From: Glycomyces xiaoerkulensis
Lineage (GTDB): Bacteria; Actinomycetota; Actinomycetes; Mycobacteriales; Micromonosporaceae
Direction: 5' to 3'
DNA length: 64,000 bases
Assembly: GCF_002798405.1 (NCBI RefSeq)
Contig: NZ_PGGV01000004.1
Span: 62,001-126,000 of the forward strand
A program made the translations under genes and the position numbers. This document shows positions 1 to 64,000 of this stretch, piece by piece (position 1 is the first letter of the stretch; each line of letters opens with the position of its first letter). The notes beneath the pieces were generated by a model that was not told the origin of the DNA, made no database searches, and saw only the letters and a list, made by a program, of their open reading frames with translations.

Positions 1-6
1 TATTTC

Positions 7-50
7 CAACGATAACATTATCGCTAGCAAAATGATGTTACCGTTGTTAC
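7..50 (+). promoter_or_regulatory. Operator and leaderless promoter of the TetR gene
   Basis: Two 14-nt arms at 7-20 and 33-46 form an inverted repeat with 12 of 14 matching positions and a 12-nt spacer that contains the palindrome GCTAGC. A -10-like TACCGT (39-44) lies 6 nt before the ATG at 51 and inside the right arm. The AT-rich block stands out from the GC-rich surroundings. The layout suggests a leaderless mRNA and autorepression by the TetR protein, but binding is inferred. Confidence 0.6.
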
Positions 51-818
51 ATGGGAGAACGAGGTGAAGTGCGCAGGCGGATCGTCGAGGCGGCGGCGAA
101 ACTGCTGGAGGAGCAGGGCCGCGAGGCGGTGACCACCAGGGCCGTCAGCGCCGCCGCCGGTGTGCAGCCACCGACCCTCTACCGGCTGTTCACCGACATG
201 CGGGGCCTACTGGACGCGGTCGCGGCCGCCGGATTCGACGACTACCTGGCTCGCAAACACGGTCAGACCCTGACCGACGACCCGGTCGAGGACCTGCGCG
301 AGGGCTGGAACCTCCACATCGAGTTCGGGCTCCAGCACCCGGCGCACTACCTGCTCATGTACGGGCGGCCCGACCCCGACCACCCCAACCCGGCCTCAGA
401 GGCGGCTATGGACCGCCTGCGGATGCTCGTGGAGCGCGTCGCGGCGGCCGGGAAACTCGCGGTCGGAGTCGAGACCGCCGTGAGCATGATCAGCGCCGGC
501 GGTCGCGGCCTGGCCCTGCACCTGATCGGGACGCCGCCCGAACATCGCGATCTCGACCTGTCGCGGCGGATGCGGGAGTCGACGATCGGTGCGATCACCG
601 GCCAAGCCCGCCGGGCCGAGCCCCCCGATTTCGCCAGGCGGGCGACCGCCCTGAAGGCGGTGCTGGGCGAGACCGGAGCCCTGTTCACCGACGGGGAGCG
701 TGCGCTCCTCGAGGAACTGCTCGACCGCCTGGCCGACGCCCCGCCACCGGACGGGGAGCAGACCGCCTCGACCCCGACCGGTCGGCGCGCGGAGTCCGAG
801 CTCCAGCCCTGGCGGTGA
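51..818 (+). CDS. TetR/AcrR-family transcriptional regulator
   Basis: A 255-residue one-component repressor. Residues about 8-55 form the TetR DNA-binding domain, with a helix-turn-helix around TTRAVSAAAGVQPPTLYRLF, followed by a long helical ligand domain. It is longer than the usual 190-220 residues because of a C-terminal Pro/Thr/Arg-rich tail of about 30 residues that resembles no family core. No Shine-Dalgarno precedes the ATG, and a TACCGT box 6 nt upstream suggests leaderless expression. The inverted repeat before the gene is a likely auto-operator. The ligand and target genes cannot be told, because the divergent neighbour would lie outside the window. Confidence 0.85.
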   Translation: MGERGEVRRRIVEAAAKLLEEQGREAVTTRAVSAAAGVQPPTLYRLFTDMRGLLDAVAAAGFDDYLARKHGQTLTDDPVEDLREGWNLHIEFGLQHPAHYLLMYGRPDPDHPNPASEAAMDRLRMLVERVAAAGKLAVGVETAVSMISAGGRGLALHLIGTPPEHRDLDLSRRMRESTIGAITGQARRAEPPDFARRATALKAVLGETGALFTDGERALLEELLDRLADAPPPDGEQTASTPTGRRAESELQPWR

Positions 819-868
819 AGCCGTTCGAAACCGTCCAGCAGCACGTCGAGAGCGAACTCGAACGGCCG
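803..868 (-). pseudogene. Possible relic of a TetR C-terminal end
   Basis: Read on the minus strand, this stretch encodes FEFALDVLLDGFERL, which closely resembles the usual last helix of AcrR/TetR regulators. No N-terminal part or start precedes it, and the frame runs on antisense into the functional TetR gene without a stop. It may be the stub of a deleted convergent regulator. Chance coding in GC-rich antisense DNA is a real alternative. The rest of the 131-nt gap (819-949) shows nothing recognisable. Confidence 0.3.
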
Positions 869-949
869 CCGCCCACGACCGCGTCGGCGCTGGGGCCGGT
901 CTGCAAGGGGTTCGGGGCCGAGACCCTGGACCTTCCGGCGCCGTGGCCA

Positions 950-1576
950 TCAGGTGGTCTTGCGGGCGACCAGGCGCTCGATCAGGCCCTTTTTGAAGCG
1001 GTCCCGCTCCTCGATGACGAGCCCGGCGGCCTCGACGTGCCGGAGCGGGCGCCGGCGGAAGTGCTCGCCGCCGAGCGGGACCGAGCCGAACTCCACCGTG
1101 CGCTGGATCGCGCGGATCCACCAGGCGCCGCCGACGACGTGGTCGGCCAGCAGCAGGCGGCCGCCCGGGCGCAGCACCCGCACCATCTCGGACACACTCT
1201 TCGCGTCGTCGGGCACGGCGCACAGGGAGAAGGTGCACACCGCCGAGTCGAAGGAGCCGTCGGGGAAGCCGAGCCGCTGGGCGTCGCCCTGGCGCAGGTC
1301 GGCGTCGATGCCGAGCTCCCGGGCCCGCCGCCTGGCGCCGTCGAGCATCCGCGGGCTCAGATCCACGCCGGTCAGCTCCACATCCCGGCGGTAGTGCTCG
1401 AGGTTCAGGCCGGTGCCGATGGCGACCTCCAGGGTCCGGCCGCGGGCCCGGCCCCCGATCCAGGCCCGGGTGTCCTCGAAGAACCGGCGCTCGGCCCACT
1501 CCATGTTCCGGTCGTAGGAGGGCGCGTGCTTGTCCCAGCGGCGACGCAGGTCGTCGAGGGTCTTGATGCGTGCCAT
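950..1576 (-). CDS. Class I SAM-dependent methyltransferase (UbiE/Methyltransf_11 type)
   Basis: A 208-residue Rossmann-fold methyltransferase. Motif I is LEVAIGTGLNLEHY (residues 49-62). An acidic residue binding the adenosyl ribose is in TGVDLSPRML (69-78), motif II is near GFPDGSFDSAVC (103-114), and LRPGGRLLLADHV (135-147) is the post-III strand. The order matches small-molecule C- or O-methyltransferases related to UbiE. The start is set by GAGGA upstream of the ATG at 1576. It is divergent from the arabinofuranosidase gene across 140 nt. The substrate cannot be inferred. Confidence 0.85.
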   Translation of the reverse strand: MARIKTLDDLRRRWDKHAPSYDRNMEWAERRFFEDTRAWIGGRARGRTLEVAIGTGLNLEHYRRDVELTGVDLSPRMLDGARRRARELGIDADLRQGDAQRLGFPDGSFDSAVCTFSLCAVPDDAKSVSEMVRVLRPGGRLLLADHVVGGAWWIRAIQRTVEFGSVPLGGEHFRRRPLRHVEAAGLVIEERDRFKKGLIERLVARKTT

Positions 1577-1652
1577 GACGGGTCCTCGTCCCTGAACGGT
1601 TTCGCGCTGCCGAACCCAGCCTACGGCGGCGGGCCGCGGCGGGAGAGCGCGC

Positions 1653-1684
1653 TTGACAAGCGCCGCTGTATCGGTACAGTACCG
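1653..1684 (+). promoter_or_regulatory. Promoter with overlapping palindromes before the GH51 gene
   Basis: TTGACA (1653-1658) and TACAGT (1675-1680) are separated by 16 nt and make a near-consensus promoter. Two perfect palindromes sit on the -10: CTGTA-N4-TACAG (1666-1679) and CGGTAC-A-GTACCG (1672-1684). A repressor bound here would block initiation. The adjacent LacI-family protein is the obvious candidate, by inference. Confidence 0.65.
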
Positions 1685-1716
1685 TTTGCCGCATCACCGA
1701 ACCGAAGGATGGAACC

Positions 1717-3246
1717 ATGGCCGGCGACGTCGTGCCCGCAGTAGTCAACCTGGACCTCGAGGGTCCCCGGATCAACCGGCACGTGTACGGCCACTTCGCC
1801 GAGCACCTGGGCCGGTGCATCTACGGCGGGTTCTACGTCGGCGAGGACTCCGGCATCCCCAACGAGGGCGGGATCCGCCTGGACGCGGTCGAGGCACTGC
1901 GCGCGCTCGACATCCCCAACCTGCGCTGGCCCGGCGGCTGCTTCGCCGACGAGTACCACTGGAAGGACGGCATCGGCCCCAAGGCCGACCGCCCGGCCAT
2001 GGTCAACACCCACTGGGGCAACGTGGAGGAGAACAACCACTTCGGCACCCACGAGTTCATGGCCCTGTGCGAACTGCTCGGCACCGAGCCGTACATCTCG
2101 GGCAACGTCGGCTCGGGCACCGTCGCCGAGATGAGCGACTGGGTCGAGTACCTCACCCGCGACGGAGACTCGCCGATGGTGCGCCTGCGCAAGGCCAACG
2201 GCCGGGACGAGCCGTGGCGGGTCCGGTTCTGGGGCCTGGGCAACGAGACCTGGGGCTGCGGCGGCAACATGACCGCCGAGCACTACGCGAACGAGGCCCG
2301 GCGCTACGCCACCTACTGCCGCGACCACGACGGGAACCGGCTCTACCGCATCGCCGCCGGCGCCTCGGACTTCGACTACGCCTGGACCGAGGCGCTGATG
2401 AAGCAGCTCTCCCACCTCGGCTGCCGGCGCGTCGAGCGGCCGCTCTACCAGGCGGTGTCGGTGCACTACTACACGATCACCGGCTCCTGGGAGCACAAGG
2501 GCAGCTCCACCGAGTTCGGCACCGACGACTACTACGCCACGATGGCCCGGGCCGCCCGCGTCGACGAGGTGCTGACCGGCCACGCGAACGTGATGGACTG
2601 CTACGACCCGCAGCGGGAGATCGGGCTCGTCCTGGACGAGTGGGGCACCTGGTGGGACGTCGAGCCCGGCACCAACCCCGGATTCCTGTACCAGCAGAAC
2701 ACGCTGCGGGACGCGCTGGTCGCCGGCGTCCACTTCGACATATTCCACAAGCACGCCGACCGCCTGGTGATGGCCAACATCGCCCAGACGGTGAACGTGC
2801 TGCAGGCGATGATCCTGACCGACCCCGAATCGGAAGCGCTGGTCCTCACCCCCACCTACCACGTGTTCGAGATGAACAAGGGCCACCAGGACGCGGCCGG
2901 CCTGCGGGTGGACCTGCCCGGCCGATCGCCCTCGAAGCGGATCGGCGACGACGATCTGGCGACGGTGTCGGTCTCGGCCAGCCGCAAGGACGGCAAGGTC
3001 CTGTTCTCGCTGTCGAACCTGGACGCCGAGGAGGAAGCCGAAGTGGACCTGGACCTGCGCGGCGGCGGCGTGGGCGAGGTGACCGCGAGGATTCTCACCG
3101 CCGGGGCCCTACAGGCCCACAACACGCCCGAGCGGCCGGACGCGGTCGCACCGCGGCCCTACGACGGCGTGCGGCCGACCGGCAAGGGCCTGCGGGTTCG
3201 CCTGCCGGCGCACTCGTTCGTGACCGTGGAGGGCGCCGTCGCCTAG
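1717..3246 (+). CDS. abfA: Alpha-L-arabinofuranosidase, GH51
   Basis: A 509-residue retaining glycosidase that removes alpha-L-arabinofuranosyl residues from arabinan- or arabinoxylan-derived oligosaccharides. The catalytic acid/base is Glu177 in GLGNETW and the nucleophile is Glu308 in VLDEWGTWW, both in the canonical GH51 positions. The C-terminal part is the usual beta-sandwich. There is no signal peptide, so it acts in the cytoplasm on imported arabino-oligosaccharides, as is typical of GH51. The start follows GAAGGA. Length is normal for the family. It is followed by a LacI-type regulator that probably controls it through the palindromes in its promoter. Confidence 0.93.
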
Positions 3247-3294
3247 GTGCGCGTACACGTGTGCGGCATCGATCCGGCATTCGGCGCGCCACGG

Positions 3295-3300
3295 TAGGCT
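3295..3300 (+). promoter_or_regulatory. -10 element of the LacI-family gene
   Basis: TAGGCT lies 38 nt before the GTG start and matches the TAnnnT -10 form used repeatedly in this window. No good -35 is visible. A Shine-Dalgarno (GGAGGGG) lies immediately before the start codon, so this gene would have a short normal leader. Confidence 0.4.
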
Positions 3301-3337
3301 CGACGGCGCGACTCCACAACGCCAGAAGGGAGGGGAC

Positions 3338-4342
3338 GTGGGCCGAGCGACGGTGACCATGAGCGACGTGGCGCGGTTGGCGGGGGTCTCCAAGATGACC
3401 GTCTCCAACGTCGTGAACAACCGCACCGGTGTCAGCGACCCGGTGCGGAACCGCGTGCTCGACGCCATCCGGCAGTCCGGATACCGGCTCAACGTATCGG
3501 CGCGCACGCTCAAATCCGGGCGCACCGGCGTCATCGGCCTGGCCGTGCCCGAGATCGACAACCCCTACTTCGGGCAGCTCGCCGCGAAGGTGATCGAACA
3601 GGCCGAGCCGCAGGGCTTCCACGTCGCCATCGAGCAGACCGGCGCCGCCGCCTCCGGCGAGCTCGACGCGATCGCCCAGTCCCACCGCCTCGAATTCGAC
3701 GGGCTCATCCTCAGCGCGGTCGTCGTCGACCCGGGCGACCCGCGGCTGCGGTCGAGGGACTTCCCGATCGTGCTGCTCGGCGAGCAGGAGTTCGGCACGG
3801 ACTTCGACCACGTGCTCATGCCCAACGAGGAGGGCAGCAAGGCCGCGACCGAGCACCTGTTCGAGCGCGGCTGCCGCCGCCTCGCGACCGTCACCGGCGC
3901 CAAGCTCGACCGGATCAACGTCGAGGCCCGCCGCTACCACGGTTACCAGGCGGCCCACCGGGAACGGGGCATCGAAACCGACCCGGCGCTGCTGGTCCAG
4001 CTCAAGGCCATGAATCTGGAGGGGGGCCGGGAAGCCGGGCACCACCTGGCCGAATCGGGCGTCGACGGCGTGGTCGCGGTGACCGACATCGTCGCCCAGG
4101 GCGTCATCCGGGGCCTGGCCGACCGGGGCGTCCGCGTCCCCGAGGACGTCCGCGTCATCGGCTACGACGACATCATGGAGGCGGGCTACACGGTGCCGTC
4201 CCTGTCGACGGTCGCGCCCGACCACCGGTGGATGGCCGCGACCGCGGTCGACCTGGTCGTCGCCCGCATCGACGACGACTCCCACCCCACCGGCGAGCAC
4301 ATCGCGCCCTTCGAGCTCAAGCCGCGCGAATCGACCCGCTGA
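3338..4342 (+). CDS. LacI-family transcriptional regulator
   Basis: 334 residues. An N-terminal LacI helix-turn-helix (MSDVARLAGVSKMTVSNVVN, residues 8-27) is joined through a hinge helix (SARTLKSGRTGVIGL) to a periplasmic-binding-protein-like sugar-sensing domain. GTG at 3338 follows GGAGGGG; ATG at 3359 is an alternative that would still keep the whole HTH. It lies just downstream of the GH51 gene, so control of arabinoside use is the simplest job. The effector is unknown. It could also regulate genes elsewhere. Confidence 0.88.
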   Translation: MGRATVTMSDVARLAGVSKMTVSNVVNNRTGVSDPVRNRVLDAIRQSGYRLNVSARTLKSGRTGVIGLAVPEIDNPYFGQLAAKVIEQAEPQGFHVAIEQTGAAASGELDAIAQSHRLEFDGLILSAVVVDPGDPRLRSRDFPIVLLGEQEFGTDFDHVLMPNEEGSKAATEHLFERGCRRLATVTGAKLDRINVEARRYHGYQAAHRERGIETDPALLVQLKAMNLEGGREAGHHLAESGVDGVVAVTDIVAQGVIRGLADRGVRVPEDVRVIGYDDIMEAGYTVPSLSTVAPDHRWMAATAVDLVVARIDDDSHPTGEHIAPFELKPRESTR

Positions 4343-4385
4343 CCGCGCGGCCGCCGGGGCGGTTCCCGCGCCGTCGATCGTGACG

Positions 4386-4397
4386 TACCTTCGTGGA
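4386..4397 (+). promoter_or_regulatory. Leaderless promoter of the sirtuin gene
   Basis: TACCTT (4386-4391) is followed by exactly 6 nt and then a GTG at 4398, the spacing expected when transcription starts at the initiation codon. No Shine-Dalgarno is present. Confidence 0.5.
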
Positions 4398-5171
4398 GTG
4401 GACGAGACAGCGACCGCCGAAGCCGACGCCGCACGGTTGATGCGCGAGGCCGGGGCCGTGACGGTGCTGACCGGAGCCGGGATCTCCACCGAATCGGGCA
4501 TCCCCGACTTCCGCGGCCCGCAGGGGCTGTGGACGAGGAACCCGGCGGCGCAGGCGATGTTCACCATCGAGAACTACCTGGCCGACCCGGAGGTGCGGCG
4601 GCGGGCGTGGGAGATGCGGCTGGCGAGCCCGGTGTGGTCGGCCGAGCCGAACCGGGCCCACCGGGCGCTGGTCGCCCTGGAGCGGGCCGGGCGGCTCCGC
4701 GCGATCGTCACCCAGAACACCGACGGTCTCCATCAGGAAGCGGGCTCGGGGCCCGAGCGGGTGCTCGAGGTCCACGGCACCGCCCGCTGGGCGATGTGCA
4801 CGGACTGCGACGACCGCACGCCGATGCGGGAGGTGCTCCCGCGGATCGAGGCCGGCGAGACCGATCCGCCCTGTCGGGACTGCGGCGGCGTCCTCAAGTC
4901 GGCGACCGTCTCCTTCGGGCAGAGCCTGGATCCGGAGGTGCTGTCGGCCGCGATCGACGCCGGCCGGGACTGCGACCTGTTCGTGGCGATCGGGACCTCG
5001 CTGACGGTCCATCCGGTGGCCGGGCTGTGCGAGGTGGCCCTCTCGGCCGGCGCGCGCCTGGTGATCGTGAACGCCGAGCCCACCCCGTACGACGACGTCG
5101 CCGACGCGCTCGTGCGCGACCCCATCGGGGAGGCCCTGCCCCGGCTGGTCGACGCCGCCGCCCTCGGCTAG
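4398..5171 (+). CDS. cobB: NAD-dependent protein deacylase, sirtuin (Sir2/CobB)
   Basis: A 257-residue SIR2 enzyme that removes acyl groups from protein lysines using NAD+, giving nicotinamide and O-acyl-ADP-ribose. NAD-binding GAGIS (26-30) and TQNTDGLH (105-112), catalytic His126 (VHGT) and a structural zinc site with Cys134, Cys137, Cys159 and Cys162 are all present. I chose GTG 4398 because a TACCTT box sits 6 nt upstream. An in-frame GTG at 4380 would add six residues. Sirtuins commonly deacetylate acetyl-CoA synthetase and central-carbon enzymes, which fits an acetyl-phosphate-rich neighbourhood. That link is inference. Confidence 0.92.
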   Translation: MDETATAEADAARLMREAGAVTVLTGAGISTESGIPDFRGPQGLWTRNPAAQAMFTIENYLADPEVRRRAWEMRLASPVWSAEPNRAHRALVALERAGRLRAIVTQNTDGLHQEAGSGPERVLEVHGTARWAMCTDCDDRTPMREVLPRIEAGETDPPCRDCGGVLKSATVSFGQSLDPEVLSAAIDAGRDCDLFVAIGTSLTVHPVAGLCEVALSAGARLVIVNAEPTPYDDVADALVRDPIGEALPRLVDAAALG

Positions 5172-5181
5172 GTTCGGCTGC
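5169..5181 (+). promoter_or_regulatory. Leaderless promoter of the P-loop kinase gene
   Basis: TAGGTT (5169-5174) overlaps the sirtuin stop codon and lies 7 nt before the GTG at 5182. No ribosome-binding site is visible, so leaderless initiation is likely. Confidence 0.5.
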
Positions 5182-5838
5182 GTGGAGAACGCGGAGGAGG
5201 CCCGGCGCGGACTGCTGGACCGGGTGCGGACGCTGACGGGCCGGGGCCGGAGGGCCCTGATCGGGATCACCGGATGCCCGGGGGCCGGCAAGTCGACCGC
5301 CGCCGCCTGGCTGGCGCGGTCGATCGACCCGGAGGCGCGGCGCGCGGTGCGGGTGCCGATGGACGGCTTCCACCTGGCGGACGCGGAGCTGCGGCGGCTG
5401 GACCGATTGGGGCGAAAGGGGGCCGTCGACACCTTCGACGGCCGCGGCTACCTGCAACTGCTGCGTCGGGCGGCGGCCGAGCGGGACGCGAACGTGTACG
5501 CCCCCGAGTTCGACCGGCGCCTGGAGCAACCGGTGGCCGGGTCGATCCCCATCCCGCCCGAGGCCGAGCTGGTGGTGACCGAGGGGAACTACCTGCTGGA
5601 CCCGGAGGAGCCCTGGCCGCTGGTGCGAGGGGCGCTCACCGAGGTCTGGTACTGCGACCTGGACGACGAGACCCGGCTGGCCCGCCTCGCCGAGCGGCAC
5701 CGCGCCTTCGGCAAGTCGCGCGAGCGGACCCGGGCCTGGATCGAGGCGGTCGACGAGCCCAACGCGCGCCGCATCCGCAAGTACCGCGACCTCGCCGACC
5801 TGGTATTCGACTTCGGCGCGCTCGGCATCGGCGCCTGA
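5182..5838 (+). CDS. Nucleoside/nucleotide kinase-family P-loop protein
   Basis: 218 residues. A Walker A motif GCPGAGKST (31-39) follows a hydrophobic strand. MDGFHLADAELRRLDRLG resembles the substrate loop of the uridine kinase, phosphoribulokinase and pantothenate kinase superfamily (MDGFHL...L is diagnostic). VTEGNYLL and the lid region RHRAFGKSRERTR are also typical. These enzymes phosphorylate a nucleoside, sugar or vitamin precursor; FrcK-like fructose-uptake kinases are in the group. The true substrate cannot be read here. It starts 11 nt after the sirtuin but appears to have its own promoter. Confidence 0.8.
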   Translation: MENAEEARRGLLDRVRTLTGRGRRALIGITGCPGAGKSTAAAWLARSIDPEARRAVRVPMDGFHLADAELRRLDRLGRKGAVDTFDGRGYLQLLRRAAAERDANVYAPEFDRRLEQPVAGSIPIPPEAELVVTEGNYLLDPEEPWPLVRGALTEVWYCDLDDETRLARLAERHRAFGKSRERTRAWIEAVDEPNARRIRKYRDLADLVFDFGALGIGA

Positions 5839-5884
5839 AGGCCACGAATCGGAGGGGCGGCTGCCGCGCCGCTCGGCGATTCGG

Positions 5885-5897
5885 CAGGCTTGCGGGT
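5885..5897 (+). promoter_or_regulatory. Leaderless promoter of the sugar dehydrogenase gene
   Basis: CAGGCT (5885-5890), one base off the TAGGCT box seen elsewhere in this window, lies 7 nt before the ATG at 5898. There is no convincing Shine-Dalgarno. Confidence 0.4.
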
Positions 5898-7052
5898 ATG
5901 ACACGAACTATGTCAAGCGACCCCAATCCGAGCGTTCGCCGCCGGACCGTGCTGGGCGGTCTGGTCGGAGTCGGCGCCGCCGTCGCCGGGTGCGGCGACG
6001 ACGATCCCCCCGAATCGCCGGCCCCGACCAGCAGCCCCTCGGCGATGGAGTCGTCGCCGACCCCGAGCGACCCGTCGGCCACACCGGATATGGAGACCGG
6101 CCAGGAGGTCGTCACCGGCCTGGCCGTGCCGTGGGGCCTGGCGTTCCTGCCCGACGGCGACGCCCTGGTCTCCGAGCGCGGCTCCGGCCGCATCCTGCGG
6201 GTCTCCCTCAGCGGCTCCGAGCCCGAGGAGGTCCACCGGGTGCCCGACGTCGCCCCCGACGGCGAGGGCGGCCTGCTCGGCCTGGCCGTCTCCCCCGACT
6301 ACGCCGACGACGAGTACGTATACGCGTACTTCACCTCCGACAACGACAACCGGGTGGTGCGGTTCCGGCTCGGGGAGGACTCGCAGTCGGTATTCGTGGG
6401 GATCGCGAAGGCCAACCACCACAACGGGGGCCGGATCGCCTTCGGACCGGACGGGATGCTGTACGTCGCCACCGGCGACGCCGGCAACACCGACCGGTCG
6501 CAGAGCCCCGACAACCCCAACGGCAAGATCCTCCGGCTCACCCCCGAAGGCGACCCGGCGCCGGGCAACCCGAACGAGGACTCGCCGGTCTACAGCCTCG
6601 GGCACCGCAACATCCAGGGCCTGGCCTGGGACGCGGACGAGCGGCTCTACGCCAGCGAGTTCGGGCAGAACGACGTCGACGAGGTCAACCTCATCGAGCC
6701 CGGGGCCAACTACGGCTGGCCGCACGTCGAAGGCGAGGGCGACACCGACGGCGGCCGGTTCACCAACCCGCTGGCCACCTGGCCGACCACCGAGGCCTCC
6801 CCCTCCGGCATCGCCATCGCCGGCGAGACGCTCTACATGGCCGCCCTGCGCGGTCAGCGGCTGTGGACGATGCCGGTGAACGGCGACGGCACGCTCGGCG
6901 AACCGGAGGCGATCTTCGAGGGCGAGTACGGAAGGCTGCGCACCGTCGAGGTCGCGCCGGACGGCGCGCTGTGGCTGGCCACGTCCAACACCGACGGTCG
7001 CGGGGAGGTCCGCGACGGCGACGACCGCATCATCCGGTTCCCGGCGGCCTAA
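5898..7052 (+). CDS. PQQ-dependent sugar (glucose/sorbosone-type) dehydrogenase, Tat lipoprotein
   Basis: 384 residues. The N-terminus has a twin-arginine signal (SVRRRTVLGGLVG) ending in a lipobox VAGC, so the protein is probably exported folded and lipid-anchored outside the membrane. A Ser/Pro/Thr-rich linker follows. The rest is a soluble-glucose-dehydrogenase (GSDH) six-bladed propeller with VPWGLAFLPDGDALVSERG, KANHHNGGRIAFGPDGMLYVATGDAGN and GHRNIQGLAWD, which are hallmark sequences. The family oxidises aldoses using PQQ. The real substrate and cofactor are unproven. An ATG at 5910 is a second possible start. Confidence 0.88.
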   Translation: MTRTMSSDPNPSVRRRTVLGGLVGVGAAVAGCGDDDPPESPAPTSSPSAMESSPTPSDPSATPDMETGQEVVTGLAVPWGLAFLPDGDALVSERGSGRILRVSLSGSEPEEVHRVPDVAPDGEGGLLGLAVSPDYADDEYVYAYFTSDNDNRVVRFRLGEDSQSVFVGIAKANHHNGGRIAFGPDGMLYVATGDAGNTDRSQSPDNPNGKILRLTPEGDPAPGNPNEDSPVYSLGHRNIQGLAWDADERLYASEFGQNDVDEVNLIEPGANYGWPHVEGEGDTDGGRFTNPLATWPTTEASPSGIAIAGETLYMAALRGQRLWTMPVNGDGTLGEPEAIFEGEYGRLRTVEVAPDGALWLATSNTDGRGEVRDGDDRIIRFPAA

Positions 7053-7099
7053 GCCGCGTGTCGGCGCCGCGGCGGACCCCTTCGCGCGTCGCCGGCCGG

Positions 7100-7105
7100 T
7101 AGCCT
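7100..7105 (+). promoter_or_regulatory. -10 element of the subtilase gene
   Basis: TAGCCT lies 62 nt before the subtilase ATG and matches the TAnnnT form used repeatedly in this window. No clear -35 is visible. Confidence 0.35.
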
Positions 7106-7167
7106 CGGGTGAAGGCGGCCAAGTGTGATGTGCCGCACGCCGAACGTGACGACCGGAGAGGGCTGCC

Positions 7168-9567
7168 ATGGCGGGCAAACGACTGGTGACACTGGGACAT
7201 CGCGGTGAAAGGGACGTCGTGAGCGCCGCCGGCGTCGAGGTCCTCGCCGAGTATCCCGACTCGATGCTGGTGCGCTGCACCGACGAACAGGCGCGGGCAC
7301 TGGACGAGCGGGGCGTGGAGTCCACTCCGCTGGCCGAGTCGCCGGTCCAGATCTCCGGCGCGCGGTTCCCCTTCGCCGAGGCCCTGCGGGCCCAGGAGCG
7401 GGTCACGGTCCGGCCGGCGCCCGGCCGGACCGCCTACTACCTGGCCAAGCTGGTGGGACCGCCGACTCCGGAGTGGCTGGCCGAGCTGCGGGAGGCCGGG
7501 GCGGTCGTCCACGGCAACCTCCAGGGATTCACCCTGCTGATCGGTCTCCTGCCCGAACGGGTCGCCGCCGTCGAGTCCGAGCCCTGGATCGAGCACGTCA
7601 CCCCGTACCGGCCGGCCATGAAGGTCTCGCCGAAGATCCGGCGCGTCGGACGCGAACTGGACGCCGCCTCGCTCGCCGACCGTCCGGTCGGCCGGTCCGA
7701 GGGCGAGGAGCCGGAGCTGGTCGAGATCTCGCTGTTCCCGGGGGAGAGCGACGACGAGGTCGCCGACTACATCGAGGGCGCCGACGGCACCGTCATGACC
7801 CGCATGCCCGGCACACTGGTCGCCAGCCTCCCCCGGCGGGCCATCGCCGATCTGGCCGATCTGCAGGGCGTCCAGGCGATACTGCCGTTCGCCTATTCCC
7901 AGATGGACAATGACAGGGCGCGGGCGATCATCCGGGTGCCCGAGGGCCACGCCTTCGACGGCCGGGGCCTCACCGGCGCCGGCCAGGTCGTCGGCGTCGC
8001 CGACTCCGGGCTGGACACCGGCGAGGCCGAATCGGTCCACCCCGACCTGAACGGCCGCGTCGCCGGGCTGGTGAGCTGGCCGGTGCGGAAGGTCCTGGCG
8101 CCCTATACGAACGACCCGCCGGGTCACGACGACGGCCCGGCCGACGTGCGGTCCGGGCACGGCACCCACGTGACCGGCTCGGTGGCCGGGGACGGATCGG
8201 CCGCCGCCGAGGCCGGAGGCCCCGAGCCCGCGGGGGTGGCCAAGGAGGCCGGGGTCTACTTCCAGGCCATCGGGCAGCACGTCGACTGGAAGTCCGAAGA
8301 GGAGCTCGAGGCCGAGGGCCTGCGCCCGTTCCAGCGGCCGTGGCCGCCACCGGCGTACAGCCTCTACGGAATCCCGCACGACATCGCCGAACTGTTCGCC
8401 CAGGCATACGATGCCGGCGCGCGGGTCCACACCAACTCCTGGGGCGCGGCCGTCGACGGCGTGTACAACCAGAACTCGCGCGCGGTCGACGACTTCATGT
8501 GGCGCCACCCGGACATGCTGATCCTGTTCGCGGCCGGGAACGCCGGCGTCGACGCGGACGCCGACGGCATGATCGACCCCGACTCGATCGGCGCGCCCGG
8601 TACGGCCAGGAACTGCCTGACGGTGGGCGCCGGCGAGAACGACCGGCCCGCCGCGTCCGACCCGCCTCCGGGTGTCGACCGGCACTGGAAGGACCTGCGC
8701 TGGCCGAAGCTGGCCGACGCCGGGCACGTCTCCGACGACCCCGACGGCATGGCGGCCTTCTCCTCGCGCGGGCCGACCGACGACCGGCGCGTCAAGCCCG
8801 ACCTGGTGGCTCCGGGCACCAACGTGCTCTCGCTGCTGTCCTCGGTCTTCCCCGAGGACGAGGATCCGCTGTGGGGCAGGCTCCCCGAGGGGCACGCGCT
8901 CCGGTCGCGCTACTGCTGGAGCGGCGGCACCAGCATGTCGACGCCGCTGGCGGCCGGGGCCGCCGCCCTGGTGCGCCAGTACCTGCTCGAAGCCGACGCG
9001 GCCCGGCCGTCGGCGGCGCTGGTCAAGGCCCTGATGGTCAACGGTGCGGTCCCGATGGCCGGCCAGTTCCCCGGCGAGGTCCCCGAGGGCGTGAACTTCG
9101 TGAGCGGTTTCGGCAGAGTGGACGTGACCGCCTCGATCACTCCGGAGCCGCGGCGGCGCATCCTGTTCGCCGACGGCCGCGACGCGGCCGTGTCGACCGG
9201 GCAGGTCCGCTCGTACCGGGTCGCCGCCGAGGCCGGCCGGCCCCTGAAGGTCACGCTCGCTTGGACGGACGCGCCGTCCCAAGTGGGCGCGGACGGGCTC
9301 GAGAACCGGCTGTATCTGCGGGTGCGGACCCCGAGCGGTGCGGTCCTGGACGGCGACCTGCAGGCTTTCCCCGAGCCGGTCAACAATGTCCAGCAGGTCG
9401 TGATCGAAGCGCCTGGCGAGGGCGAGTACACCGTGCGGGTGCACGGGGTCTCGGTGGGCCGCCACTCCCCCGGCGCCGGGGAGGACGCCGTCGCGCGGCA
9501 GGAGTTCGCGGTCGTGCTCGCGAACGCGACCGCCGGGGCCGAATCGGGACTGCGGGGAGTGGAGTAG
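7168..9567 (+). CDS. S8 family serine peptidase, KP-43-like subtilase
   Basis: 799 residues. The catalytic triad is Asp279 (GVADSGLD), His331 (GHGTHV) and Ser589 (GGTSMSTP), with the oxyanion Asn458 (AAGNAG). The C-terminal about 130 residues (LKVTLAWTDAP, NNVQQVVIEAP, YTVRVHGV) match the jelly-roll domain of KP-43-type oxidatively stable proteases. Before the catalytic domain are three segments (about 5-60, 88-150 and 183-247) that each look like a subtilase propeptide module. The start is set by GGAGAG before ATG. No signal peptide is visible, which is odd for a subtilase. It may act in the cytoplasm or leave by a non-classical route. Confidence 0.88.
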   Translation: MAGKRLVTLGHRGERDVVSAAGVEVLAEYPDSMLVRCTDEQARALDERGVESTPLAESPVQISGARFPFAEALRAQERVTVRPAPGRTAYYLAKLVGPPTPEWLAELREAGAVVHGNLQGFTLLIGLLPERVAAVESEPWIEHVTPYRPAMKVSPKIRRVGRELDAASLADRPVGRSEGEEPELVEISLFPGESDDEVADYIEGADGTVMTRMPGTLVASLPRRAIADLADLQGVQAILPFAYSQMDNDRARAIIRVPEGHAFDGRGLTGAGQVVGVADSGLDTGEAESVHPDLNGRVAGLVSWPVRKVLAPYTNDPPGHDDGPADVRSGHGTHVTGSVAGDGSAAAEAGGPEPAGVAKEAGVYFQAIGQHVDWKSEEELEAEGLRPFQRPWPPPAYSLYGIPHDIAELFAQAYDAGARVHTNSWGAAVDGVYNQNSRAVDDFMWRHPDMLILFAAGNAGVDADADGMIDPDSIGAPGTARNCLTVGAGENDRPAASDPPPGVDRHWKDLRWPKLADAGHVSDDPDGMAAFSSRGPTDDRRVKPDLVAPGTNVLSLLSSVFPEDEDPLWGRLPEGHALRSRYCWSGGTSMSTPLAAGAAALVRQYLLEADAARPSAALVKALMVNGAVPMAGQFPGEVPEGVNFVSGFGRVDVTASITPEPRRRILFADGRDAAVSTGQVRSYRVAAEAGRPLKVTLAWTDAPSQVGADGLENRLYLRVRTPSGAVLDGDLQAFPEPVNNVQQVVIEAPGEGEYTVRVHGVSVGRHSPGAGEDAVARQEFAVVLANATAGAESGLRGVE

Positions 9568-9581
9568 GCGGAGATCGCAAA

Positions 9582-9612
9582 CCGGGGTCCCCGCCCACGG
9601 CGGGGGCCCCGG
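9582..9612. terminator. Bidirectional terminator hairpin between convergent genes
   Basis: 14-nt arms at 9582-9595 and 9599-9612, with 13 of 14 pairs and a 3-nt loop, lie between the convergent subtilase and DoxX genes. No T-run follows, as is common in high-GC actinobacteria. Confidence 0.75.
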
Positions 9613-9620
9613 CACTGCCT

Positions 9621-10172
9621 CTAGCGCAGGATCGGAAGGCGCTGGACCAGTGCCAGCTCCTTCCACCGGGCGCCGAGGCCCCAGGTGTCGCCTGCCTGGG
9701 CTATCGCCAGCGCGATCATCGCGATGGCGTAGAAGAGGTGGACGTCCACGACGGGGTTCTGCTCCAGCGGCAGCATCGAGGCCCACATGGAGACCATGAG
9801 GAGCACGCCGCCGGTCGCGGCCAGGCGCAGCGCGATGCCGAGGGTGAGGGCGATGCCGAGGCCCGCCATGCCGCCCATGAACATCCAGTCGGCCCACACC
9901 TCACCGGACATGCCCTGGAAGAGGTCGCCGAACGTTCCCTGGCGGCTGGCGAGGAACCCGGTGGTGGGACTGGCGCCTTCGATCCAGCCCTGGCCTGCGG
10001 GGGTGGCGAATCCGAGGCCGAAGGTCTTGTCGAGGAACGCCCACAGGAAGACCCAGCCCAGGACGATGCGGACGGCCGCCAAGGCGCGGGCGACGCCGGC
10101 GGAAGTGCCGCCCGCGGGCGTGCCGCGGGCCTCGGTGTGGGTGGTCGTCGAGGTTTTGGTAGCCATATGCAA
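9621..10172 (-). CDS. DoxX-family integral membrane protein
   Basis: 183 residues. About four transmembrane helices follow a hydrophilic Thr-rich N-terminus. The first helix (ARALAAVRIVLGWVFLWAFLD) with the following KTFGLGF is typical of the DoxX/thiosulfate-quinone oxidoreductase DoxD-like superfamily. A large extracytoplasmic loop (about 57-85) is followed by helices at about 90-115, 118-135 and 140-160. The molecular role in actinobacteria is poorly defined, with respiratory-chain or thiol-redox association suggested. The start follows GAGGGGA; an in-frame ATG two codons later is possible. The promoter carries a CebR-like box, so expression may follow cellobiose availability. Confidence 0.8.
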   Translation of the reverse strand: MHMATKTSTTTHTEARGTPAGGTSAGVARALAAVRIVLGWVFLWAFLDKTFGLGFATPAGQGWIEGASPTTGFLASRQGTFGDLFQGMSGEVWADWMFMGGMAGLGIALTLGIALRLAATGGVLLMVSMWASMLPLEQNPVVDVHLFYAIAMIALAIAQAGDTWGLGARWKELALVQRLPILR

Positions 10173-10258
10173 TCCCCTCAGGATTCAGGACGACGGCGGT
10201 GAGGGGCGGGCGGCACCCCTGCGTGCCGCCGTGCCTAGGGTTGGCCGACGTCGAATGA

Positions 10259-10272
10259 TTGGAGCGCTCCCA
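10259..10272 (-). promoter_or_regulatory. CebR-like operator at the DoxX transcription start
   Basis: On the plus strand, TTGGAGCGCTCCCA matches the known actinomycete CebR/CelR operator TGGGAGCGCTCCCA at 13 of 14 positions. It directly adjoins the -10 element of the minus-strand promoter, where a repressor would block initiation. Motif match is seen; binding is inferred. Confidence 0.6.
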
Positions 10273-10300
10273 TATTAACATAGATGTATGTCAATATCAA
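10272..10300 (-). promoter_or_regulatory. Promoter of the DoxX gene with embedded inverted repeat
   Basis: On the minus strand, TTGATA (10295-10300) and TAATAT (10272-10277) are separated by exactly 17 nt, one of the best sigma-70-type promoters here. Between them lies an imperfect palindrome at 10275-10294 (8-nt arms, 7 matching, 4-nt spacer). It may be a second operator in addition to the adjacent CebR-like box. Confidence 0.65.
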
Positions 10301-10382
10301 GGACTCTCCTTGCAAATGCCGCAAAAACACGGCTCCGATCCGTTCGACGGCGCGGGACCCTGGCCTCGAGCGGCGAAGGCGC

Positions 10383-10420
10383 TTAGACTTCGTCCAATGC
10401 TAATTCTATGTATGTAGATT
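10383..10420 (+). promoter_or_regulatory. Putative promoter and operator of the GH43 gene
   Basis: TTAGAC (10383-10388) and TATGTA (10407-10412) are 18 nt apart. The -10 lies within an imperfect inverted repeat (AATTCTA...TAGATTT) and shares the octamer ATGTATGT (10408-10415) with the DoxX promoter palindrome (10284-10291). The intervening 10301-10382 region shows nothing else. Confidence 0.45.
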
Positions 10421-10491
10421 TAGCGAGGGCGCCGGCGTGCCCCGGCGCGCCGCACGTGCCCGTGACCCTCACCTACGATAGGGAGCTCTAC

Positions 10492-11964
10492 ATGCGACCT
10501 CGAACCCGCCGGCGACTGCCCGGCCTGGCGGCCGCGGCGGCCCTGGCCCTCGCCGCCGTCTTCCTCTTCGGCCCGCCCGCCCAGGCCGCGGTCGACACCG
10601 ACACGTGGTACACCATCGAGTCCCGCCACTCCGGCCTGGTCCTCGACATCGAAGGCGCCTCGACCGATCCCGGCGCCGGGCTCATCCAATACAACGCCAC
10701 CGGCGCCGCCAACCAGCAGTTCCGCTTCATCGACGCCGGGGACGGCTACCACCGCATCCAGGCGAGGCACTCCGGCCACTCGCTCGACGTCTACGAATGG
10801 AACCCGGACAACGGCGCCGACATCGTCCAGTGGACGGACAACAACAACACCGTCCAGCAGTGGCAGGTGACCGAGAACGCCGAGGGCTACCACACCTTCG
10901 TCAACCGCTTCTCGGGCAAGGCCCTCGACGTGTGGAACCAGTCCACCGAGCCCGGTTCCCGCATCTCCCAGTACGACCCCACCGGCAGCACCAACCAGCA
11001 GTGGCGGCTGAACCCGGAGGGCGGCACCGGCGGCGACGACCCCTACGGCTACCTGTTCGCCTACATGCTCGGCGAGGGCAGCGCGGACGGAGAGCAGGTC
11101 TACTACGCCCTCAGCCGCGGCAACAACCCGCTCGCCTACGACGCGCTCAACGGCGGGCAGCCGGTCGCGGTCTCGGACGTCGGCGAGCAGGGCGCGCGCG
11201 ACCCGCACATCGTGCGGCACCCCGATACCGGCACCTTCTACATGATCGCCACCGACCTCAAGATCCACGGCGACGGCGACTGGGACCGCGCCTCCCGCCA
11301 CGGCAGCCGGTCGCTGGTGGTGTGGGAGTCGAGCGACCTGGTGAACTGGAGCTCCGCGCGGCTGGAGCAGGTCTCGCCCGAGTCGGCGGGCAACACCTGG
11401 GCGCCCGAGGCCTACTGGGACCCGTCGCAGAACGCCTTCGTCGTCTACTGGGCCTCGAAGCTGTACTCGACCGGGGACCACTCCGACGACACCTACCACC
11501 GGATGATGTACTCGACCACCACCGACTTCCGGAACTTCAGCCCGGCGCAGGTGTGGGTCGACAAGGGCTACTCCACCATCGACTCCACGATCGCCGAGGA
11601 CGGCGGGACGTACTACCGCTACACCAAGGACGAGCGCAGCGGCGGCTCGTGCGGCAAGTTCATCCTCTCGGAGTTCTCCTCGACGCTGACCGACACGGAC
11701 TGGAGCTTCCAGACCGAGTGCATCGGCTCCGGAACGATCGACCAGGGCGAGGGGCCGCTGGTGTTCAAGTCCAACACCGAGAACCGGTGGTACATGTTCA
11801 TCGACGAGTACGGCGGCGACGGGTACACCCCGTTCGAGACCACCGACCTCTCCGGCGGGCAGTGGTCGCCGGTGTCGAACTACAGCCTGCCGGGGCGCCC
11901 GCGCCACGGCACGGTCCTGCCGCTGACCGCCTCGCAGTACGAGACGATCCAGAACGCCTTCTAG
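10492..11964 (+). CDS. Secreted lectin-GH43 glycosidase
   Basis: 490 residues. A signal peptide (Arg-rich start, hydrophobic core, cleavage near AQA, residue 32) is followed by a ricin-type beta-trefoil lectin/CBM13 domain (about 35-180) with repeated QQF/QQW motifs. A GH43 five-bladed propeller follows: ARDPHIVRHPDTGTFYMIATD holds the catalytic-base Asp, and NTWAPEAYWD is the conserved general region. GH43 enzymes hydrolyse arabinans or xylans with inversion. The activity is probably arabinanase, arabinofuranosidase or xylosidase. ATG 10492 is chosen for AGGGAG upstream and because the signal peptide begins there. It complements the cytoplasmic GH51 enzyme. Confidence 0.9.
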   Translation: MRPRTRRRLPGLAAAAALALAAVFLFGPPAQAAVDTDTWYTIESRHSGLVLDIEGASTDPGAGLIQYNATGAANQQFRFIDAGDGYHRIQARHSGHSLDVYEWNPDNGADIVQWTDNNNTVQQWQVTENAEGYHTFVNRFSGKALDVWNQSTEPGSRISQYDPTGSTNQQWRLNPEGGTGGDDPYGYLFAYMLGEGSADGEQVYYALSRGNNPLAYDALNGGQPVAVSDVGEQGARDPHIVRHPDTGTFYMIATDLKIHGDGDWDRASRHGSRSLVVWESSDLVNWSSARLEQVSPESAGNTWAPEAYWDPSQNAFVVYWASKLYSTGDHSDDTYHRMMYSTTTDFRNFSPAQVWVDKGYSTIDSTIAEDGGTYYRYTKDERSGGSCGKFILSEFSSTLTDTDWSFQTECIGSGTIDQGEGPLVFKSNTENRWYMFIDEYGGDGYTPFETTDLSGGQWSPVSNYSLPGRPRHGTVLPLTASQYETIQNAF

Positions 11965-11983
11965 TCCTTCCTCTCTCGCACAA

Positions 11984-12023
11984 CGAAAGGCGGGGCGCCC
12001 CGGTCGGGGCGCCCCGCCTTTCG
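11984..12023. terminator. Strong bidirectional terminator
   Basis: Perfect 19-nt arms at 11984-12002 and 12005-12023 with AAAGG/CCTTT near the base lie between the convergent GH43 and gluconokinase genes. The 2-nt nominal loop would open in practice. Confidence 0.85.
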
Positions 12024-12031
12024 CCGTACCG

Positions 12032-12550
12032 TCAGGTGGCCGCGCGGCCCTGCAGTCCGAGGCGTTCGAGCACGTGCGCGATGATCTCCTCCGGCTCGGC
12101 GCCGACGTCGGCGGTGATGCCCGCCTCGCCGGACTCCAGGGGCTCGAGGTCGCCGAACTGGGAGTCGAGCAGGCGGGGCGGCATGAAGTGGCCGGAGCGG
12201 GCGCCGAGGCGCTCGGCGATGACCGCGCCGGCGCCGCTGAGATGCACGAACCGGACGGAGGCGTCCACGCCGCGGAGGAGGTCGCGATAGGACCGTTTCA
12301 GGGCCGAGCAGGTGACGACGGCGTTCTGGCCGGCGGCGGCGCGCTCGCCGATCCAGTCCCGGATGCTGCGCAGCCACGGGGCCCGGTCCTCGTCGTCGAG
12401 GGGCAGGCCCGATTCCATCTTGGCGATGTTGGCCGCCGGATGGAACCGGTCGCCTTCGGCCACGGGCCAGGCGAGCCGGGAGGCGAGGCCCTCGGCGACG
12501 GTGGTCTTGCCCGACCCCGAGACGCCCATCACGACCAGGCACATCGTCAT
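12032..12550 (-). CDS. gntK: Gluconokinase
   Basis: A 172-residue ATP-dependent kinase making 6-phospho-D-gluconate for the pentose phosphate pathway. The P-loop GVSGSGKTT (9-17) is followed by EGDRFHPAANIAKMESGLPLDDEDRAPWL, which is diagnostic of the GntK family, and by CSALKRSYRDLLR and HFMPPRLLDSQF. Length is normal. It lies downstream of the aceA-aceB operon but is separated from it by strong hairpins, so it is probably transcribed on its own. Gluconate could come from the extracytoplasmic sugar dehydrogenase encoded nearby, an inference from function only. Confidence 0.95.
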   Translation of the reverse strand: MTMCLVVMGVSGSGKTTVAEGLASRLAWPVAEGDRFHPAANIAKMESGLPLDDEDRAPWLRSIRDWIGERAAAGQNAVVTCSALKRSYRDLLRGVDASVRFVHLSGAGAVIAERLGARSGHFMPPRLLDSQFGDLEPLESGEAGITADVGAEPEEIIAHVLERLGLQGRAAT

Positions 12551-12601
12551 CGCCGACTCCTCTTCGCCGCCGCGGAACGGTTCCGCGTCGGAACGGTACC
12601 A

Positions 12602-12642
12602 CCGGTGCCGGTCGCGGCGGGTCGCGCCGCGACCGGCGCCGG
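12602..12642 (-). terminator. Terminator after aceB
   Basis: 18-nt arms (12602-12619 and 12625-12642; 17 of 18 paired) with a 5-nt loop lie between aceB and gntK. A smaller 7-bp hairpin at 12673-12690 sits nearer the aceB stop. Together they should end the aceA-aceB transcript. Confidence 0.7.
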
Positions 12643-12707
12643 TGCTCCCGGGGCGCCAGCGAACCGGGAGGGGCGGCCGCTGCCGGCCGCCGGGGAGGGG
12701 GCCGGCC

Positions 12708-14324
12708 TCAGCACAGGTAGCGGGCGTAGGCCGGCAGGGTCAGGAACGTCGGGTAGTCCTCGCCGAGGGCGCATTCGGTGAAGATGTCCAGCGCCTGGTC
12801 GAACCGGTCCCCTTCGAACCGCTCCATGCCGTCGAACTCCTCGCGCACGAGCTTGTCGAGCCGGTCGCGGGTGATCAGCCGCCCGTCGGCGGTGCAGGCC
12901 TCGCCGTGGATCCACTGCCAGATCTGGGATCGGGAGATCTCAGCGGTCGCGGCGTCCTCCATGAGGTTGTTGATGGCTGCGGCGCCGTTGCCGCGCAGCC
13001 AGGACTCGACGTAGCGGATGCCGACCTCGATGTTGTTGCGGATGCCGCGCTCGGTGATGTCGCCTTCGGTGGCGGCGACGTCCAGCAGGGCGCGGTCGTC
13101 GGGGACGACGTCCTCGCGGAGCCGTTCGATCTGGTTGGGGATGCCGCCGAACGCGTCGTCGAAGACCTCCATCGCCACCGGGACCAGGTCGGGGTGGGCC
13201 ACCCAGGAACCGTCGAACCCGTCGTCGGCCTCGCGGGTCTTGTCGGCCCGGACCTTCTCGAACGCGGCGGCGTTGGCCTCGGGGTCGCGCCGGTTGGGGA
13301 TGAACGCGGCCATGCCGCCGATGGCCGAGGCGCTGCGGCGGTGGCAGGTCCGCACCAGCAGCTCGGTGTAGGCGCGCATGAACGGCTGGGTCATGGTCAC
13401 CTGGTGCCGGTCGGGCAGGATGAACCGGGTGCCCCGCTCGCGGAAGTTCTTGATCACCGAGAAGATGTAGTCCCAGCGGCCGGCGTTCAGCCCCGCCGAG
13501 TGGTGCCGCAGCTCGAAGAGGATCTCCTCCATCTCGAAGGCCGCGGTGATGGTCTCGATGAGCACGGTGGCCCTGACAGTGCCCTGCGGGATGCCGAGCA
13601 TGTCCTGCGCGGCGACGAACACGTCGTTCCACAGGCGGGCCTCGAGGTACGATTCGAGCTTCGGCAGGTAGAAGTACGGGCCGCGCCCGAGTTCGAGCAG
13701 CCGGTGGGCGTTGTGGAAGAAGTACAGTCCGAAGTCGACCAGGCTGCCGCTCATGGGCACGCCGTCGACGGTCAGGTGCCGCTCGGCCAGGTGCCAGCCG
13801 CGGGGCCGCACGATGATCGTCGGCAGGTCGGTGAGGGTCTCGCCGGCGAGCCGGTAGACCTTGCCGGCGGCGTTGGTGAACTCGATCCGGTGCTCGATCG
13901 CGTCGATGAGGTTGGCCTGCGACCCGATCACGTTCGGCCAGCTCGGGGTGGAGGAGTCCTCCATGTCGGCCAGCCAGCACTTCGCGCCCGAGTTGAGCGC
14001 GTTGATGGTCATCTTCCGCTCGCACGGGCCGGTGATCTCGACCCGGCGGTCCTCCAGACCGGGCGCCGGCGCGGCGACCGACCAGGAGATGTCGTCCCGG
14101 ATCTCGGCGGTCTCGGCCATGAAGCGCGGGTCGTGGCCGTTGGCGATCTCGGTGCGGCGCTGCTGGCGCATCTGCAGCAGCTCCTGGCGGCGGCCGGCGA
14201 AGGCCCGGTGGAGCCGGGCCAGGAAGTCCAGGGCCTCGGGAGTCAGGATCTCGTCCTGGCGGTCGACGGCGGGCCCGGTGACGGTCACGGCCTCGCCCGT
14301 GCGGGCCTCGGTGGCGGAAATCAT
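12708..14324 (-). CDS. aceB: Malate synthase A
   Basis: 538 residues, the normal length for the A isoform. It condenses glyoxylate with acetyl-CoA to malate, the second glyoxylate-shunt step. Conserved family sequences include ITGPCERKMTINALNSGAKCWLADMEDSSTP, ETLTDLPTIIVRPRGWHL, VLIETITAAFEMEEILFELRHH and the tail RYLC. It begins 27 nt after aceA with AAGGAGAG upstream, so the two form an operon. It allows growth on acetate or fatty acids and ties into the acetate genes elsewhere in this window. Confidence 0.97.
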   Translation of the reverse strand: MISATEARTGEAVTVTGPAVDRQDEILTPEALDFLARLHRAFAGRRQELLQMRQQRRTEIANGHDPRFMAETAEIRDDISWSVAAPAPGLEDRRVEITGPCERKMTINALNSGAKCWLADMEDSSTPSWPNVIGSQANLIDAIEHRIEFTNAAGKVYRLAGETLTDLPTIIVRPRGWHLAERHLTVDGVPMSGSLVDFGLYFFHNAHRLLELGRGPYFYLPKLESYLEARLWNDVFVAAQDMLGIPQGTVRATVLIETITAAFEMEEILFELRHHSAGLNAGRWDYIFSVIKNFRERGTRFILPDRHQVTMTQPFMRAYTELLVRTCHRRSASAIGGMAAFIPNRRDPEANAAAFEKVRADKTREADDGFDGSWVAHPDLVPVAMEVFDDAFGGIPNQIERLREDVVPDDRALLDVAATEGDITERGIRNNIEVGIRYVESWLRGNGAAAINNLMEDAATAEISRSQIWQWIHGEACTADGRLITRDRLDKLVREEFDGMERFEGDRFDQALDIFTECALGEDYPTFLTLPAYARYLC

Positions 14325-14351
14325 CGGTCTCTCCTTGCTAAGTGGCGGATG

Positions 14352-15656
<1,305 letters not shown>

Positions 15657-15792
15657 CGTGTTCTCCCGTGATCGTGAGTGACGGCCTCGCGGCGGTCACT
15701 ACTTGCAGGTAACAGAATTCTTTCCTCGCGAGACCCCGGATGTAAGCCGAATCGACTGGAAAGATCAGCAGTTCTTCGCTCATAATGAAGAA
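15657..15792. promoter_or_regulatory. Divergent aceA/ramB control region
   Basis: On the plus strand CATAAT (15781-15786) lies exactly 6 nt before GTG 15793, giving a leaderless start for the regulator. GAATTCTTT at about 15715 and AAAGAATTT just after the GTG form an approximate distant inverted repeat. The latter is part of GTGGCAAAGAATTT, loosely similar to the RamB box. No clear -35/-10 pair for aceA was found. Confidence 0.5.
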
Positions 15793-17313
15793 GTGGCAAA
15801 GAATTTTCCGAGCGAGCGCTCCCAAACCCGCGAGCACCGGCCCTGGGGCGCGGTGGAAGCGGCCGAGTTGGCCGCCGACGACGACGGCCTGGACCTCATC
15901 AGCCTCGGCAAGCAGATCCGGCACCTGCGCAAGCAGCTGGAGCTGAGCCTCGACGACCTGGGGGAGGCGGTCGGGACGGCGCCCTCGCAGTTGTCGCTGA
16001 TCGAGAACGGCAAGCGGGAGCCGAAGCTGTCGATGCTGCGGTCCCTGGCCCGCGCGCTCGGCGTCAGCTCCGACGAGCTGCTGGGCGCCGAACCGCCGAA
16101 CCGCCGCGTGGCCCTGGAGATCGAGCTCGAGCGGGCGCAGCGCAGCAAGCACTACCGGGACCTGGGGCTGCCCGGCGTCAAGCCCTCCTCGCGGATCCCC
16201 TCCGAGGTGCTGGAGGCGCTGGTGGGCCTCCACCACGAGCTGGAGCGGCAGGTGAACCTGCACGCGGCCACCCCCGAGGAGGCCAGACGCGCGAACACCG
16301 AGCTGCGCAGGCGTATGCGCGAGAAGGACAACTACTTCGGCGACATCGAGGCCGAGGCCCGCACGCTGCTGAGCCACGTCGGCTACACCGGCGGCCCGCT
16401 CTCACAGCACCAGATCTCCGACCTGGCCGCGTACCTGCGGTTCACCCTGCACCACGTCGAGGACCTGCCGCACTCCACCCGATCGGTCACCGATCTGCGC
16501 AACCGCAGGATCTACCTGACCCCCAACAAGGACTCCTCGCACGACCCGCGGACCGTGCTGCTCCAGGCGCTGGCCAGCCACGTCCTGCAACACGAGGTGC
16601 CGCAGACCTATCAGGAGTTCCTGGGCCAGCGGGTCTCGACCAACTACCTGGCCGCGGCGCTGCTGATCCCCGAGGCGAGTGCGGTGAAGTACCTGCGGCG
16701 GTCCATGGGCGAGAAGGAGATCGCCATCGAGGACCTGCGCGACAACTTCGCGGTGTCCTACGAGGCCGCCGCGCACCGGTTCACCAACCTCGCCACCCAC
16801 CACCTGGGCATCCGCACGCACTTCCAGAAGGTCCACAAGTCGGGCATCATCGTCAAGGCCTACGAGAACGACGACGTGACGTTCCCGGCCGACCCGACCG
16901 GTGCGATCGAGGGTCAGCCGGTGTGCCGGTACTGGACCAGCCGCCAGGTGTTCGACGTGCCCGACAAGTTCTCGGCGTTCAACCAGTACACCGACACCCC
17001 CGGCGGTACGTACTGGTGCACCGCCCGGACCGAGCGCGGTCCCGACGGCGATTTCTCGCTGAGCATCGGGGTGCCGTACGACGCGGCGAAGTGGTTCCGC
17101 GGCAAGGAGACCACCGCGCGCTCGGTCTCGCGCTGCCCGGACGGCGACTGCTGCCGCACCCCGCCGGCGGAGCTGGCCGGGAAATGGGCCGGGCAGGCCT
17201 GGCCGGCCGGGCGGGCGCCCTCGTCGCAGATGGCGGCGCTGCCGCCCGGTTCCTTCCCCGGCGTCGACGAGACCGAGGTCTACCAGTTCCTGGAGCGTCA
17301 CTCCCGCCTTTGA
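15793..17313 (+). CDS. RamB-like regulator (XRE HTH, degenerate M78, DUF2083)
   Basis: 506 residues. An XRE helix-turn-helix (LGKQIRHLRKQLELSLDDLGEAVGTAPSQLSLIENGKREP, about 45-85) is followed by a helical linker, an IrrE/M78-like central domain and a C-terminal DUF2083-like part with conserved Cys/Trp (YWTSRQVF, TYWCTARTERG, CPDGDCC). This is the layout of RamB/ScfR short-chain fatty acid regulators. The metallopeptidase HExxH is absent (SHVLQHEVPQ), so proteolysis is unlikely. The GTG start is chosen because CATAAT lies 6 nt upstream; an upstream TTG at 15703 would place the promoter inside the gene. It probably controls aceA-aceB. Confidence 0.85.
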   Translation: MAKNFPSERSQTREHRPWGAVEAAELAADDDGLDLISLGKQIRHLRKQLELSLDDLGEAVGTAPSQLSLIENGKREPKLSMLRSLARALGVSSDELLGAEPPNRRVALEIELERAQRSKHYRDLGLPGVKPSSRIPSEVLEALVGLHHELERQVNLHAATPEEARRANTELRRRMREKDNYFGDIEAEARTLLSHVGYTGGPLSQHQISDLAAYLRFTLHHVEDLPHSTRSVTDLRNRRIYLTPNKDSSHDPRTVLLQALASHVLQHEVPQTYQEFLGQRVSTNYLAAALLIPEASAVKYLRRSMGEKEIAIEDLRDNFAVSYEAAAHRFTNLATHHLGIRTHFQKVHKSGIIVKAYENDDVTFPADPTGAIEGQPVCRYWTSRQVFDVPDKFSAFNQYTDTPGGTYWCTARTERGPDGDFSLSIGVPYDAAKWFRGKETTARSVSRCPDGDCCRTPPAELAGKWAGQAWPAGRAPSSQMAALPPGSFPGVDETEVYQFLERHSRL

Positions 17314-17319
17314 CGGAGA

Positions 17320-17351
17320 GGCGCCCCCGCCGCATCCGCGGCGGGGGCGCC
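17320..17351. terminator. Bidirectional terminator
   Basis: Perfect 14-nt arms (17320-17333 and 17338-17351) with loop ATCC lie between the convergent regulator and desaturase genes. Confidence 0.8.
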
Positions 17352-17373
17352 GGACGTGCCGTCGCGCGGGTGG

Positions 17374-18354
17374 CTATTCCTGGGCGAGTTTGGCCAGGCG
17401 TTCGGGGGTCGGCCACTTGACGTGGGTCGCCCAGCCGGCCTTCTCGAAGCCCCGGATGATGCGCGCCGAGGTGTCGATCTGTCCGCGCTTGACGCCGTGG
17501 CGGGCGCAGGACTGGTCGGCGTGGTGCGAATTGTGCCAGGATTCCCCGCCTGACAGGATCGCCAGCGGCCAGAAGTTCGCGGCCTTGTCGCGGCTCTTGA
17601 ACGGGCGCTCGCCGATCATGTGGCAGATCGAGTTGGTCGACCAGGTGGCGTGGTGGAGGGCCGAGACCCGCACCAGGCCGGCCCAGAACAAGGCGGTCAG
17701 GGCGCCGGTCAGCGACATGGTGATCAGTCCGCCGATGAGGGCCGGCAGCAGGAAGGTCAGGATCGTCCACAGCCAGAACAGCTTGTTGATCTTGACCAGG
17801 TCGGGGTCCTTGAGCAGGTCGGGGGTGAAGCGCTCCTCGTTGGAGATGTTCGCGCGCTGGAACATCCAACCCACGTGGGAGTGCCAGAAGCCCTTGGTGA
17901 GCGCCAGGACCGAGGTGCCGTACAGCCACGGCGAGTGCGGGTCGCCCTCCTTGTCGGAGAAGGCGTGGTGGCGCCGGTGGTCGGCGACCCAGCCGATGAG
18001 CGGCCCCTGCACCGACATGCTGCCGAGGATCGCCATGGTGATCTTCAGGGGCCGGTTGGGCCGGAACGAGCCGTGCGTGAACAGGCGGTGGTAGCCGACG
18101 GTGACGCCGTGGAGGGTCAGCACGTAGAACGCGACCGTGAGCCCGATGTCGGTCCAGCTCAGCAGCCCGGTCGTCCACGCGAACGGGACCGCGGCCGCCA
18201 GCGCTGCCATCGGGACCAGCAGGAACAGGTAGACCAGCGACTGCCGGCCGACGTCCCGGGGCTCGGCGAGCACCGGCTTCGGTCCGCTCTTGGGTTTGGT
18301 CTCGGGCCCGCTCCGGGCTGGTTCCACGGGTCGGGTGTCGGTGATTACCGCCAT
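17374..18354 (-). CDS. Acyl-CoA desaturase (delta-9 fatty acid desaturase)
   Basis: A 326-residue integral membrane di-iron enzyme that inserts a double bond in acyl chains. The three histidine boxes are HRLFTH (89-94), HRRHH (126-130) and HNSHH near residue 265, with hydrophobic helices between them. ATG 18354 is preceded by GAGAGGA, and the protein begins with a short charged cytoplasmic segment. It probably adjusts membrane fluidity. No ferredoxin or reductase partner is adjacent. Length matches bacterial stearoyl-CoA-desaturase-type enzymes. Confidence 0.92.
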   Translation of the reverse strand: MAVITDTRPVEPARSGPETKPKSGPKPVLAEPRDVGRQSLVYLFLLVPMAALAAAVPFAWTTGLLSWTDIGLTVAFYVLTLHGVTVGYHRLFTHGSFRPNRPLKITMAILGSMSVQGPLIGWVADHRRHHAFSDKEGDPHSPWLYGTSVLALTKGFWHSHVGWMFQRANISNEERFTPDLLKDPDLVKINKLFWLWTILTFLLPALIGGLITMSLTGALTALFWAGLVRVSALHHATWSTNSICHMIGERPFKSRDKAANFWPLAILSGGESWHNSHHADQSCARHGVKRGQIDTSARIIRGFEKAGWATHVKWPTPERLAKLAQE

Positions 18355-18465
18355 CGCACGTCCTCTCGATGAATTGCGCACCTCAATCGTGGCCCCGTGG
18401 GGTCTCGACCGCAGTGGGCCGGACCGGCCCATTCGTGACGTGCATGTCCCCCGCCGGACGGGGGC

Positions 18466-19116
18466 CTAGGCCCCCTGGTTGTCCTCGAGATACGCCAGAA
18501 CTGCGAGGACCCGCCGGTTGCCGTCCTCGGTCTGGCCGAGGCCGAGCTTGCGGAAGACGTTGGCCGAGTGCTTGCCCACGGCCTTCTCGGTGATGTAGAG
18601 CTCGGCGGCGATCGCGGCGTTGCTGCGGCCCTCGGCCATCAGTCCCAGGACCTCCTGCTCGCGCGGGGTCAGCTCCTCGAGCCGGTTGCTCTGCTTGCCG
18701 AGGAGGCTGGAGACGACCTCGGGGTCCATGGCGGTGCCGCCGGCGGCGACGCGGCGGAGGGCCTCAAGGAACTCCCCGACGTTGGAGATGCGGTCTTTGA
18801 GCAGGTAGCCGACGGCGCCGCGGCGGTCGCCGAGGAGTTCGCGGGCGTACAACTGCTCGACGTACTGGGAGAGCACCAGGATCGGCAGGGCCGGGATGGT
18901 CCGGCGGGCCTCGATGGCGGCGCGCAGGCCCTCGTCGGTGTAGGTCGGCGGCAGCCGGATGTCGACCACGGCTATGTCGGGCCGGTGCTCGAGGAGGGCG
19001 GCGGTGAGCGACGGGCCGTTGTCGACCGCCTCGACGACGGTCAGGTCGTGGGCTTCGAGCATCCGGGTGAGACCGTCGCGCAGCAGCGAATGGTCCTCGG
19101 CGATGACGACGTCCAT
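18466..19116 (-). CDS. NarL/FixJ-type response regulator
   Basis: 216 residues. The receiver domain has the phosphoacceptor Asp52 (IAVVDIRLPP), the acidic pair in AEDH (7-9) and Lys in LLKDR. The C-terminal LuxR-type helix-turn-helix is LTPREQEVLGLMAEGRSNAAIAAELYITEKAVGKH. It starts 8 nt after the sensor kinase stop, so they form a two-component operon. The conserved THTPY...DEGLRA-like segment (PPTYTDEGLRAA) is typical of actinobacterial regulators paired with HisKA_3 kinases. Targets are unknown. Confidence 0.92.
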   Translation of the reverse strand: MDVVIAEDHSLLRDGLTRMLEAHDLTVVEAVDNGPSLTAALLEHRPDIAVVDIRLPPTYTDEGLRAAIEARRTIPALPILVLSQYVEQLYARELLGDRRGAVGYLLKDRISNVGEFLEALRRVAAGGTAMDPEVVSSLLGKQSNRLEELTPREQEVLGLMAEGRSNAAIAAELYITEKAVGKHSANVFRKLGLGQTEDGNRRVLAVLAYLEDNQGA

Positions 19117-19124
19117 GGTGCTCC

Positions 19125-20417
19125 TCAGCTCCCTCGTGCCCCGGCGACGGGCCGTTCGGTCGCCGACACCGGGATTTTCATGGTTACGACGGTCGGCCCG
19201 CCGTCGGGACTGACCACTTTGAGGCTGCCTTCGAAGGCGGCCAAGCGGTTCCGCAGCCCGTTGAGCCCGCCGCCGGGGACGATCTCGGCGCCGCCGCTCC
19301 CGTCGTCGTAGATCTCGACCTCCACTTCGTCGTCGACCTGCTCGACCAGGATCCAGATGCGAGTGGCCTCGGCGTGCTTGGTGATGTTGGTGAGGACCTC
19401 GTTGACCGCGAAGTAGGCGGCCGCCTCGACCGGCGCCGGCAGGTTGCCGCGGAGCCGGTCGACCACGGCCACCGGGAGGGGATGGTCCAGCGCCATCGCC
19501 TGGAGCGCCCCGGAGAAGCCGCGGTCGGCCAGGACCGGCGGGTGGATGCCGCGGACCACCCGGCGGATCTCGTCGAGCACGTCCGAGCACCCCACGCGGG
19601 CCTCGCCGACGAGCTTGGCGGCCGCGTCCGGTCGCTCGTTCTGCAGCAGCTCCTCGGCCATGCCGAGCGTGAGGCCCATGGCGGCGATGCGGGCCTGGGC
19701 GCCGTCGTGGAGGTCCCGCTCGATGCGGCGGAGCTCGGCGGCCGCGTGGTCGACCGTCTGTGCCCGCGACTGGCGCAGCTCGGTGACCTTCTCGGTGAGC
19801 AGGACCTTCGCGGTCGGCCCCAGCAGCACCACGCCCAGGCGCGAGTACCAGCGCAGGAACAGCTCGCCCCAGCGCCACCAGGCCGCGCCGCAGGCCAGCG
19901 CGAACGGCACCAGCAGGAGGGTCTTGGTCGGGGTGTCGAACTCGTAGAAGCCGAGGTCGTTGACCGCGGGGGTGTCCGAGCCCCGGAAGAGGGTGAACAG
20001 CAGCAGCGGCTGCACCAGGTAGTAGACGGCGATGCCGAACACCCCGAGGTAGACCAGGTTGACCAGGAACCCGAGGGAGGCGTCGATGGCGAGCCAGGCG
20101 ACGTCGCGCCAGGTCGCGGCCTCCCGGACCATCGCCAGCGCCTTCTGGTCGGACCGGGCCCGCTTCCGGGGCTGGTAAGGGGCGGGGATCTCGACGCCGA
20201 GCTGCTCGCCGATGATCCGGCGCTGGGAGTTGGCCCAGGCCCGGATGGCGAGGATGACCCCCACGGCGGCCGGGATGCCGATCCAGAAGACGACGAGCGC
20301 GCCGGAGATGACCGCGGCGGCCAGGAGCGCGGCCGCGACCAGAGTGAGGCTGAATCGGAGGATCGACCAGCCCGGCAGGGCCAGCCGCCGGGTGATCGGA
20401 TTGGTCGACATCGGCAT
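19125..20417 (-). CDS. Sensor histidine kinase (HisKA_3 type)
   Basis: 430 residues. Transmembrane helices lie near 18-36 and 40-60, then about 118-142 and 165-185, matching the putative-sensor domain common in actinobacterial kinases. The phosphoacceptor is His237 in ERDLHDGAQARIAAMGL, followed by a HATPase domain (YFAVNEVLTNITKHAEATR, GGGLNGLRNRLAAFEG). It autophosphorylates and passes the phosphate to the response regulator encoded directly downstream. ATG 20417 is favoured by a TAGTCT box 9 nt upstream; ATG 20411 is an alternative. The stimulus is unknown. Confidence 0.9.
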   Translation of the reverse strand: MPMSTNPITRRLALPGWSILRFSLTLVAAALLAAAVISGALVVFWIGIPAAVGVILAIRAWANSQRRIIGEQLGVEIPAPYQPRKRARSDQKALAMVREAATWRDVAWLAIDASLGFLVNLVYLGVFGIAVYYLVQPLLLFTLFRGSDTPAVNDLGFYEFDTPTKTLLLVPFALACGAAWWRWGELFLRWYSRLGVVLLGPTAKVLLTEKVTELRQSRAQTVDHAAAELRRIERDLHDGAQARIAAMGLTLGMAEELLQNERPDAAAKLVGEARVGCSDVLDEIRRVVRGIHPPVLADRGFSGALQAMALDHPLPVAVVDRLRGNLPAPVEAAAYFAVNEVLTNITKHAEATRIWILVEQVDDEVEVEIYDDGSGGAEIVPGGGLNGLRNRLAAFEGSLKVVSPDGGPTVVTMKIPVSATERPVAGARGS

Positions 20418-20426
20418 AACAATCCA

Positions 20427-20432
20427 AGACTA
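20427..20432 (-). promoter_or_regulatory. -10 element of the sensor kinase operon
   Basis: On the minus strand TAGTCT lies 9 nt before the ATG at 20417, giving an almost leaderless transcript. No clear Shine-Dalgarno or -35. Confidence 0.4.
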
Positions 20433-20540
20433 CCCGTGTATCCGTCCGTCGATCCTGGTGAGAGCCGCGGTGAGGCATCGGGTGCGCGGCGGCGGCTATC
20501 GTGTGGGCGCGGGTGGTCCGCGAAGCGAAGGGGACCGGAG

Positions 20541-21344
20541 ATGGGCGAGCGGCCGTGGGCGCTGGTGACGGGCGCGTCCTCGGGCATCGGCGAGGAGTTC
20601 GCGCGGCAGTTGGCCGCGAACGGCCACGACACGGTGCTGGTGGCGCGGCGCACAGAGAGGCTGGAGGCGCTCGCGGCCGAACTGGCCGAGCGGCACGGGA
20701 CCGAGGCGCTGGTGGTCACGCAGGACCTGTCGGAGCCGGACGCGGCCGAGCGGGTCGCCGCCGCGGTCGACGAGCGCGGGATCGCGATCGAGGTCCTGGT
20801 CAACAATGCCGGCACCGGTCGGCTCGGCCGGGCCGACCGGATCGAGGCGGGCTTCGAGCACCGGGAGCTGATGGTCAACGTCGTGGCCCCGACCGATCTG
20901 GTGAACCGGTACCTGCCGCCGATGGTCGAGCGGGGCGGCGGTGCGATCGTCAACGTGGCCTCGCTGGCGGGGTTCCAGGTGCTCCCCTACATGGCCGTCT
21001 ACGCGGCGGCCAAATCGTACATCGTGAACTACAGCCTGGCGCTGTGGGCGGAGCTGCGCGGGACCGGTGTGAAAATCCTGGCCGTGTGCCCGGGCCCGGT
21101 GGACACCGGTTTCCCGGCGGCCAACCGGGTGCGGTACAACCGGCGGCTGCTGGGCTGGATGCTGGCCTCGCCCGAGAAGGTGGTGGCGCAGTCGCTGGCC
21201 TCGCTCGAGCGCAACCGCGGCTACGTGGTGCCCGATCGGCGCACCTGGTTCGAGGCGCATCTGCTGCCGCGTCGCCCGCGGCGGCTCATGGCCCGCCTCG
21301 TCGGCCGGGTGATGCGCTACTTCGTCGACCGCCAGCACCGCTGA
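20541..21344 (+). CDS. Short-chain dehydrogenase/reductase (classical SDR)
   Basis: 267 residues. The NAD(P)-binding motif TGASSGIGEEF (10-20), the NNAG structural motif (88-91) and the catalytic Ser141, Tyr154 and Lys158 (YAAAK) are all present. The C-terminus (RRLMARLVGRVMRYF) is basic and amphipathic, as in the DltE/YqjQ-like subgroup, and could touch the membrane. The start follows AAGGGGA. It is convergent with the glycosyltransferase and divergent from the kinase operon. The substrate cannot be assigned. Confidence 0.88.
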   Translation: MGERPWALVTGASSGIGEEFARQLAANGHDTVLVARRTERLEALAAELAERHGTEALVVTQDLSEPDAAERVAAAVDERGIAIEVLVNNAGTGRLGRADRIEAGFEHRELMVNVVAPTDLVNRYLPPMVERGGGAIVNVASLAGFQVLPYMAVYAAAKSYIVNYSLALWAELRGTGVKILAVCPGPVDTGFPAANRVRYNRRLLGWMLASPEKVVAQSLASLERNRGYVVPDRRTWFEAHLLPRRPRRLMARLVGRVMRYFVDRQHR

Positions 21345-21359
21345 CCCGGGCGGTGGGCG

Positions 21360-22547
21360 TCAGGCCGCGGACACGGCCAGTTCGTAGGACTTCCAGGTCT
21401 CGGCCGCGATCGCGTCCCAGGAGTACCTCGCGCAGGTTCGCAGGCGTCCGGCCTGGCCGGTCACCCGGCGCACGTCGCCTTCCTCCAGATAGGTCTGCAC
21501 CGCCGCGGCGATCGACTCCGGGGTCGGGTCGTCGACGAGGGTGCCGCTGACGCCGTCCTCGACGGTGTCCTTGAGGCCGCCCACCGCGGCGGCCACGACC
21601 GGCACGCCGCAGGCCATCGCCTCCAGCGGCACGATTCCGAACGGCTCGTACCAGGGGGCGCAGACGACCACGTCGGCCGCCCGGTACTGGGCGGGCATGC
21701 GGTCGTTCGGGATCTGGCCGGGCATCCGGACCCGTCCCGAGACGCCTTCGGCCAGCGCGATGTCACGCAGTCGCCTGCCTTCGGGGTCGTCCCACACCTG
21801 CCCGTCCACCGGCCCGCCGGCGATGACCAGCTCGGTGTGCGGCAGGTGCTTCATCGCCCTGATGATCGTTGCGAAGCCTTTGCGCGGCACCAGTCGTCCC
21901 GCCGTGAGGATCTGGTAGCGGCTGCCGAGATCGTCGGCCTCGCCGACCGGGTTGAACAGGTCGAGGTCGACACCGCAGGGGATGAGGGCGATCTTGTCCT
22001 CCGAGACGCCCATCGCCGCCAGTTCCCGGACCTCCTCCTCGCTGGTGGCGATGATGCCCGCGCACCGGTCGCCGACGTCGGCCTCGAAGCCGGTGCGTCC
22101 CGGCGGGCTGGCGTCGGCCCCGCCCTGGTGGCGGCGCTTGACGGTGCCGAGGGCGTGGTAGGTCTCGACCACCGGCACGTCGCAGCGTTCGGCCGCCCAC
22201 AGCGAGGCCAGCCCGGACATCCAGAAGTGAGCGTGGACGATGTCGGGCCGGTCGGTCTCCCACAACCGCAGCAGCCCGTAGGCGAAGTCGCCCATGAACG
22301 GCAGCAGGTGGTCCTTGCCGATGCGGTCGGCCGGGCCGGCGTCGACGTGCACCACCTCGTAGTCGCCGGGGGCCCGGACGCGCTCGGCCAGGCGCGGATC
22401 GTCGCGCCTGGTGTACACCGCCACCTCGTGCCCTTGCCGGGCGAGCGCGGCGGCGAGCCGGGCGACGTGGATGTTCTGGCCTCCCCCGTCCTCACCGCCC
22501 ATGTCGGCGATCGGACTTGCGTGCTCGGAGACCATCGCGATCTTCAT
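21360..22547 (-). CDS. GT4-family glycosyltransferase
   Basis: 395 residues with the GT-B fold. An N-terminal Rossmann half carries GGEDGGGQNIHVARLAAALARQGHEVAVYTR, the acceptor-side motif shared with sucrose-phosphate synthase and MshA-like enzymes. DIVHAHFWMSG and the C-terminal EPFGIVPLEAMACGVPVVA supply the E-x7-E nucleotide-sugar motif. GAGGAGGAAA precedes the start. It is probably cytosolic and transfers a hexose from a nucleotide sugar, but neither donor nor acceptor is evident from neighbours. It is not a clear MshA by its flanks. Confidence 0.88.
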   Translation of the reverse strand: MKIAMVSEHASPIADMGGEDGGGQNIHVARLAAALARQGHEVAVYTRRDDPRLAERVRAPGDYEVVHVDAGPADRIGKDHLLPFMGDFAYGLLRLWETDRPDIVHAHFWMSGLASLWAAERCDVPVVETYHALGTVKRRHQGGADASPPGRTGFEADVGDRCAGIIATSEEEVRELAAMGVSEDKIALIPCGVDLDLFNPVGEADDLGSRYQILTAGRLVPRKGFATIIRAMKHLPHTELVIAGGPVDGQVWDDPEGRRLRDIALAEGVSGRVRMPGQIPNDRMPAQYRAADVVVCAPWYEPFGIVPLEAMACGVPVVAAAVGGLKDTVEDGVSGTLVDDPTPESIAAAVQTYLEEGDVRRVTGQAGRLRTCARYSWDAIAAETWKSYELAVSAA

Positions 22548-22744
22548 TGTTTCCTCCTCGGTCGCGGGGCCGGGCGGGTCCCGCGCTCGGGCAGGGCGGG
22601 CCGCCGTCCATGTCGATCACAGTGGACCGCCGCGCGCACTCGGCGGACAGGCGGTCCGGCAGGGGTCGAATCTGGCATGCCGGTCAATTACCCGGAAAAC
22701 GCCCGCTTCAATCCTCTACCGCGACATCGCCCCGGCCGGGATCC

Positions 22745-23413
22745 TCAGTCGACGACGCGGGCGATCGAGAGCCCGTCGTAGCCCTTGACGCCGACGGTCT
22801 GCATGACCGTCCCCTCGAGCCTGGGGTCGGCCGCGACCGCCTCGAGATAGGCGCGCACGCCCTGGACGTTGGAGTCGCGGCTGAGCGCGTCGGCCACGGC
22901 GCCGCCGCGCACCACGTTGTCGGCCACGATCAGGCTCCCGGGCCGGGTGAGCTCGAGCGACCGTTCGAGGTAGTTCGGGTAGCCGGCCTTGTCGGCGTCG
23001 ATGAAGACCATGTCGAACGGCTCGGGCTCCTCGGCGGCGAGTTTGGCGAGGGTGTCGGCGGCCAGTCCGACGCGGATGTCGACGGTGCCGACCAGGCCGG
23101 CGCGGGAGACGTTGGCGCTGGCGACCTCGGCGTGCTTGGGGCTGGCCTCTAGGCTGATCAGGTGGCCGCCCTCGGGCAGGGCGCGGCCCATCCAGATGGC
23201 GCTGTAGCCGCCGAGCGTCCCGATCTCGAGCACCCGCCGGGCGCCATGGGTCTTGGCCAGCAGGTACAGCAGCTTGCCCTGGGCCGGGGAGACCTGGATG
23301 GGCGGTAGTCCGGCGCGCTCGCTCGCGGCGATCGCGTCGGTGAGGGCGTCGTCTTCGCCGACGAGAAGGCGACCGAGGAACTCGTCGACTTCGGTCCACT
23401 GCGATTGGCCCAT
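22745..23413 (-). CDS. O-methyltransferase (CCoAOMT/COMT-like, family 3)
   Basis: 222 residues. VLEIGTLGGYSAIWMGRALPEGG holds the SAM-binding motif, DMVFIDADKAGYPNYLE holds the metal-binding Asp of cation-dependent O-methyltransferases, and VADNVVRGGAV supplies the second metal ligand. These enzymes methylate catechol-like hydroxyls. The physiological substrate is unknown. No pathway neighbours are present. Starts upstream are possible, but ATG 23413 fits family alignments. The 197 nt between this gene and the glycosyltransferase start hold nothing recognisable. Confidence 0.9.
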   Translation of the reverse strand: MGQSQWTEVDEFLGRLLVGEDDALTDAIAASERAGLPPIQVSPAQGKLLYLLAKTHGARRVLEIGTLGGYSAIWMGRALPEGGHLISLEASPKHAEVASANVSRAGLVGTVDIRVGLAADTLAKLAAEEPEPFDMVFIDADKAGYPNYLERSLELTRPGSLIVADNVVRGGAVADALSRDSNVQGVRAYLEAVAADPRLEGTVMQTVGVKGYDGLSIARVVD

Positions 23414-23812
23414 GGGAGGTGCCCCTTCTGTGGAGTTCGAACGCTACTGCGAAACGCTATCATTCGCGGCCGCCGTCGGCCGCCTGCAATGTTCACGTTC
23501 ACGCCGGAAGGTCCGACGGGGCGTCGGCACGGCGCGCGGCGGTCGCCGGATGCTACCCCTAACGCGTGAACGACGGAGTTGTAATTACCGCATTGGCCGC
23601 GAAAAATCGGCGGATTTTGTCGTGTTTCGCCCCCGTATCAACGGAACCCGCCGTGATCGGTCTTGCCGATCGTCGTACGGCGCAACAGCTTGAATGATAG
23701 ACCTGAATCACGACATGTTCGCCGCGGCGGTCCCGTGGGAAGGCCGGGCGGCGGACGGTTGGCAGGACGGCCGGCTTCGGGGGGAGTCGACCGCGCGTTG
23801 GGGGGTACCGCT
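23414..23812. other. 399-nt gap between the O-methyltransferase and ssgB
   Basis: The gap is AT-richer than its surroundings. On the minus strand TAGCGT boxes near 23440-23460 may serve the methyltransferase. A perfect GATCGG-N5-CCGATC repeat lies at 23655-23671, about 140 nt before ssgB. No conserved ORF is seen. Long upstream regions are usual for developmentally controlled genes such as ssgB. Confidence 0.4.
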
Positions 23813-24373
23813 ATGAGCATGGCACGATCGGCCACCGTCGACATCGGCACCACCATGCGGCTCGTCGCGCCGGATTTCGCCACGGTGAGCGTGCGGGCGA
23901 GCCTGCGCTACGACCCGGACGACCCGTACGCGGTCGGCGTCATGTTCCACCCCGACGGCTCCGACGCCGACCAGGTGGCGTGGTCGTTCTCGCGGGAGCT
24001 CCTGGCCAAGGGCCTGGAGGAGCCGACCGGTATCGGCGACGTGCGGGTGTGGCCGTGGACGACGCCCCGGGGGGAGTCGATCGCGCTGGCCCTGTCCTCA
24101 CCCGACGGCAACGCCCTGTTCGAGGTGAACCGCGCGGTGGTGCAGCGCTTCCTGCGCCGGGCCTACAGCCTGGTGCCCCGCGGCCGCGAGTCGGGCCACG
24201 TCGACCTCGACACCGCCCTGACCAAGCTCCTGGCGGGCGGCGTATTAATCACCGGGTCCGGACGGCGGGACGGCGCGGCCGGGCCGCCGTTTCCCTTCGC
24301 TAGGACCGCAGCAGCTCGGCGGTCTGCTTGGCTATCTCGCCTTCCTCGTTGGTCGGAACCACCAGTGCCGTGA
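23813..24373 (+). CDS. ssgB: SsgA/SsgB-family sporulation and cell-division regulator
   Basis: 186 residues. Residues about 1-140 match SsgB: LRYDPDDPYAVGVMFHPDG, WSFSRELLAKGLEEPTGIGDVRVWPW, ALSSPDGNALFEV and VDLDTALTKLLAG. SsgB places FtsZ at future septa in sporulating actinomycetes. The known protein ends about here (137 residues in Streptomyces). This reading frame runs on for about 46 residues and overlaps the acetate kinase gene tail-to-tail by 74 nt. A rare TTA leucine codon lies at 24245-24247 just after the core. GGGGGGT precedes ATG 23813. The extension may be real, or there may be a frameshift at the core end. Confidence 0.88.
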   Translation: MSMARSATVDIGTTMRLVAPDFATVSVRASLRYDPDDPYAVGVMFHPDGSDADQVAWSFSRELLAKGLEEPTGIGDVRVWPWTTPRGESIALALSSPDGNALFEVNRAVVQRFLRRAYSLVPRGRESGHVDLDTALTKLLAGGVLITGSGRRDGAAGPPFPFARTAAARRSAWLSRLPRWSEPPVP

Positions 24374-25484
24374 TCGGCGAGTCCGGCGTCGAGACGACCG
24401 GACCGCCGGCCCGGTTGGCCCCCTCGTCGAGCTGGACGCCCAGCGCCACCAGCGAATGCAGGGTCCTGGCCCGCACTTCGGCGCTGTTCTCCCCCACTCC
24501 GGCGGTGAATGCGACCGCGTCGGCGCCGCCGAGTGCGGCGATGTAGGCCCCGATGTACTTGCGGATCCGGTAGCAGTAGATCTCCAGGGCCGCCTCGGCC
24601 TCGTGGTCTCCGTGCCGAGCGGCCTCCTCGATGCTGCGCAGGTCGACCATCCCGGTCAGCGCGTACATGCCCGACTCCTGGTTGAGGGCCGTGTCGAGCT
24701 CTGCGAACGCGGCGCCGGTGCGGCGGTGCATGTGGAACACGATCGCCGGGTCGATGTCGCCGGATCTGGTGCCCATGACCAGGCCCTCCAGGGGTGTCAG
24801 CCCCATCGAGGTGTCGATGGAGCGGCCCCGCTCGACCGCGGTGATCGAGGCGCCGTTGCCGAGATGGGCGACGACGACGTTGACCTGCTTGGGGTGCCTG
24901 CCGAGCATTTCGGCGGCGCGCCGGGCGACGTAGGCGTGGCTGGTCCCGTGGAAGCCGTAGCGCCGCACCCCGTGGTCCTCGCGCCAGTGGGACGGGACCG
25001 CGTAACGGTGGGCCCGTTCGGGGATCGTCGCGTGGAAGGCGGTGTCGAACACCGCCACCTGCGGCAGGCGGGGGAACAGGCGGCGCGCCATCCGGATGCC
25101 CTCGAGGTTCGCCGGGTTGTGCAGGGGCGCCAGCGCGGCCAGCTCGCCGATCGCGGACTCGACCTCGTCGTCGACGACCACCGGCTGCACGAAGCGCTCG
25201 CCGCCGTGGACGACCCGGTGGGCGACGGCGATCAGGCCGGCCTCCGACAGCGGCGTCCCGGACTCGTCGAAGGCGGCCGCCATCGCCTCGAGTCCGGCGC
25301 CGTGGTCGGGCACCGGCTCCCGCCGGGTCCGCTTCCCGTCGGCGGCGGTGTGGGCGAGGGTCGATTCGGCCTGCCCGATCCGCTCGATGAGGCCGGAGAC
25401 CGACGCCTCCCCGGTGTCGCCGTCGACCAGCCGGTACTTGATCGACGAGGAGCCGGAGTTGATCACCAGGACCGGTGCGCTCAT
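24300..25484 (-). CDS. ackA: Acetate kinase
   Basis: A 394-residue ASKHA-fold enzyme interconverting acetyl-phosphate plus ADP with acetate plus ATP. VINSGSSSIKYRL is the phosphate-1 motif, VVAHLGNGASI and MGLTPLEGLVMGTRSGDIDP are family signatures, and FTAGVGENS is the adenosine motif. It starts 3 nt after the pta stop and is co-transcribed. The pair can generate ATP from phosphoketolase-derived acetyl-phosphate or activate acetate for the glyoxylate shunt. Its 3' end overlaps ssgB on the other strand. Confidence 0.97.
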   Translation of the reverse strand: MSAPVLVINSGSSSIKYRLVDGDTGEASVSGLIERIGQAESTLAHTAADGKRTRREPVPDHGAGLEAMAAAFDESGTPLSEAGLIAVAHRVVHGGERFVQPVVVDDEVESAIGELAALAPLHNPANLEGIRMARRLFPRLPQVAVFDTAFHATIPERAHRYAVPSHWREDHGVRRYGFHGTSHAYVARRAAEMLGRHPKQVNVVVAHLGNGASITAVERGRSIDTSMGLTPLEGLVMGTRSGDIDPAIVFHMHRRTGAAFAELDTALNQESGMYALTGMVDLRSIEEAARHGDHEAEAALEIYCYRIRKYIGAYIAALGGADAVAFTAGVGENSAEVRARTLHSLVALGVQLDEGANRAGGPVVSTPDSPITALVVPTNEEGEIAKQTAELLRS

Positions 25485-25487
25485 TGG

Positions 25488-27542
25488 CTATCCTTCTGCT
25501 GCTTGAATGGCGGTGAGCGCCACGGTGTTGACGATGTCGGGCACGGTGGCGCCGCGCGAGAGGTCGTTGACTGGCTTGCGGAGGCCCTGGAGGACCGGTC
25601 CGACGGCGATCGCGCCGGCGGAGCGCTGCACGGCCTTGTACAGGTTGTTGCCGGTGTTGAGGTCGGGCACGACGAAGACGGTCGCCTTCCCCGCGACCTG
25701 CGACTCCGGCATCTTGGTGCCGGCGACGCCGGCGTCGGCGGCGGCGTCGTACTGGATGGGGCCCTCGACCGGCAGTCCGGGCCGGCGCGAGCGGACGATC
25801 TCGGTGGCGCGGCGGACCTTGTCGACGGCTTCGCCCTGGCCCGAGGTGCCGGTGGAGTAGGAGAGCATCGCCACCCGCGGTTCCACGCCGAACTCGGTGG
25901 CCGTGTCGGCCGAGGATATCGCGATGTCGGCCAGTTGGTCGGCGTCGGGGTCCGGGTTGACCGCGCAGTCGCCGTAGACCAGGACCCGGTCGGCCAGGCA
26001 CATGAAGAACACCGAGGAAACCACGGCGACACCGGGTTTGGTCTTGATGATCTCGAATGAGGGGCGGATGGTGTGCGCGGTGGTGTGGACCGCGCCGGAG
26101 ACCATCCCATCAGCCATTCCAGTGTGGACCATCATGGTGCCGAAGTAGGAGACGTCGGCGACGGTGTCGTAGGCGGCTTCGAACGTGGCACCCCGGTGCG
26201 ATCGCAGGCGGGCGTACTCCTCGGCGAACCGCTCCCGGATCTCGTGGTCGCCGGGGTTGAGGATCTTCACCCCGTCCAGGTCGACGCCCAGTTGAGCGGC
26301 CTGTGACCGCACCTCGGACTCCTCCCCCAGCAGCGTCAGGCGGGCGACGCCGCGCCGCATGAGGATCTCGGCGGCCTGGAGGATGCGCGGCTCGGCGCCT
26401 TCGGGGAGCACGATGTGCTTGCCGAGGGCCTTGGCGCGCCCGAGCATCGAGTGCTCGAACATGACCGGTGTGACCACCGTCGACTTCGACAGCCGCAGCC
26501 GGTCGAGCAGGTCGTCGCCGTCGACGCCGTCGGCGAAGCCCTCCAGGGCGAGGGCGAACTTGCGCTCCCCGCCGGCGGCCAGGGAGCCGGTGACGTCGCC
26601 GACGAGGTTGGCCGTCTCGAAGGTGTCCCGCTGGACCAGGGCGATCGGCAGCCGCGAGTCGAGGCCGGTGACGATCTCGAGGATCTGCGGCTGGGGGCGG
26701 ATCCCGCCGGTCAGGAAGATCGCCGAGAGGCTGGGGACGCCTTCGGCCTGGTGGGCGGCGAGCAGGCCGAGCAGGACCTCGGAGCGGTCGCCGGGGAGGA
26801 TGACGGCCTTGTCGTCGGCCAGGCGGGTCAGGAGGTTCGGCAGGGTCATGGCGGCGACGACCACGTCGCCGACGGTGCGGGTGAGGACCTCGGGGTCGCC
26901 GGAGATGAGGGTGGCGTCGGCGGCCTCGATCAGTTCGGCGACCGTGGGCGCCTCGAGGCCGGGTTCCTCGGCGATGACGCCGGCCCCCGGATGGGCGGCC
27001 CGGACCTGTTCGACCACGGCCGGGTCGACCCGGTTGACGATCGCGCCCAGGACGGTCGCATGGGCGGCCTCGGCCTGGCCGACCCCGAAGCGGAGGGCCG
27101 CGTCGACGCCGTCCGGGGCCTGCCGGCGGCCGTTGACGACCAGCAGCATCGGGGAGGCGAGGTTGACCGCTACGCGCGTGTTGAAGGTGAACTCGACCGA
27201 GGCGCCCACATCGGAGTAGTCGCTGCCGACCACGAGGACGGCGTCGTGGCCTTCGGCCAGGGCGTGGTAGCGCTCGACGATCCGGCCCATCGCACCGTCG
27301 GGGTCGTCGCGCACGTGGGTGTAGGTGGCCCCGACCGAGCGCTCGTAGGGCGCCGGAAGGCGGTAGTGGTCGCGGAGGAGGCCGATGACCGGATCGCCTG
27401 CGGCCGTGTGGTCGTCGCGGACGATCGGGCGGAATACGGCGACCGATCCGGCCCGCTTCGTGAGCAGGTCCATGACGCCGAACGCGACGGCGGACTTGCC
27501 GCTGCTGGGGTCCAGGCTGGCGAGGTAGAGACTTTGAGCCAC
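25488..27542 (-). CDS. pta: Phosphate acetyltransferase (long form)
   Basis: 684 residues in three parts. An N-terminal P-loop-like BioD/CobQ domain (ASLDPSSGKSAVAFGVMDLL), a central DRTGG domain (about 215-330) and the C-terminal PTA catalytic domain (VMFEHSMLGRAKALGKHIVLPEG onward). It interconverts acetyl-CoA and acetyl-phosphate. The long form is usually allosterically regulated by its N-terminal domains. It is the first gene of pta-ackA. The start is well supported by the conserved N-terminus. Confidence 0.96.
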   Translation of the reverse strand: MAQSLYLASLDPSSGKSAVAFGVMDLLTKRAGSVAVFRPIVRDDHTAAGDPVIGLLRDHYRLPAPYERSVGATYTHVRDDPDGAMGRIVERYHALAEGHDAVLVVGSDYSDVGASVEFTFNTRVAVNLASPMLLVVNGRRQAPDGVDAALRFGVGQAEAAHATVLGAIVNRVDPAVVEQVRAAHPGAGVIAEEPGLEAPTVAELIEAADATLISGDPEVLTRTVGDVVVAAMTLPNLLTRLADDKAVILPGDRSEVLLGLLAAHQAEGVPSLSAIFLTGGIRPQPQILEIVTGLDSRLPIALVQRDTFETANLVGDVTGSLAAGGERKFALALEGFADGVDGDDLLDRLRLSKSTVVTPVMFEHSMLGRAKALGKHIVLPEGAEPRILQAAEILMRRGVARLTLLGEESEVRSQAAQLGVDLDGVKILNPGDHEIRERFAEEYARLRSHRGATFEAAYDTVADVSYFGTMMVHTGMADGMVSGAVHTTAHTIRPSFEIIKTKPGVAVVSSVFFMCLADRVLVYGDCAVNPDPDADQLADIAISSADTATEFGVEPRVAMLSYSTGTSGQGEAVDKVRRATEIVRSRRPGLPVEGPIQYDAAADAGVAGTKMPESQVAGKATVFVVPDLNTGNNLYKAVQRSAGAIAVGPVLQGLRKPVNDLSRGATVPDIVNTVALTAIQAAEG

Positions 27543-27569
27543 GCTCCAACGCTAACGACCGGGCGAGCA

Positions 27570-27590
27570 CCGCGCAGCGGATCTGCGCGG
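27570..27590 (-). terminator. Hairpin after the citrate synthase gene
   Basis: 8-nt perfect arms (27570-27577 and 27583-27590) with a 5-nt loop, 30 nt past the citrate synthase stop and just before pta. It is a weak terminator candidate without a T-run. Confidence 0.4.
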
Positions 27591-27621
27591 CGGCTCACCG
27601 CCGGCCCCGCACGGCCGCATC

Positions 27622-28767
27622 TCAGGCCGAGTGCTCGGGGATCCGGACCGGCTGCGGCGGCTCGGGTCCGACGTACCGGGCGCGGGGCCGGATGATCTTG
27701 GAGTCCCGGGCCTGCTCGAGGATGTTGGCGCTCCAGCCGACGACGCGGCTGGTGGTGAAGGTCGGGGTGAACATCGGGCGCGGGACGCCGGCCAGCTCCA
27801 TCACCACTCCGGCGTAGAACTCCACGTTGGTGAACAGCTTGCGGCCGGGTTTGACCTCGGCGAGGATCTCGACCACTCGCCGCTCGACGGTCTTGGCGAA
27901 GTCGACGATCGGGCCGTCGAGCTGGGTGGCCACCTCGCGGAGGTGCACCGACCTGGGGTCGTCGGTCTTGTAGACGGCGTGACCGAAGCCCATGATGCGG
28001 CGGCCCGCCTCCAGCTCGGTCCGGATCCACGGGTCGATGTTCTCAGTGGACTCAATGGCGTCGAGGGCGTCGAGCGCCCGGGACGGCGCGCCGCCGTGGA
28101 GCGGCCCGGACAGAGCGCCGACAGCGCCCACCAGGCAGGCGCCGAGGTCGGCGCCCGTGGAGGCGATGACTCGCCCGGTGAAGGTGGAGGCGTTGAAGCC
28201 GTGGTCGATGGTGAGGATGAGGTAGTGCTCGATGGCGCGGGCGCGCTCCTCGGAGGGGACCTCGCCGGTCATCATGTACAGGTAGTTCGCGGCGTAGCCG
28301 AGGTCGTCGCGCGGCTGGAGGGGCTCGGCGCCCTGATTGACCCTCCACAGTGCGGTGAGGATCGTGGGGGTGACGGCGCTGGCGAAGAGGGCGTCGTCGA
28401 GGCGGGCCTCCTCGTCGGTGTCGAGCAGCGGCCGCATGCGGTGGGCCGCGCAGGCGGCCGACAAGGCGGTGCGCAGGCCCTCGAGCGGGGCTTCGCCTTT
28501 GAGCTGCGGCAGCAGTTCCCGCAGTTCGGGGGTGAGGGTGCGGTAGGGGGCGACCCTGGCTTTGAAGTCGGCGAGCTGTTCGGCGGTGGGTAGCTCGCCG
28601 CAGAACATGAGGTGCCAGACCTGCTCGAACGAGCACCGCTCGGCCAGTTCCACGGCGTTGTACTGGCGGTAGTGGTAGAAGCCCTCTTCGCCTCGGACGT
28701 CCCCTATCTCGGTGTCGGCGACGACGACGCGGTCAAGTCCTCGGGGAACCTCGATGAATTCGGTCAT
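27622..28767 (-). CDS. Citrate synthase (type II, CitA/Cit2-like)
   Basis: 381 residues. It condenses acetyl-CoA and oxaloacetate to citrate at the start of the TCA cycle. GFYHYRQYNAVELAE, HGFNASTFTGRVIASTGAD, LSGPLHGGAPSRALD and GFGHAVYKTDDPRS contain the conserved His residues and the oxaloacetate loop. The ATG at 28767 follows GGGAGA, and upstream codons carry no homology. Related sequences include 2-methylcitrate synthases. With no prp genes nearby, citrate synthase is the better call. It feeds on acetyl-CoA from the adjacent pta-ackA. Confidence 0.92.
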   Translation of the reverse strand: MTEFIEVPRGLDRVVVADTEIGDVRGEEGFYHYRQYNAVELAERCSFEQVWHLMFCGELPTAEQLADFKARVAPYRTLTPELRELLPQLKGEAPLEGLRTALSAACAAHRMRPLLDTDEEARLDDALFASAVTPTILTALWRVNQGAEPLQPRDDLGYAANYLYMMTGEVPSEERARAIEHYLILTIDHGFNASTFTGRVIASTGADLGACLVGAVGALSGPLHGGAPSRALDALDAIESTENIDPWIRTELEAGRRIMGFGHAVYKTDDPRSVHLREVATQLDGPIVDFAKTVERRVVEILAEVKPGRKLFTNVEFYAGVVMELAGVPRPMFTPTFTTSRVVGWSANILEQARDSKIIRPRARYVGPEPPQPVRIPEHSA

Positions 28768-28968
28768 GGCGTCTCCCATACGTGGCGAAGCTTGCGAGCC
28801 GTAAAGATTGCGCAGGCTGAGTCGGACCGGTGCTTGGGGCCGAAGAGTAGTGGCAGAAGCGCGGAACGGCGCGACAGCGGTGGGGAGCTGTGTCACCTCT
28901 CATGCGTTAGCGGCCTGTCTGGCACGATACCAAGAGACGGTCGGCCCCCTGATGCGATTGGTAGTCCG

Positions 28969-29151
28969 ATGGACGAAGGTTTGAACGCGGCCCCCGGTGT
29001 GGTGGTCGGAATCCTGCTCATCGTCGCGGCGATCATGTGGTTCTCCCCCGGCGCGCGCCACAGGTTCCGCAAGGCCACGCTGTGGCTGGTGGTCGCGGCC
29101 GTCGCGGTCATCATCATCTACGGATACATCGGCGCCGGTCAGCAGAACTGA
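28969..29151 (+). CDS. Small membrane protein of unknown function
   Basis: 60 residues with two hydrophobic helices (about 8-26 and 38-56) separated by a short basic loop (ARHRFRK), so both ends should face the same side. No family is recognised. Coding is supported by strong third-position GC and divergent placement from citrate synthase. No clear ribosome-binding site precedes the ATG. It could be a genuine small membrane peptide or, less likely, a spurious ORF. Confidence 0.55.
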   Translation: MDEGLNAAPGVVVGILLIVAAIMWFSPGARHRFRKATLWLVVAAVAVIIIYGYIGAGQQN

Positions 29152-29212
29152 GCTTCCGGGCCGCCGCGGGCTCGGTCCGGGCATGAAAAACCCCGGCGCA
29201 AAGGCCGGGCTC

Positions 29213-29313
29213 TGGAGCGGACGACCGGGCCCGGACCGGCGACCTACACCTTGGCAAGGTGTCGCACCAGCACGAAGTGCTGCCAATAGCACAGCCGGCT
29301 GCGCTACGTCCGC
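29213..29313 (-). pseudogene. Altered tRNA-Gly(GCC) copy with D-arm insertion
   Basis: The acceptor stem (GCGGACG/CGTCCGC), anticodon arm with GCC and encoded CCA match the adjacent tRNA-Gly. The D-arm, however, holds a net insertion of 25 nt that folds as CAGCAC-TTC-GTGCTG. The T-loop has changed from TTCGAGC to TCCGGGC, losing T55 and A58. It is therefore unlikely to work as an ordinary tRNA. It may be a decaying duplicate or a tRNA-derived structured RNA. Confidence 0.75.
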
Positions 29314-29372
29314 GTGCCGCAGCGTTCGACTGCGGCCGGGGACGAAAAAAGCCCGGCGCATCGGCCGAGCTC

Positions 29373-29448
29373 TGGAGCGGACGACCGGGCTCGAACCGGC
29401 GACCTACACCTTGGCAAGGTGTCGCGCTACCAGCTGCGCTACGTCCGC
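29373..29448 (-). tRNA. tRNA-Gly (anticodon GCC)
   Basis: A complete cloverleaf on the minus strand: acceptor GCGGACG/CGTCCGC, anticodon stem ACACC/GGTGT with loop TTGCCAA, T-loop TTCGAGC, discriminator T and encoded CCA. A second, different tRNA-Gly(GCC) lies at about 34.1 kb. Confidence 0.95.
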
Positions 29449-29557
29449 ATGTCGCAGCGTTCGGCTGCGACCGGGCTCAAGTTTAGCGCATGGTCCGGCA
29501 ATCGTTCAGAGGGCCTCGGACCGCTCGGCGCGCGGCCGGACCAGCGAGCTTCGGCGA

Positions 29558-29596
29558 TTGCACTCGAGTCTGACACGTGTAAGAATATTCTTACAC
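29558..29596 (+). promoter_or_regulatory. ArsR promoter with perfect 20-bp palindrome
   Basis: GTGTAAGAATATTCTTACAC (29577-29596) is a perfect palindrome 18 nt before the ArsR-family start codon. TTGCAC (29558-29563) and the TAAGAAT inside the palindrome (29580-29586) form a plausible promoter. This is the classic arrangement for ArsR-family autorepression. Confidence 0.8.
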
Positions 29597-29614
29597 CAGA
29601 TAGGGATGGTTGAT

Positions 29615-29953
29615 ATGGACTCGGAGGACCTGACGGGCGCTCAGTTGCTGGCGGCCTTCGCGGCCCTGGCCAATCCGCACCGGCTGCGGATCATCGCCGC
29701 GCTCGCCGACGGACGCCAGTACGTGAGCCTCCTGGCCCGCCAGCTCGGCATGAGCCGACCGCTGCTGCACATGCACCTCCAGAAACTGCAGGCCGCGGGC
29801 CTCGTGAGCGGGGAGCTGGAGCTTTCCGAGGACGGCAAAGCCGTCAAATACTTCGAGGCGACCGAGTTCTCGCTGCACGTCACACCGCACGCCATCAAGG
29901 GACTCGCGCCGACTCTGCCCGAGCCGGCCGACAACGGAAAGGAAACCGACTGA
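29615..29953 (+). CDS. ArsR-family winged-helix regulator
   Basis: 112 residues. LLAAFAALANPHRLRIIAALADGRQYVSLLARQLGMSRPLLHMHLQKLQAAGLV is a classic ArsR helix-turn-helix, followed by a wing and a short tail. No Cys metal motif (CxC) is present, so a heavy-metal sensor is unlikely. AGGGATGG supports ATG 29615; ATG 29606 is a nearby alternative. Its stop overlaps the next start (ATGA), so the two are co-translated, and the partner is a membrane protein. A 20-bp palindrome in its promoter is the likely operator. Confidence 0.88.
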   Translation: MDSEDLTGAQLLAAFAALANPHRLRIIAALADGRQYVSLLARQLGMSRPLLHMHLQKLQAAGLVSGELELSEDGKAVKYFEATEFSLHVTPHAIKGLAPTLPEPADNGKETD

Positions 29954-30198
29954 TGTCCGCCGCCAACGCCGGAATGCTGTTCGTCTTCGGAGTGCTGCTG
30001 CTGATCACCGCCGTCATCATCGCGGCGATCGTCTGGGGCGCCTCCACCACCAAGGCCAAGGCCTCGGCCGCCCGCGAGGCCAACTACCGCGACCTCGCCG
30101 AGAAGACCAGCCTCGACTCCGCCGAGATCAAGGCCTCGCTGTCGGAGATCAAGGGGCGGTTGTCCTCGGTCGAGCGCATGCTCAAAGAAGTCGAGTGA
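29953..30198 (+). CDS. Small membrane protein with cytoplasmic coiled coil
   Basis: 81 residues. One N-terminal transmembrane helix (about 7-29) is followed by a charged helical region (about 33-81) with heptad character (LDSAEIKASLSEIKGRLSSVERMLKEV). It is translationally coupled to the upstream ArsR-family regulator and resembles small proteins found beside PadR/ArsR-type regulators in actinobacteria. The function is unknown. It may sense or anchor something for the regulator, which is a guess. Confidence 0.75.
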   Translation: MSAANAGMLFVFGVLLLITAVIIAAIVWGASTTKAKASAAREANYRDLAEKTSLDSAEIKASLSEIKGRLSSVERMLKEVE

Positions 30199-30278
30199 CC
30201 TCCCGCCGGCGGGCCGTCCCCGAGACCGGCCCGCCGGCCGGATGTCGCGAACCGCACGAAAGCGGCTCCCGGATGCGG

Positions 30279-30291
30279 CAGTCTCGGACCC
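30279..30291 (+). promoter_or_regulatory. Leaderless promoter of phosphoketolase
   Basis: CAGTCT (30279-30284) lies 7 nt before ATG 30292, and no Shine-Dalgarno is present. It deviates from TAnnnT by one base. Confidence 0.35.
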
Positions 30292-32664
30292 ATGAGCACT
30301 ACCGAGACCACCCGCGCGAGCGGCCCGCTGTCGTCTGAGGAACTGGCGCGGATCGACGCCTACTGGCGCGCCGCCAACTACCTGGCCGTGGGCCAGATCT
30401 ACCTGCTCGACAACCCGCTGCTGCGCGGCCCGCTGCGGCCCGAGCACATCAAGCCCCGCCTGCTCGGGCACTGGGGCACCAGCCCCGGCCTGAGCCTGCT
30501 CTACGCCCACCTCAACCGGTGCATCAAGGCGCGCGGACTCGACATGATCTACGTGACCGGACCCGGCCACGGCGGCCCGGCCCTGGTCGCCAACACCTGG
30601 CTCGAGGGCACCTACCCCGAGCTGTACCCCACCGTCGACCACTCCGAGAACGGCATGCGGGAGCTGTTCCGCCGGTTCTCCTTCCCCGGCGGCATCCCCT
30701 CGCACGTCGCGCCGCAGGTGCCCGGCTCGATCCACGAGGGCGGCGAACTGGGCTACGCCCTCTCGCACGCCTACGGGGCCGCGTTCGACAACCCCGGCCT
30801 GACCGTCGCCTGCGTCGTCGGCGACGGCGAGGCCGAAACCGGCCCACTGGCCGGCTCGTGGATGTCGAACGCGTTCCTCAACCCGGTCACCGACGGAACG
30901 GTCCTGCCGATCCTGCACCTCAACGGCTACAAGATCGCCAACCCGACCCTGCTCGCCCGCATCGGCGACGAGGACCGGAACTCGTTCTTCCGCGGCTGCG
31001 GATACGAGCCCTACACCGTCTCCGGCGACGACCCGGCCGCCGTGCACCAGCGGTTGGCGGCCACGCTCGACATCTGCTTCGACCGGATCACCGACATCCG
31101 CGCCGGGGCCCGGCCCGGGTCCGCGCGGCCGCGCTGGCCCATGATCGTCCTGCGCACGCCCAAGGGCTGGACCGGGCCAGCCGAGGTCGACCACCGGCCC
31201 GTGGCCGGCACCTGGCGGTCGCACCAGGTGCCGCTCGCGCAGGTGCGGGAGAACTCCGAGCATCTGGAGGCGCTCGAGGCGTGGATGCGCTCGTACCGGC
31301 CCGAGGAGCTGTTCGACGCCACCGGCGCTCCCGAACCGGAGCTACGGGACCTGGCTCCGGCCGGCGAGGCGCGCATGAGCGCCAATCCGCACGCCGACGG
31401 CGGGCGGCTCCTGCGGGACCTGGTCCTGCCGGACTACCGCGAGTACGGCTTGGAGGTCGAGGGCCACGGCCGCACCGTCGGCGAGGCCACGCGCGCGCTC
31501 GGCTCCTGGCTGCGCGACGTCATCGCGGCCAACCCCGACCGGTTCCGCCTGTTCGGGCCCGACGAGGTCGAGTCGAACCGGCTCGGAGGAGCGCTGGAGG
31601 TCACCGACCGGCAGTACGAGGCCGAGATCTACCCCACCGACGAGCACCAGGCACCGCAGGGCCGCGTGATGGAGGTGCTGTCCGAGCACCTGTGCGAGGG
31701 CTGGCTCGAGGGCTACCTCCTGACCGGGCGGCACGGCCTGTTCACCTCCTACGAGGCGTTCATCCACATCGTCGACTCGATGTTCAACCAGCACGCCAAG
31801 TGGCTGGAGACCACGAACGCGATCCCATGGCGCCGCCCCATCGCCTCCCTGAACTACCTGCTGTCGAGCCACGTGTGGCGGCAGGACCACAACGGCTTCT
31901 CGCATCAGGACCCGGGCTTCATCGACCTGGTGATGAACAAGAAGCCCGAGGTGGTGCGGGTCTACCTGCCGCCGGACGCCAACACCTTGCTGTCGACCAT
32001 GGACCACTGCCTGCGCTCCAGGCAGTACGTCAACGTGGTCGTGGCCGGAAAGCAGCCCGCGCTGCAGTACACGAGCATGGACGAGGCGGTCCGCCACTGC
32101 GAGCGGGGACTGGGCGTCTGGGAGTGGGCCTCGACCGACGACGGGCGCACGCCCGACGTGGTGCTCGCCGGCGCCGGCGACATCCCCACCCTGGAGGTGC
32201 TCGCCGCCGCCGACCTGCTGCGCAGGCACCTGCCGGACCTGCGGGTCCGGGTGGTCAACGTGGTCGACCTGATGCGGCTCCAACCGGAGGCCGAGCACCC
32301 GCACGGCCTGGGCGACCGGGAGTTCGACACGGTCTTCACCACCGACAGGCCGGTCGTGTTCGCCTACCACGGGTATCCGATGCTGATCCACCGCCTGACC
32401 TACCGGCGCACCAACCACCGCAACATCCACGTGCGAGGGTACAAAGAGGAGGGCACCACCACCACGCCGTTCGACATGGTGATGCTCAACGACCTCGACC
32501 GGTACCGGCTGGTCATCGACGTCATCGACCGCGTGCCGGGCCTGGGCCAGAACGCCGCGGGCCTGCGCCAGCGGATGACCGACGCCCGGCACGCGGCGCG
32601 CGCCTACACCCGCGTCCACGGCACGGATCACCCGGAGGTCGCCGAGTGGTCGTGGCCGCGGTGA
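30292..32664 (+). CDS. xfp: Xylulose-5-P/fructose-6-P phosphoketolase
   Basis: 790 residues, the usual length. A thiamine-diphosphate enzyme that splits xylulose 5-phosphate or fructose 6-phosphate with phosphate to give acetyl-phosphate plus glyceraldehyde 3-phosphate or erythrose 4-phosphate. [42 protein letters not shown] (ThDP/Mg site) and [25 protein letters not shown] are strongly conserved. Its product feeds Ack and Pta encoded just upstream on the other strand, forming a glycolytic bypass that suits pentoses such as arabinose. Confidence 0.97.
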
Positions 32665-32738
32665 ACCTTCCGCCACGGAACGCACATGCGTCGTTAATCT
32701 GGAGTGGAGGTGTCCCTACTCCCCCTGGAGGCCCCCGC

Positions 32739-33212
32739 GTGGCGAAAGTCAGTCCCGGCCGGGTCGTGGTCGATTACGACGACGACCTCGTCGTCTTCAC
32801 CGTCGGCGTGCGCGTCAACAAGTTCTGGAAGGTCGCCAAGTGGTGGCCGGTGCTCACCGCCATGCCGAAGATGCTGCGCGAGCTGCAGTCCGACCCCGAA
32901 TCGGGTCTGCTGGACTCGCGGATCATGGTCGGCGGCCGGGTCGTCATGGTCGTCCAGTACTGGCGCAGCGCCGAACGGCTCGAGCACTTCGCCCACTCGC
33001 CGGAGCACGCCCACCGCGGCTTCTGGAAGTGGTTCAACCGAACGGTGAAGAGCAACGGCGAGGTGGGACTGTGGCATGAGCTCTACCGGGTCCGCGCCGG
33101 CGAGTACGACACCTCGTACATCAACATGCCTCCCTACGGGCTGGCCAAGGCCACCGGCCGGAAGGCGGCCGACCGCACCGGCCCCGACCACGAGCCGATC
33201 GACGAGTCGTAG
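32739..33212 (+). CDS. DUF4188-family protein (monooxygenase-like)
   Basis: 157 residues. VFTVGVRVNKFWKVAKWWPVLTAMPKMLRELQSDPESGLLDSRIMVGG and YWRSAERLEHFAHSPEHAHRGFWKWFNR match the DUF4188 family, a dimeric alpha-beta-barrel-like fold related to antibiotic-biosynthesis and transcriptional monooxygenases. The function is undefined. GTG 32739 follows TGGAGG. It lies 74 nt after xfp and may be co-transcribed. No catalytic assignment can be made. Confidence 0.8.
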   Translation: MAKVSPGRVVVDYDDDLVVFTVGVRVNKFWKVAKWWPVLTAMPKMLRELQSDPESGLLDSRIMVGGRVVMVVQYWRSAERLEHFAHSPEHAHRGFWKWFNRTVKSNGEVGLWHELYRVRAGEYDTSYINMPPYGLAKATGRKAADRTGPDHEPIDES

Positions 33213-33290
33213 ACCACCGCCGACACGGCCCACATCGTGAAGTGAGTCACTCGGGAAATATTTCGCGGCCTGCCATCGTCGTAACCATCG

Positions 33291-33317
33291 TTAGCACTCT
33301 CCGGTCGAGAGTGCTAA
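33291..33317 (+). promoter_or_regulatory. CIRCE element (HrcA operator)
   Basis: TTAGCACTC-N9-GAGTGCTAA is a perfect match to the conserved CIRCE inverted repeat, lying 23 nt before the hsp20 start. It predicts HrcA repression relieved on heat shock. Just upstream, AGTGA-G-TCACT (33241-33251) and GAAATATTTC (33255-33264) are further small palindromes. Confidence 0.95.
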
Positions 33318-33340
33318 ACCCGAGAAAGGAGACCGCCGAA

Positions 33341-33802
33341 ATGATCGTTCGCTACCAGCACCCCCTGCAGGCGTTCCGGCAGCTCGACCGCGAGTTCGAC
33401 CGCCTGGTGCGCCTCGGCTTCGGCCGCGGCGCCGTCCGCAACTCCCCCGAGGCCGACGTGTACACCGAGGGCTCCGACCTGGTCTTCACCGTCGCAGCCC
33501 CGGGCGTGGGCACCGAGGACGTCACGGTGACCCTGGAGGGTCGCCGCCTGTCGATCGAGGCCGAGCGCCGACGGCGCGAATCGTCCGAGGGCGACCGCTA
33601 CCTGCACCGCGGCCTCGCCGCGGGCCGCCTCAGCCGGGTCTTCACCGTCCCCGAGGGCGTGGAGCCTTCGCAGGTGAGCGCCGAGCTCGCCGACGGGCTG
33701 CTGACCGTCCGCGTCGCCGACGCGGTCCGGCCGGCCCCCGAGGCCCGGCGGATCCCGGTCCGCGAGGCCGGGCCCGCGATCGAGGCCGAGGCGGCAGAGT
33801 AG
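33341..33802 (+). CDS. Hsp20/alpha-crystallin small heat-shock protein
   Basis: 153 residues. A short N-terminal arm with a basic/hydrophobic start (MIVRYQHPLQAFRQLDREFDRL) leads to an alpha-crystallin domain (about 45-135: SPEADVYTEGSDLVFTVAAPGV, VTVTLEGRRLSIEAER, GRLSRVFTVPEGVEPSQVSAELADGLLTVRV). A C-terminal tail follows. It is an ATP-independent holdase that keeps unfolding proteins soluble. AAAGGAG precedes the ATG. The CIRCE element shows direct HrcA control. Confidence 0.95.
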   Translation: MIVRYQHPLQAFRQLDREFDRLVRLGFGRGAVRNSPEADVYTEGSDLVFTVAAPGVGTEDVTVTLEGRRLSIEAERRRRESSEGDRYLHRGLAAGRLSRVFTVPEGVEPSQVSAELADGLLTVRVADAVRPAPEARRIPVREAGPAIEAEAAE

Positions 33803-33812
33803 CCGCTCATAC

Positions 33813-33849
33813 GCGAACGGCCCTGGAACGCATGGTTCCAGGGCCGTTC
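33813..33849. terminator. Bidirectional terminator between hsp20 and the tRNA cluster
   Basis: Perfect 16-nt arms (33813-33828 and 33834-33849) with a 5-nt loop lie between hsp20 and the 3' end of the oppositely transcribed tRNA cluster. Confidence 0.85.
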
Positions 33850-33882
33850 GGTGCGCGTAGACCGGACGCCGATCCGGTCGGA

Positions 33883-33956
33883 GTGGAGGTGGGTACGGGA
33901 TTCGAACCCGTGTATACGGCTTTGCAGGCCGCTGCCTCGCCTCTCGGCCAACCCAC
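33883..33956 (-). tRNA. tRNA-Cys (anticodon GCA)
   Basis: Complete cloverleaf on the minus strand: acceptor GGTGGGT/ACCCACC, anticodon loop CTGCAAA, T-loop TTCGAAT, encoded CCA. Third in a Gly-Val-Cys cluster. Confidence 0.95.
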
Positions 33957-33970
33957 CCCGATGCGAAGCG

Positions 33971-33990
33971 AGCCCAGGATCTCCTGGGCT
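33971..33990. other. Hairpin between tRNA-Val and tRNA-Cys
   Basis: AGCCCAGG-ATCT-CCTGGGCT is a perfect 8-bp stem in the spacer. It may be a processing signal for the tRNA precursor or a weak terminator. Confidence 0.5.
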
Positions 33991-34003
33991 CCGCTCCGCT
34001 GTG

Positions 34004-34078
34004 TGGTGGACGATACTGGAATTGAACCAGTGACCTCTCCCGTGTCAGGGGAGTGCTCTCCCGCTGAGCTAATCGTCC
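34004..34078 (-). tRNA. tRNA-Val (anticodon GAC)
   Basis: Complete cloverleaf on the minus strand: acceptor GGACGAT/ATCGTCC, anticodon stem CTCCC/GGGAG with loop CTGACAC, T-loop TTCAATT, encoded CCA. Confidence 0.95.
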
Positions 34079-34101
34079 CCGGTGGGGCCCTGCGGGCTCC
34101 G

Positions 34102-34174
34102 AGCGGATGACCGGGCTCGAACCGGCGACCTACACCTTGGCAAGGTGTCGCGCTACCAACTGCGCTACATCCGC
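34102..34174 (-). tRNA. tRNA-Gly (anticodon GCC)
   Basis: Complete cloverleaf with acceptor GCGGATG/CATCCGC and the same anticodon arm as the copy at 29.4 kb. The 3' end reads TCGG, so CCA is not encoded and must be added by nucleotidyltransferase. First gene of the Gly-Val-Cys cluster. Confidence 0.93.
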
Positions 34175-34293
34175 ATGTCGCTGTGGGGAAGGCTTCGCTC
34201 ATCCCCCGGCGACGGGATAGAACTTTATCGCATACCCGGCGGAGCGTCCACCGGGGGGCACCGGGTACGGCATCGGGTCCCGTCGCCGCCCGG

Positions 34294-34312
34294 CTCTGGC
34301 AGAATGCCAGAG
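34294..34312 (+). promoter_or_regulatory. Hairpin abutting the tex start codon
   Basis: CTCTGGCA-GAA-TGCCAGAG is a perfect 8-bp stem ending one nucleotide before GTG 34314. It leaves no free Shine-Dalgarno. It could be an operator over a leaderless promoter (CAGAAT at 34300-34305) or an RNA structure controlling initiation. Confidence 0.45.
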
Positions 34313-34313
34313 C

Positions 34314-36626
34314 GTGGCTCAAGCTATCGATCAACGCATATCCGAAGAACTCTCGGTCGGCCCTCACCAGGTCCGCGCCGCCGTCGCGCTCCTCGACGAC
34401 GGCTCCACCGTCCCGTTCGTCGCCCGCTACCGCAAGGAGGCCACCGGAGGGCTTTCGGACGAGCAGTTGCGCGTCCTCGAAGAGCGCCTCGGCTACCTGC
34501 GCGAACTCGAAGCGCGGCGCGGGGCGGTCCTGGAGTCGATCAAGGAGCAGGGCAAGCTGACCGAGGCGCTGGCCGCCCGGATCGACGCCGCCGACACCAA
34601 GGCCCGCCTCGAGGACCTCTACGCCCCGTTCAAGCAGAAGCGGCGCACCAAGGCCCAGATCGCGCGCGAGGCCGGCCTGGAGCCGCTCGCCGACGCCCTG
34701 CTGGGCGATCCGACCCTGGACCCCGAGGAGGCCGCGAGCGCCTACCTCAACCCCGACAAGGACGTGAGCGACGCCGCCGCGGCCCTGGCCGGGGCGCGGG
34801 CGATCCTCACCGAGCGGTTCTCAGAGGACGCCGACCTCATCGGCGAACTGCGCGAGCGGATGTGGACGCGCGGCCGACTGGCCTCCCGCGTCCGGAGCGG
34901 CGCCGAGGACAAGGGCGCCAAGTTCTCCGACTACTTCGAATTCGCCGAGGCGTTCACCAGTCTGCCGTCCCACCGGGTCCTGGCGCTGCTGCGCGGCGAG
35001 AAGGAAGAGGTGCTCTCTCTCACCCTGGAACCAGGCACCGAGGAGACCGCCGGGGCCGACTACGAGGGGATGATCGCCGCCAGGTTCGGCATCACCGACG
35101 CCGGGCGGCCGGCCGACGCGTGGCTGGCCAAGACCGTCTCGTGGGCCTGGCGCACCCGCATCCAGGTCAAACTCGGCGTCGACCTGCGAACGCGGCTGTG
35201 GCAGCGCGCCGAGGACGAAGCGGTCAAGGTCTTCGCCGCCAACCTCAAGGACCTGCTGCTGACCGCCCCCGCCGGCCGGAAGACCGTGATGGGCCTCGAC
35301 CCGGCCTACCGCACCGGCGTGAAGGTCGCCGTGGTCGACCCGACCGGGAAGGTGCTGGAGACCGCCGCGATCTACCCGCACCAGCCGCAGAACCGCTGGG
35401 ACGCCTCGCTGACGTCGCTGGCGGCCCTGGTCGAGAAGCACGGGGTCGAACTGATCGCCATCGGCAACGGCACCGCCTCGCGCGAGACCGACCGGCTCGC
35501 CGGAGAGCTGGTCAAACTCCTGGCCGGCAAGGCCGAACCGGGGAAGCTGGTCGTCTCCGAGGCCGGGGCCTCGGTGTACTCGGCCTCGGCGTACGCCACC
35601 AAGGAGCTGCCCGACCTGGACGTGTCGCTGCGCGGCGCGGTCTCGATCGCCCGGCGCCTCCAAGACCCGCTGGCCGAGCTGGTCAAGATCGACCCCAAGC
35701 ACATCGGCGTCGGCCAGTACCAGCACGACCTGACCGAGACCAAGCTCACCAAATCCCTTGAGGCCGTGGTGGAGGACGCGGTGAACGCGGTCGGCGTGGA
35801 CCTCAACACGGCCAGCGTGCCGCTGCTGACGAAGGTCTCCGGCCTGACCGAGTCGACCGCCACCAACATCGTCGCCCGCCGCGACGAACACGGCCGCTTC
35901 CGCGACCGCAAGGACCTGCTCAACGTCAACCGTCTGGGCCCCAAAGCGTTCGAGCAGGCCGCCGGGTTCCTGCGCATCACCGACGGCTCCAATCCGCTGG
36001 ACGCCTCCTCGGTCCACCCCGAGGCCTACCCGGTGGTCGAGCGGATCCTCACCGGCACCGGTAAGGACATCAAGAGCCTCATCGGCAGCTCCAAGACCCT
36101 CCGGGGCCTCCGCCCGGACGACTTCGCCGACGAGCGGTTCGGCGTGCCCACCGTCGCCGACATCCTCGCCGAGCTGGAGAAGCCCGGCCGCGACCCCCGG
36201 CCGCAGTTCAAGGCGGCCGCCTTCAGGGAGGGCGTGGAGACGATCGCCGACCTCGAACCGGGGATGCTCCTCGAGGGCGCGGTCACCAACGTGGCCGCGT
36301 TCGGCGCCTTCGTCGACGTCGGCGTCCACCAGGACGGGCTGGTCCACATCTCGGCGCTGGCCGACCGCTACGTGGACGACCCGCGCGAGATCGTCAAGCC
36401 CGGCGACGTCGTGCGCGTCAAGGTGATGAGCGTCGACCTCGACCGCCGGCGGATCTCGCTGACCATGCGGCTCGACGACGAGCCCGGGTCGGACGGCAGG
36501 AGCGGGAACGGACGCAAGTCCGACAAGGGCGCGAAAGGCGGCAAACCGCGCCAGCGCGGCGGCCGGAGCGCCGAGCCGCAGGGGGCGATGGCCGACGCGC
36601 TGAGGCGGGCCGGGCTGACGCAATAG
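34314..36626 (+). CDS. tex: Tex-family RNA-binding transcription accessory protein
   Basis: 770 residues. An N-terminal helical Tex domain (MAQAIDQRISEELSVGPHQV..VPFVARYRKEATGGL), a YqgF/RNase H-like domain (VMGLDPAYRTGVKVAVVD, about 325-455), helix-hairpin-helix repeats (LTKVSGLTESTATNIVARRDEHGRF and following) and a C-terminal S1 RNA-binding domain (about 640-712; GMLLEGAVTNVAAFGAFVDVGVHQDGLVHIS). A Gly/Lys/Arg-rich tail follows. Tex proteins bind RNA and affect transcription and stress tolerance. The GTG start matches the conserved family N-terminus. A two-component system follows directly. Confidence 0.96.
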   Translation: MAQAIDQRISEELSVGPHQVRAAVALLDDGSTVPFVARYRKEATGGLSDEQLRVLEERLGYLRELEARRGAVLESIKEQGKLTEALAARIDAADTKARLEDLYAPFKQKRRTKAQIAREAGLEPLADALLGDPTLDPEEAASAYLNPDKDVSDAAAALAGARAILTERFSEDADLIGELRERMWTRGRLASRVRSGAEDKGAKFSDYFEFAEAFTSLPSHRVLALLRGEKEEVLSLTLEPGTEETAGADYEGMIAARFGITDAGRPADAWLAKTVSWAWRTRIQVKLGVDLRTRLWQRAEDEAVKVFAANLKDLLLTAPAGRKTVMGLDPAYRTGVKVAVVDPTGKVLETAAIYPHQPQNRWDASLTSLAALVEKHGVELIAIGNGTASRETDRLAGELVKLLAGKAEPGKLVVSEAGASVYSASAYATKELPDLDVSLRGAVSIARRLQDPLAELVKIDPKHIGVGQYQHDLTETKLTKSLEAVVEDAVNAVGVDLNTASVPLLTKVSGLTESTATNIVARRDEHGRFRDRKDLLNVNRLGPKAFEQAAGFLRITDGSNPLDASSVHPEAYPVVERILTGTGKDIKSLIGSSKTLRGLRPDDFADERFGVPTVADILAELEKPGRDPRPQFKAAAFREGVETIADLEPGMLLEGAVTNVAAFGAFVDVGVHQDGLVHISALADRYVDDPREIVKPGDVVRVKVMSVDLDRRRISLTMRLDDEPGSDGRSGNGRKSDKGAKGGKPRQRGGRSAEPQGAMADALRRAGLTQ

Positions 36627-36635
36627 GCTGGTCGC
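36624..36635 (+). promoter_or_regulatory. Leaderless promoter of the LiaS-like kinase operon
   Basis: TAGGCT (36624-36629) overlaps the tex stop codon and lies exactly 6 nt before GTG 36636. No Shine-Dalgarno is visible. Confidence 0.55.
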
Positions 36636-37772
36636 GTGCTTGACCGCTTCTCGGACCGCGTCGGCGACCTCATCGTCGGGCTCGCCACCGCGTTCGTCAT
36701 CCTGGTGTGGACGGGCATCGACGCGGCCCTGCGCGAGCAGGACCCGCACGGGCTCTCCGAGCCGATCGCCTGGGCGGCGGTGGTGGTCGCGTGCGCGGCT
36801 CTGTTCTTCCGCAGCTCGTACCCGCTGGCGGTCGCGATCGTCGCCTGGACGTGCGCGCTGGTGTACTACCCGGCCTCGGCGATCGACGGGCCGATGCTGC
36901 TGGCGTTCGTCATCGCGCTGTACTCGCTGGCGGCGCACGGCAGGACGGTCGCGGCGAGCATCATAGGAGCGCTCACCTTCGTCCTGAGCTTCGTCTCGGA
37001 GATCCTGTCGGACTTCCAGCACCTGACCGAGGCCGAGTTGCTGCTGCTGTCGGGGTGGTACATCGCGATCGTCGCCATCGGCACGGTGGTGGCCCACTAC
37101 CGGCGCTACCGGGCCGAGATGGAGACCGCCCTCGCCGAGGGGCGGCGCCGCAGCGCCGCCGAGGAGCGGCTGCGGATCGCCCGCGAGCTGCACGACGCGG
37201 TCGGCCACCACCTGTCGCTGATCAACGTCCAGTCCGTCGCGGCCCTGCGCAAGCTCAAGCGGAACCCCGACCACGACACCGGTGAGACGCTCCAGGTCGT
37301 CGCCGACACCAGTCGGCTGTCGCTGCGCGAGCTGCGCTCCCTGGTGGCGGTGCTGCGCGAGGCCGGAGAGGACTCCCCGACCGATCCGGGGCCCAGCCTC
37401 GACCACCTGCCGGCCCTGGTGGCGGCGGCGGAGGCGGCGGGTCTGGAAGTGGAGCTGCGCGAGGACGGGCGGGCCGAGCTTCCGGCGGCGGTCGACGCGG
37501 CGGCCTTCCGGGTGATCCAGGAGGCGCTGACCAACGTCGTCAGGCACGCCGAGGCGAGCCGGGTCCAGGTGGGCGTCGTGTGCGGGGCCTCCACACTGGC
37601 CGTCCGCGTGGCCGACGACGGGAGGGCGAAGTCCGGCAAGGCGCTCCCCGGCAACGGCCTGGCGGGCATGCGCGAGCGGGCCGAGGGCCTTGGCGGTACC
37701 TTCGATGCGGGGCCCGCCGAGGACGGCGGCTTCGTCGTCGAGGCCACCTGGCCGATGGAGGTGCAGTCTTGA
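36636..37772 (+). CDS. Sensor histidine kinase (HisKA_3 type)
   Basis: 378 residues. About five transmembrane helices (12-30, 45-60, 64-80, 86-100, 105-120, with a further one near 140-155) with little extracellular sequence suggest an intramembrane-sensing kinase. The phosphoacceptor is His186 in RIARELHDAVGHHLS. The HATPase domain carries FRVIQEALTNVVRHAEASR and LPGNGLAGMRERAEGLGG. It is co-transcribed with a NarL-type regulator whose start overlaps its stop. The stimulus is unknown; kinases of this shape often respond to envelope stress. An MMPL transporter follows. Confidence 0.9.
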   Translation: MLDRFSDRVGDLIVGLATAFVILVWTGIDAALREQDPHGLSEPIAWAAVVVACAALFFRSSYPLAVAIVAWTCALVYYPASAIDGPMLLAFVIALYSLAAHGRTVAASIIGALTFVLSFVSEILSDFQHLTEAELLLLSGWYIAIVAIGTVVAHYRRYRAEMETALAEGRRRSAAEERLRIARELHDAVGHHLSLINVQSVAALRKLKRNPDHDTGETLQVVADTSRLSLRELRSLVAVLREAGEDSPTDPGPSLDHLPALVAAAEAAGLEVELREDGRAELPAAVDAAAFRVIQEALTNVVRHAEASRVQVGVVCGASTLAVRVADDGRAKSGKALPGNGLAGMRERAEGLGGTFDAGPAEDGGFVVEATWPMEVQS

Positions 37773-38437
37773 TCGGAGTGATGCTGGTCGACGACCAGCG
37801 GCTGGTCCGCGCCGGATTCGCCTCGATCCTGGACGACGAGGACGACATCGAGATCGTCGCCGAGGCCGAGGACGGAGCCCAGGCGCTGGAGCTGATCCGG
37901 AGCCGCCGGCCCGATGTGGTCCTGATGGACATCCGGATGCCGACCGTCGACGGCCTGGAGGCGACCGAGCGGATCGGCGCCGACCCGAAACTGGCGGGCG
38001 TCAAGGTGATCATCCTGACCACCTTCGACGAGGACGACCACGTCTACCGGGCGCTGCGGGCCGGCGCCAGCGGGTTCCTGGTCAAGGACACCGACCCCGA
38101 CGAGCTGATCCGGGGCGTCCGGGTGGTCGCCGAGGGCGAGGCGCTGATCTCGCCGACGGTCACCAGGCGCCTGATCCGCGAGTTCGCCGGGCGCGTGGCC
38201 AGGCCGGGGCCGAGTCCGAGGCTGGCGGCGCTGACCGAACGCGAGACCGAGGTGCTAGGGCTGGTCGCCTCCGGCATGAGCAACGACGAGATCGCCGGGG
38301 CGCTGTTCCTGTCCCCGGCGACGGCGAAGACGCACGTCAGCCGCATCATGACGAAGCTGTCGGCGCGCGACCGGGCGCAGTTGGTGGTCACCGCCTACGA
38401 GTCGGGGCTGGTGCGGCCGACCTGGACCGAGGGTTGA
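37769..38437 (+). CDS. NarL/LuxR-type response regulator
   Basis: 222 residues. Receiver with Asp54 (VVLMDIRMPTVDG), the acidic VDD pair (8-9) and Lys (FLVKDTDP). The LuxR helix-turn-helix is LTERETEVLGLVASGMSNDEIAGALFLSPATAKTHVSRIMTKL. I chose the TTG at 37769, which overlaps the kinase stop by four bases (TTGA), because LIGVMLVDDQ aligns with the usual MIRVLLVDDQ start. Later GTG (37778) and ATG (37781) are possible but would cut the first strand. A hairpin follows the stop. Confidence 0.92.
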   Translation: MIGVMLVDDQRLVRAGFASILDDEDDIEIVAEAEDGAQALELIRSRRPDVVLMDIRMPTVDGLEATERIGADPKLAGVKVIILTTFDEDDHVYRALRAGASGFLVKDTDPDELIRGVRVVAEGEALISPTVTRRLIREFAGRVARPGPSPRLAALTERETEVLGLVASGMSNDEIAGALFLSPATAKTHVSRIMTKLSARDRAQLVVTAYESGLVRPTWTEG

Positions 38438-38442
38438 TGCGA

Positions 38443-38462
38443 CCCGGGGCGTACGCCCCGGG
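38443..38462 (+). terminator. Terminator after the two-component operon
   Basis: CCCGGGGC-GTAC-GCCCCGGG, perfect 8-bp stem, 6 nt after the regulator stop. Confidence 0.6.
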
Positions 38463-38531
38463 CGGTTCCGGCACCTGAGTGGTAGGCCGATTGACTCTGC
38501 CGGGCCGATGCGGGCCGGGCGCCGGCGCGGC

Positions 38532-38544
38532 GATAGTCGTTCCC
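38532..38544 (+). promoter_or_regulatory. Leaderless promoter of the MMPL gene
   Basis: GATAGT (38532-38537) matches TATAGT at 5 of 6 bases and lies 7 nt before ATG 38545; no Shine-Dalgarno is visible. Confidence 0.45.
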
Positions 38545-40683
38545 ATGCAACCGAAATCAGATGCCCGCAGTACGGCCTCGCCCACCGCGCGGCTCGCCCG
38601 GTGGACGCAGCGCCGCCCGCTGGTCGCCCTGGCGGCCTGGATCCTCGCGTTCGCCGGGGCGATCGGAGCCGCGATCACGGCCGGCTCGGCGTTCGAGGAC
38701 GACCAGTCGATGCCGGGGACCGAATCGCAGGAACTGTTCGACGTGCTCGACGAGCACGCGCCCGAGGCGAACGCCGCCACCGTGCAGATCGTGTTCGGCG
38801 AACCGGACGGCGTGGAGTCCGAGCGGGACCGCGTCGAGGCGGTCCTCGACCGGGTCGCAGAGTCACCGGGGGTGACGAGCGTCGACGATCCGTTCGGCGG
38901 CTTCGGTACCGTCTCCGAGGACGGCACCGTCGCCTACGCCACGGTCGGCTTCGACGGCGACGCCGAGGACGCGGCGGAGCTGCTGGAGGTGACCGAGTCC
39001 GCCTCCGGCGACGGCCTGACCGTGGCGGCCGGCGGCGATCCGGTCCGCGAGGCCGAGGAAGGCGAGGGCGGGGTCGCCGAGGCGGTCGGGATGGCGACCG
39101 CCCTGGTGATCCTGGTGCTCATGTTCGGCTCGCTGTTGGCGGCCAGCCTGCCGCTGATCACCGCGGTGTTCGCCGTGGGCGTCACCTTCTGCCTGGCGAT
39201 GCTCGTCTCGCACGCGCTCACCCTGCCGACCTACCTGACCCCGATCATCTTCCTGGTGGGTCTGGGCGTCGGCATCGACTACGCGCTGCTGATCTTCGCC
39301 CGCTACCGATCCGAACTGCTGAACGGCTCCAACCGGAACGGCGCGGCGACGGTCGCGCTCGACACCGCCGGACGGTCGGTGCTGTTCGCCGGGTCGGTGG
39401 TCATCGTGGCGCTCATGGGCCTCTACGCGCTCGGTCTCGGCTCGCTGCAGGCGGTCGCGGTCGCGGTGGCGCTGGTCGTGCTGGTCACGATGATCGCCTC
39501 GGTGACGCTGCTGCCGGCGCTGCTGTCGCTGTTCGGCAAGAAGATCGAGAAGCGGGTCCGCAGGCGCGCCGCGAAGGCCAAGGGGACCCCGGGCCGGCGC
39601 TGGGCCGGCTGGTCGCGGTTCATCGAAAAGCGCGCCCCGGCCGTGCTCGCGGTCGTCGTCGCCGGGCTCGTGGCGCTGTCGGCGCCGCTGACGGACCTGC
39701 AGCTCGGCTTCGCCGACGCGGGCACCGAATCGGAGGAGCTGCAGAGCCGGCAGGCCTACGACATGCTCTCCGAGGGCTTCGGGGCCGGCTTCAACGGCCC
39801 GCTGCTGGTCGTCACCGACGGCACCCGGACCGAGGCCGAGGCCGCCGCGGCGGCCATGTCCGGACTCGGCACGGTCGAGCAGGTCAGCCCGGCCGCCGAG
39901 ATCGGGGAGGGCCTGTGGATGTCGAACGTCATCGGCACCGCCGGGCCCTCCGACGAGGCCACCGTGGACCTGGTGCACCGGTTGCGCGACGACGTGCTCG
40001 ACGAGGCCCCCGGCGACCAGCTCGTGGGCGGCTCCACCGCCGCGGCGATCGACTTCGCCGACATCATCTCCGACCGCGCGCCGCTGTTCCTGCTGCTGGT
40101 GGTCGGCCTGTCGATGGTTCTGCTGACGGTGGTGTTCCGGTCGATCCTCATCCCGGTCAAGGCGGCGATCCTGAACCTGCTGACCATCGGCGCCTCCCTG
40201 GGCCTGGTCACCTGGATCTTCCAGGAGGGGATGTTCGGCATCCAGCCCGGCCCGGTCGAGGCGTTCGTGCCGGTGATGGCCTTCGCGTTGATTTTCGGCC
40301 TGTCGATGGACTACGAAGTCTTCCTGGTCTCCCGCATCCGCGAGGAGTGGGTCCGCACCGGCGTTCCGACCGAGGCCGTCCGCAAGGGACTTGCCTCCAC
40401 CGGCGGGGTCATCACCGCGGCCGCGGCGATCATGATCGCGGTCTTCGCGGCGTTCATGCTCAACGACGCCCGGCTGCTGCAGCAGTTCGGCATCGGCATG
40501 GCCGCGGCCATCTTCATCGACGCGTTCGTCATCCGCTGCCTGCTGGTCCCGGCGATCATGAAGGTCATGGGCCGGTCGGCCTGGTGGATGCCGAAGCGGC
40601 TCGACCGCCTCATCCCGCACATGACGGTCGAGCCCGAGCCCGAGCGGCCCGCCCGCACCTCCGAGCCGGTCGCGACCGGCTGA
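38545..40683 (+). CDS. MMPL-family (RND) transporter
   Basis: 712 residues. Two homologous halves each have one helix, a large extracytoplasmic domain and a bundle of five or six helices. IIFLVGLGVGIDYALLIFARYR in the first half and MAFALIFGLSMDYEVFLVSRIREEW in the second are the MMPL proton-relay helices with Asp-Tyr pairs. Such proteins export lipids or hydrophobic compounds driven by the proton gradient. ATG 38545 is chosen for the GATAGT box 7 nt upstream; a GTG at 38479 would add 22 residues. It may be controlled by the two-component system just upstream. The substrate is unknown. Confidence 0.92.
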   Translation: MQPKSDARSTASPTARLARWTQRRPLVALAAWILAFAGAIGAAITAGSAFEDDQSMPGTESQELFDVLDEHAPEANAATVQIVFGEPDGVESERDRVEAVLDRVAESPGVTSVDDPFGGFGTVSEDGTVAYATVGFDGDAEDAAELLEVTESASGDGLTVAAGGDPVREAEEGEGGVAEAVGMATALVILVLMFGSLLAASLPLITAVFAVGVTFCLAMLVSHALTLPTYLTPIIFLVGLGVGIDYALLIFARYRSELLNGSNRNGAATVALDTAGRSVLFAGSVVIVALMGLYALGLGSLQAVAVAVALVVLVTMIASVTLLPALLSLFGKKIEKRVRRRAAKAKGTPGRRWAGWSRFIEKRAPAVLAVVVAGLVALSAPLTDLQLGFADAGTESEELQSRQAYDMLSEGFGAGFNGPLLVVTDGTRTEAEAAAAAMSGLGTVEQVSPAAEIGEGLWMSNVIGTAGPSDEATVDLVHRLRDDVLDEAPGDQLVGGSTAAAIDFADIISDRAPLFLLLVVGLSMVLLTVVFRSILIPVKAAILNLLTIGASLGLVTWIFQEGMFGIQPGPVEAFVPVMAFALIFGLSMDYEVFLVSRIREEWVRTGVPTEAVRKGLASTGGVITAAAAIMIAVFAAFMLNDARLLQQFGIGMAAAIFIDAFVIRCLLVPAIMKVMGRSAWWMPKRLDRLIPHMTVEPEPERPARTSEPVATG

Positions 40684-40700
40684 CCCGGGCAGGGTGATCC

Positions 40701-40730
40701 GGCCCCGGCGCCATGGTGCCGGGGCCTTTC
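40701..40730 (+). terminator. Terminator after the MMPL gene
   Basis: GGCCCCGGC (40701-40709) pairs with GCCGGGGCC (40718-40726) around an 8-nt loop and is followed by TTTC. Confidence 0.7.
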
Positions 40731-40839
40731 GGTCACGATGGGGTCGCCGCTCGGCTTGCGATGCGGACATACACTCAAGCGGAACAAATCGGAATCCGCT
40801 CGCTATCCACCCCCCATCGCAGATTGGCGGCACGACTCC

Positions 40840-41808
40840 ATGACTCAGACACCCCCGGGCCACGGCCCGCAGGTCCCCGACCATTACCCCGCCCAGCCGA
40901 CCGGCTCCTGGAACGCCCCGCCCCCGGCCGCCGCCCGGCAGGCCCCGCCGAAGGCGGGCCGCAGGATCGCCGGCCGGGCCGTCGACCTCGCCGTGTGGGC
41001 GCTGGCGATGTTCCTGATCGGGACCTGGGCCGTCCAGAGCGTCACCGAGCGGGCCGTGGACGTGCTGCCGCGGGAGGTCGTCGGCGCGGCCGTGGGCGTG
41101 CTGACCTCCGGCGGCGACGTCGAGTCCGCCTCCGGCGACATCGGTGAGGCCGCTTGGGACCTGGTCGTCTCGCGATTCCGGCTAGCTATCCTGCTCATGA
41201 TCGGATTCCACCTGGCCTACGAGGCCGCCGCGAACCTGTGGAAGGGCCGCACCCTCGGCCGCCTGGCACTGGGCATGCGGATCATCGGCCGGAGCCGACC
41301 CGGCATCGGCTTCGGGCGCGCGCTGGCGCGCGCGGCGGTGACCGTGGGATGCACCGGGGCGCTGTACGGGCTGGCCTGGATCGCGCTGCTGCACGGCAAC
41401 CTGCTGGCCGGGTTCGGGCTCTGGCTGCTGTCGGTGGCGGCGCTCATCACGTACGTGGTGGTGCCGATGCTCGGCGCCGAGCGGCGCTCGCCGGCGGACA
41501 TGGCGGCCGGCACCAGGGTGGTCCGCGCCGGCGCCCGCGCGGGAACCGGTCCGGCCGCGGCGAGCGCGGTCGGAGCCGCCCGCCAGGGCACGGCGCAGGC
41601 CGCGCAGCGCGTGCCGGTGCAGCGGCTGGCCGAGTCCGAACCGGTGCGCCGGGCCAGGGAGACCGGCGGCCGCTGGGCCGGCCAGGCCGCCGAGAGCGAG
41701 CAGGCCCGCCGCCTGCGCGAGCTGGGGTCGTCGGCCAAGGGCCGGGTCACCGACGCCTACCGGAACCGCCGGGGCGACCGGCCTCCCCCGCCCCCGGGTC
41801 CTCAATAG
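40840..41808 (+). CDS. RDD-family membrane protein
   Basis: 322 residues. A Pro-rich cytoplasmic N-terminus leads to an RDD domain: AGRAVDLAVWALAMFLIG (first helix with the Arg and Asp), a loop of about 65 residues, LAILLMIGFHLAYEAAANLWKGRTLGRLALGMRII, and two further helices (about 165-185 and 190-215). A long basic Ala/Arg-rich helical tail of about 90 residues follows. RDD proteins are poorly understood; some affect ion or compatible-solute transport. The ATG at 40840 lies at the start of the Pro-rich segment, but no Shine-Dalgarno is evident. The tail is unusually long. Confidence 0.82.
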   Translation: MTQTPPGHGPQVPDHYPAQPTGSWNAPPPAAARQAPPKAGRRIAGRAVDLAVWALAMFLIGTWAVQSVTERAVDVLPREVVGAAVGVLTSGGDVESASGDIGEAAWDLVVSRFRLAILLMIGFHLAYEAAANLWKGRTLGRLALGMRIIGRSRPGIGFGRALARAAVTVGCTGALYGLAWIALLHGNLLAGFGLWLLSVAALITYVVVPMLGAERRSPADMAAGTRVVRAGARAGTGPAAASAVGAARQGTAQAAQRVPVQRLAESEPVRRARETGGRWAGQAAESEQARRLRELGSSAKGRVTDAYRNRRGDRPPPPPGPQ

Positions 41809-41838
41809 CCACTTCCGCGGTCGATGTGCGGACGGGGG

Positions 41839-41867
41839 TTGACATTGCGCCATTACATTTGGATATT
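41839..41867 (+). promoter_or_regulatory. Promoter of the CBM2 gene
   Basis: TTGACA (41839-41844) and GATATT (41862-41867) are separated by exactly 17 nt in an AT-rich patch. A transcript would start near 41874. Confidence 0.65.
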
Positions 41868-41900
41868 GACATGTGTAAGTAGACAATCGTGGCGCGAGGT

Positions 41901-41914
41901 TGGGAGCGCTGCCA
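41901..41914 (+). promoter_or_regulatory. CebR-like operator before the CBM2 gene
   Basis: TGGGAGCGCTGCCA matches TGGGAGCGCTCCCA at 13 of 14 positions, about 27 nt after the predicted transcription start and 17 nt before the start codon. It predicts induction by cellobiose or cello-oligosaccharides. Confidence 0.65.
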
Positions 41915-41931
41915 AACCCCTGGGAGCCCTA

Positions 41932-42789
41932 ATGAAGCGTTCGCCCCACCTCCTGCGGACGGCCCTCGCCGCCATCGGAGGGCTGTTCCTCGCGGGAGTC
42001 CTCGCCGCACCCGCGGCGGCCGAGCATCCGACGTACGCACCGAGCCCGTTCGAAGTCACCGACACCGGCGAAGACCTGTGCACCGAGTTCTACTCCGAAG
42101 GCCGGGCCTTCTGGCCGGCCTCGCACGACCCCGAGGCCCCCTCGGTCCAGGTCGAAGGCACCGGGACGCTCCTCTACCCGCCGCCGGACACCATCTGCCT
42201 CTCCGTGGTGCCCAGCCCGCGGCAGATCGAGTTCACCGGCTACGTCGCGGGCGAGGCGGTGGCCGAGCACGCCGAACCGTTCGACCGCCCCGACACCGGC
42301 CCCGACACCGGCCCGGCCTTCGACTACTCCTTCTCGATGGCCTCGCCGGACGGCTCCGAGATCGAGCGGCTGACCGTCGCCGTCTGCACCGTGCCCGGCG
42401 AGTACGAATCGGACTGGGACGGCCGCTGCGGTGACGGCGTCACCGTCCGGCCGGGTTCGGGCGGCGAGCCTCCGATCGAGCCGTACTGCACCTTCGACTT
42501 CGCGGTCGTCAACGATTGGGGATCGGGCTACCAGGGGTCGGTGACCATCACCGCCGAGGAGCCGATCGAGACCTGGCGGCTGCTCCTCCAGCTCTACGAA
42601 ACCCAGCAGATCACCTCGGTCTGGAACGCGAACGTCTCCCAGAGCGGATCCACGGTGGAGATCACCCCGACCGAATGGGGCGAAACGGGCGCCTACAGCA
42701 TCACCGTCGGCTTCCTCGTCTCCGGTTCGAGCGAGCCGCCGCCGCTCATCGAGGCCTGGGCCAACGGCCGGGAGTGCTCGGCGGTATAG
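41932..42789 (+). CDS. Secreted protein with C-terminal CBM2 cellulose-binding module
   Basis: 285 residues. A signal peptide ends near APAAA (about residue 30). An unrecognised N-terminal module (about 31-175) has two pairs of Cys. A short Gly/Pro linker is followed by a family 2 carbohydrate-binding module (about 185-285): YCTFDFAVVNDWGSGYQGSVTI, ETWRLLLQLYETQQITSVWNANVSQSG and the closing Cys. No glycosidase or LPMO signature is visible in the first module. GGGAG precedes the ATG. A CebR-like box and the CBM2 both point to cellulose. Confidence 0.83.
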   Translation: MKRSPHLLRTALAAIGGLFLAGVLAAPAAAEHPTYAPSPFEVTDTGEDLCTEFYSEGRAFWPASHDPEAPSVQVEGTGTLLYPPPDTICLSVVPSPRQIEFTGYVAGEAVAEHAEPFDRPDTGPDTGPAFDYSFSMASPDGSEIERLTVAVCTVPGEYESDWDGRCGDGVTVRPGSGGEPPIEPYCTFDFAVVNDWGSGYQGSVTITAEEPIETWRLLLQLYETQQITSVWNANVSQSGSTVEITPTEWGETGAYSITVGFLVSGSSEPPPLIEAWANGRECSAV

Positions 42790-42796
42790 AGCCTGA

Positions 42797-42828
42797 GGCC
42801 GCGGGGCGCTCACCGGTGTCCCGCGGCC
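42797..42828. terminator. Terminator between the CBM2 gene and argH
   Basis: GGCCGCGGG (42797-42805) and CCCGCGGCC (42820-42828) are perfect 9-nt arms with a 14-nt loop between convergent genes. Confidence 0.65.
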
Positions 42829-42835
42829 CGCCTCG

Positions 42836-48113
<5,278 letters not shown>

Positions 48114-48117
<4 letters not shown>

Positions 48118-49013
48118 TTCTCCTCCACGACCATGGTGCCGACGCCCTCGGAGGTGAAGATCTCCAGCAGCGTCGAATGGGGGACGCGCCCGTCGATCAC
48201 GTGCGCTTGGGGGACGCCGCCCTTGACCGCGCGCAGGCAGGCCTCCATCTTCGGGACCATGCCCGACTGGAGGTTCGGCAGCAGCTCGGCGAGGCGGGCG
48301 GTGGTGACCTGCCTGAGGAGACTGCTCTGATCGGGCCAGTCGGCGTACAGGCCCTCGACGTCGGTGAGGACGATGAGCTTCTGGGCGCCCAGGGCCTCCG
48401 ACAGCGCGGCGGCGGCGGTGTCGGCGTTGAGGTTGTACAGCACGCCCTCGTGGTCGAGGGCGACGGTGGAGACGACCGGGATGCGCCCGGCGTCGATGAT
48501 GTCGTCGATCGCGGCGGTGTTGACCGAGGCGATGTCGCCGACCCGGCCCACGTCGACCCGTTCGCCGCCGACGTCGGCCCAGCGGCGCTTGGCGGTGAAC
48601 AGCCGGGCGTCCTCGCCGCTCATGCCGACCGCGTGCGGGCCGTGGTTGTTGATGAGCCCCACCAGTTCCCTGCCGACCTGGCCGACCAGGACCATGCGGA
48701 CGACGTCGGCGGTCTCGGGGGTGGTGACGCGCAGGCCGCCTTTGAATTCGGAGGCGATGTCGAGCTTCTCGAGCATGGCCGAGATCTGGGGGCCGCCGCC
48801 GTGGACGACGACGGGTTTGATGCCGACCTGCCGCAGGAACACCATGTCGGCGGCGAAGGCGTTCTGGAGTTCGGGCTCGATCATGGCGTTGCCGCCGTAT
48901 TTGACCACGACGACATGGCCGGCGAAGCGCTGCAGCCAGGGCAGGGCCTCGATCAGCGTCTCGGCCTTGCCGAGCGCGTCCTTGAGGTGCGGTGCGAGGT
49001 TTTCGATGCTCAT
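48114..49013 (-). CDS. argB: Acetylglutamate kinase
   Basis: 299 residues. Phosphorylates N-acetylglutamate. [10 protein letters not shown] and [17 protein letters not shown] are the phosphate-binding loops; [48 protein letters not shown] is the nucleotide half. An N-terminal helical extension ([29 protein letters not shown]) is the type seen in arginine-inhibited hexameric forms, so feedback inhibition is likely. Start overlaps the argJ stop. Confidence 0.97.
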
Positions 49014-50164
49014 GTGGAGTAGGCCGAGTTCTCGTGGACGTAGTCGTGGGAGAGGTCGTTGGTCCAGACCGTCGCCTCGGCGTCGCCGTTGTGGAGGTCG
49101 ACGGTGATGTCGACGGCGCGGCCGGAGAGGTCGACCAGGTCGCGCGGCTGCCCGGCGGCGCCGCCCTTGCAGATCCGGACGCCGTTGACGGCCACGTCGA
49201 CCGCGTCGGCGTCGAAGGGCGCCTCCGCGCAGCCGACGGCGGCGAGGATGCGGCCCCAGTTGGGGTCGCAGCCGAACATGGCGGTCTTGACCAGGTTGTC
49301 GCGCGCGACCCGCCGGGCGACCTCGACCGCGTCGTCCTCGGTCTGCGCTCCGGCGACGGTGATGGCGATGTCCTTGGTCGATCCTTCGGCGTCGGACAGG
49401 AGCCGCCCGGCGAGGTCCCGGCACAGGCCGGTGAGCGCGGCGGCGAACTCGGCCGGATCGGCCTCGACCCCGGAGGCGCCGGAGGCCAGCAGCAGAACGG
49501 TGTCGTTGGTCGACATCGAACCGTCGGAGTCGAGCCGGTCGAACGAGAGGCGGCAGGCCTCCCCCAGGGCGGCGTCGGCCGACTCGGCGTCGACGACGGC
49601 GTCGGTGGTGAGGGTGACCAGCATGGTGGCGAGGCCGGGCGCGAGCATGCCGGCGCCCTTGGCGATGCCGCCGATCGCCCAGCCGGCCTCGGAGGTGCGG
49701 ACGGCGTTCTTGGGGACCGAGTCGGTGGTCATGATCGCGGTGGCGGCGTCCTCGCCGCCGGTCTCGGCGAGCGCGTCGGCCGCGGTGTCGACCCCCGGCA
49801 GGAGCCGGTCCATCGCGAGCCGCTCGCCGATGAGCCCGGTGGAGCAGACGGCGACCTCGACGGCGCCGCAGCCGAGGGCGGCGGCGGTCTTCTCGGCGGT
49901 GGCGTGGGTGTCCTGGAAGCCCTCGGGCCCGGTGCAGGCGTTGGCGCCGCCGGAGTTGAGGACGACCGCTTTGAGGCGGCCGTAGGTGAGGACCTGCTGG
50001 GACCACTTGACCGGGGCGGCCTTGACGCGGTTGCCGGTGAACCGGCCGGCGGCGACCTGCGAGGGGCCGTCGTTGACGACCAGGGCGAGGTCGGACTTGC
50101 CCGAGCCCTTGAGCCCGGCGGTGACGCCGGAGGCCCGGAAGCCCTTCGGAGTCGTGACGGTCAT
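49010..50164 (-). CDS. argJ: Bifunctional ornithine acetyltransferase/N-acetylglutamate synthase
   Basis: 384 residues. Recycles the acetyl group from acetylornithine to glutamate. [15 protein letters not shown] contains the ATML self-cleavage site whose Thr becomes the N-terminal nucleophile of the beta chain. [25 protein letters not shown] begins the alpha chain, and [14 protein letters not shown] is conserved. About 66 nt separate it from argC, the only real gap in the operon. Confidence 0.96.
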
Positions 50165-50230
50165 GCGTTTACTCCTGTTTGGGGCGAGGCGAGCGAAGCG
50201 AGCCGGCGGGTGGGGCGACGGGTGCGGGCG

Positions 50231-51244
50231 TCATGGGGCCACCCCGTTCACGGTCAGGCCGGTCGCCTCGGGCAGGCCGAGCATGAGGTTGGCGCACTGG
50301 ACGACCTGCCCGGCCGCGCCCTTGCCGAGGTTGTCGACCGCGGAGACGACGATGATGCGGCCCGAGTCGAGGTCGACGCCGCCCTGGAGGTGGGCGGCGT
50401 TGGTGCCGTAGGTGGCGCCGGTGGCCGGCCAGGCGCCCTCGGGCAGGAGGTGGACGAAGTGCTCGCCGTCGTAGGCCTTGGCGAGGACGTCGCGGACGTC
50501 GGCGGCGGTGGCGGCCGCGGCGGGCTTGGCGGTGACGGTGGCGATGATGCCGCGCGGCATGGGCGCCAGCAGAGGGGTCATCGACACGCCGGTGGCGCCG
50601 GTGGCCTGCTTGATCTCGGGCACGTGCTGGTGGGCGCCGGTCTTGTAGGGGCTCATCGAGCCCATCACCTCGGTCGCCAGCAGGCGCTTCTTCGGCGAGT
50701 TGCCGGCGCCGGAGGTGCCGGAGGCGGCCACGACGACCACGTCGTCGGCCTCGGCGAGCCCCGATTCGACGAGAGGTCGCAGGGCCAGGGTGACCGACAC
50801 GGCGTAGCAGCCGGTGGCGGCGACCCGGTCCGAGGCGGCGATGGCCTCGCGCTGTCCGGGCAGTTCGGGCAGCCCGTAGGTCCAGGATCCGGCGTGGGGG
50901 CCGCCGTAGTAGGCCTCCCAGGCGGCGGCGTCGTCGAGCCGGTGGTCGGCGCCGAGGTCGACGATCTTGGTCCCGGTCGGCAGTTCGGCGGCCAGCGCGG
51001 CCGACTGGCCGTGCGGGAGGGTCATGACGACCAGGTCGGCGCCGGCCAGGCGCTCCGGAGCGTTCTCGCAGAAGCGCCGGTCGGCGTAGGCGGTGAGGTG
51101 GGGGTGGACGGCGGTGATCGGTTCACCGGCCTGGCTGTGGGCGCCGGCGGCCGCCACCTCGAGCTGGGGGTGGTCTGCGAGCATCCGCAGCACCTCGCCG
51201 CCCGCGTAGCCGCTGGCTCCTGCCACGGCGACCTGGTACGTCAC
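50231..51244 (-). CDS. argC: N-acetyl-gamma-glutamyl-phosphate reductase
   Basis: 337 residues. NADPH-dependent reduction of acetylglutamyl-phosphate. VAVAGASGYAGGEVLRML is the dinucleotide site, AATGCYAVSVTLALRPL holds the catalytic Cys, and GAGNSPKK is typical. GTG 51244 is preceded by GGAGG at ideal spacing; an ATG 30 nt upstream would lie inside the ARG operator. First gene of argCJBDFRGH. Confidence 0.96.
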   Translation of the reverse strand: MTYQVAVAGASGYAGGEVLRMLADHPQLEVAAAGAHSQAGEPITAVHPHLTAYADRRFCENAPERLAGADLVVMTLPHGQSAALAAELPTGTKIVDLGADHRLDDAAAWEAYYGGPHAGSWTYGLPELPGQREAIAASDRVAATGCYAVSVTLALRPLVESGLAEADDVVVVAASGTSGAGNSPKKRLLATEVMGSMSPYKTGAHQHVPEIKQATGATGVSMTPLLAPMPRGIIATVTAKPAAAATAADVRDVLAKAYDGEHFVHLLPEGAWPATGATYGTNAAHLQGGVDLDSGRIIVVSAVDNLGKGAAGQVVQCANLMLGLPEATGLTVNGVAP

Positions 51245-51259
51245 GGGAAACCTCCGAAC

Positions 51260-51293
51260 TGAATGACTATGCATATCACTGTATCAGCATTCA
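51260..51293 (-). promoter_or_regulatory. Double ARG box operator of the arginine operon
   Basis: Two 14-bp cores fit TGAAT-N4-ATTCA with few mismatches: on the minus strand TGAAT-GCTG-ATACA (51280-51293) and TGCAT-AGTC-ATTCA (51260-51273), 6 nt apart, equal to the close tandem spacing of known ARG boxes. A -10 candidate CATAGT (51266-51271) lies within them, so ArgR would cover the promoter. Confidence 0.85.
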
Positions 51294-51371
51294 GTCCGGG
51301 GCGAGGCGGCGATTCCGGTTTGTGGGACGAGCCACTGCCCTGCTCGTTCGCGGAGGCGGAGCGGAGACCGG

Positions 51372-51383
51372 CATGATGGTCCG
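51372..51383 (+). promoter_or_regulatory. Leaderless promoter of the YrdB-family gene
   Basis: CATGAT (51372-51377) matches TATGAT at 5 of 6 bases and lies exactly 6 nt before ATG 51384. Confidence 0.5.
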
Positions 51384-51791
51384 ATGGGCGGAGAGGAACG
51401 GGCGCCGCAGGCGCCGTCGTGGGAGTCGTATTCGGGTGCGATGCGCGCGTTCGTGCTGGGCAATGAGCTGCTGGCGTTCGCGCTGGAGCTGGCGGTCTTC
51501 GCGTTCGCGGCCTGGTGGGCGCTCTCGCTCGACCTCGGCTTGGGGGCCAGGCTCGCGATCGGTGTCGCGGCGTTCCTGGCGATCGCCGCGTTCTGGGGCG
51601 CCTTCGCCGCGCCGAAGGCACCGGTTCGGCTGCCGGTGTACGGCGTCCTCCTGGTCAAGGCGGTGGTCTTCGGCGCGGGCGCGCTCGCGTTGTGGGCGGT
51701 CGGTCAGCCGACCGCGGCCGCGGCTTTCGGCGTCCTGGTGGTGGCGAACACCGGACTGGTCACCGCGATACGAGCCGGACGATCTCGGTAG
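51384..51791 (+). CDS. YrdB/DUF2568-family membrane protein
   Basis: 135 residues with four hydrophobic helices (about 20-45, 50-68, 78-100, 102-125). NELLAFALELAVFAFAAWWAL followed by GAFAAPKAPVRLP is characteristic of the YrdB family. The function is unknown. Its end overlaps the convergent DUF4190 gene by 32 nt. Confidence 0.85.
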   Translation: MGGEERAPQAPSWESYSGAMRAFVLGNELLAFALELAVFAFAAWWALSLDLGLGARLAIGVAAFLAIAAFWGAFAAPKAPVRLPVYGVLLVKAVVFGAGALALWAVGQPTAAAAFGVLVVANTGLVTAIRAGRSR

Positions 51792-52170
51792 GTTCGGGGG
51801 TCGGCCAGGTGTCGGGGTCGGACATCTCCGAGACGAACGGGACCCAGACCGAGAGGACGAAGACCATGTACAGGATCCAGAAGACGATGGAGGCCAAGCC
51901 GATCCAGCCGAGGACGATCCCGGCCACCGCGAAGCCGCGTCCTTGCTCGCCGCGCTCCTCGATCTGGCGCTTGGCGATGTACCCGAAGATGAGGGCGAGG
52001 ACGCCGATCGGGTTGCAGGCGCCGACGATGCCGACCACCAGCGCGGCGATCGACATGCCGTTGGTGGGCGGGGACGGCGGCGGGTACGGGTAGGCGTACG
52101 GCGGCGGATAGGGCGGGGGTGCGCCGGGCGGCTGCTGGGGCGGTTGCGGGGGCGGTTCGGGCGTCGACAT
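51760..52170 (-). CDS. DUF4190-domain membrane protein
   Basis: 136 residues. A Pro-rich N-terminus (about 35 residues of PPP/YPPP repeats) precedes two helices with the DUF4190 pattern SIAALVVGIVGACNPIGVLALIFGYIAKRQIEERGEQGRGFAVAGIVLGWIGL. Related proteins are common and uncharacterised in actinobacteria. A similar gene lies 0.7 kb away on the same strand on the other side of the PAP2 gene. Confidence 0.85.
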   Translation of the reverse strand: MSTPEPPPQPPQQPPGAPPPYPPPYAYPYPPPSPPTNGMSIAALVVGIVGACNPIGVLALIFGYIAKRQIEERGEQGRGFAVAGIVLGWIGLASIVFWILYMVFVLSVWVPFVSEMSDPDTWPTPEPTEIVRLVSR

Positions 52171-52208
52171 GCGGGCTGCTCCGATCGTCGGACTGAAGTC
52201 GGTTCAAC

Positions 52209-52895
52209 CTAGTATCCCGCTTGCGGTCCGGCTGCGTCAGTCCGTGCCGGGCCCCGGTCGGCGCGTCGGGCCCGTTCGCGTCCGAGCAGAGGGTTGAAGC
52301 CCCACCAGCAGAGCATCGCCGTGCCCACACCGACGGCGGCCCCGGCGGCGGTGTCGGTCGGCCAGTGGGCGTGGAGCCAGGTGCGCGACCACATCATCCC
52401 CAGTACGAGCAGCCCGGCGACCGGCCACCACCAGTGGGCGCCGACGGGGACGGCGATCACGGTGAAGGCCACGACGACCGCGGCCATCCAGGCCGAGTGC
52501 CCGGACGGGAACGCCAGCGAGGCGACCGCGGCGGCGTTCTCGGGCGGGCGCTCACGGCCGCCGAAGAGCTTGAGCAGGTCGATGAGGACGCCGGAGGCTG
52601 TGGCGGCGGCGACGGCGAACAGCGCCGACCACCAGCGGCGCATCGCGACCAGGAGGACGGCGAGCGCGAGTACGGCGATCGTCCCCGGCCGGGCGCCGAC
52701 CCGGTCGAACAGCACGGCGGCGTTCCACAGGAGACCGTCGTGCGAGCCGTCCGTCAGGCGCAGCCAGGCGTCGTCCAGCGGTTGGAACGGCGGGTCCGGA
52801 TCGTTCCGGATCCACCAGGCGACCGCGGCCGGGCCCAGGACGAGCAGCGCGGCGATCGGCAGCGTCGCCGCGGGCTTCGGGAACGGCCGGGGCAC
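52209..52895 (-). CDS. PAP2-family membrane phosphatase
   Basis: 228 residues with about five or six helices. The three phosphatase motifs are intact: KLFGGRERP, PSGHS and SRTWLHAHWPTD. This family dephosphorylates lipid phosphates, including undecaprenyl-diphosphate, so a role in envelope lipid recycling is plausible. It starts 12 nt after the DUF4190 gene and is probably co-transcribed. Confidence 0.9.
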   Translation of the reverse strand: MPRPFPKPAATLPIAALLVLGPAAVAWWIRNDPDPPFQPLDDAWLRLTDGSHDGLLWNAAVLFDRVGARPGTIAVLALAVLLVAMRRWWSALFAVAAATASGVLIDLLKLFGGRERPPENAAAVASLAFPSGHSAWMAAVVVAFTVIAVPVGAHWWWPVAGLLVLGMMWSRTWLHAHWPTDTAAGAAVGVGTAMLCWWGFNPLLGRERARRADRGPARTDAAGPQAGY

Positions 52896-52907
52896 CGCGG
52901 AGGCTTC

Positions 52908-53291
52908 CTAGACCGCCGAGACGGCGGTGGATATGGCGACGATCGCGGCGATGATGTACAGGGCCCAGAAGATGGTGAAGCCGACCGAGACCCAGCCGAG
53001 GACGCGGCCGGCCTTGGCGAGCGGGCGGCCGATGCCCTGGCCGGCCTCGATCTGCCGCTGGGCGGTCTTGCCGAAGGCCAGACCCATGATCCCCAGCGGC
53101 GAGGTCATGAAGATCAGGCCGCACACCATGGCGGCGACGGCCTTGCCGTTGATCTCGACGCCGGTCTGGTACGGCGGGTAGGGCGGCGGCATGCCCGGTT
53201 GGGGCGGCGGGGGATACGCGCCGGGGGCGGCCTGCCCCGGCGGGGGCTGCATCGGCGGCGGTTGCGGGGCATACGGGTCCGGTGAGGACAT
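52908..53291 (-). CDS. DUF4190-domain membrane protein (second copy)
   Basis: 127 residues. A Pro-rich N-terminus (about 45 residues) and two helices with GKAVAAMVCGLIFMTSPLGIMGLAFGKTAQRQIEAGQGIGRPLAKAGRVLGWVSVG. It is a paralogue of the gene at 51760-52170, with a different Pro-rich leader. It is first in a probable two-gene unit with the PAP2 phosphatase. Confidence 0.85.
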   Translation of the reverse strand: MSSPDPYAPQPPPMQPPPGQAAPGAYPPPPQPGMPPPYPPYQTGVEINGKAVAAMVCGLIFMTSPLGIMGLAFGKTAQRQIEAGQGIGRPLAKAGRVLGWVSVGFTIFWALYIIAAIVAISTAVSAV

Positions 53292-53367
53292 GGCGTTCTC
53301 CGTTGGTGTCGCGGGTGTGCGGGCCTTCGCATCGTAGACGCCCGGTCCGACCGCGGCGGCGGTGCGG

Positions 53368-54861
53368 TCAGCACAGGAACCAGCAGTCGTCGGTGGGTTC
53401 TTCGCCGGGTTCGTCCGAGGTCTCCTCCTCGGTCGGCTCCTCGCTGGGTTCGTCGGGCGACTCGCTGGTCGCTTCGGGAGGATCGCTCGGCTCCTCCGAG
53501 GGCTCCTCGCTGGCGGGCTCTTCGGACGACGGCTCCTCGCTCGGCGACGGGGCGGGGTCCTCGCCGTCGCCGGCTGCGCCCTCCCACGGTTCGGGGCGGT
53601 AGTCCTTCACGTCGACGGCGGTGTCGACGACCCGGCGCCACACCGGTACGCCGGCGGTGTCGGCCACCTCGGAGGATCCGGCGTCGGCGACCCAAGCCGC
53701 GACGCTGAGCTGCGGAATGGCGCCAACGTACCACGACTGGGGCGGTTCCTCGGGCCAGGAGCCGGAGAGCCCGAAGAAGTCGCGGCCCGCTATCGCGTCG
53801 CCGTGGCCGAGGCCGATGTACTGGAGGTCGCGGGCGGTGTCGGTGGCGATCGCCTGCTCGGTGCGGATGCCCTCGTCGGGTTGCAGGGTGCCGCCGTCGG
53901 GGCCGAGGACCCGGTCGACCAGGTGCGGCCGGGCGCGCAGGCCGTTGCCCGCGATGGTGGCGTAGGCGGCTGCCATGTCGAGCACGCTGACGGGGTAGCG
54001 CCCGAACTCGGTGGGCTCGAACGCCTCGGGGTCGACCTCCTCGGCGAACCGGTGGACGTTGCCGTCGCCGTCGGTGAGCGCGGTGATGCCCAGGTCGATC
54101 GCGGTCTCGATGACGGCTTCGGTGCCGTAGTGCTCGGCGACGGCACCGATCGCGGCCGTGCGCGACCGGCGGACCGCGTCGGCGAGGGTGACTTCGCCGC
54201 CGCCGTCGGGCCAGGTCGAATCGATCGAGGCGCCGTGCTCGATGGCGGTGGCGGCGGTGACCATGTCGAACACCGAGGCGGGCGGATGCGGGGCGGCCTG
54301 GCCGACCTGGTCGGTGCCGGTGTCGTCGTGGGCGCCGTGGTAGACGAGGATCGCGCCGCTGCCGGGTTCCACCGCGACCACGCCCGCGGAGGAGCCGGCC
54401 TCTTCGGCGGCCCGCTGGAGGCGACGGTCGAGGGTGAGGACGACCCGGACGGCGTCCGGGTCGTCGGCGGCGTCGTAGAGCCGCTCGGGGGTGAGGCCGT
54501 ATCGGCGCTCGAGTTCGGTGTGGATCCGCTCGACCAGGCCGGGGTGGCGCTCGGCGAAGTCGTCGGGCACGGTCTCGCCCCCGGCGTACCGCAGCGGCCC
54601 TTCCCGATCCCCGCCGGCTTCGGTGACCGGCTCGTCGGCGCCGAAGCGCTCGGCGCCGAGCACGATGCCGACGGCCAGGACCAGGCCGACGGCGGCTGCG
54701 ACGGTGTAGTGCAGTCGCCCGACTCCGGCCGGGGCCCAGGGGAGGCCGCCGTCGGCGCGGTGGCGGCCGCCGGGGCCGACCGATCCGTGGCGGTGGCTGC
54801 GGAGTCGGCCGCCGGTGCGCCGCTGCGCTGCGCTGACGCGAGGGGTACTCCCGTATTCCAC
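53368..54861 (-). CDS. Penicillin-binding-protein-like pseudoenzyme
   Basis: 497 residues. A basic cytoplasmic N-terminus (1-50), one transmembrane helix (about 52-70) and a transpeptidase-fold domain (about 135-415), then an extracellular Ser/Glu/Pro tail of about 60 residues ending in CWFLC. Each active-site motif is degenerate: SxxK reads SVFD (196-199), SxN reads SRT (233-235) and KTG reads LSG (365-367). The flanking SWYVGAIPQLSVAAWV strand typical of class A/B PBPs remains. No glycosyltransferase or PASTA domain is present. A structural or sensing role at the cell wall is likely. GTG 54861 has TAAGGT 6 nt upstream. Confidence 0.85.
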   Translation of the reverse strand: MEYGSTPRVSAAQRRTGGRLRSHRHGSVGPGGRHRADGGLPWAPAGVGRLHYTVAAAVGLVLAVGIVLGAERFGADEPVTEAGGDREGPLRYAGGETVPDDFAERHPGLVERIHTELERRYGLTPERLYDAADDPDAVRVVLTLDRRLQRAAEEAGSSAGVVAVEPGSGAILVYHGAHDDTGTDQVGQAAPHPPASVFDMVTAATAIEHGASIDSTWPDGGGEVTLADAVRRSRTAAIGAVAEHYGTEAVIETAIDLGITALTDGDGNVHRFAEEVDPEAFEPTEFGRYPVSVLDMAAAYATIAGNGLRARPHLVDRVLGPDGGTLQPDEGIRTEQAIATDTARDLQYIGLGHGDAIAGRDFFGLSGSWPEEPPQSWYVGAIPQLSVAAWVADAGSSEVADTAGVPVWRRVVDTAVDVKDYRPEPWEGAAGDGEDPAPSPSEEPSSEEPASEEPSEEPSDPPEATSESPDEPSEEPTEEETSDEPGEEPTDDCWFLC

Positions 54862-54873
54862 ATGCGTACCTTA
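54862..54873 (-). promoter_or_regulatory. Leaderless promoter of the PBP-like gene
   Basis: On the minus strand TAAGGT (54868-54873) lies exactly 6 nt before GTG 54861. It sits in the 123-nt gap after pheT; no terminator is evident in that gap. Confidence 0.5.
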
Positions 54874-54984
54874 AAAGGCGCGTACCACCCGGCGGCACCC
54901 GGTATCCGCATTCCACCCGATTCGCTTCTAATAGGATGGGCCGGTGGGGACCCGCCCCGACCGGCCCGTACCGGATGCAATCGG

Positions 54985-57453
54985 TCACTCGCGGAGGGTC
55001 GCCCCGAAACGCTCAGCCGCGACCGCGACGGCGCCGTCGCGCACCGCGACGCCCTCCTCGTTGGTCAGCGTCCTGTCGGCCGCGCGCAGTTCCAGCTTGA
55101 ACGCGAGCGACTTGCGGTCCGCACCGAGTTTGGCGTCGCGGTAGACGTCGAACAGCCGCAGGGACTCCAGCAGCGCCCCCGCCCCCTCGCGCAGCGCGCC
55201 CTCGACCTCGCCGGCCGGGACGGACTCGGACACGACCAGGGCCACGTCGATGAGCGTCGCCGGGTAATGCGAGATCACCGGCGCCGCGGCCGTCTCCGGC
55301 AGCGGTATCGCCGACAGGTCCAGCTCCATCGCCGCGGTCCGCTTCGGCAGCCCGAGCGCCTCGCAGACCTCCGGGTGCAGCTCCCCGGCGTGGCCGACGA
55401 CCCGCTCGTCGACGGTCAGTTCGGCGCAGCGGCCCGGGTGCCACGGCGCGGACTCGCCCTGGACGACCGCGAGCGACGCCCCGGCGGCCTCGGCGACGGT
55501 CTCGGCCGCCTCGATCGCGTCGGCCCAGTCCACCGCGCGCCCGGAGCCGTCGACGCCGTCCGGCTCGGCCCGGCCGCACAGCATCGCCGCCACGTGGCGC
55601 GGCTGCTCGGGCAGGCGCCGCACGGCCTCGGCGATCGAGGCGTCGTCGGGCCGGCGGGCGACCGGCAGATCGACCACGGGCCGCTCCGCCCAGCCCTCCG
55701 GCGGCCGGAAGACCAGGCCCTCCTCGAACACCGCCAGGTCCCTCACGCCGCGGGCCAGGTTGGTCCTGACCGCACCCACCAGACTCGCCAGCACCGAGGT
55801 GCGCAGCAGCGGAGCGGCCTCGTCGAGCGGATTGAGCACCGCCACGGCGTCGCGCCGCTCGTCCTTCTCGGCATAGCCGAGCTCGTCGAACCGCTCGCGG
55901 CCGACGAACGGGAACGTGTAGGTCTCGACGTAGCCGTGGTCGGCCAGCGCGCGGGCGACGCGGCGCCGCCGCCGCTGGGAGGCGGTCAGGCCGGTCCCGG
56001 CCAGGGCGCGCGGGATGCTGGAGGGGATCCGGGCGTAGCCGTCCAACCGCGCGACCTCCTCGACCAGGTCCGCCGGGTCGGTCAGGTCCGGGCGCCAGGT
56101 GGCGGGCGTGACGGTGAGCCGCTCGGCTCCGCCCTCGACCGCGCAGCCGGCGGCCTCGAGCATCGCCACCACGGTGCCGCGGTCGTACTCGACGCCGACG
56201 GTCGCCGACGGCAGGCCCACCGGCAGCTCGATCGGTTCGACCGGTCGCCGGCGGTCGATGTCGGCGACCTCGTCGGCGAGGGTGCCGCCGCCGTATTCGA
56301 CCAGCAGGTCGGCCGCGCGCTGCGCCGCGATCAGGCTCAGGGCGGGGTCGGCGCCGCGCTCGTAGCGCTTGGCGGCCTCACTGGTCAGTTTGTGGCGCCG
56401 CGAGGTCCGTGCGATCGAGACCGGATCCCAGTGGGCGGCCTCGACCAGGACGTTGCCGGTCCCGGGTCCGACCTCGGAGGTCTGGCCGCCCATGACGCCG
56501 GCCAGGGAGATCGGGCCGGTGTCGTCGCAGATGACCATGTCCTCGGCGTCGAGGGTGCGCTCGACGCCGTCGAGCGTGGTCAGCTTCTCGGCGGCCGCCG
56601 CCCGGCGCACGACCAGGCCGCCTTCGAGGCGGTCGAGGTCGAACGCGTGGAGCGGGTGGCCCAGTTCGAGCATCAGGTAGTTGGTGACGTCGACCGCCAG
56701 GCCGAGCGGGCGCATCCCGGCGTGGGTGAGCCGGCGGGCCATCCACTCCGGGGCGGGCGCGTTCGCGTCGACGCCGCGGACGGCGCGGAGGGTGAAGCGG
56801 GTGCAGCCGTCGGTGTCGACCCGGATCGGGTGCGGCTCCTTCGCCGTGGCCGCCGGCTCGGCGGCCTTCCCGGCCGGGTCGGTGAAGGCGGTGCCGAGCC
56901 GGTGGGCGACCTCGCGGGCGACGCCGCGGATCGAGAAGCAGTAGCCCATGTCGGGGGTGATCGCCAGCTCGAACACGACGTCGTCGAGGCCGACCGCGGG
57001 CCGGGCGTCGGCGCCGACGGTGCCCTCGGTCAGGACCATGATGCCCTCGTGGTCGTCGGAGACGCCCAGTTCGCGGGCCGAGCAGATCATGCCGTCCGAC
57101 AGCCGCCCGTAGGTCTTGCGGGAGCCGATGGCGAACCCGCCGGGCAGGACCGCTCCGGGCAGTGCGACGGCGACGAGGTCGCCCTCGGCGAAGTTGGTGG
57201 CGCCGCAGATGATCGAGCGGGGCTCGTCCTCGCCGACCTCCACGTGGCAGTGGCGGATCGGCTTTTTGAATTCGGTGAGTTCCTCGACCGAGGCGACCTT
57301 GCCGACCACGAGCGGGCCTTCGACCTGCTCGCGCAGGTCGTGGACCTCCTCGACTTCGAGTCCGGCGTCGACCAGGGCCTGGTCGAGCCGCTCGACGGTC
57401 ACGTCCTCGGGTAGGGCGGCGTATTCGCCGAGCCAGGAGACTGGGATCCGCAT
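54985..57453 (-). CDS. pheT: Phenylalanyl-tRNA synthetase beta subunit
   Basis: 822 residues. N-terminal tRNA-binding OB domain (about 40-150), B3/B4 editing domain (about 210-390), B5 domain, catalytic-like core and C-terminal anticodon-binding FDX-ACB domain (about 730-822; SHYPATLIDVALVVSESVPA). It forms the alpha2-beta2 enzyme with PheS and edits Tyr-tRNA-Phe. It starts 4 nt after the pheS stop. Confidence 0.97.
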   Translation of the reverse strand: MRIPVSWLGEYAALPEDVTVERLDQALVDAGLEVEEVHDLREQVEGPLVVGKVASVEELTEFKKPIRHCHVEVGEDEPRSIICGATNFAEGDLVAVALPGAVLPGGFAIGSRKTYGRLSDGMICSARELGVSDDHEGIMVLTEGTVGADARPAVGLDDVVFELAITPDMGYCFSIRGVAREVAHRLGTAFTDPAGKAAEPAATAKEPHPIRVDTDGCTRFTLRAVRGVDANAPAPEWMARRLTHAGMRPLGLAVDVTNYLMLELGHPLHAFDLDRLEGGLVVRRAAAAEKLTTLDGVERTLDAEDMVICDDTGPISLAGVMGGQTSEVGPGTGNVLVEAAHWDPVSIARTSRRHKLTSEAAKRYERGADPALSLIAAQRAADLLVEYGGGTLADEVADIDRRRPVEPIELPVGLPSATVGVEYDRGTVVAMLEAAGCAVEGGAERLTVTPATWRPDLTDPADLVEEVARLDGYARIPSSIPRALAGTGLTASQRRRRRVARALADHGYVETYTFPFVGRERFDELGYAEKDERRDAVAVLNPLDEAAPLLRTSVLASLVGAVRTNLARGVRDLAVFEEGLVFRPPEGWAERPVVDLPVARRPDDASIAEAVRRLPEQPRHVAAMLCGRAEPDGVDGSGRAVDWADAIEAAETVAEAAGASLAVVQGESAPWHPGRCAELTVDERVVGHAGELHPEVCEALGLPKRTAAMELDLSAIPLPETAAAPVISHYPATLIDVALVVSESVPAGEVEGALREGAGALLESLRLFDVYRDAKLGADRKSLAFKLELRAADRTLTNEEGVAVRDGAVAVAAERFGATLRE

Positions 57454-57457
57454 CCGT

Positions 57458-58525
57458 TTATTCCTCCACTCGCAGTCCGGCGGGGAAGCGGACGTCCCCG
57501 TCGGTCATGTCCCGCATGTCGGTGATGCCGTGGCGCAGCATCAGCGCGCGCTCGACGCCCATGCCGAAGGCGAAGCCCGAGTAGACCTCGGGGTCGATGC
57601 CGCAGGCGCGCAGCACCCGCGGGTTGACCATGCCGCAGCCGCCCCACTCGATCCAGCGGGCCCCGTCCTTGTGGGCCGAGAACCAGACGTCGACCTCGGC
57701 GCTCGGCTCGGTGAACGGGAAGTAGGACGGGCGCAGCCGGGTGACCGCGTCGGGGCCGAACACCGACTTGGCGAAGTGGTCGAGGGTGCCTTTGAGGTCG
57801 GCCATGGTGATGCCCCGGTCGACCACCAGGCCCTCGGTCTGGTGGAACACCGGCGAGTGGGTGGCGTCGAGCTCGTCGGTGCGGTAGACGCGGCCGGGCG
57901 CGACGGTGTAGATGGGCGGCTCCCGGCGGAGCATGGTGTGGATCTGGACGGTCGAGGTGTGGGTGCGCAGCACCATGCCCGAGCCGCCGCCCCCGTCGCC
58001 GCCGGCCAGGTGGAAGGTGTCCATCATGGTCCGGGCCGGGTGGTCGGGGTGGATGTTGAGCGCATCGAAGTTGAACCATTCCAGTTCGACCTCGGGGCCC
58101 TCGCCGATCTCGTAGCCCATCGCGACGAACAGGTCGGCGATGCGGTCCATCTGGACGCTGATCGGGTGGCGGGCGCCGACGCGGCGGCGGGGCGTGCGGG
58201 CGGTGACGTCGACGGTCTCCTCGCGGAGGATCCGCGCGGCCTCCTCGGCCTCCAGCGCGGCCCTGCGGGCCTCGAAGACGGCGGTGATCTCGGCGCGGGC
58301 GGCGTTGACGTTGCGGCCGGCCTCACCGCGCTCGGGGCCCGGCAGCGATCCGATCGCGCGGCGGGCCAAGGAGACCGGCGCCTTGTCGCCGAGGCAGGCG
58401 GACTTGGCCGCGGCCAGCTCCGCCGGCGTGGAGGCGCCCTCGATGGCGCTGGTCGCTTCTTTGACGGCCCTGGTCAGGGCCTCGGGCTGGAGCAGGCCAG
58501 CCGGACTGTCGTTCTCGTTGCTCAT
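57458..58525 (-). CDS. pheS: Phenylalanyl-tRNA synthetase alpha subunit
   Basis: 355 residues. An N-terminal coiled coil (about 10-100) and a class II catalytic core. [46 protein letters not shown] is motif 1, [25 protein letters not shown] motif 2 and [18 protein letters not shown] motif 3. Charges tRNA-Phe. AGGAGAG before the ATG lies directly beside a long-range stem in the leader, which may control initiation. Confidence 0.97.
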
Positions 58526-58535
58526 TCGTTCTCTC

Positions 58536-58591
58536 CTGGCGGGACCGTAAGGAGTGTAGGGAAGCCGTGCGGCTCTGCCGCAGCCCGCCAG
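58536..58591 (-). promoter_or_regulatory. pheS leader stem-loop beside the ribosome-binding site
   Basis: CTGGCGGG and CCCGCCAG are perfect 8-nt arms (58584-58591 and 58536-58543 on the minus strand). They enclose an inner TGCGGC-N3-GCCGCA hairpin (58568-58582). The distal arm runs straight into the pheS Shine-Dalgarno AGGAGAG. The structure could gate translation or act with the upstream leader ORF. No T-run follows, so it does not look like an intrinsic terminator. Confidence 0.6.
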
Positions 58592-58606
58592 GGAGTGTGT
58601 GGGCCT

Positions 58607-58663
58607 CTAGCGCCACAGCCCGCACCCGGCGGGCCGGCTAAATGCGCGAAGACCGTGGGACAT
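58607..58663 (-). CDS. Putative pheST leader peptide
   Basis: An 18-codon ORF, MSHGLRAFSRPAGCGLWR, followed by TAG. On the minus strand TATGAT lies exactly 6 nt before its ATG, the leaderless arrangement seen repeatedly in this window and the best match of all. It ends 16 nt before the first arm of the leader stem. It has one Phe, encoded by TTT, which should be rare at this GC content, and one Trp. A hairpin (58618-58634) overlaps its distal half. It may couple ribosome position to pheS expression. Confidence 0.55.
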   Translation of the reverse strand: MSHGLRAFSRPAGCGLWR

Positions 58664-58675
58664 GCCCCGATCATA
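58664..58675 (-). promoter_or_regulatory. Promoter of the pheST leader
   Basis: TATGAT (58670-58675, minus strand) is a near-perfect -10, 6 nt before the leader ATG. No convincing -35. It would let pheST be transcribed apart from infC-rpmI-rplT-trmH. Confidence 0.6.
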
Positions 58676-58704
58676 GCGACCGTCCGCGGGCGGCCGCACC
58701 CCGC

Positions 58705-59511
58705 TCACGGGGCGGACCGCCGACGCGCGGCGCTCGCGTACAGGCACACACCGGCGGCCACGGCGAGGTTCAGGCTCTCGGCCCGGCCCCACATGGGGAC
58801 GCCGACCCGGCGGTGCGCCCGGACCTGGGTCGGCTCGTCCAGGCCGTGGGCCTCGGAGCCGAACAGCCACACCGTCGGCGCGTCGAGATCCCCGGCCGCG
58901 CTCAGCGCGAACAGGTCCTCCCCGCCTGCGGCGGCCGCGAGGATCTGGGCGTGGTCGAACACGTCCAGCAGCTCGGCGGTGTCGGCGCCGCGGACGACCG
59001 GCAGATGGAACAGGCTCCCGGACGAGGCGCGCACGCACTTGCCGTTGTACGGGTCGACCGAGCCGGTGCCGAACACCACGCAGTCGGCCCCGGCCGCGTC
59101 GGCGGCGCGCAGCACGGTCCCGGCGTTGCCGGGGTCGGTGACGCCGTGGAGCACCGCCACCAGGTTCGCCTCCGGCGGGAGCCGCTGGTCGCCGAACCGG
59201 CAGGCGGCGACCAGGCCCTGCGGGGTGACCGTCTCGGCCAGCGCGGCGAGCGCGTCGTCGGCGACCGGGTGGACGTGGGCGCCGGCGGCGATCGCGTCGT
59301 CGATCAGGTCGCTGTGCCGGGTGTCGGCCTCGATGTCGTAGAACAGGTCCTCCACCGCGCCCGCGCCGACCGCCTCGCGGACGGCCTGCGGGCCTTCGGC
59401 GAGGAAGCGGCGGGCTTTGTCGCGGCCGCGGCGGCGCTGGAGCTTCCTGGCAGCGACAACCCGGGACGATCGCGGTGTGAGCGCGTCCGTCCCGGGTGCC
59501 TCGGATGCCAT
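58705..59511 (-). CDS. SpoU/TrmH-family RNA 2'-O-methyltransferase
   Basis: 268 residues. N-terminal substrate-binding domain (RFLAEGPQAVREAVGAG) and C-terminal SPOUT knot with VLHGVTDPGNAGTVLRAADAAGADCVVF, VDPYNGKCVRASSGSLFHLPV and VWLFGSEAHGLDEP. This position after rplT is typical of the TsnR/RlmB-type gene that methylates 23S rRNA. The exact target nucleotide is not certain. Its ATG adjoins the rplT stop. Confidence 0.92.
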   Translation of the reverse strand: MASEAPGTDALTPRSSRVVAARKLQRRRGRDKARRFLAEGPQAVREAVGAGAVEDLFYDIEADTRHSDLIDDAIAAGAHVHPVADDALAALAETVTPQGLVAACRFGDQRLPPEANLVAVLHGVTDPGNAGTVLRAADAAGADCVVFGTGSVDPYNGKCVRASSGSLFHLPVVRGADTAELLDVFDHAQILAAAAGGEDLFALSAAGDLDAPTVWLFGSEAHGLDEPTQVRAHRRVGVPMWGRAESLNLAVAAGVCLYASAARRRSAP

Positions 59512-59895
59512 CTAGCGCTCGGCGGGAGCGTTGACGTCCTCGGGGAGGGCCGACTTGGCGACCTCGACCAGGGAGGTGAACGCCCCCGGGTCGTTGACGG
59601 CGAGGTCGGCGAGGATCTTGCGGTCCACCTCTACCTCGGCGAGCTTCAGGCCCTGCATGAACCGGTTGTAGCTGATGCCGTTGGTGCGGGCGGCCGCGTT
59701 GATGCGGGTGATCCACAGCTTGCGGAACTCGCGCTTGCGGGTCTTGCGGTCCCGGTAGGAGTAGGTGTACGAGTGCAGTAGCTGCTCTTTGGCCTTGCGG
59801 TACAGGCGGGAGCGCTGGCCCCGGTACCCCTTGGCTTCTTCGAGTATGGTGCGACGCTTCTTCTTGGCGTTCACCGAACGCTTGACGCGTGCCAC
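59512..59895 (-). CDS. rplT: 50S ribosomal protein L20
   Basis: 127 residues, including [42 protein letters not shown], the conserved basic N-terminus that binds 23S rRNA, and the C-terminal globular domain with [18 protein letters not shown]. The C-terminus is slightly extended. Part of infC-rpmI-rplT. Confidence 0.98.
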
Positions 59896-59941
59896 AGTTA
59901 TGTCTCCTTGCGGTTAAGCGGTCTGGGTCAACGAACGGCGC

Positions 59942-60136
59942 CTAGCGGCCGAGCAGCTTCCGGGTCTGCTTCTGGTCGGCCTTGGCCACCTCGGTGCGGC
60001 CTTCGATGCTGCGCTTGCGCTTGGAGCTCTTGTGCTCCAGGAGGTGGTTCTTGTTGGCCTGCCGGCGCATCAGCTTGCCGGAGCCGGTGACCTTGAACCG
60101 CTTCTTGGCTCCGCTGTGGGACTTCATCTTCGACAT
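59942..60136 (-). CDS. rpmI: 50S ribosomal protein L35
   Basis: 64 residues beginning [20 protein letters not shown], the invariant L35 N-terminus; very basic. AGGAG precedes the ATG at 60136, and upstream in-frame codons carry no homology. Confidence 0.98.
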
Positions 60137-60218
60137 AGTGGTTCTCCTAGTTGTCAATGCCGCACTTCCAGCGGGCGCTCCTGCGCCCGCTCGAACGCGG
60201 TGTACGGGCGGTCCGGGC

Positions 60219-60797
60219 CTACTCCGCGGTCGCCTGTTCGGCGGCTCGGTCGCGGCCGCCCTTGCGGCCGCCGCCCTTGGCATCGCCCTTCGGGCGATGG
60301 GGCGCCACCACCATGACCATGTTGCGGCCGTCCTGCTTCGGGGCCGATTCCACCGACCCGAGGTCGGCGATCTCCTCGGCGAGCTTGTCGAGCAGGCGCC
60401 GGCCCAGTTCGGGGCGGGACTGCTCGCGGCCGCGGAACATGATGGTGACCTTGACCTTGTCCCCGGCCTTGAGGAACCGCACGATGTGACCCTTCTTGGT
60501 CTCGTAGTCGTGCGTGTCGATCTTCGGCCGGAGCTTCATTTCCTTGATGACCGTCTGCTGCTGGTTGCGGCGCGAAGCACGGGCCTTCTGAGCCGACTCG
60601 TACTTGAACTTGCCGTAGTCCATGAGCTTGCAGACCGGCGGTCGGGCGGTGGGCGCAACCTCGACCAGATCCATGTCGACGTCGGCGGCCAGCTGCTGGG
60701 CCTTGTCGATCGGAACGATGCCGACCTGCTCGCCCTGCGGGCCGACCAGGCGCACTTCGCGTGCCCGGATCTGGTCGTTAACGCGCAAATCGCTGAT
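60219..60797 (-). CDS. infC: Translation initiation factor IF-3
   Basis: 192 residues if begun at ATC 60797: [24 protein letters not shown] matches the conserved actinobacterial N-terminus (ISAEPRINDRIR in Streptomyces), and AAGGAGG lies 4 nt upstream. The rare AUC initiation codon is in keeping with IF-3 discriminating its own start, known for infC. An ATG at 60839 would add 14 non-conserved residues. Both IF-3 domains and the linker are present, plus a Lys/Gly-rich C-terminal tail. IF-3 prevents premature subunit joining and proofreads initiation. First gene of infC-rpmI-rplT. Confidence 0.95.
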
Positions 60798-61059
60798 GGG
60801 GCCTCCTTGATTGCGATTCTCGCCGGTGCTGGAGAGCATCGGCGCCCCTAGTTGGTTCCTTGTTCTCAACGCGGCGGCGCCTTCGGCGCTTCCACGATGC
60901 GGGGCCCCAGTTCCCAATAAAAAAGCCTCGGCTGCAGCAGCCAAGGCCCATTCCATGACACGACGGACTCCGGGGAGCGCCGTGTGCGACCCGTTCGCCG
61001 GTGAGGCTGCGGGTGGGAGCTGGGCTCCGCTTTCGGTGCGCCGCTCTGGGCGCGCACAC
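60778..61059 (-). CDS. Possible leaderless upstream ORF overlapping infC
   Basis: A GTG at 61059 lies exactly 6 nt after a perfect TATACT (61066-61071). The frame from it runs 93 codons across the leader terminator and ends 20 nt inside infC. The product (Arg/Ser/Gly rich, with an RRRRRR run) looks like no known protein. It may be a regulatory ORF whose translation crosses the terminator and couples to infC, or a chance open frame in GC-rich DNA. Confidence 0.3.
60919..60947 (-). terminator. Intrinsic terminator (attenuator) in the infC leader
   Basis: On the minus strand GCCTTGGCTGC and GCAGCCGAGGC form an 11-bp stem with one G-U pair (60925-60947), followed by a run of six T (60919-60924). 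It lies about 120 nt before infC and 115 nt after the promoter, so it can control read-through. One of very few T-run terminators in this window. Confidence 0.8.
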
Positions 61060-61065
61060 CCGGCA

Positions 61066-61071
61066 AGTATA
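61066..61071 (-). promoter_or_regulatory. -10 element of the infC operon
   Basis: TATACT on the minus strand, near-consensus and about 270 nt before infC. A transcript would begin near 61059. The remaining leader (60840-61058) contains the attenuator and a small GCGCC/GGCGC hairpin near 60877-60889. Confidence 0.65.
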
Positions 61072-61108
61072 GCCGCACGCATCGGGCGGGGTCGAATCCA
61101 GGCCCCTT

Positions 61109-61579
61109 TTATGACCTGCGCGACTGCTCCAGCAGTGCGCGCAGGTGCCTGATCGCCTCGGCGGCCCGCTCCTTGTCGGTGATCTGGACGGCCATGATCG
61201 AGATCTCGTCGTCGTCGGCCAGCTCCATGATCGCCCACTGCATCCGGTCCGGCAGGGAGAGGTCGACCACGACCTCCCAGGGCAGCCGGTGGGTCGACAC
61301 CACGTTGCGGACCTCGATGCCGTCGGCGTCGGCGCGGACCCGCAGGCGCAGGAAACTCAGGATGACGCCGGCCCCGACCAGGCCGATCCCGACCATCGCG
61401 ACCTGGTCGGCCACGGTGAGCGTGCCGCCTTCGGGACTCCGGGTGCCGAGGGTGAACGACAGGCCGAAGGTGGTCCCGGCGAACAGGACCGCACCGACCC
61501 AGGCCCCGATGCGTGATTTGCGCGGTTTGTAGTCGATCGGGCCGACCTCGGTCATGGGCTTCTCCCGTACGGCGTTCAT
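61109..61579 (-). CDS. PH-domain-like membrane protein
   Basis: 156 residues. Two helices (about 24-44 and 58-78) are followed by a small beta-rich domain ([33 protein letters not shown]) of the bacterial PH type common in actinobacteria. The function is unknown. Both ATG 61579 and ATG 61555 have Shine-Dalgarno sequences; the first is kept. It lies 9 nt after the PIN toxin gene and may belong to its operon. Confidence 0.82.
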
Positions 61580-61588
61580 GCATCTCCC

Positions 61589-61984
61589 CTATGGCAGCTG
61601 GTCGATCTCGAGACCCGAGTCGAATGCCAGCAGAGTCTTGGGTTCCCCGGTGACGATGGGCCACCCGGGGCGCTTCAGGCCGCACCAGGCGACGTGCCCG
61701 GCGGCGACGTTGCCGTGCTGCCGGGAGCGCGACAGCATCAGGCCCACGTCCCGGGCGGTCTTCTTGTCCAGGTCCATGATCACCGTCACCGGGAGCCCGA
61801 GCAGCACCAGCAGGGCGTCGCGGTCGCGGCGGCGGGCCTGGGCCCACGCCTCGGCCAGCGCGCCCGAAGGGATGGCGAGCACCACGTTCTGCTCCAGCGC
61901 TGTGAACACCACGGCCTGCGGGTAGGGCATGGAGGTGGCGAACCCGACGATGGCCGACACGTCCAGTATCCGGCCACCGATCAC
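61589..61984 (-). CDS. PIN-domain toxin-like protein
   Basis: 131 residues. [12 protein letters not shown] begins with the first PIN Asp, [12 protein letters not shown] supplies the conserved Glu, and [12 protein letters not shown] the next Asp, as in VapC-like RNases. The usual last acidic cluster is weakly kept ([20 protein letters not shown]). GTG 61984 overlaps the antitoxin stop (GTGA), so the pair are co-translated, typical of toxin-antitoxin loci. RNase activity is probable, not shown. Confidence 0.78.
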
Positions 61985-62286
61985 CGCTTGGCCTCCCCTT
62001 GGTCGTCGGGCACGCCGAGGACCTCGCGGGCCCACGCCAGGTGCTCGGCGCTGGGGGCCTGGCCCTTGCGTTCGAACAGGTCCTGGAGCTCGGTGAGGGA
62101 TCGGTCGCGCTCGAGCCGCTCGGCGACCGCTTCGACGACGTAGTCGGACACCGAGTCGGCCCGGCCGATGGCGACCAGGCGGCGGATCTGCTCGACCTGC
62201 TCGGACGGGAGGGAGACGCTCGAACGCCCCGGGCCCGGCTCCGCGCCGGGAGGCGGGTTGAGCGAGGAATTGGCGCGGTCGGTCAC
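61981..62286 (-). CDS. Ribbon-helix-helix antitoxin-like protein
   Basis: 101 residues. [41 protein letters not shown] is a MetJ/Arc-type ribbon-helix-helix DNA-binding segment (about 20-62). A C-terminal acidic tail would wrap the toxin. It is followed directly by the PIN gene and is probably the cognate antitoxin and autorepressor. Confidence 0.8.
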
Positions 62287-62406
62287 GGTCCCAGATTAAC
62301 GGCACCGGGCGGCCGCCCGGCAGCCGACATGACCGTCCGGGGCCCCCGGCGCTCGCGGTACCGTCGTGGGAAAGCTTGCAACCCGAGCCGGAGAGAAGGA
62401 CTTGCG

Positions 62407-63888
62407 ATGGCCCAGAAGAAGTCGGGCGAGCGGCCGCACGACCCCCAGTTCCCGCAGAAGTTCCTGGAGTTCATGCGCTCGGGTTGGGGTCCGTCGCATC
62501 TGGAGGTCGCGGAACTGGAGCAGGCCCCCTACCACGCTCGCCGGCGCGAGGCGCTCTCGGCGGCTTTCCCCGGCGAGACGGTCGTGGTGCCCACCGGCGA
62601 GGAGAAGGTGCGCGCCAACGACACGTTCTTCCGCTTCCGGGCCGGCTCGGACTTCGCCTGGCTGACCGGCGACCTCGACCCCGAAGGGGTGCTGGTGCTG
62701 CACCCGAGCGGGTCGGGCCACGAGGCGGTCCTCTACCGGCGACCCCGCAAGGGCGCCGAGTCCGACGAGTACTTCCGCTCGGCCAAGTACGGCGAGCTGT
62801 GGATCGGGCGCCAGCGCTCGCTCGAGGAGACGGCCGTCCGGTTGGGGATCGAGTGCCGCGACATCGACCGGCTCGAGGCCGCGCTCGCGGGCGTGGGGCG
62901 CTCCAAGGTGCGCCTGCTGCGCGGGTTCTCGGCGGCGATGGACGCCCGCTTCGAGGCCGAGGAGGCCCAGGCCGGCGAGGACGGCCGGCCGCTCCTCACC
63001 CGCGACCGGGAACTGGCCGCCGTGCTGGCGGAACTGCGCCTGACCAAGGACGCCTGGGAGCTGGCCCAGCTTCAGGGGGCGGTCGACTCGACCGTGCGCG
63101 GGTTCGAAGACGTCGCGCGGATCCTGCCGGCGGGCGGTTCGATCCCCGAGCGGCTGATCGAGGGCGTGTTCGGCACCCGGGCGCGGGTGGAGGGCAACGG
63201 GATCGGCTACGACTCCATCGTGGGCGCCGGTTCCCACGCGACCACCCTGCACTGGATCACCAACGACGGGCGCACCACGCCGGGCGAGCTGATCCTGATG
63301 GACATGGGCGTGGAGAACGACCAGCTCTACACCGCCGACGTCACCCGCACGCTGCCGGTGTCCGGCTCGTTCACACCGCTGCAGCGCCAGGTCTACGACA
63401 TCGTGCACGCCTCCCAGCAGGCGGGCATGGACGTCGTCAAGCCGGGCGTGGAGTTCCGGGAGATCCACCAGACCTGCATGCGGGTGCTGGCCGAGGGCCT
63501 GCGGGACCTCGGTGTACTGCCGGTGCCGGTCGAGGAGGCGCTGGCGAAGGACTCGCTGGTCTACCGGCGCTGGACGCTGCACGGCTTCGGTCACATGCTG
63601 GGGCTCGACGTGCACGACTGCGCCGCCTCCCGGCCCGAGCACTACTACCGGGGCCGGGTCGAGGAGGACTACGTCCTGACCGTCGAGCCGGGGCTGTACT
63701 TCCAGGCGAACGACGAGCTGGTGCCCGAGGAGCTGCGCGGGGTGGGCGTCCGCATCGAGGACGACGTGCGGGTGACCGCCGAAGGATGCGAGAATCTCTC
63801 GGCAGGGCTGCCGCGCTCGGCCGAGGAGGTCGAAACCTGGCTGGCCGCCCAGCGCGAGGCCGGTCCGCGGCCGGCCACGGAGTCCTGA
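62407..63888 (+). CDS. pepP: Aminopeptidase P (Xaa-Pro aminopeptidase, M24B)
   Basis: 493 residues. It removes N-terminal residues preceding proline. An N-terminal AMP_N creatinase-like domain (about 45-190) is followed by the pita-bread catalytic domain. The metal ligands are Asp in LMDMGVENDQLYTADVTRTLPV (two), His in HGFGHMLGLDVHDC, Glu in LTVEPGLYF and Glu in GVRIEDDVRV. GAAGGA precedes ATG 62407. It is divergent from the toxin-antitoxin pair. Cytoplasmic. Confidence 0.95.
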   Translation: MAQKKSGERPHDPQFPQKFLEFMRSGWGPSHLEVAELEQAPYHARRREALSAAFPGETVVVPTGEEKVRANDTFFRFRAGSDFAWLTGDLDPEGVLVLHPSGSGHEAVLYRRPRKGAESDEYFRSAKYGELWIGRQRSLEETAVRLGIECRDIDRLEAALAGVGRSKVRLLRGFSAAMDARFEAEEAQAGEDGRPLLTRDRELAAVLAELRLTKDAWELAQLQGAVDSTVRGFEDVARILPAGGSIPERLIEGVFGTRARVEGNGIGYDSIVGAGSHATTLHWITNDGRTTPGELILMDMGVENDQLYTADVTRTLPVSGSFTPLQRQVYDIVHASQQAGMDVVKPGVEFREIHQTCMRVLAEGLRDLGVLPVPVEEALAKDSLVYRRWTLHGFGHMLGLDVHDCAASRPEHYYRGRVEEDYVLTVEPGLYFQANDELVPEELRGVGVRIEDDVRVTAEGCENLSAGLPRSAEEVETWLAAQREAGPRPATES

Positions 63889-64000
63889 CGGCGCTGCGCC
63901 TGGCCGGGTCCGGCCGCTCGCACCGCCCCGGTGCAGGGCGGGCGGAGCCTACGCGTATAGTCCGATTTAAGGCTTATATCCACCGCACCGGGCCGGCGGC
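63889..64000. other. Right-hand end of the window, no gene seen
   Basis: 112 nt. A GC-rich stretch with weak hairpin potential (GCCGGGTCCGGC near 63903-63914) may end pepP. The last 50 nt turn AT-rich and could hold a promoter for a gene outside the window. Nothing further can be supported. Confidence 0.3.

Follow-up and report, generated by a model that had tools for sequence, protein, structure and literature searches.

Comparison of the region between trmH and pheS suggests that the pheST genes of Glycomyces and of many other genomes are preceded by a leader that could act as a ribosome-operated switch of the attenuator type, with a long-range helix between two leader segments, A1 and B, as the OFF state; judging from the aligned sequences, we give this reading about an even chance. 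More specifically, a single UUU codon, rare and read by wobble, would gate, from an invariant distance of six bases, a long duplex between an upstream ORF (uORF) and the leader beyond it; the segment adjacent to this codon, as opposed to a later one, would select one of two near-identical partners, A2 or B, and no U-tract terminator would be required for the output. This narrower proposal, taken jointly with the view that these leaders form an undescribed family of pheST switches, appears to us to fall slightly short of even.

The window, that is, the whole stretch of DNA analyzed, comprises 64,000 nucleotides from Glycomyces xiaoerkulensis (contig NZ_PGGV01000004.1) and carries, on the minus strand, a rplT-like gene, a trmH-like RNA methyltransferase gene (58705..59511), pheS and pheT, in that order. 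The first two names are putative; the trmH-like one is that of the first-pass annotation. The presumed target of control, pheS (57458..58525, start codon ATG at 58525-58523), is the first gene of the pheS-pheT pair and is separated from trmH by a gap (58704-58526, minus strand); it is followed by pheT (54985..57453), which is placed by its order and length and named from sequence features. Among the named genomes compared, the closest relatives of PheS come from Glycomyces (86-90% identity). The Shine-Dalgarno sequence of pheS, AGGAGAG, is located at 58531..58537, and a -10-like box farther upstream, TACACT (P2, 58553..58558), is probably the basal pheST promoter.

Within the gap lies a module whose arrangement is common to Glycomyces, Stackebrandtia, Virgisporangium and many other genomes, upstream of pheS: a start signal, a short ORF with a TTT codon, six nucleotides, segment A1 (GCCCGCCGG), segment A2 (GGCGGGC, still within the ORF), the stop codon, a C/T-rich linker, segment B (CACCGG[CT]GGGC) and a hairpin, D. 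The counts below refer to 89 aligned loci (92 model matches minus three judged spurious, two on the wrong strand and one far from the leader), which are related to each other, with 19 belonging to one genus, and the counts are not those of independent events. Outside these 89 rows are duplicates of named loci among L082-L101, L185, L199 and L233, the loci with linker insertions (L007/L084 and L016), and three divergent ones (L122, L124 and L129).

The leader ORF and its phenylalanine codon

The leader ORF of the window, MSHGLRAFSRPAGCGLWR (58607..58663, minus strand), has 18 codons, with the ATG at 58663 and the stop codon TAG at 58609-58607, and is predicted to be leaderless, with transcription expected to begin at 58663. 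The first-pass annotation had drawn attention to a TATGAT box 6 nt ahead of an 18-codon ORF in the trmH-pheS gap, and this box (P1, 58670..58675, minus strand) is indeed present, separated from the ORF by CGGGGC. It had also named the conservation of the ORF in relatives as a check. Under a test that demanded a -10 box at 6-7 nt or a Shine-Dalgarno-like motif, an open frame through the Phe codon and a stop within 20 codons, the ORF frame with its start signal and stop is kept in 87 of the 89 aligned loci, compared with none of the 89 for either the +1 or the +2 frame. The claim that the ORF is leaderless survives for Glycomyces, all 19 loci of which have TANNNT at a spacing of exactly 6 nt from the ORF start (0/19 in each of the other two frames), but does not extend further: a box at 6-7 nt precedes the ORF in 36 of the 89 loci, and a Shine-Dalgarno-like motif is found instead or in addition in 56. 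Predicted leaderlessness is therefore a Glycomyces feature and not a general one across the aligned loci. In L193, L110, L220 and L207, the -10-like box of the ORF (TATGCT or TACGCT) falls within the last trmH codons, and the start of the leader ORF overlaps the region of the trmH gene end.

The single Phe codon of the window ORF (58640..58642, minus strand), the presumed sensor, is TTT, as previously noted, and the expected rarity of this codon is confirmed: TTT accounts for 6 of the 460 Phe codons in 32 pheS genes from the loci retrieved and for none in the pheS genes of Glycomyces. Apart from a single TTC, the aligned loci all use TTT as the Phe codon (88 of 89); the base 3' of this codon is A in 83 and another letter in five, and the spacing between the Phe codon and the CCC of A1 is 6 nt in 89 of 89. 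Most of the leader ORFs contain one Phe codon (81 of the 86 counted, with two such codons in the other five), and a run or cluster of Phe codons is absent from these 86 ORFs. In the window, a terminator scan found no T-run terminator, and the sigma-70/terminator scan as a whole returned nothing. Both the absence of such a terminator and a logic unlike that of a Phe-rich leader had been anticipated, and with a single rare TTT and no T-run terminator, these expectations are upheld.

Pairing segments of the leader RNA

In the window, A1 (CGGCCCGCCGGG, 58625..58636) is located inside the ORF and A2 (GCGGGCTG, 58616..58623) in the ORF tail; the C/T-rich linker (58593..58606) leads from the ORF stop to B (CCTGGCGGGCTG, 58581..58592), which adjoins hairpin D (GCGGC-AGA-GCCGC, 58569..58581), all on the minus strand. 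A1 can form 12 bp with B, and A2 is its alternative partner; in the comparison, both segments are complementary to A1, B more strongly than A2. For A1:B together with D, 97.1% of the alignment cells are paired, compared with 22.0-51.2% when the pairing is slid by 1-3 columns, and two-sided changes are seen at 7 of the 14 pairs; none of 500 shuffles reaches the observed values on any of five measures, although the alignment was fitted to the structure and favors it. Considered separately, D is paired in 100% of the cells in 87 loci, with two-sided changes at three of four pairs. The longest A1:B helix has a median length of 12 bp, reaching at least 8 bp in 85 of the 89 loci and 7 bp in the other four. 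Compensation is apparent in L217, where GCCCACCGG is matched by CCGGTGGGC, in L102 and L198, where GCCCGCCAG is matched by CTGG[TC]GGGC, and in L191, where GCCCGCCGT is matched by ACGGCGGGC; lineage-specific extensions of the helix, such as those in L214, L218 and L219, match as well.

These substitutions bear on the suggestion that an arrest peptide, and not RNA pairing, accounts for the conservation. Most of the aligned loci do encode a peptide motif, F-x-[QR]-P-A-G, but the residues after the proline vary while the pairing is kept (PTG in L217, PIG in L221, PAR in L102, PAE in L103, PAV in L191 and L197, PAS in L198), with matching changes in B, so that an arrest peptide appears very improbable as the explanation.

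For the A1:A2 hairpin, 90.3% of the cells are paired, compared with 33.5-58.3% in slid versions; the stem has at least 5 bp in 88 of the 89 loci, is individually better than shuffles (0.05) in 58, and is kept in another register in short ORFs (for example, L217, L220 and L125). Its covariation is weaker than that of A1:B, and one slid version scores slightly higher (0.042 vs 0.037). Single-sequence folding of the whole leader is no better than that of shuffles (z -0.12), and for the 109-nt core, z is -0.72; as folding is uninformative, the case for the leader rests on comparison. A helix between the ORF tail and the linker, which seemed by eye to covary, was rejected, with a score of 10.48 vs 10.32 for shuffled linkers (P 0.35; 85 of the 89 loci, those with a linker of at least 8 nt); it arises because the G-rich tail faces a C-rich linker.

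Several loci depart from the common layout. Insertions in the linker, very roughly 150 nt in L007/L084 and 30-odd nt in L016, leave A1, A2, B and D intact, as expected of a long-range helix. In genus g66 (L223, L224, L240, L244 and L246), a separate D is lacking, although the ORF, UUU, A1, A2 and B are all present; in some members, B can serve as the 5' arm of a small hairpin, such as GACCG-GCGGG-CGGTC in L223. In L111, a second D-like hairpin (GTGGC-TGA-GCCAC) directly follows D.

The linkers, pooled from 85 loci, consist of C (47%), T (23%), G (16.5%) and A (13%), compared with 37% C and 37% G in the adjoining trmH end. Such a composition and the lack of a U-tract would suit a Rho-type mechanism, in which the linker serves as a Rho loading site and the ORF ribosome, together with A1:B, decides whether Rho reaches the polymerase before P2. 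In mycobacteria, Rho and translated uORFs reportedly shape leaders. The linkers are short, however, many of them 11-30 nt, and their low G content may only prevent pairing with A1 or A2; moreover, the sequence signature would be the same as that of the A1:B switch, of which Rho could be the output step. On balance, we consider a Rho-type mechanism distinctly unlikely.

The pairing that the first-pass annotation had placed at the core is a different one, an 8-bp perfect stem running into the pheS Shine-Dalgarno sequence. The stem is present in the window, but its length is 9 bp, with B (58592-58584) pairing with arm C (CCCGCCAGG, 58535..58543, minus strand), a 3' arm that overlaps the Shine-Dalgarno sequence and includes the AGG of AGGAGAG. 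Only 8 of the 19 Glycomyces loci retain all eight tested pairs. Elsewhere in the family, the pairs are complete in a single genus, represented by L102, whose two arms differ in a matching way (GGTGGG/CCCACC; one compensatory change). In the remaining 11 Glycomyces loci, B has changed and C is mostly unchanged. By this comparison, B:C is a lineage-specific accessory, and the deeply conserved pairing is instead A1:B, together with A1:A2 and D. The translational gating proposed along with the stem, whereby B:C would occlude the pheS Shine-Dalgarno sequence and the ORF ribosome or A1:B would free it, agrees with the perfect 9-bp stem of the window and with the compensatory pair in L102; given the incomplete stem in most of Glycomyces and the fact that P2 transcripts would begin just before C and thus lack B, we regard it as quite improbable.

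Distribution and loss of the module

A covariance model built from 29 sequences finds the module in 127 of the 150 family genomes at E<=0.01, nearly always once, with a second weak match in two genomes; among good-quality genomes of the family, 120 of 134 match, and 39 of 44 genera are represented. At the order level, the model matches in 88 of 397 genomes. Beyond the family, E<1e-5 is reached by only six genomes, including G048 and G060 (five in f13 and one in f12), all with pheS downstream. At the class level, there are four matches in 394 genomes: three belong to the family, and the fourth (G661, E 6.5e-4), the only class-level match outside it, resembles in its sequence the interior of a coding gene and is attributed to chance. 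Divergent forms were recognized by eye in f4 (L122, L124) and f5 (L129). In the 60 matches for which the surrounding sequence was fetched, pheS lies just downstream in 55, including all 53 with E<0.001, which indicates that the module is specific to pheST; the five fetched loci without pheS (L222, L225, L230, L231 and L232; E 0.003-0.01) are taken as chance matches.

A P2-like box is found within 45 nt 3' of D in 68 of the 89 aligned loci and is retained near pheS in seven of the eight module-less loci inspected (L106, L237, L238, L239, L241, L242, L243 and L245). Because this box outlives the loss of the module, the module appears to be an add-on control element upstream of a basal promoter. 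In L237, L238, L239, L242, L243 and L245, the module is missing and a TAGACT box is still next to pheS; in the last three of these, pheS itself may be leaderless (box, ~8-9 nt, GTG). In L241, the leader ORF is gone and a different gene is located upstream, with a B-like and a partial D-like remnant (CACCGGCGGGCCGCGGCC) before a TAAACT box. In two Nonomuraea loci (L024 and L030), an upstream histidine-kinase-like gene ends in TTTACCGTGCCCACCGGC, and GCCGGTGGGC or CCGGTGGGC precedes a TAGACT box, a complementarity without a short ORF that may be due to chance.

The absence of the module from some genera in which pheS persists, along with folding z-scores near 0, could be taken to mean that the trmH-pheS gap contains only a non-regulatory promoter and repeat debris, but the conservation of the frame, the codon and the spacing and the covariation disfavor this explanation so strongly that we find it extremely improbable. 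The narrower proposal of an undescribed family of switches would have the module occur in most of one actinobacterial family and in some members of two or more others, with repeated losses; jointly with the switch reading, we hold this to be possible but a little less probable than its contrary.

The proposed switch and related systems

That UUU is invariant and stands at a fixed distance from A1 suggests that the input is a ribosome waiting for Phe-tRNA and that the switch consists in the choice of partner by A1. Aminoacyl-tRNA synthetases are known to be induced by a shortage of their product, and it is for this reason that A1:B is assigned to the OFF state. Under the proposed scheme, P1 transcripts would be translated from the ORF. 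Unless hindered, A1 would end up paired with B, after A2 as a transient first partner, and the resulting long GC helix, stacked on D, would cause most P1 transcripts to stop or to stay silent before pheS, with P2 downstream supplying basal pheST mRNA. When Phe-tRNA is in short supply, decoding of the rare, wobble-read UUU would slow down, and the waiting ribosome would cover UUU and about nine further bases, and with them the 5' half of A1; A1:B would be weakened, P1 transcripts would read on into pheST, and the synthetase would be raised when its product is short. The output step of A1:B could involve Rho, pausing or U-tract-less termination. After D, the loci have 4.2 T per 16 nt and no conserved U-tract; the output may therefore depend on Rho, in keeping with the C-rich linker, or be a stop or pause that needs no U-tract.

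The effect of a ribosome on the pairing was modelled at 30 C on an RNA that begins 24 nt 5' of the Phe codon and ends shortly beyond D; the ribosome was given the conventional footprint, reaching 15 nt upstream and 14 nt downstream of the first P-site base. The median of expected A1:B pairs is 8.9 in free RNA, 4.7 with a ribosome at UUU and 6.9 with a ribosome at the stop codon (9.0, 2.0 and 7.0, respectively, in the window), and at least four A1:B pairs are expected in 80, 57 and 59 of the 89 loci, respectively. According to this model, a ribosome waiting at UUU would weaken A1:B without abolishing it in most loci, and A1:A2 and A1:B would be mutually exclusive helices, the balance between which is shifted by the position of the ribosome.

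The same modelling can be read in the opposite direction, such that B, with the bases after D, would enlarge D into a terminator-like hairpin and A1:B would be the antiterminator; pheST would then be on when the ORF is freely translated, with the ribosome at the stop codon covering A2 and leaving A1 free; stalling at UUU, or a lack of ORF translation, would turn it off. In the model, a ribosome at UUU leaves B paired with the D side in 71 of the 89 loci, compared with 7 in free RNA and 19 with a ribosome at the stop codon, and the latter ribosome leaves the GCCCGCC of A1 free in 76; furthermore, L102 has a real T-run after D, Glycomyces often has CTTTTC, and A1:A2 would make sense as a default OFF hairpin. 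Against this direction, less synthetase would be made during Phe-tRNA shortage, contrary to the established rule for synthetase leaders, no U-tract is conserved, and the extension of D by the GGGC of B, a possibility suggested by the sequences, is weak relative to shuffles (9.40 vs 8.82, P 0.002; individually below 0.05 in 1 of 87 loci). We consider this direction unlikely.

The reading in which A1:B is the OFF state faces difficulties of its own. A ribosome at UUU masks half of A1, and 57 of the 89 loci nevertheless keep at least four A1:B pairs; a lone Phe codon is little for a sensor; the codon is TTC in one locus and is followed by a base other than A in five; B, once freed, could let B:C cover the Shine-Dalgarno sequence in some Glycomyces, with the opposite sign; and the missing conserved U-tract or terminator and the slight advantage of the D extension over shuffles also count against it.

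A search of positions 57000-60500 against Rfam with cmscan (E up to 10) gave two unrelated weak matches and neither a Phe leader nor a T-box, and the whole window, at the gathering threshold, yielded four tRNAs and no leader family. The Phe leaders of gamma-proteobacterial pheST and pheA (Rfam Phe_leader) contain a run of Phe codons and a U-tract terminator. The leader described here resembles them in having an ORF with a Phe codon before pheST and mutually exclusive RNA helices, but it has a single UUU, no conserved U-tract and no Rfam match, and it is A1, next to the Phe codon, that picks a partner, not the segment after it. Among short uORFs, the leaderless, cysteine-rich ones of mycobacteria are said to have been reported by Canestrari in 2020.

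In the accessible part of PMC4633059, the cysteine-rich mycobacterial uORFs are likewise leaderless, short, associated with an amino-acid operon and devoid of a clear intrinsic terminator, but they have runs of Cys codons near the stop, as opposed to one Phe codon followed by a pairing arm. A survey of Actinobacteria (PMC1262725), in the portion available, describes attenuators for trp, trpS2, leuS and ilvB, cysteine leader ORFs and T-boxes of ileS, and that portion reports no conserved RNA structures for phenylalanine operons. Of the systems covered there, the Streptomyces trpS2 and leuS and the actinobacterial trp attenuators are similarly leaders of synthetase or biosynthetic genes with a leader peptide and alternative hairpins, but have repeated regulatory codons and poly-U terminators; the translational T-box of ileS (PMC1262725, same portion) also is an RNA leader of a synthetase gene, with occlusion of the Shine-Dalgarno sequence, but lacks a leader ORF and senses tRNA by direct binding, and no T-box match was obtained here. 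The available text of PMC6429828 does not contain 'pheS' but includes two uORF candidates with Phe or Tyr that are tied to shikimate genes, and the related uORF systems in the accessible parts of PMC13236596, PMC4633059, PMC6429828 and PMC10272879 include none for pheS. In the uORF attenuators of ilvB in Mycobacterium and Corynebacterium, as far as the available parts of PMC13236596 and PMC10272879 go, the uORF ribosome also picks the RNA fold and its stalling raises expression; the Mycobacterium attenuator differs in having a codon run, LVVI, and a terminator with a U-tract.

Among the papers listed by full-text searches of an open-access library, there is none on a pheST leader of this kind. 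Judged by its sequence, the leader is attenuator-like, yet a codon run and a U-tract terminator were both tested for and are absent, and a module without codon runs or U-tract terminators escapes the usual searches for attenuators. If the proposed reading is correct, one rare codon would suffice to sense the charging of Phe-tRNA in GC-rich bacteria, in which TTT seldom occurs, and the compensatory changes in the large natural alignment make the mechanism directly testable.
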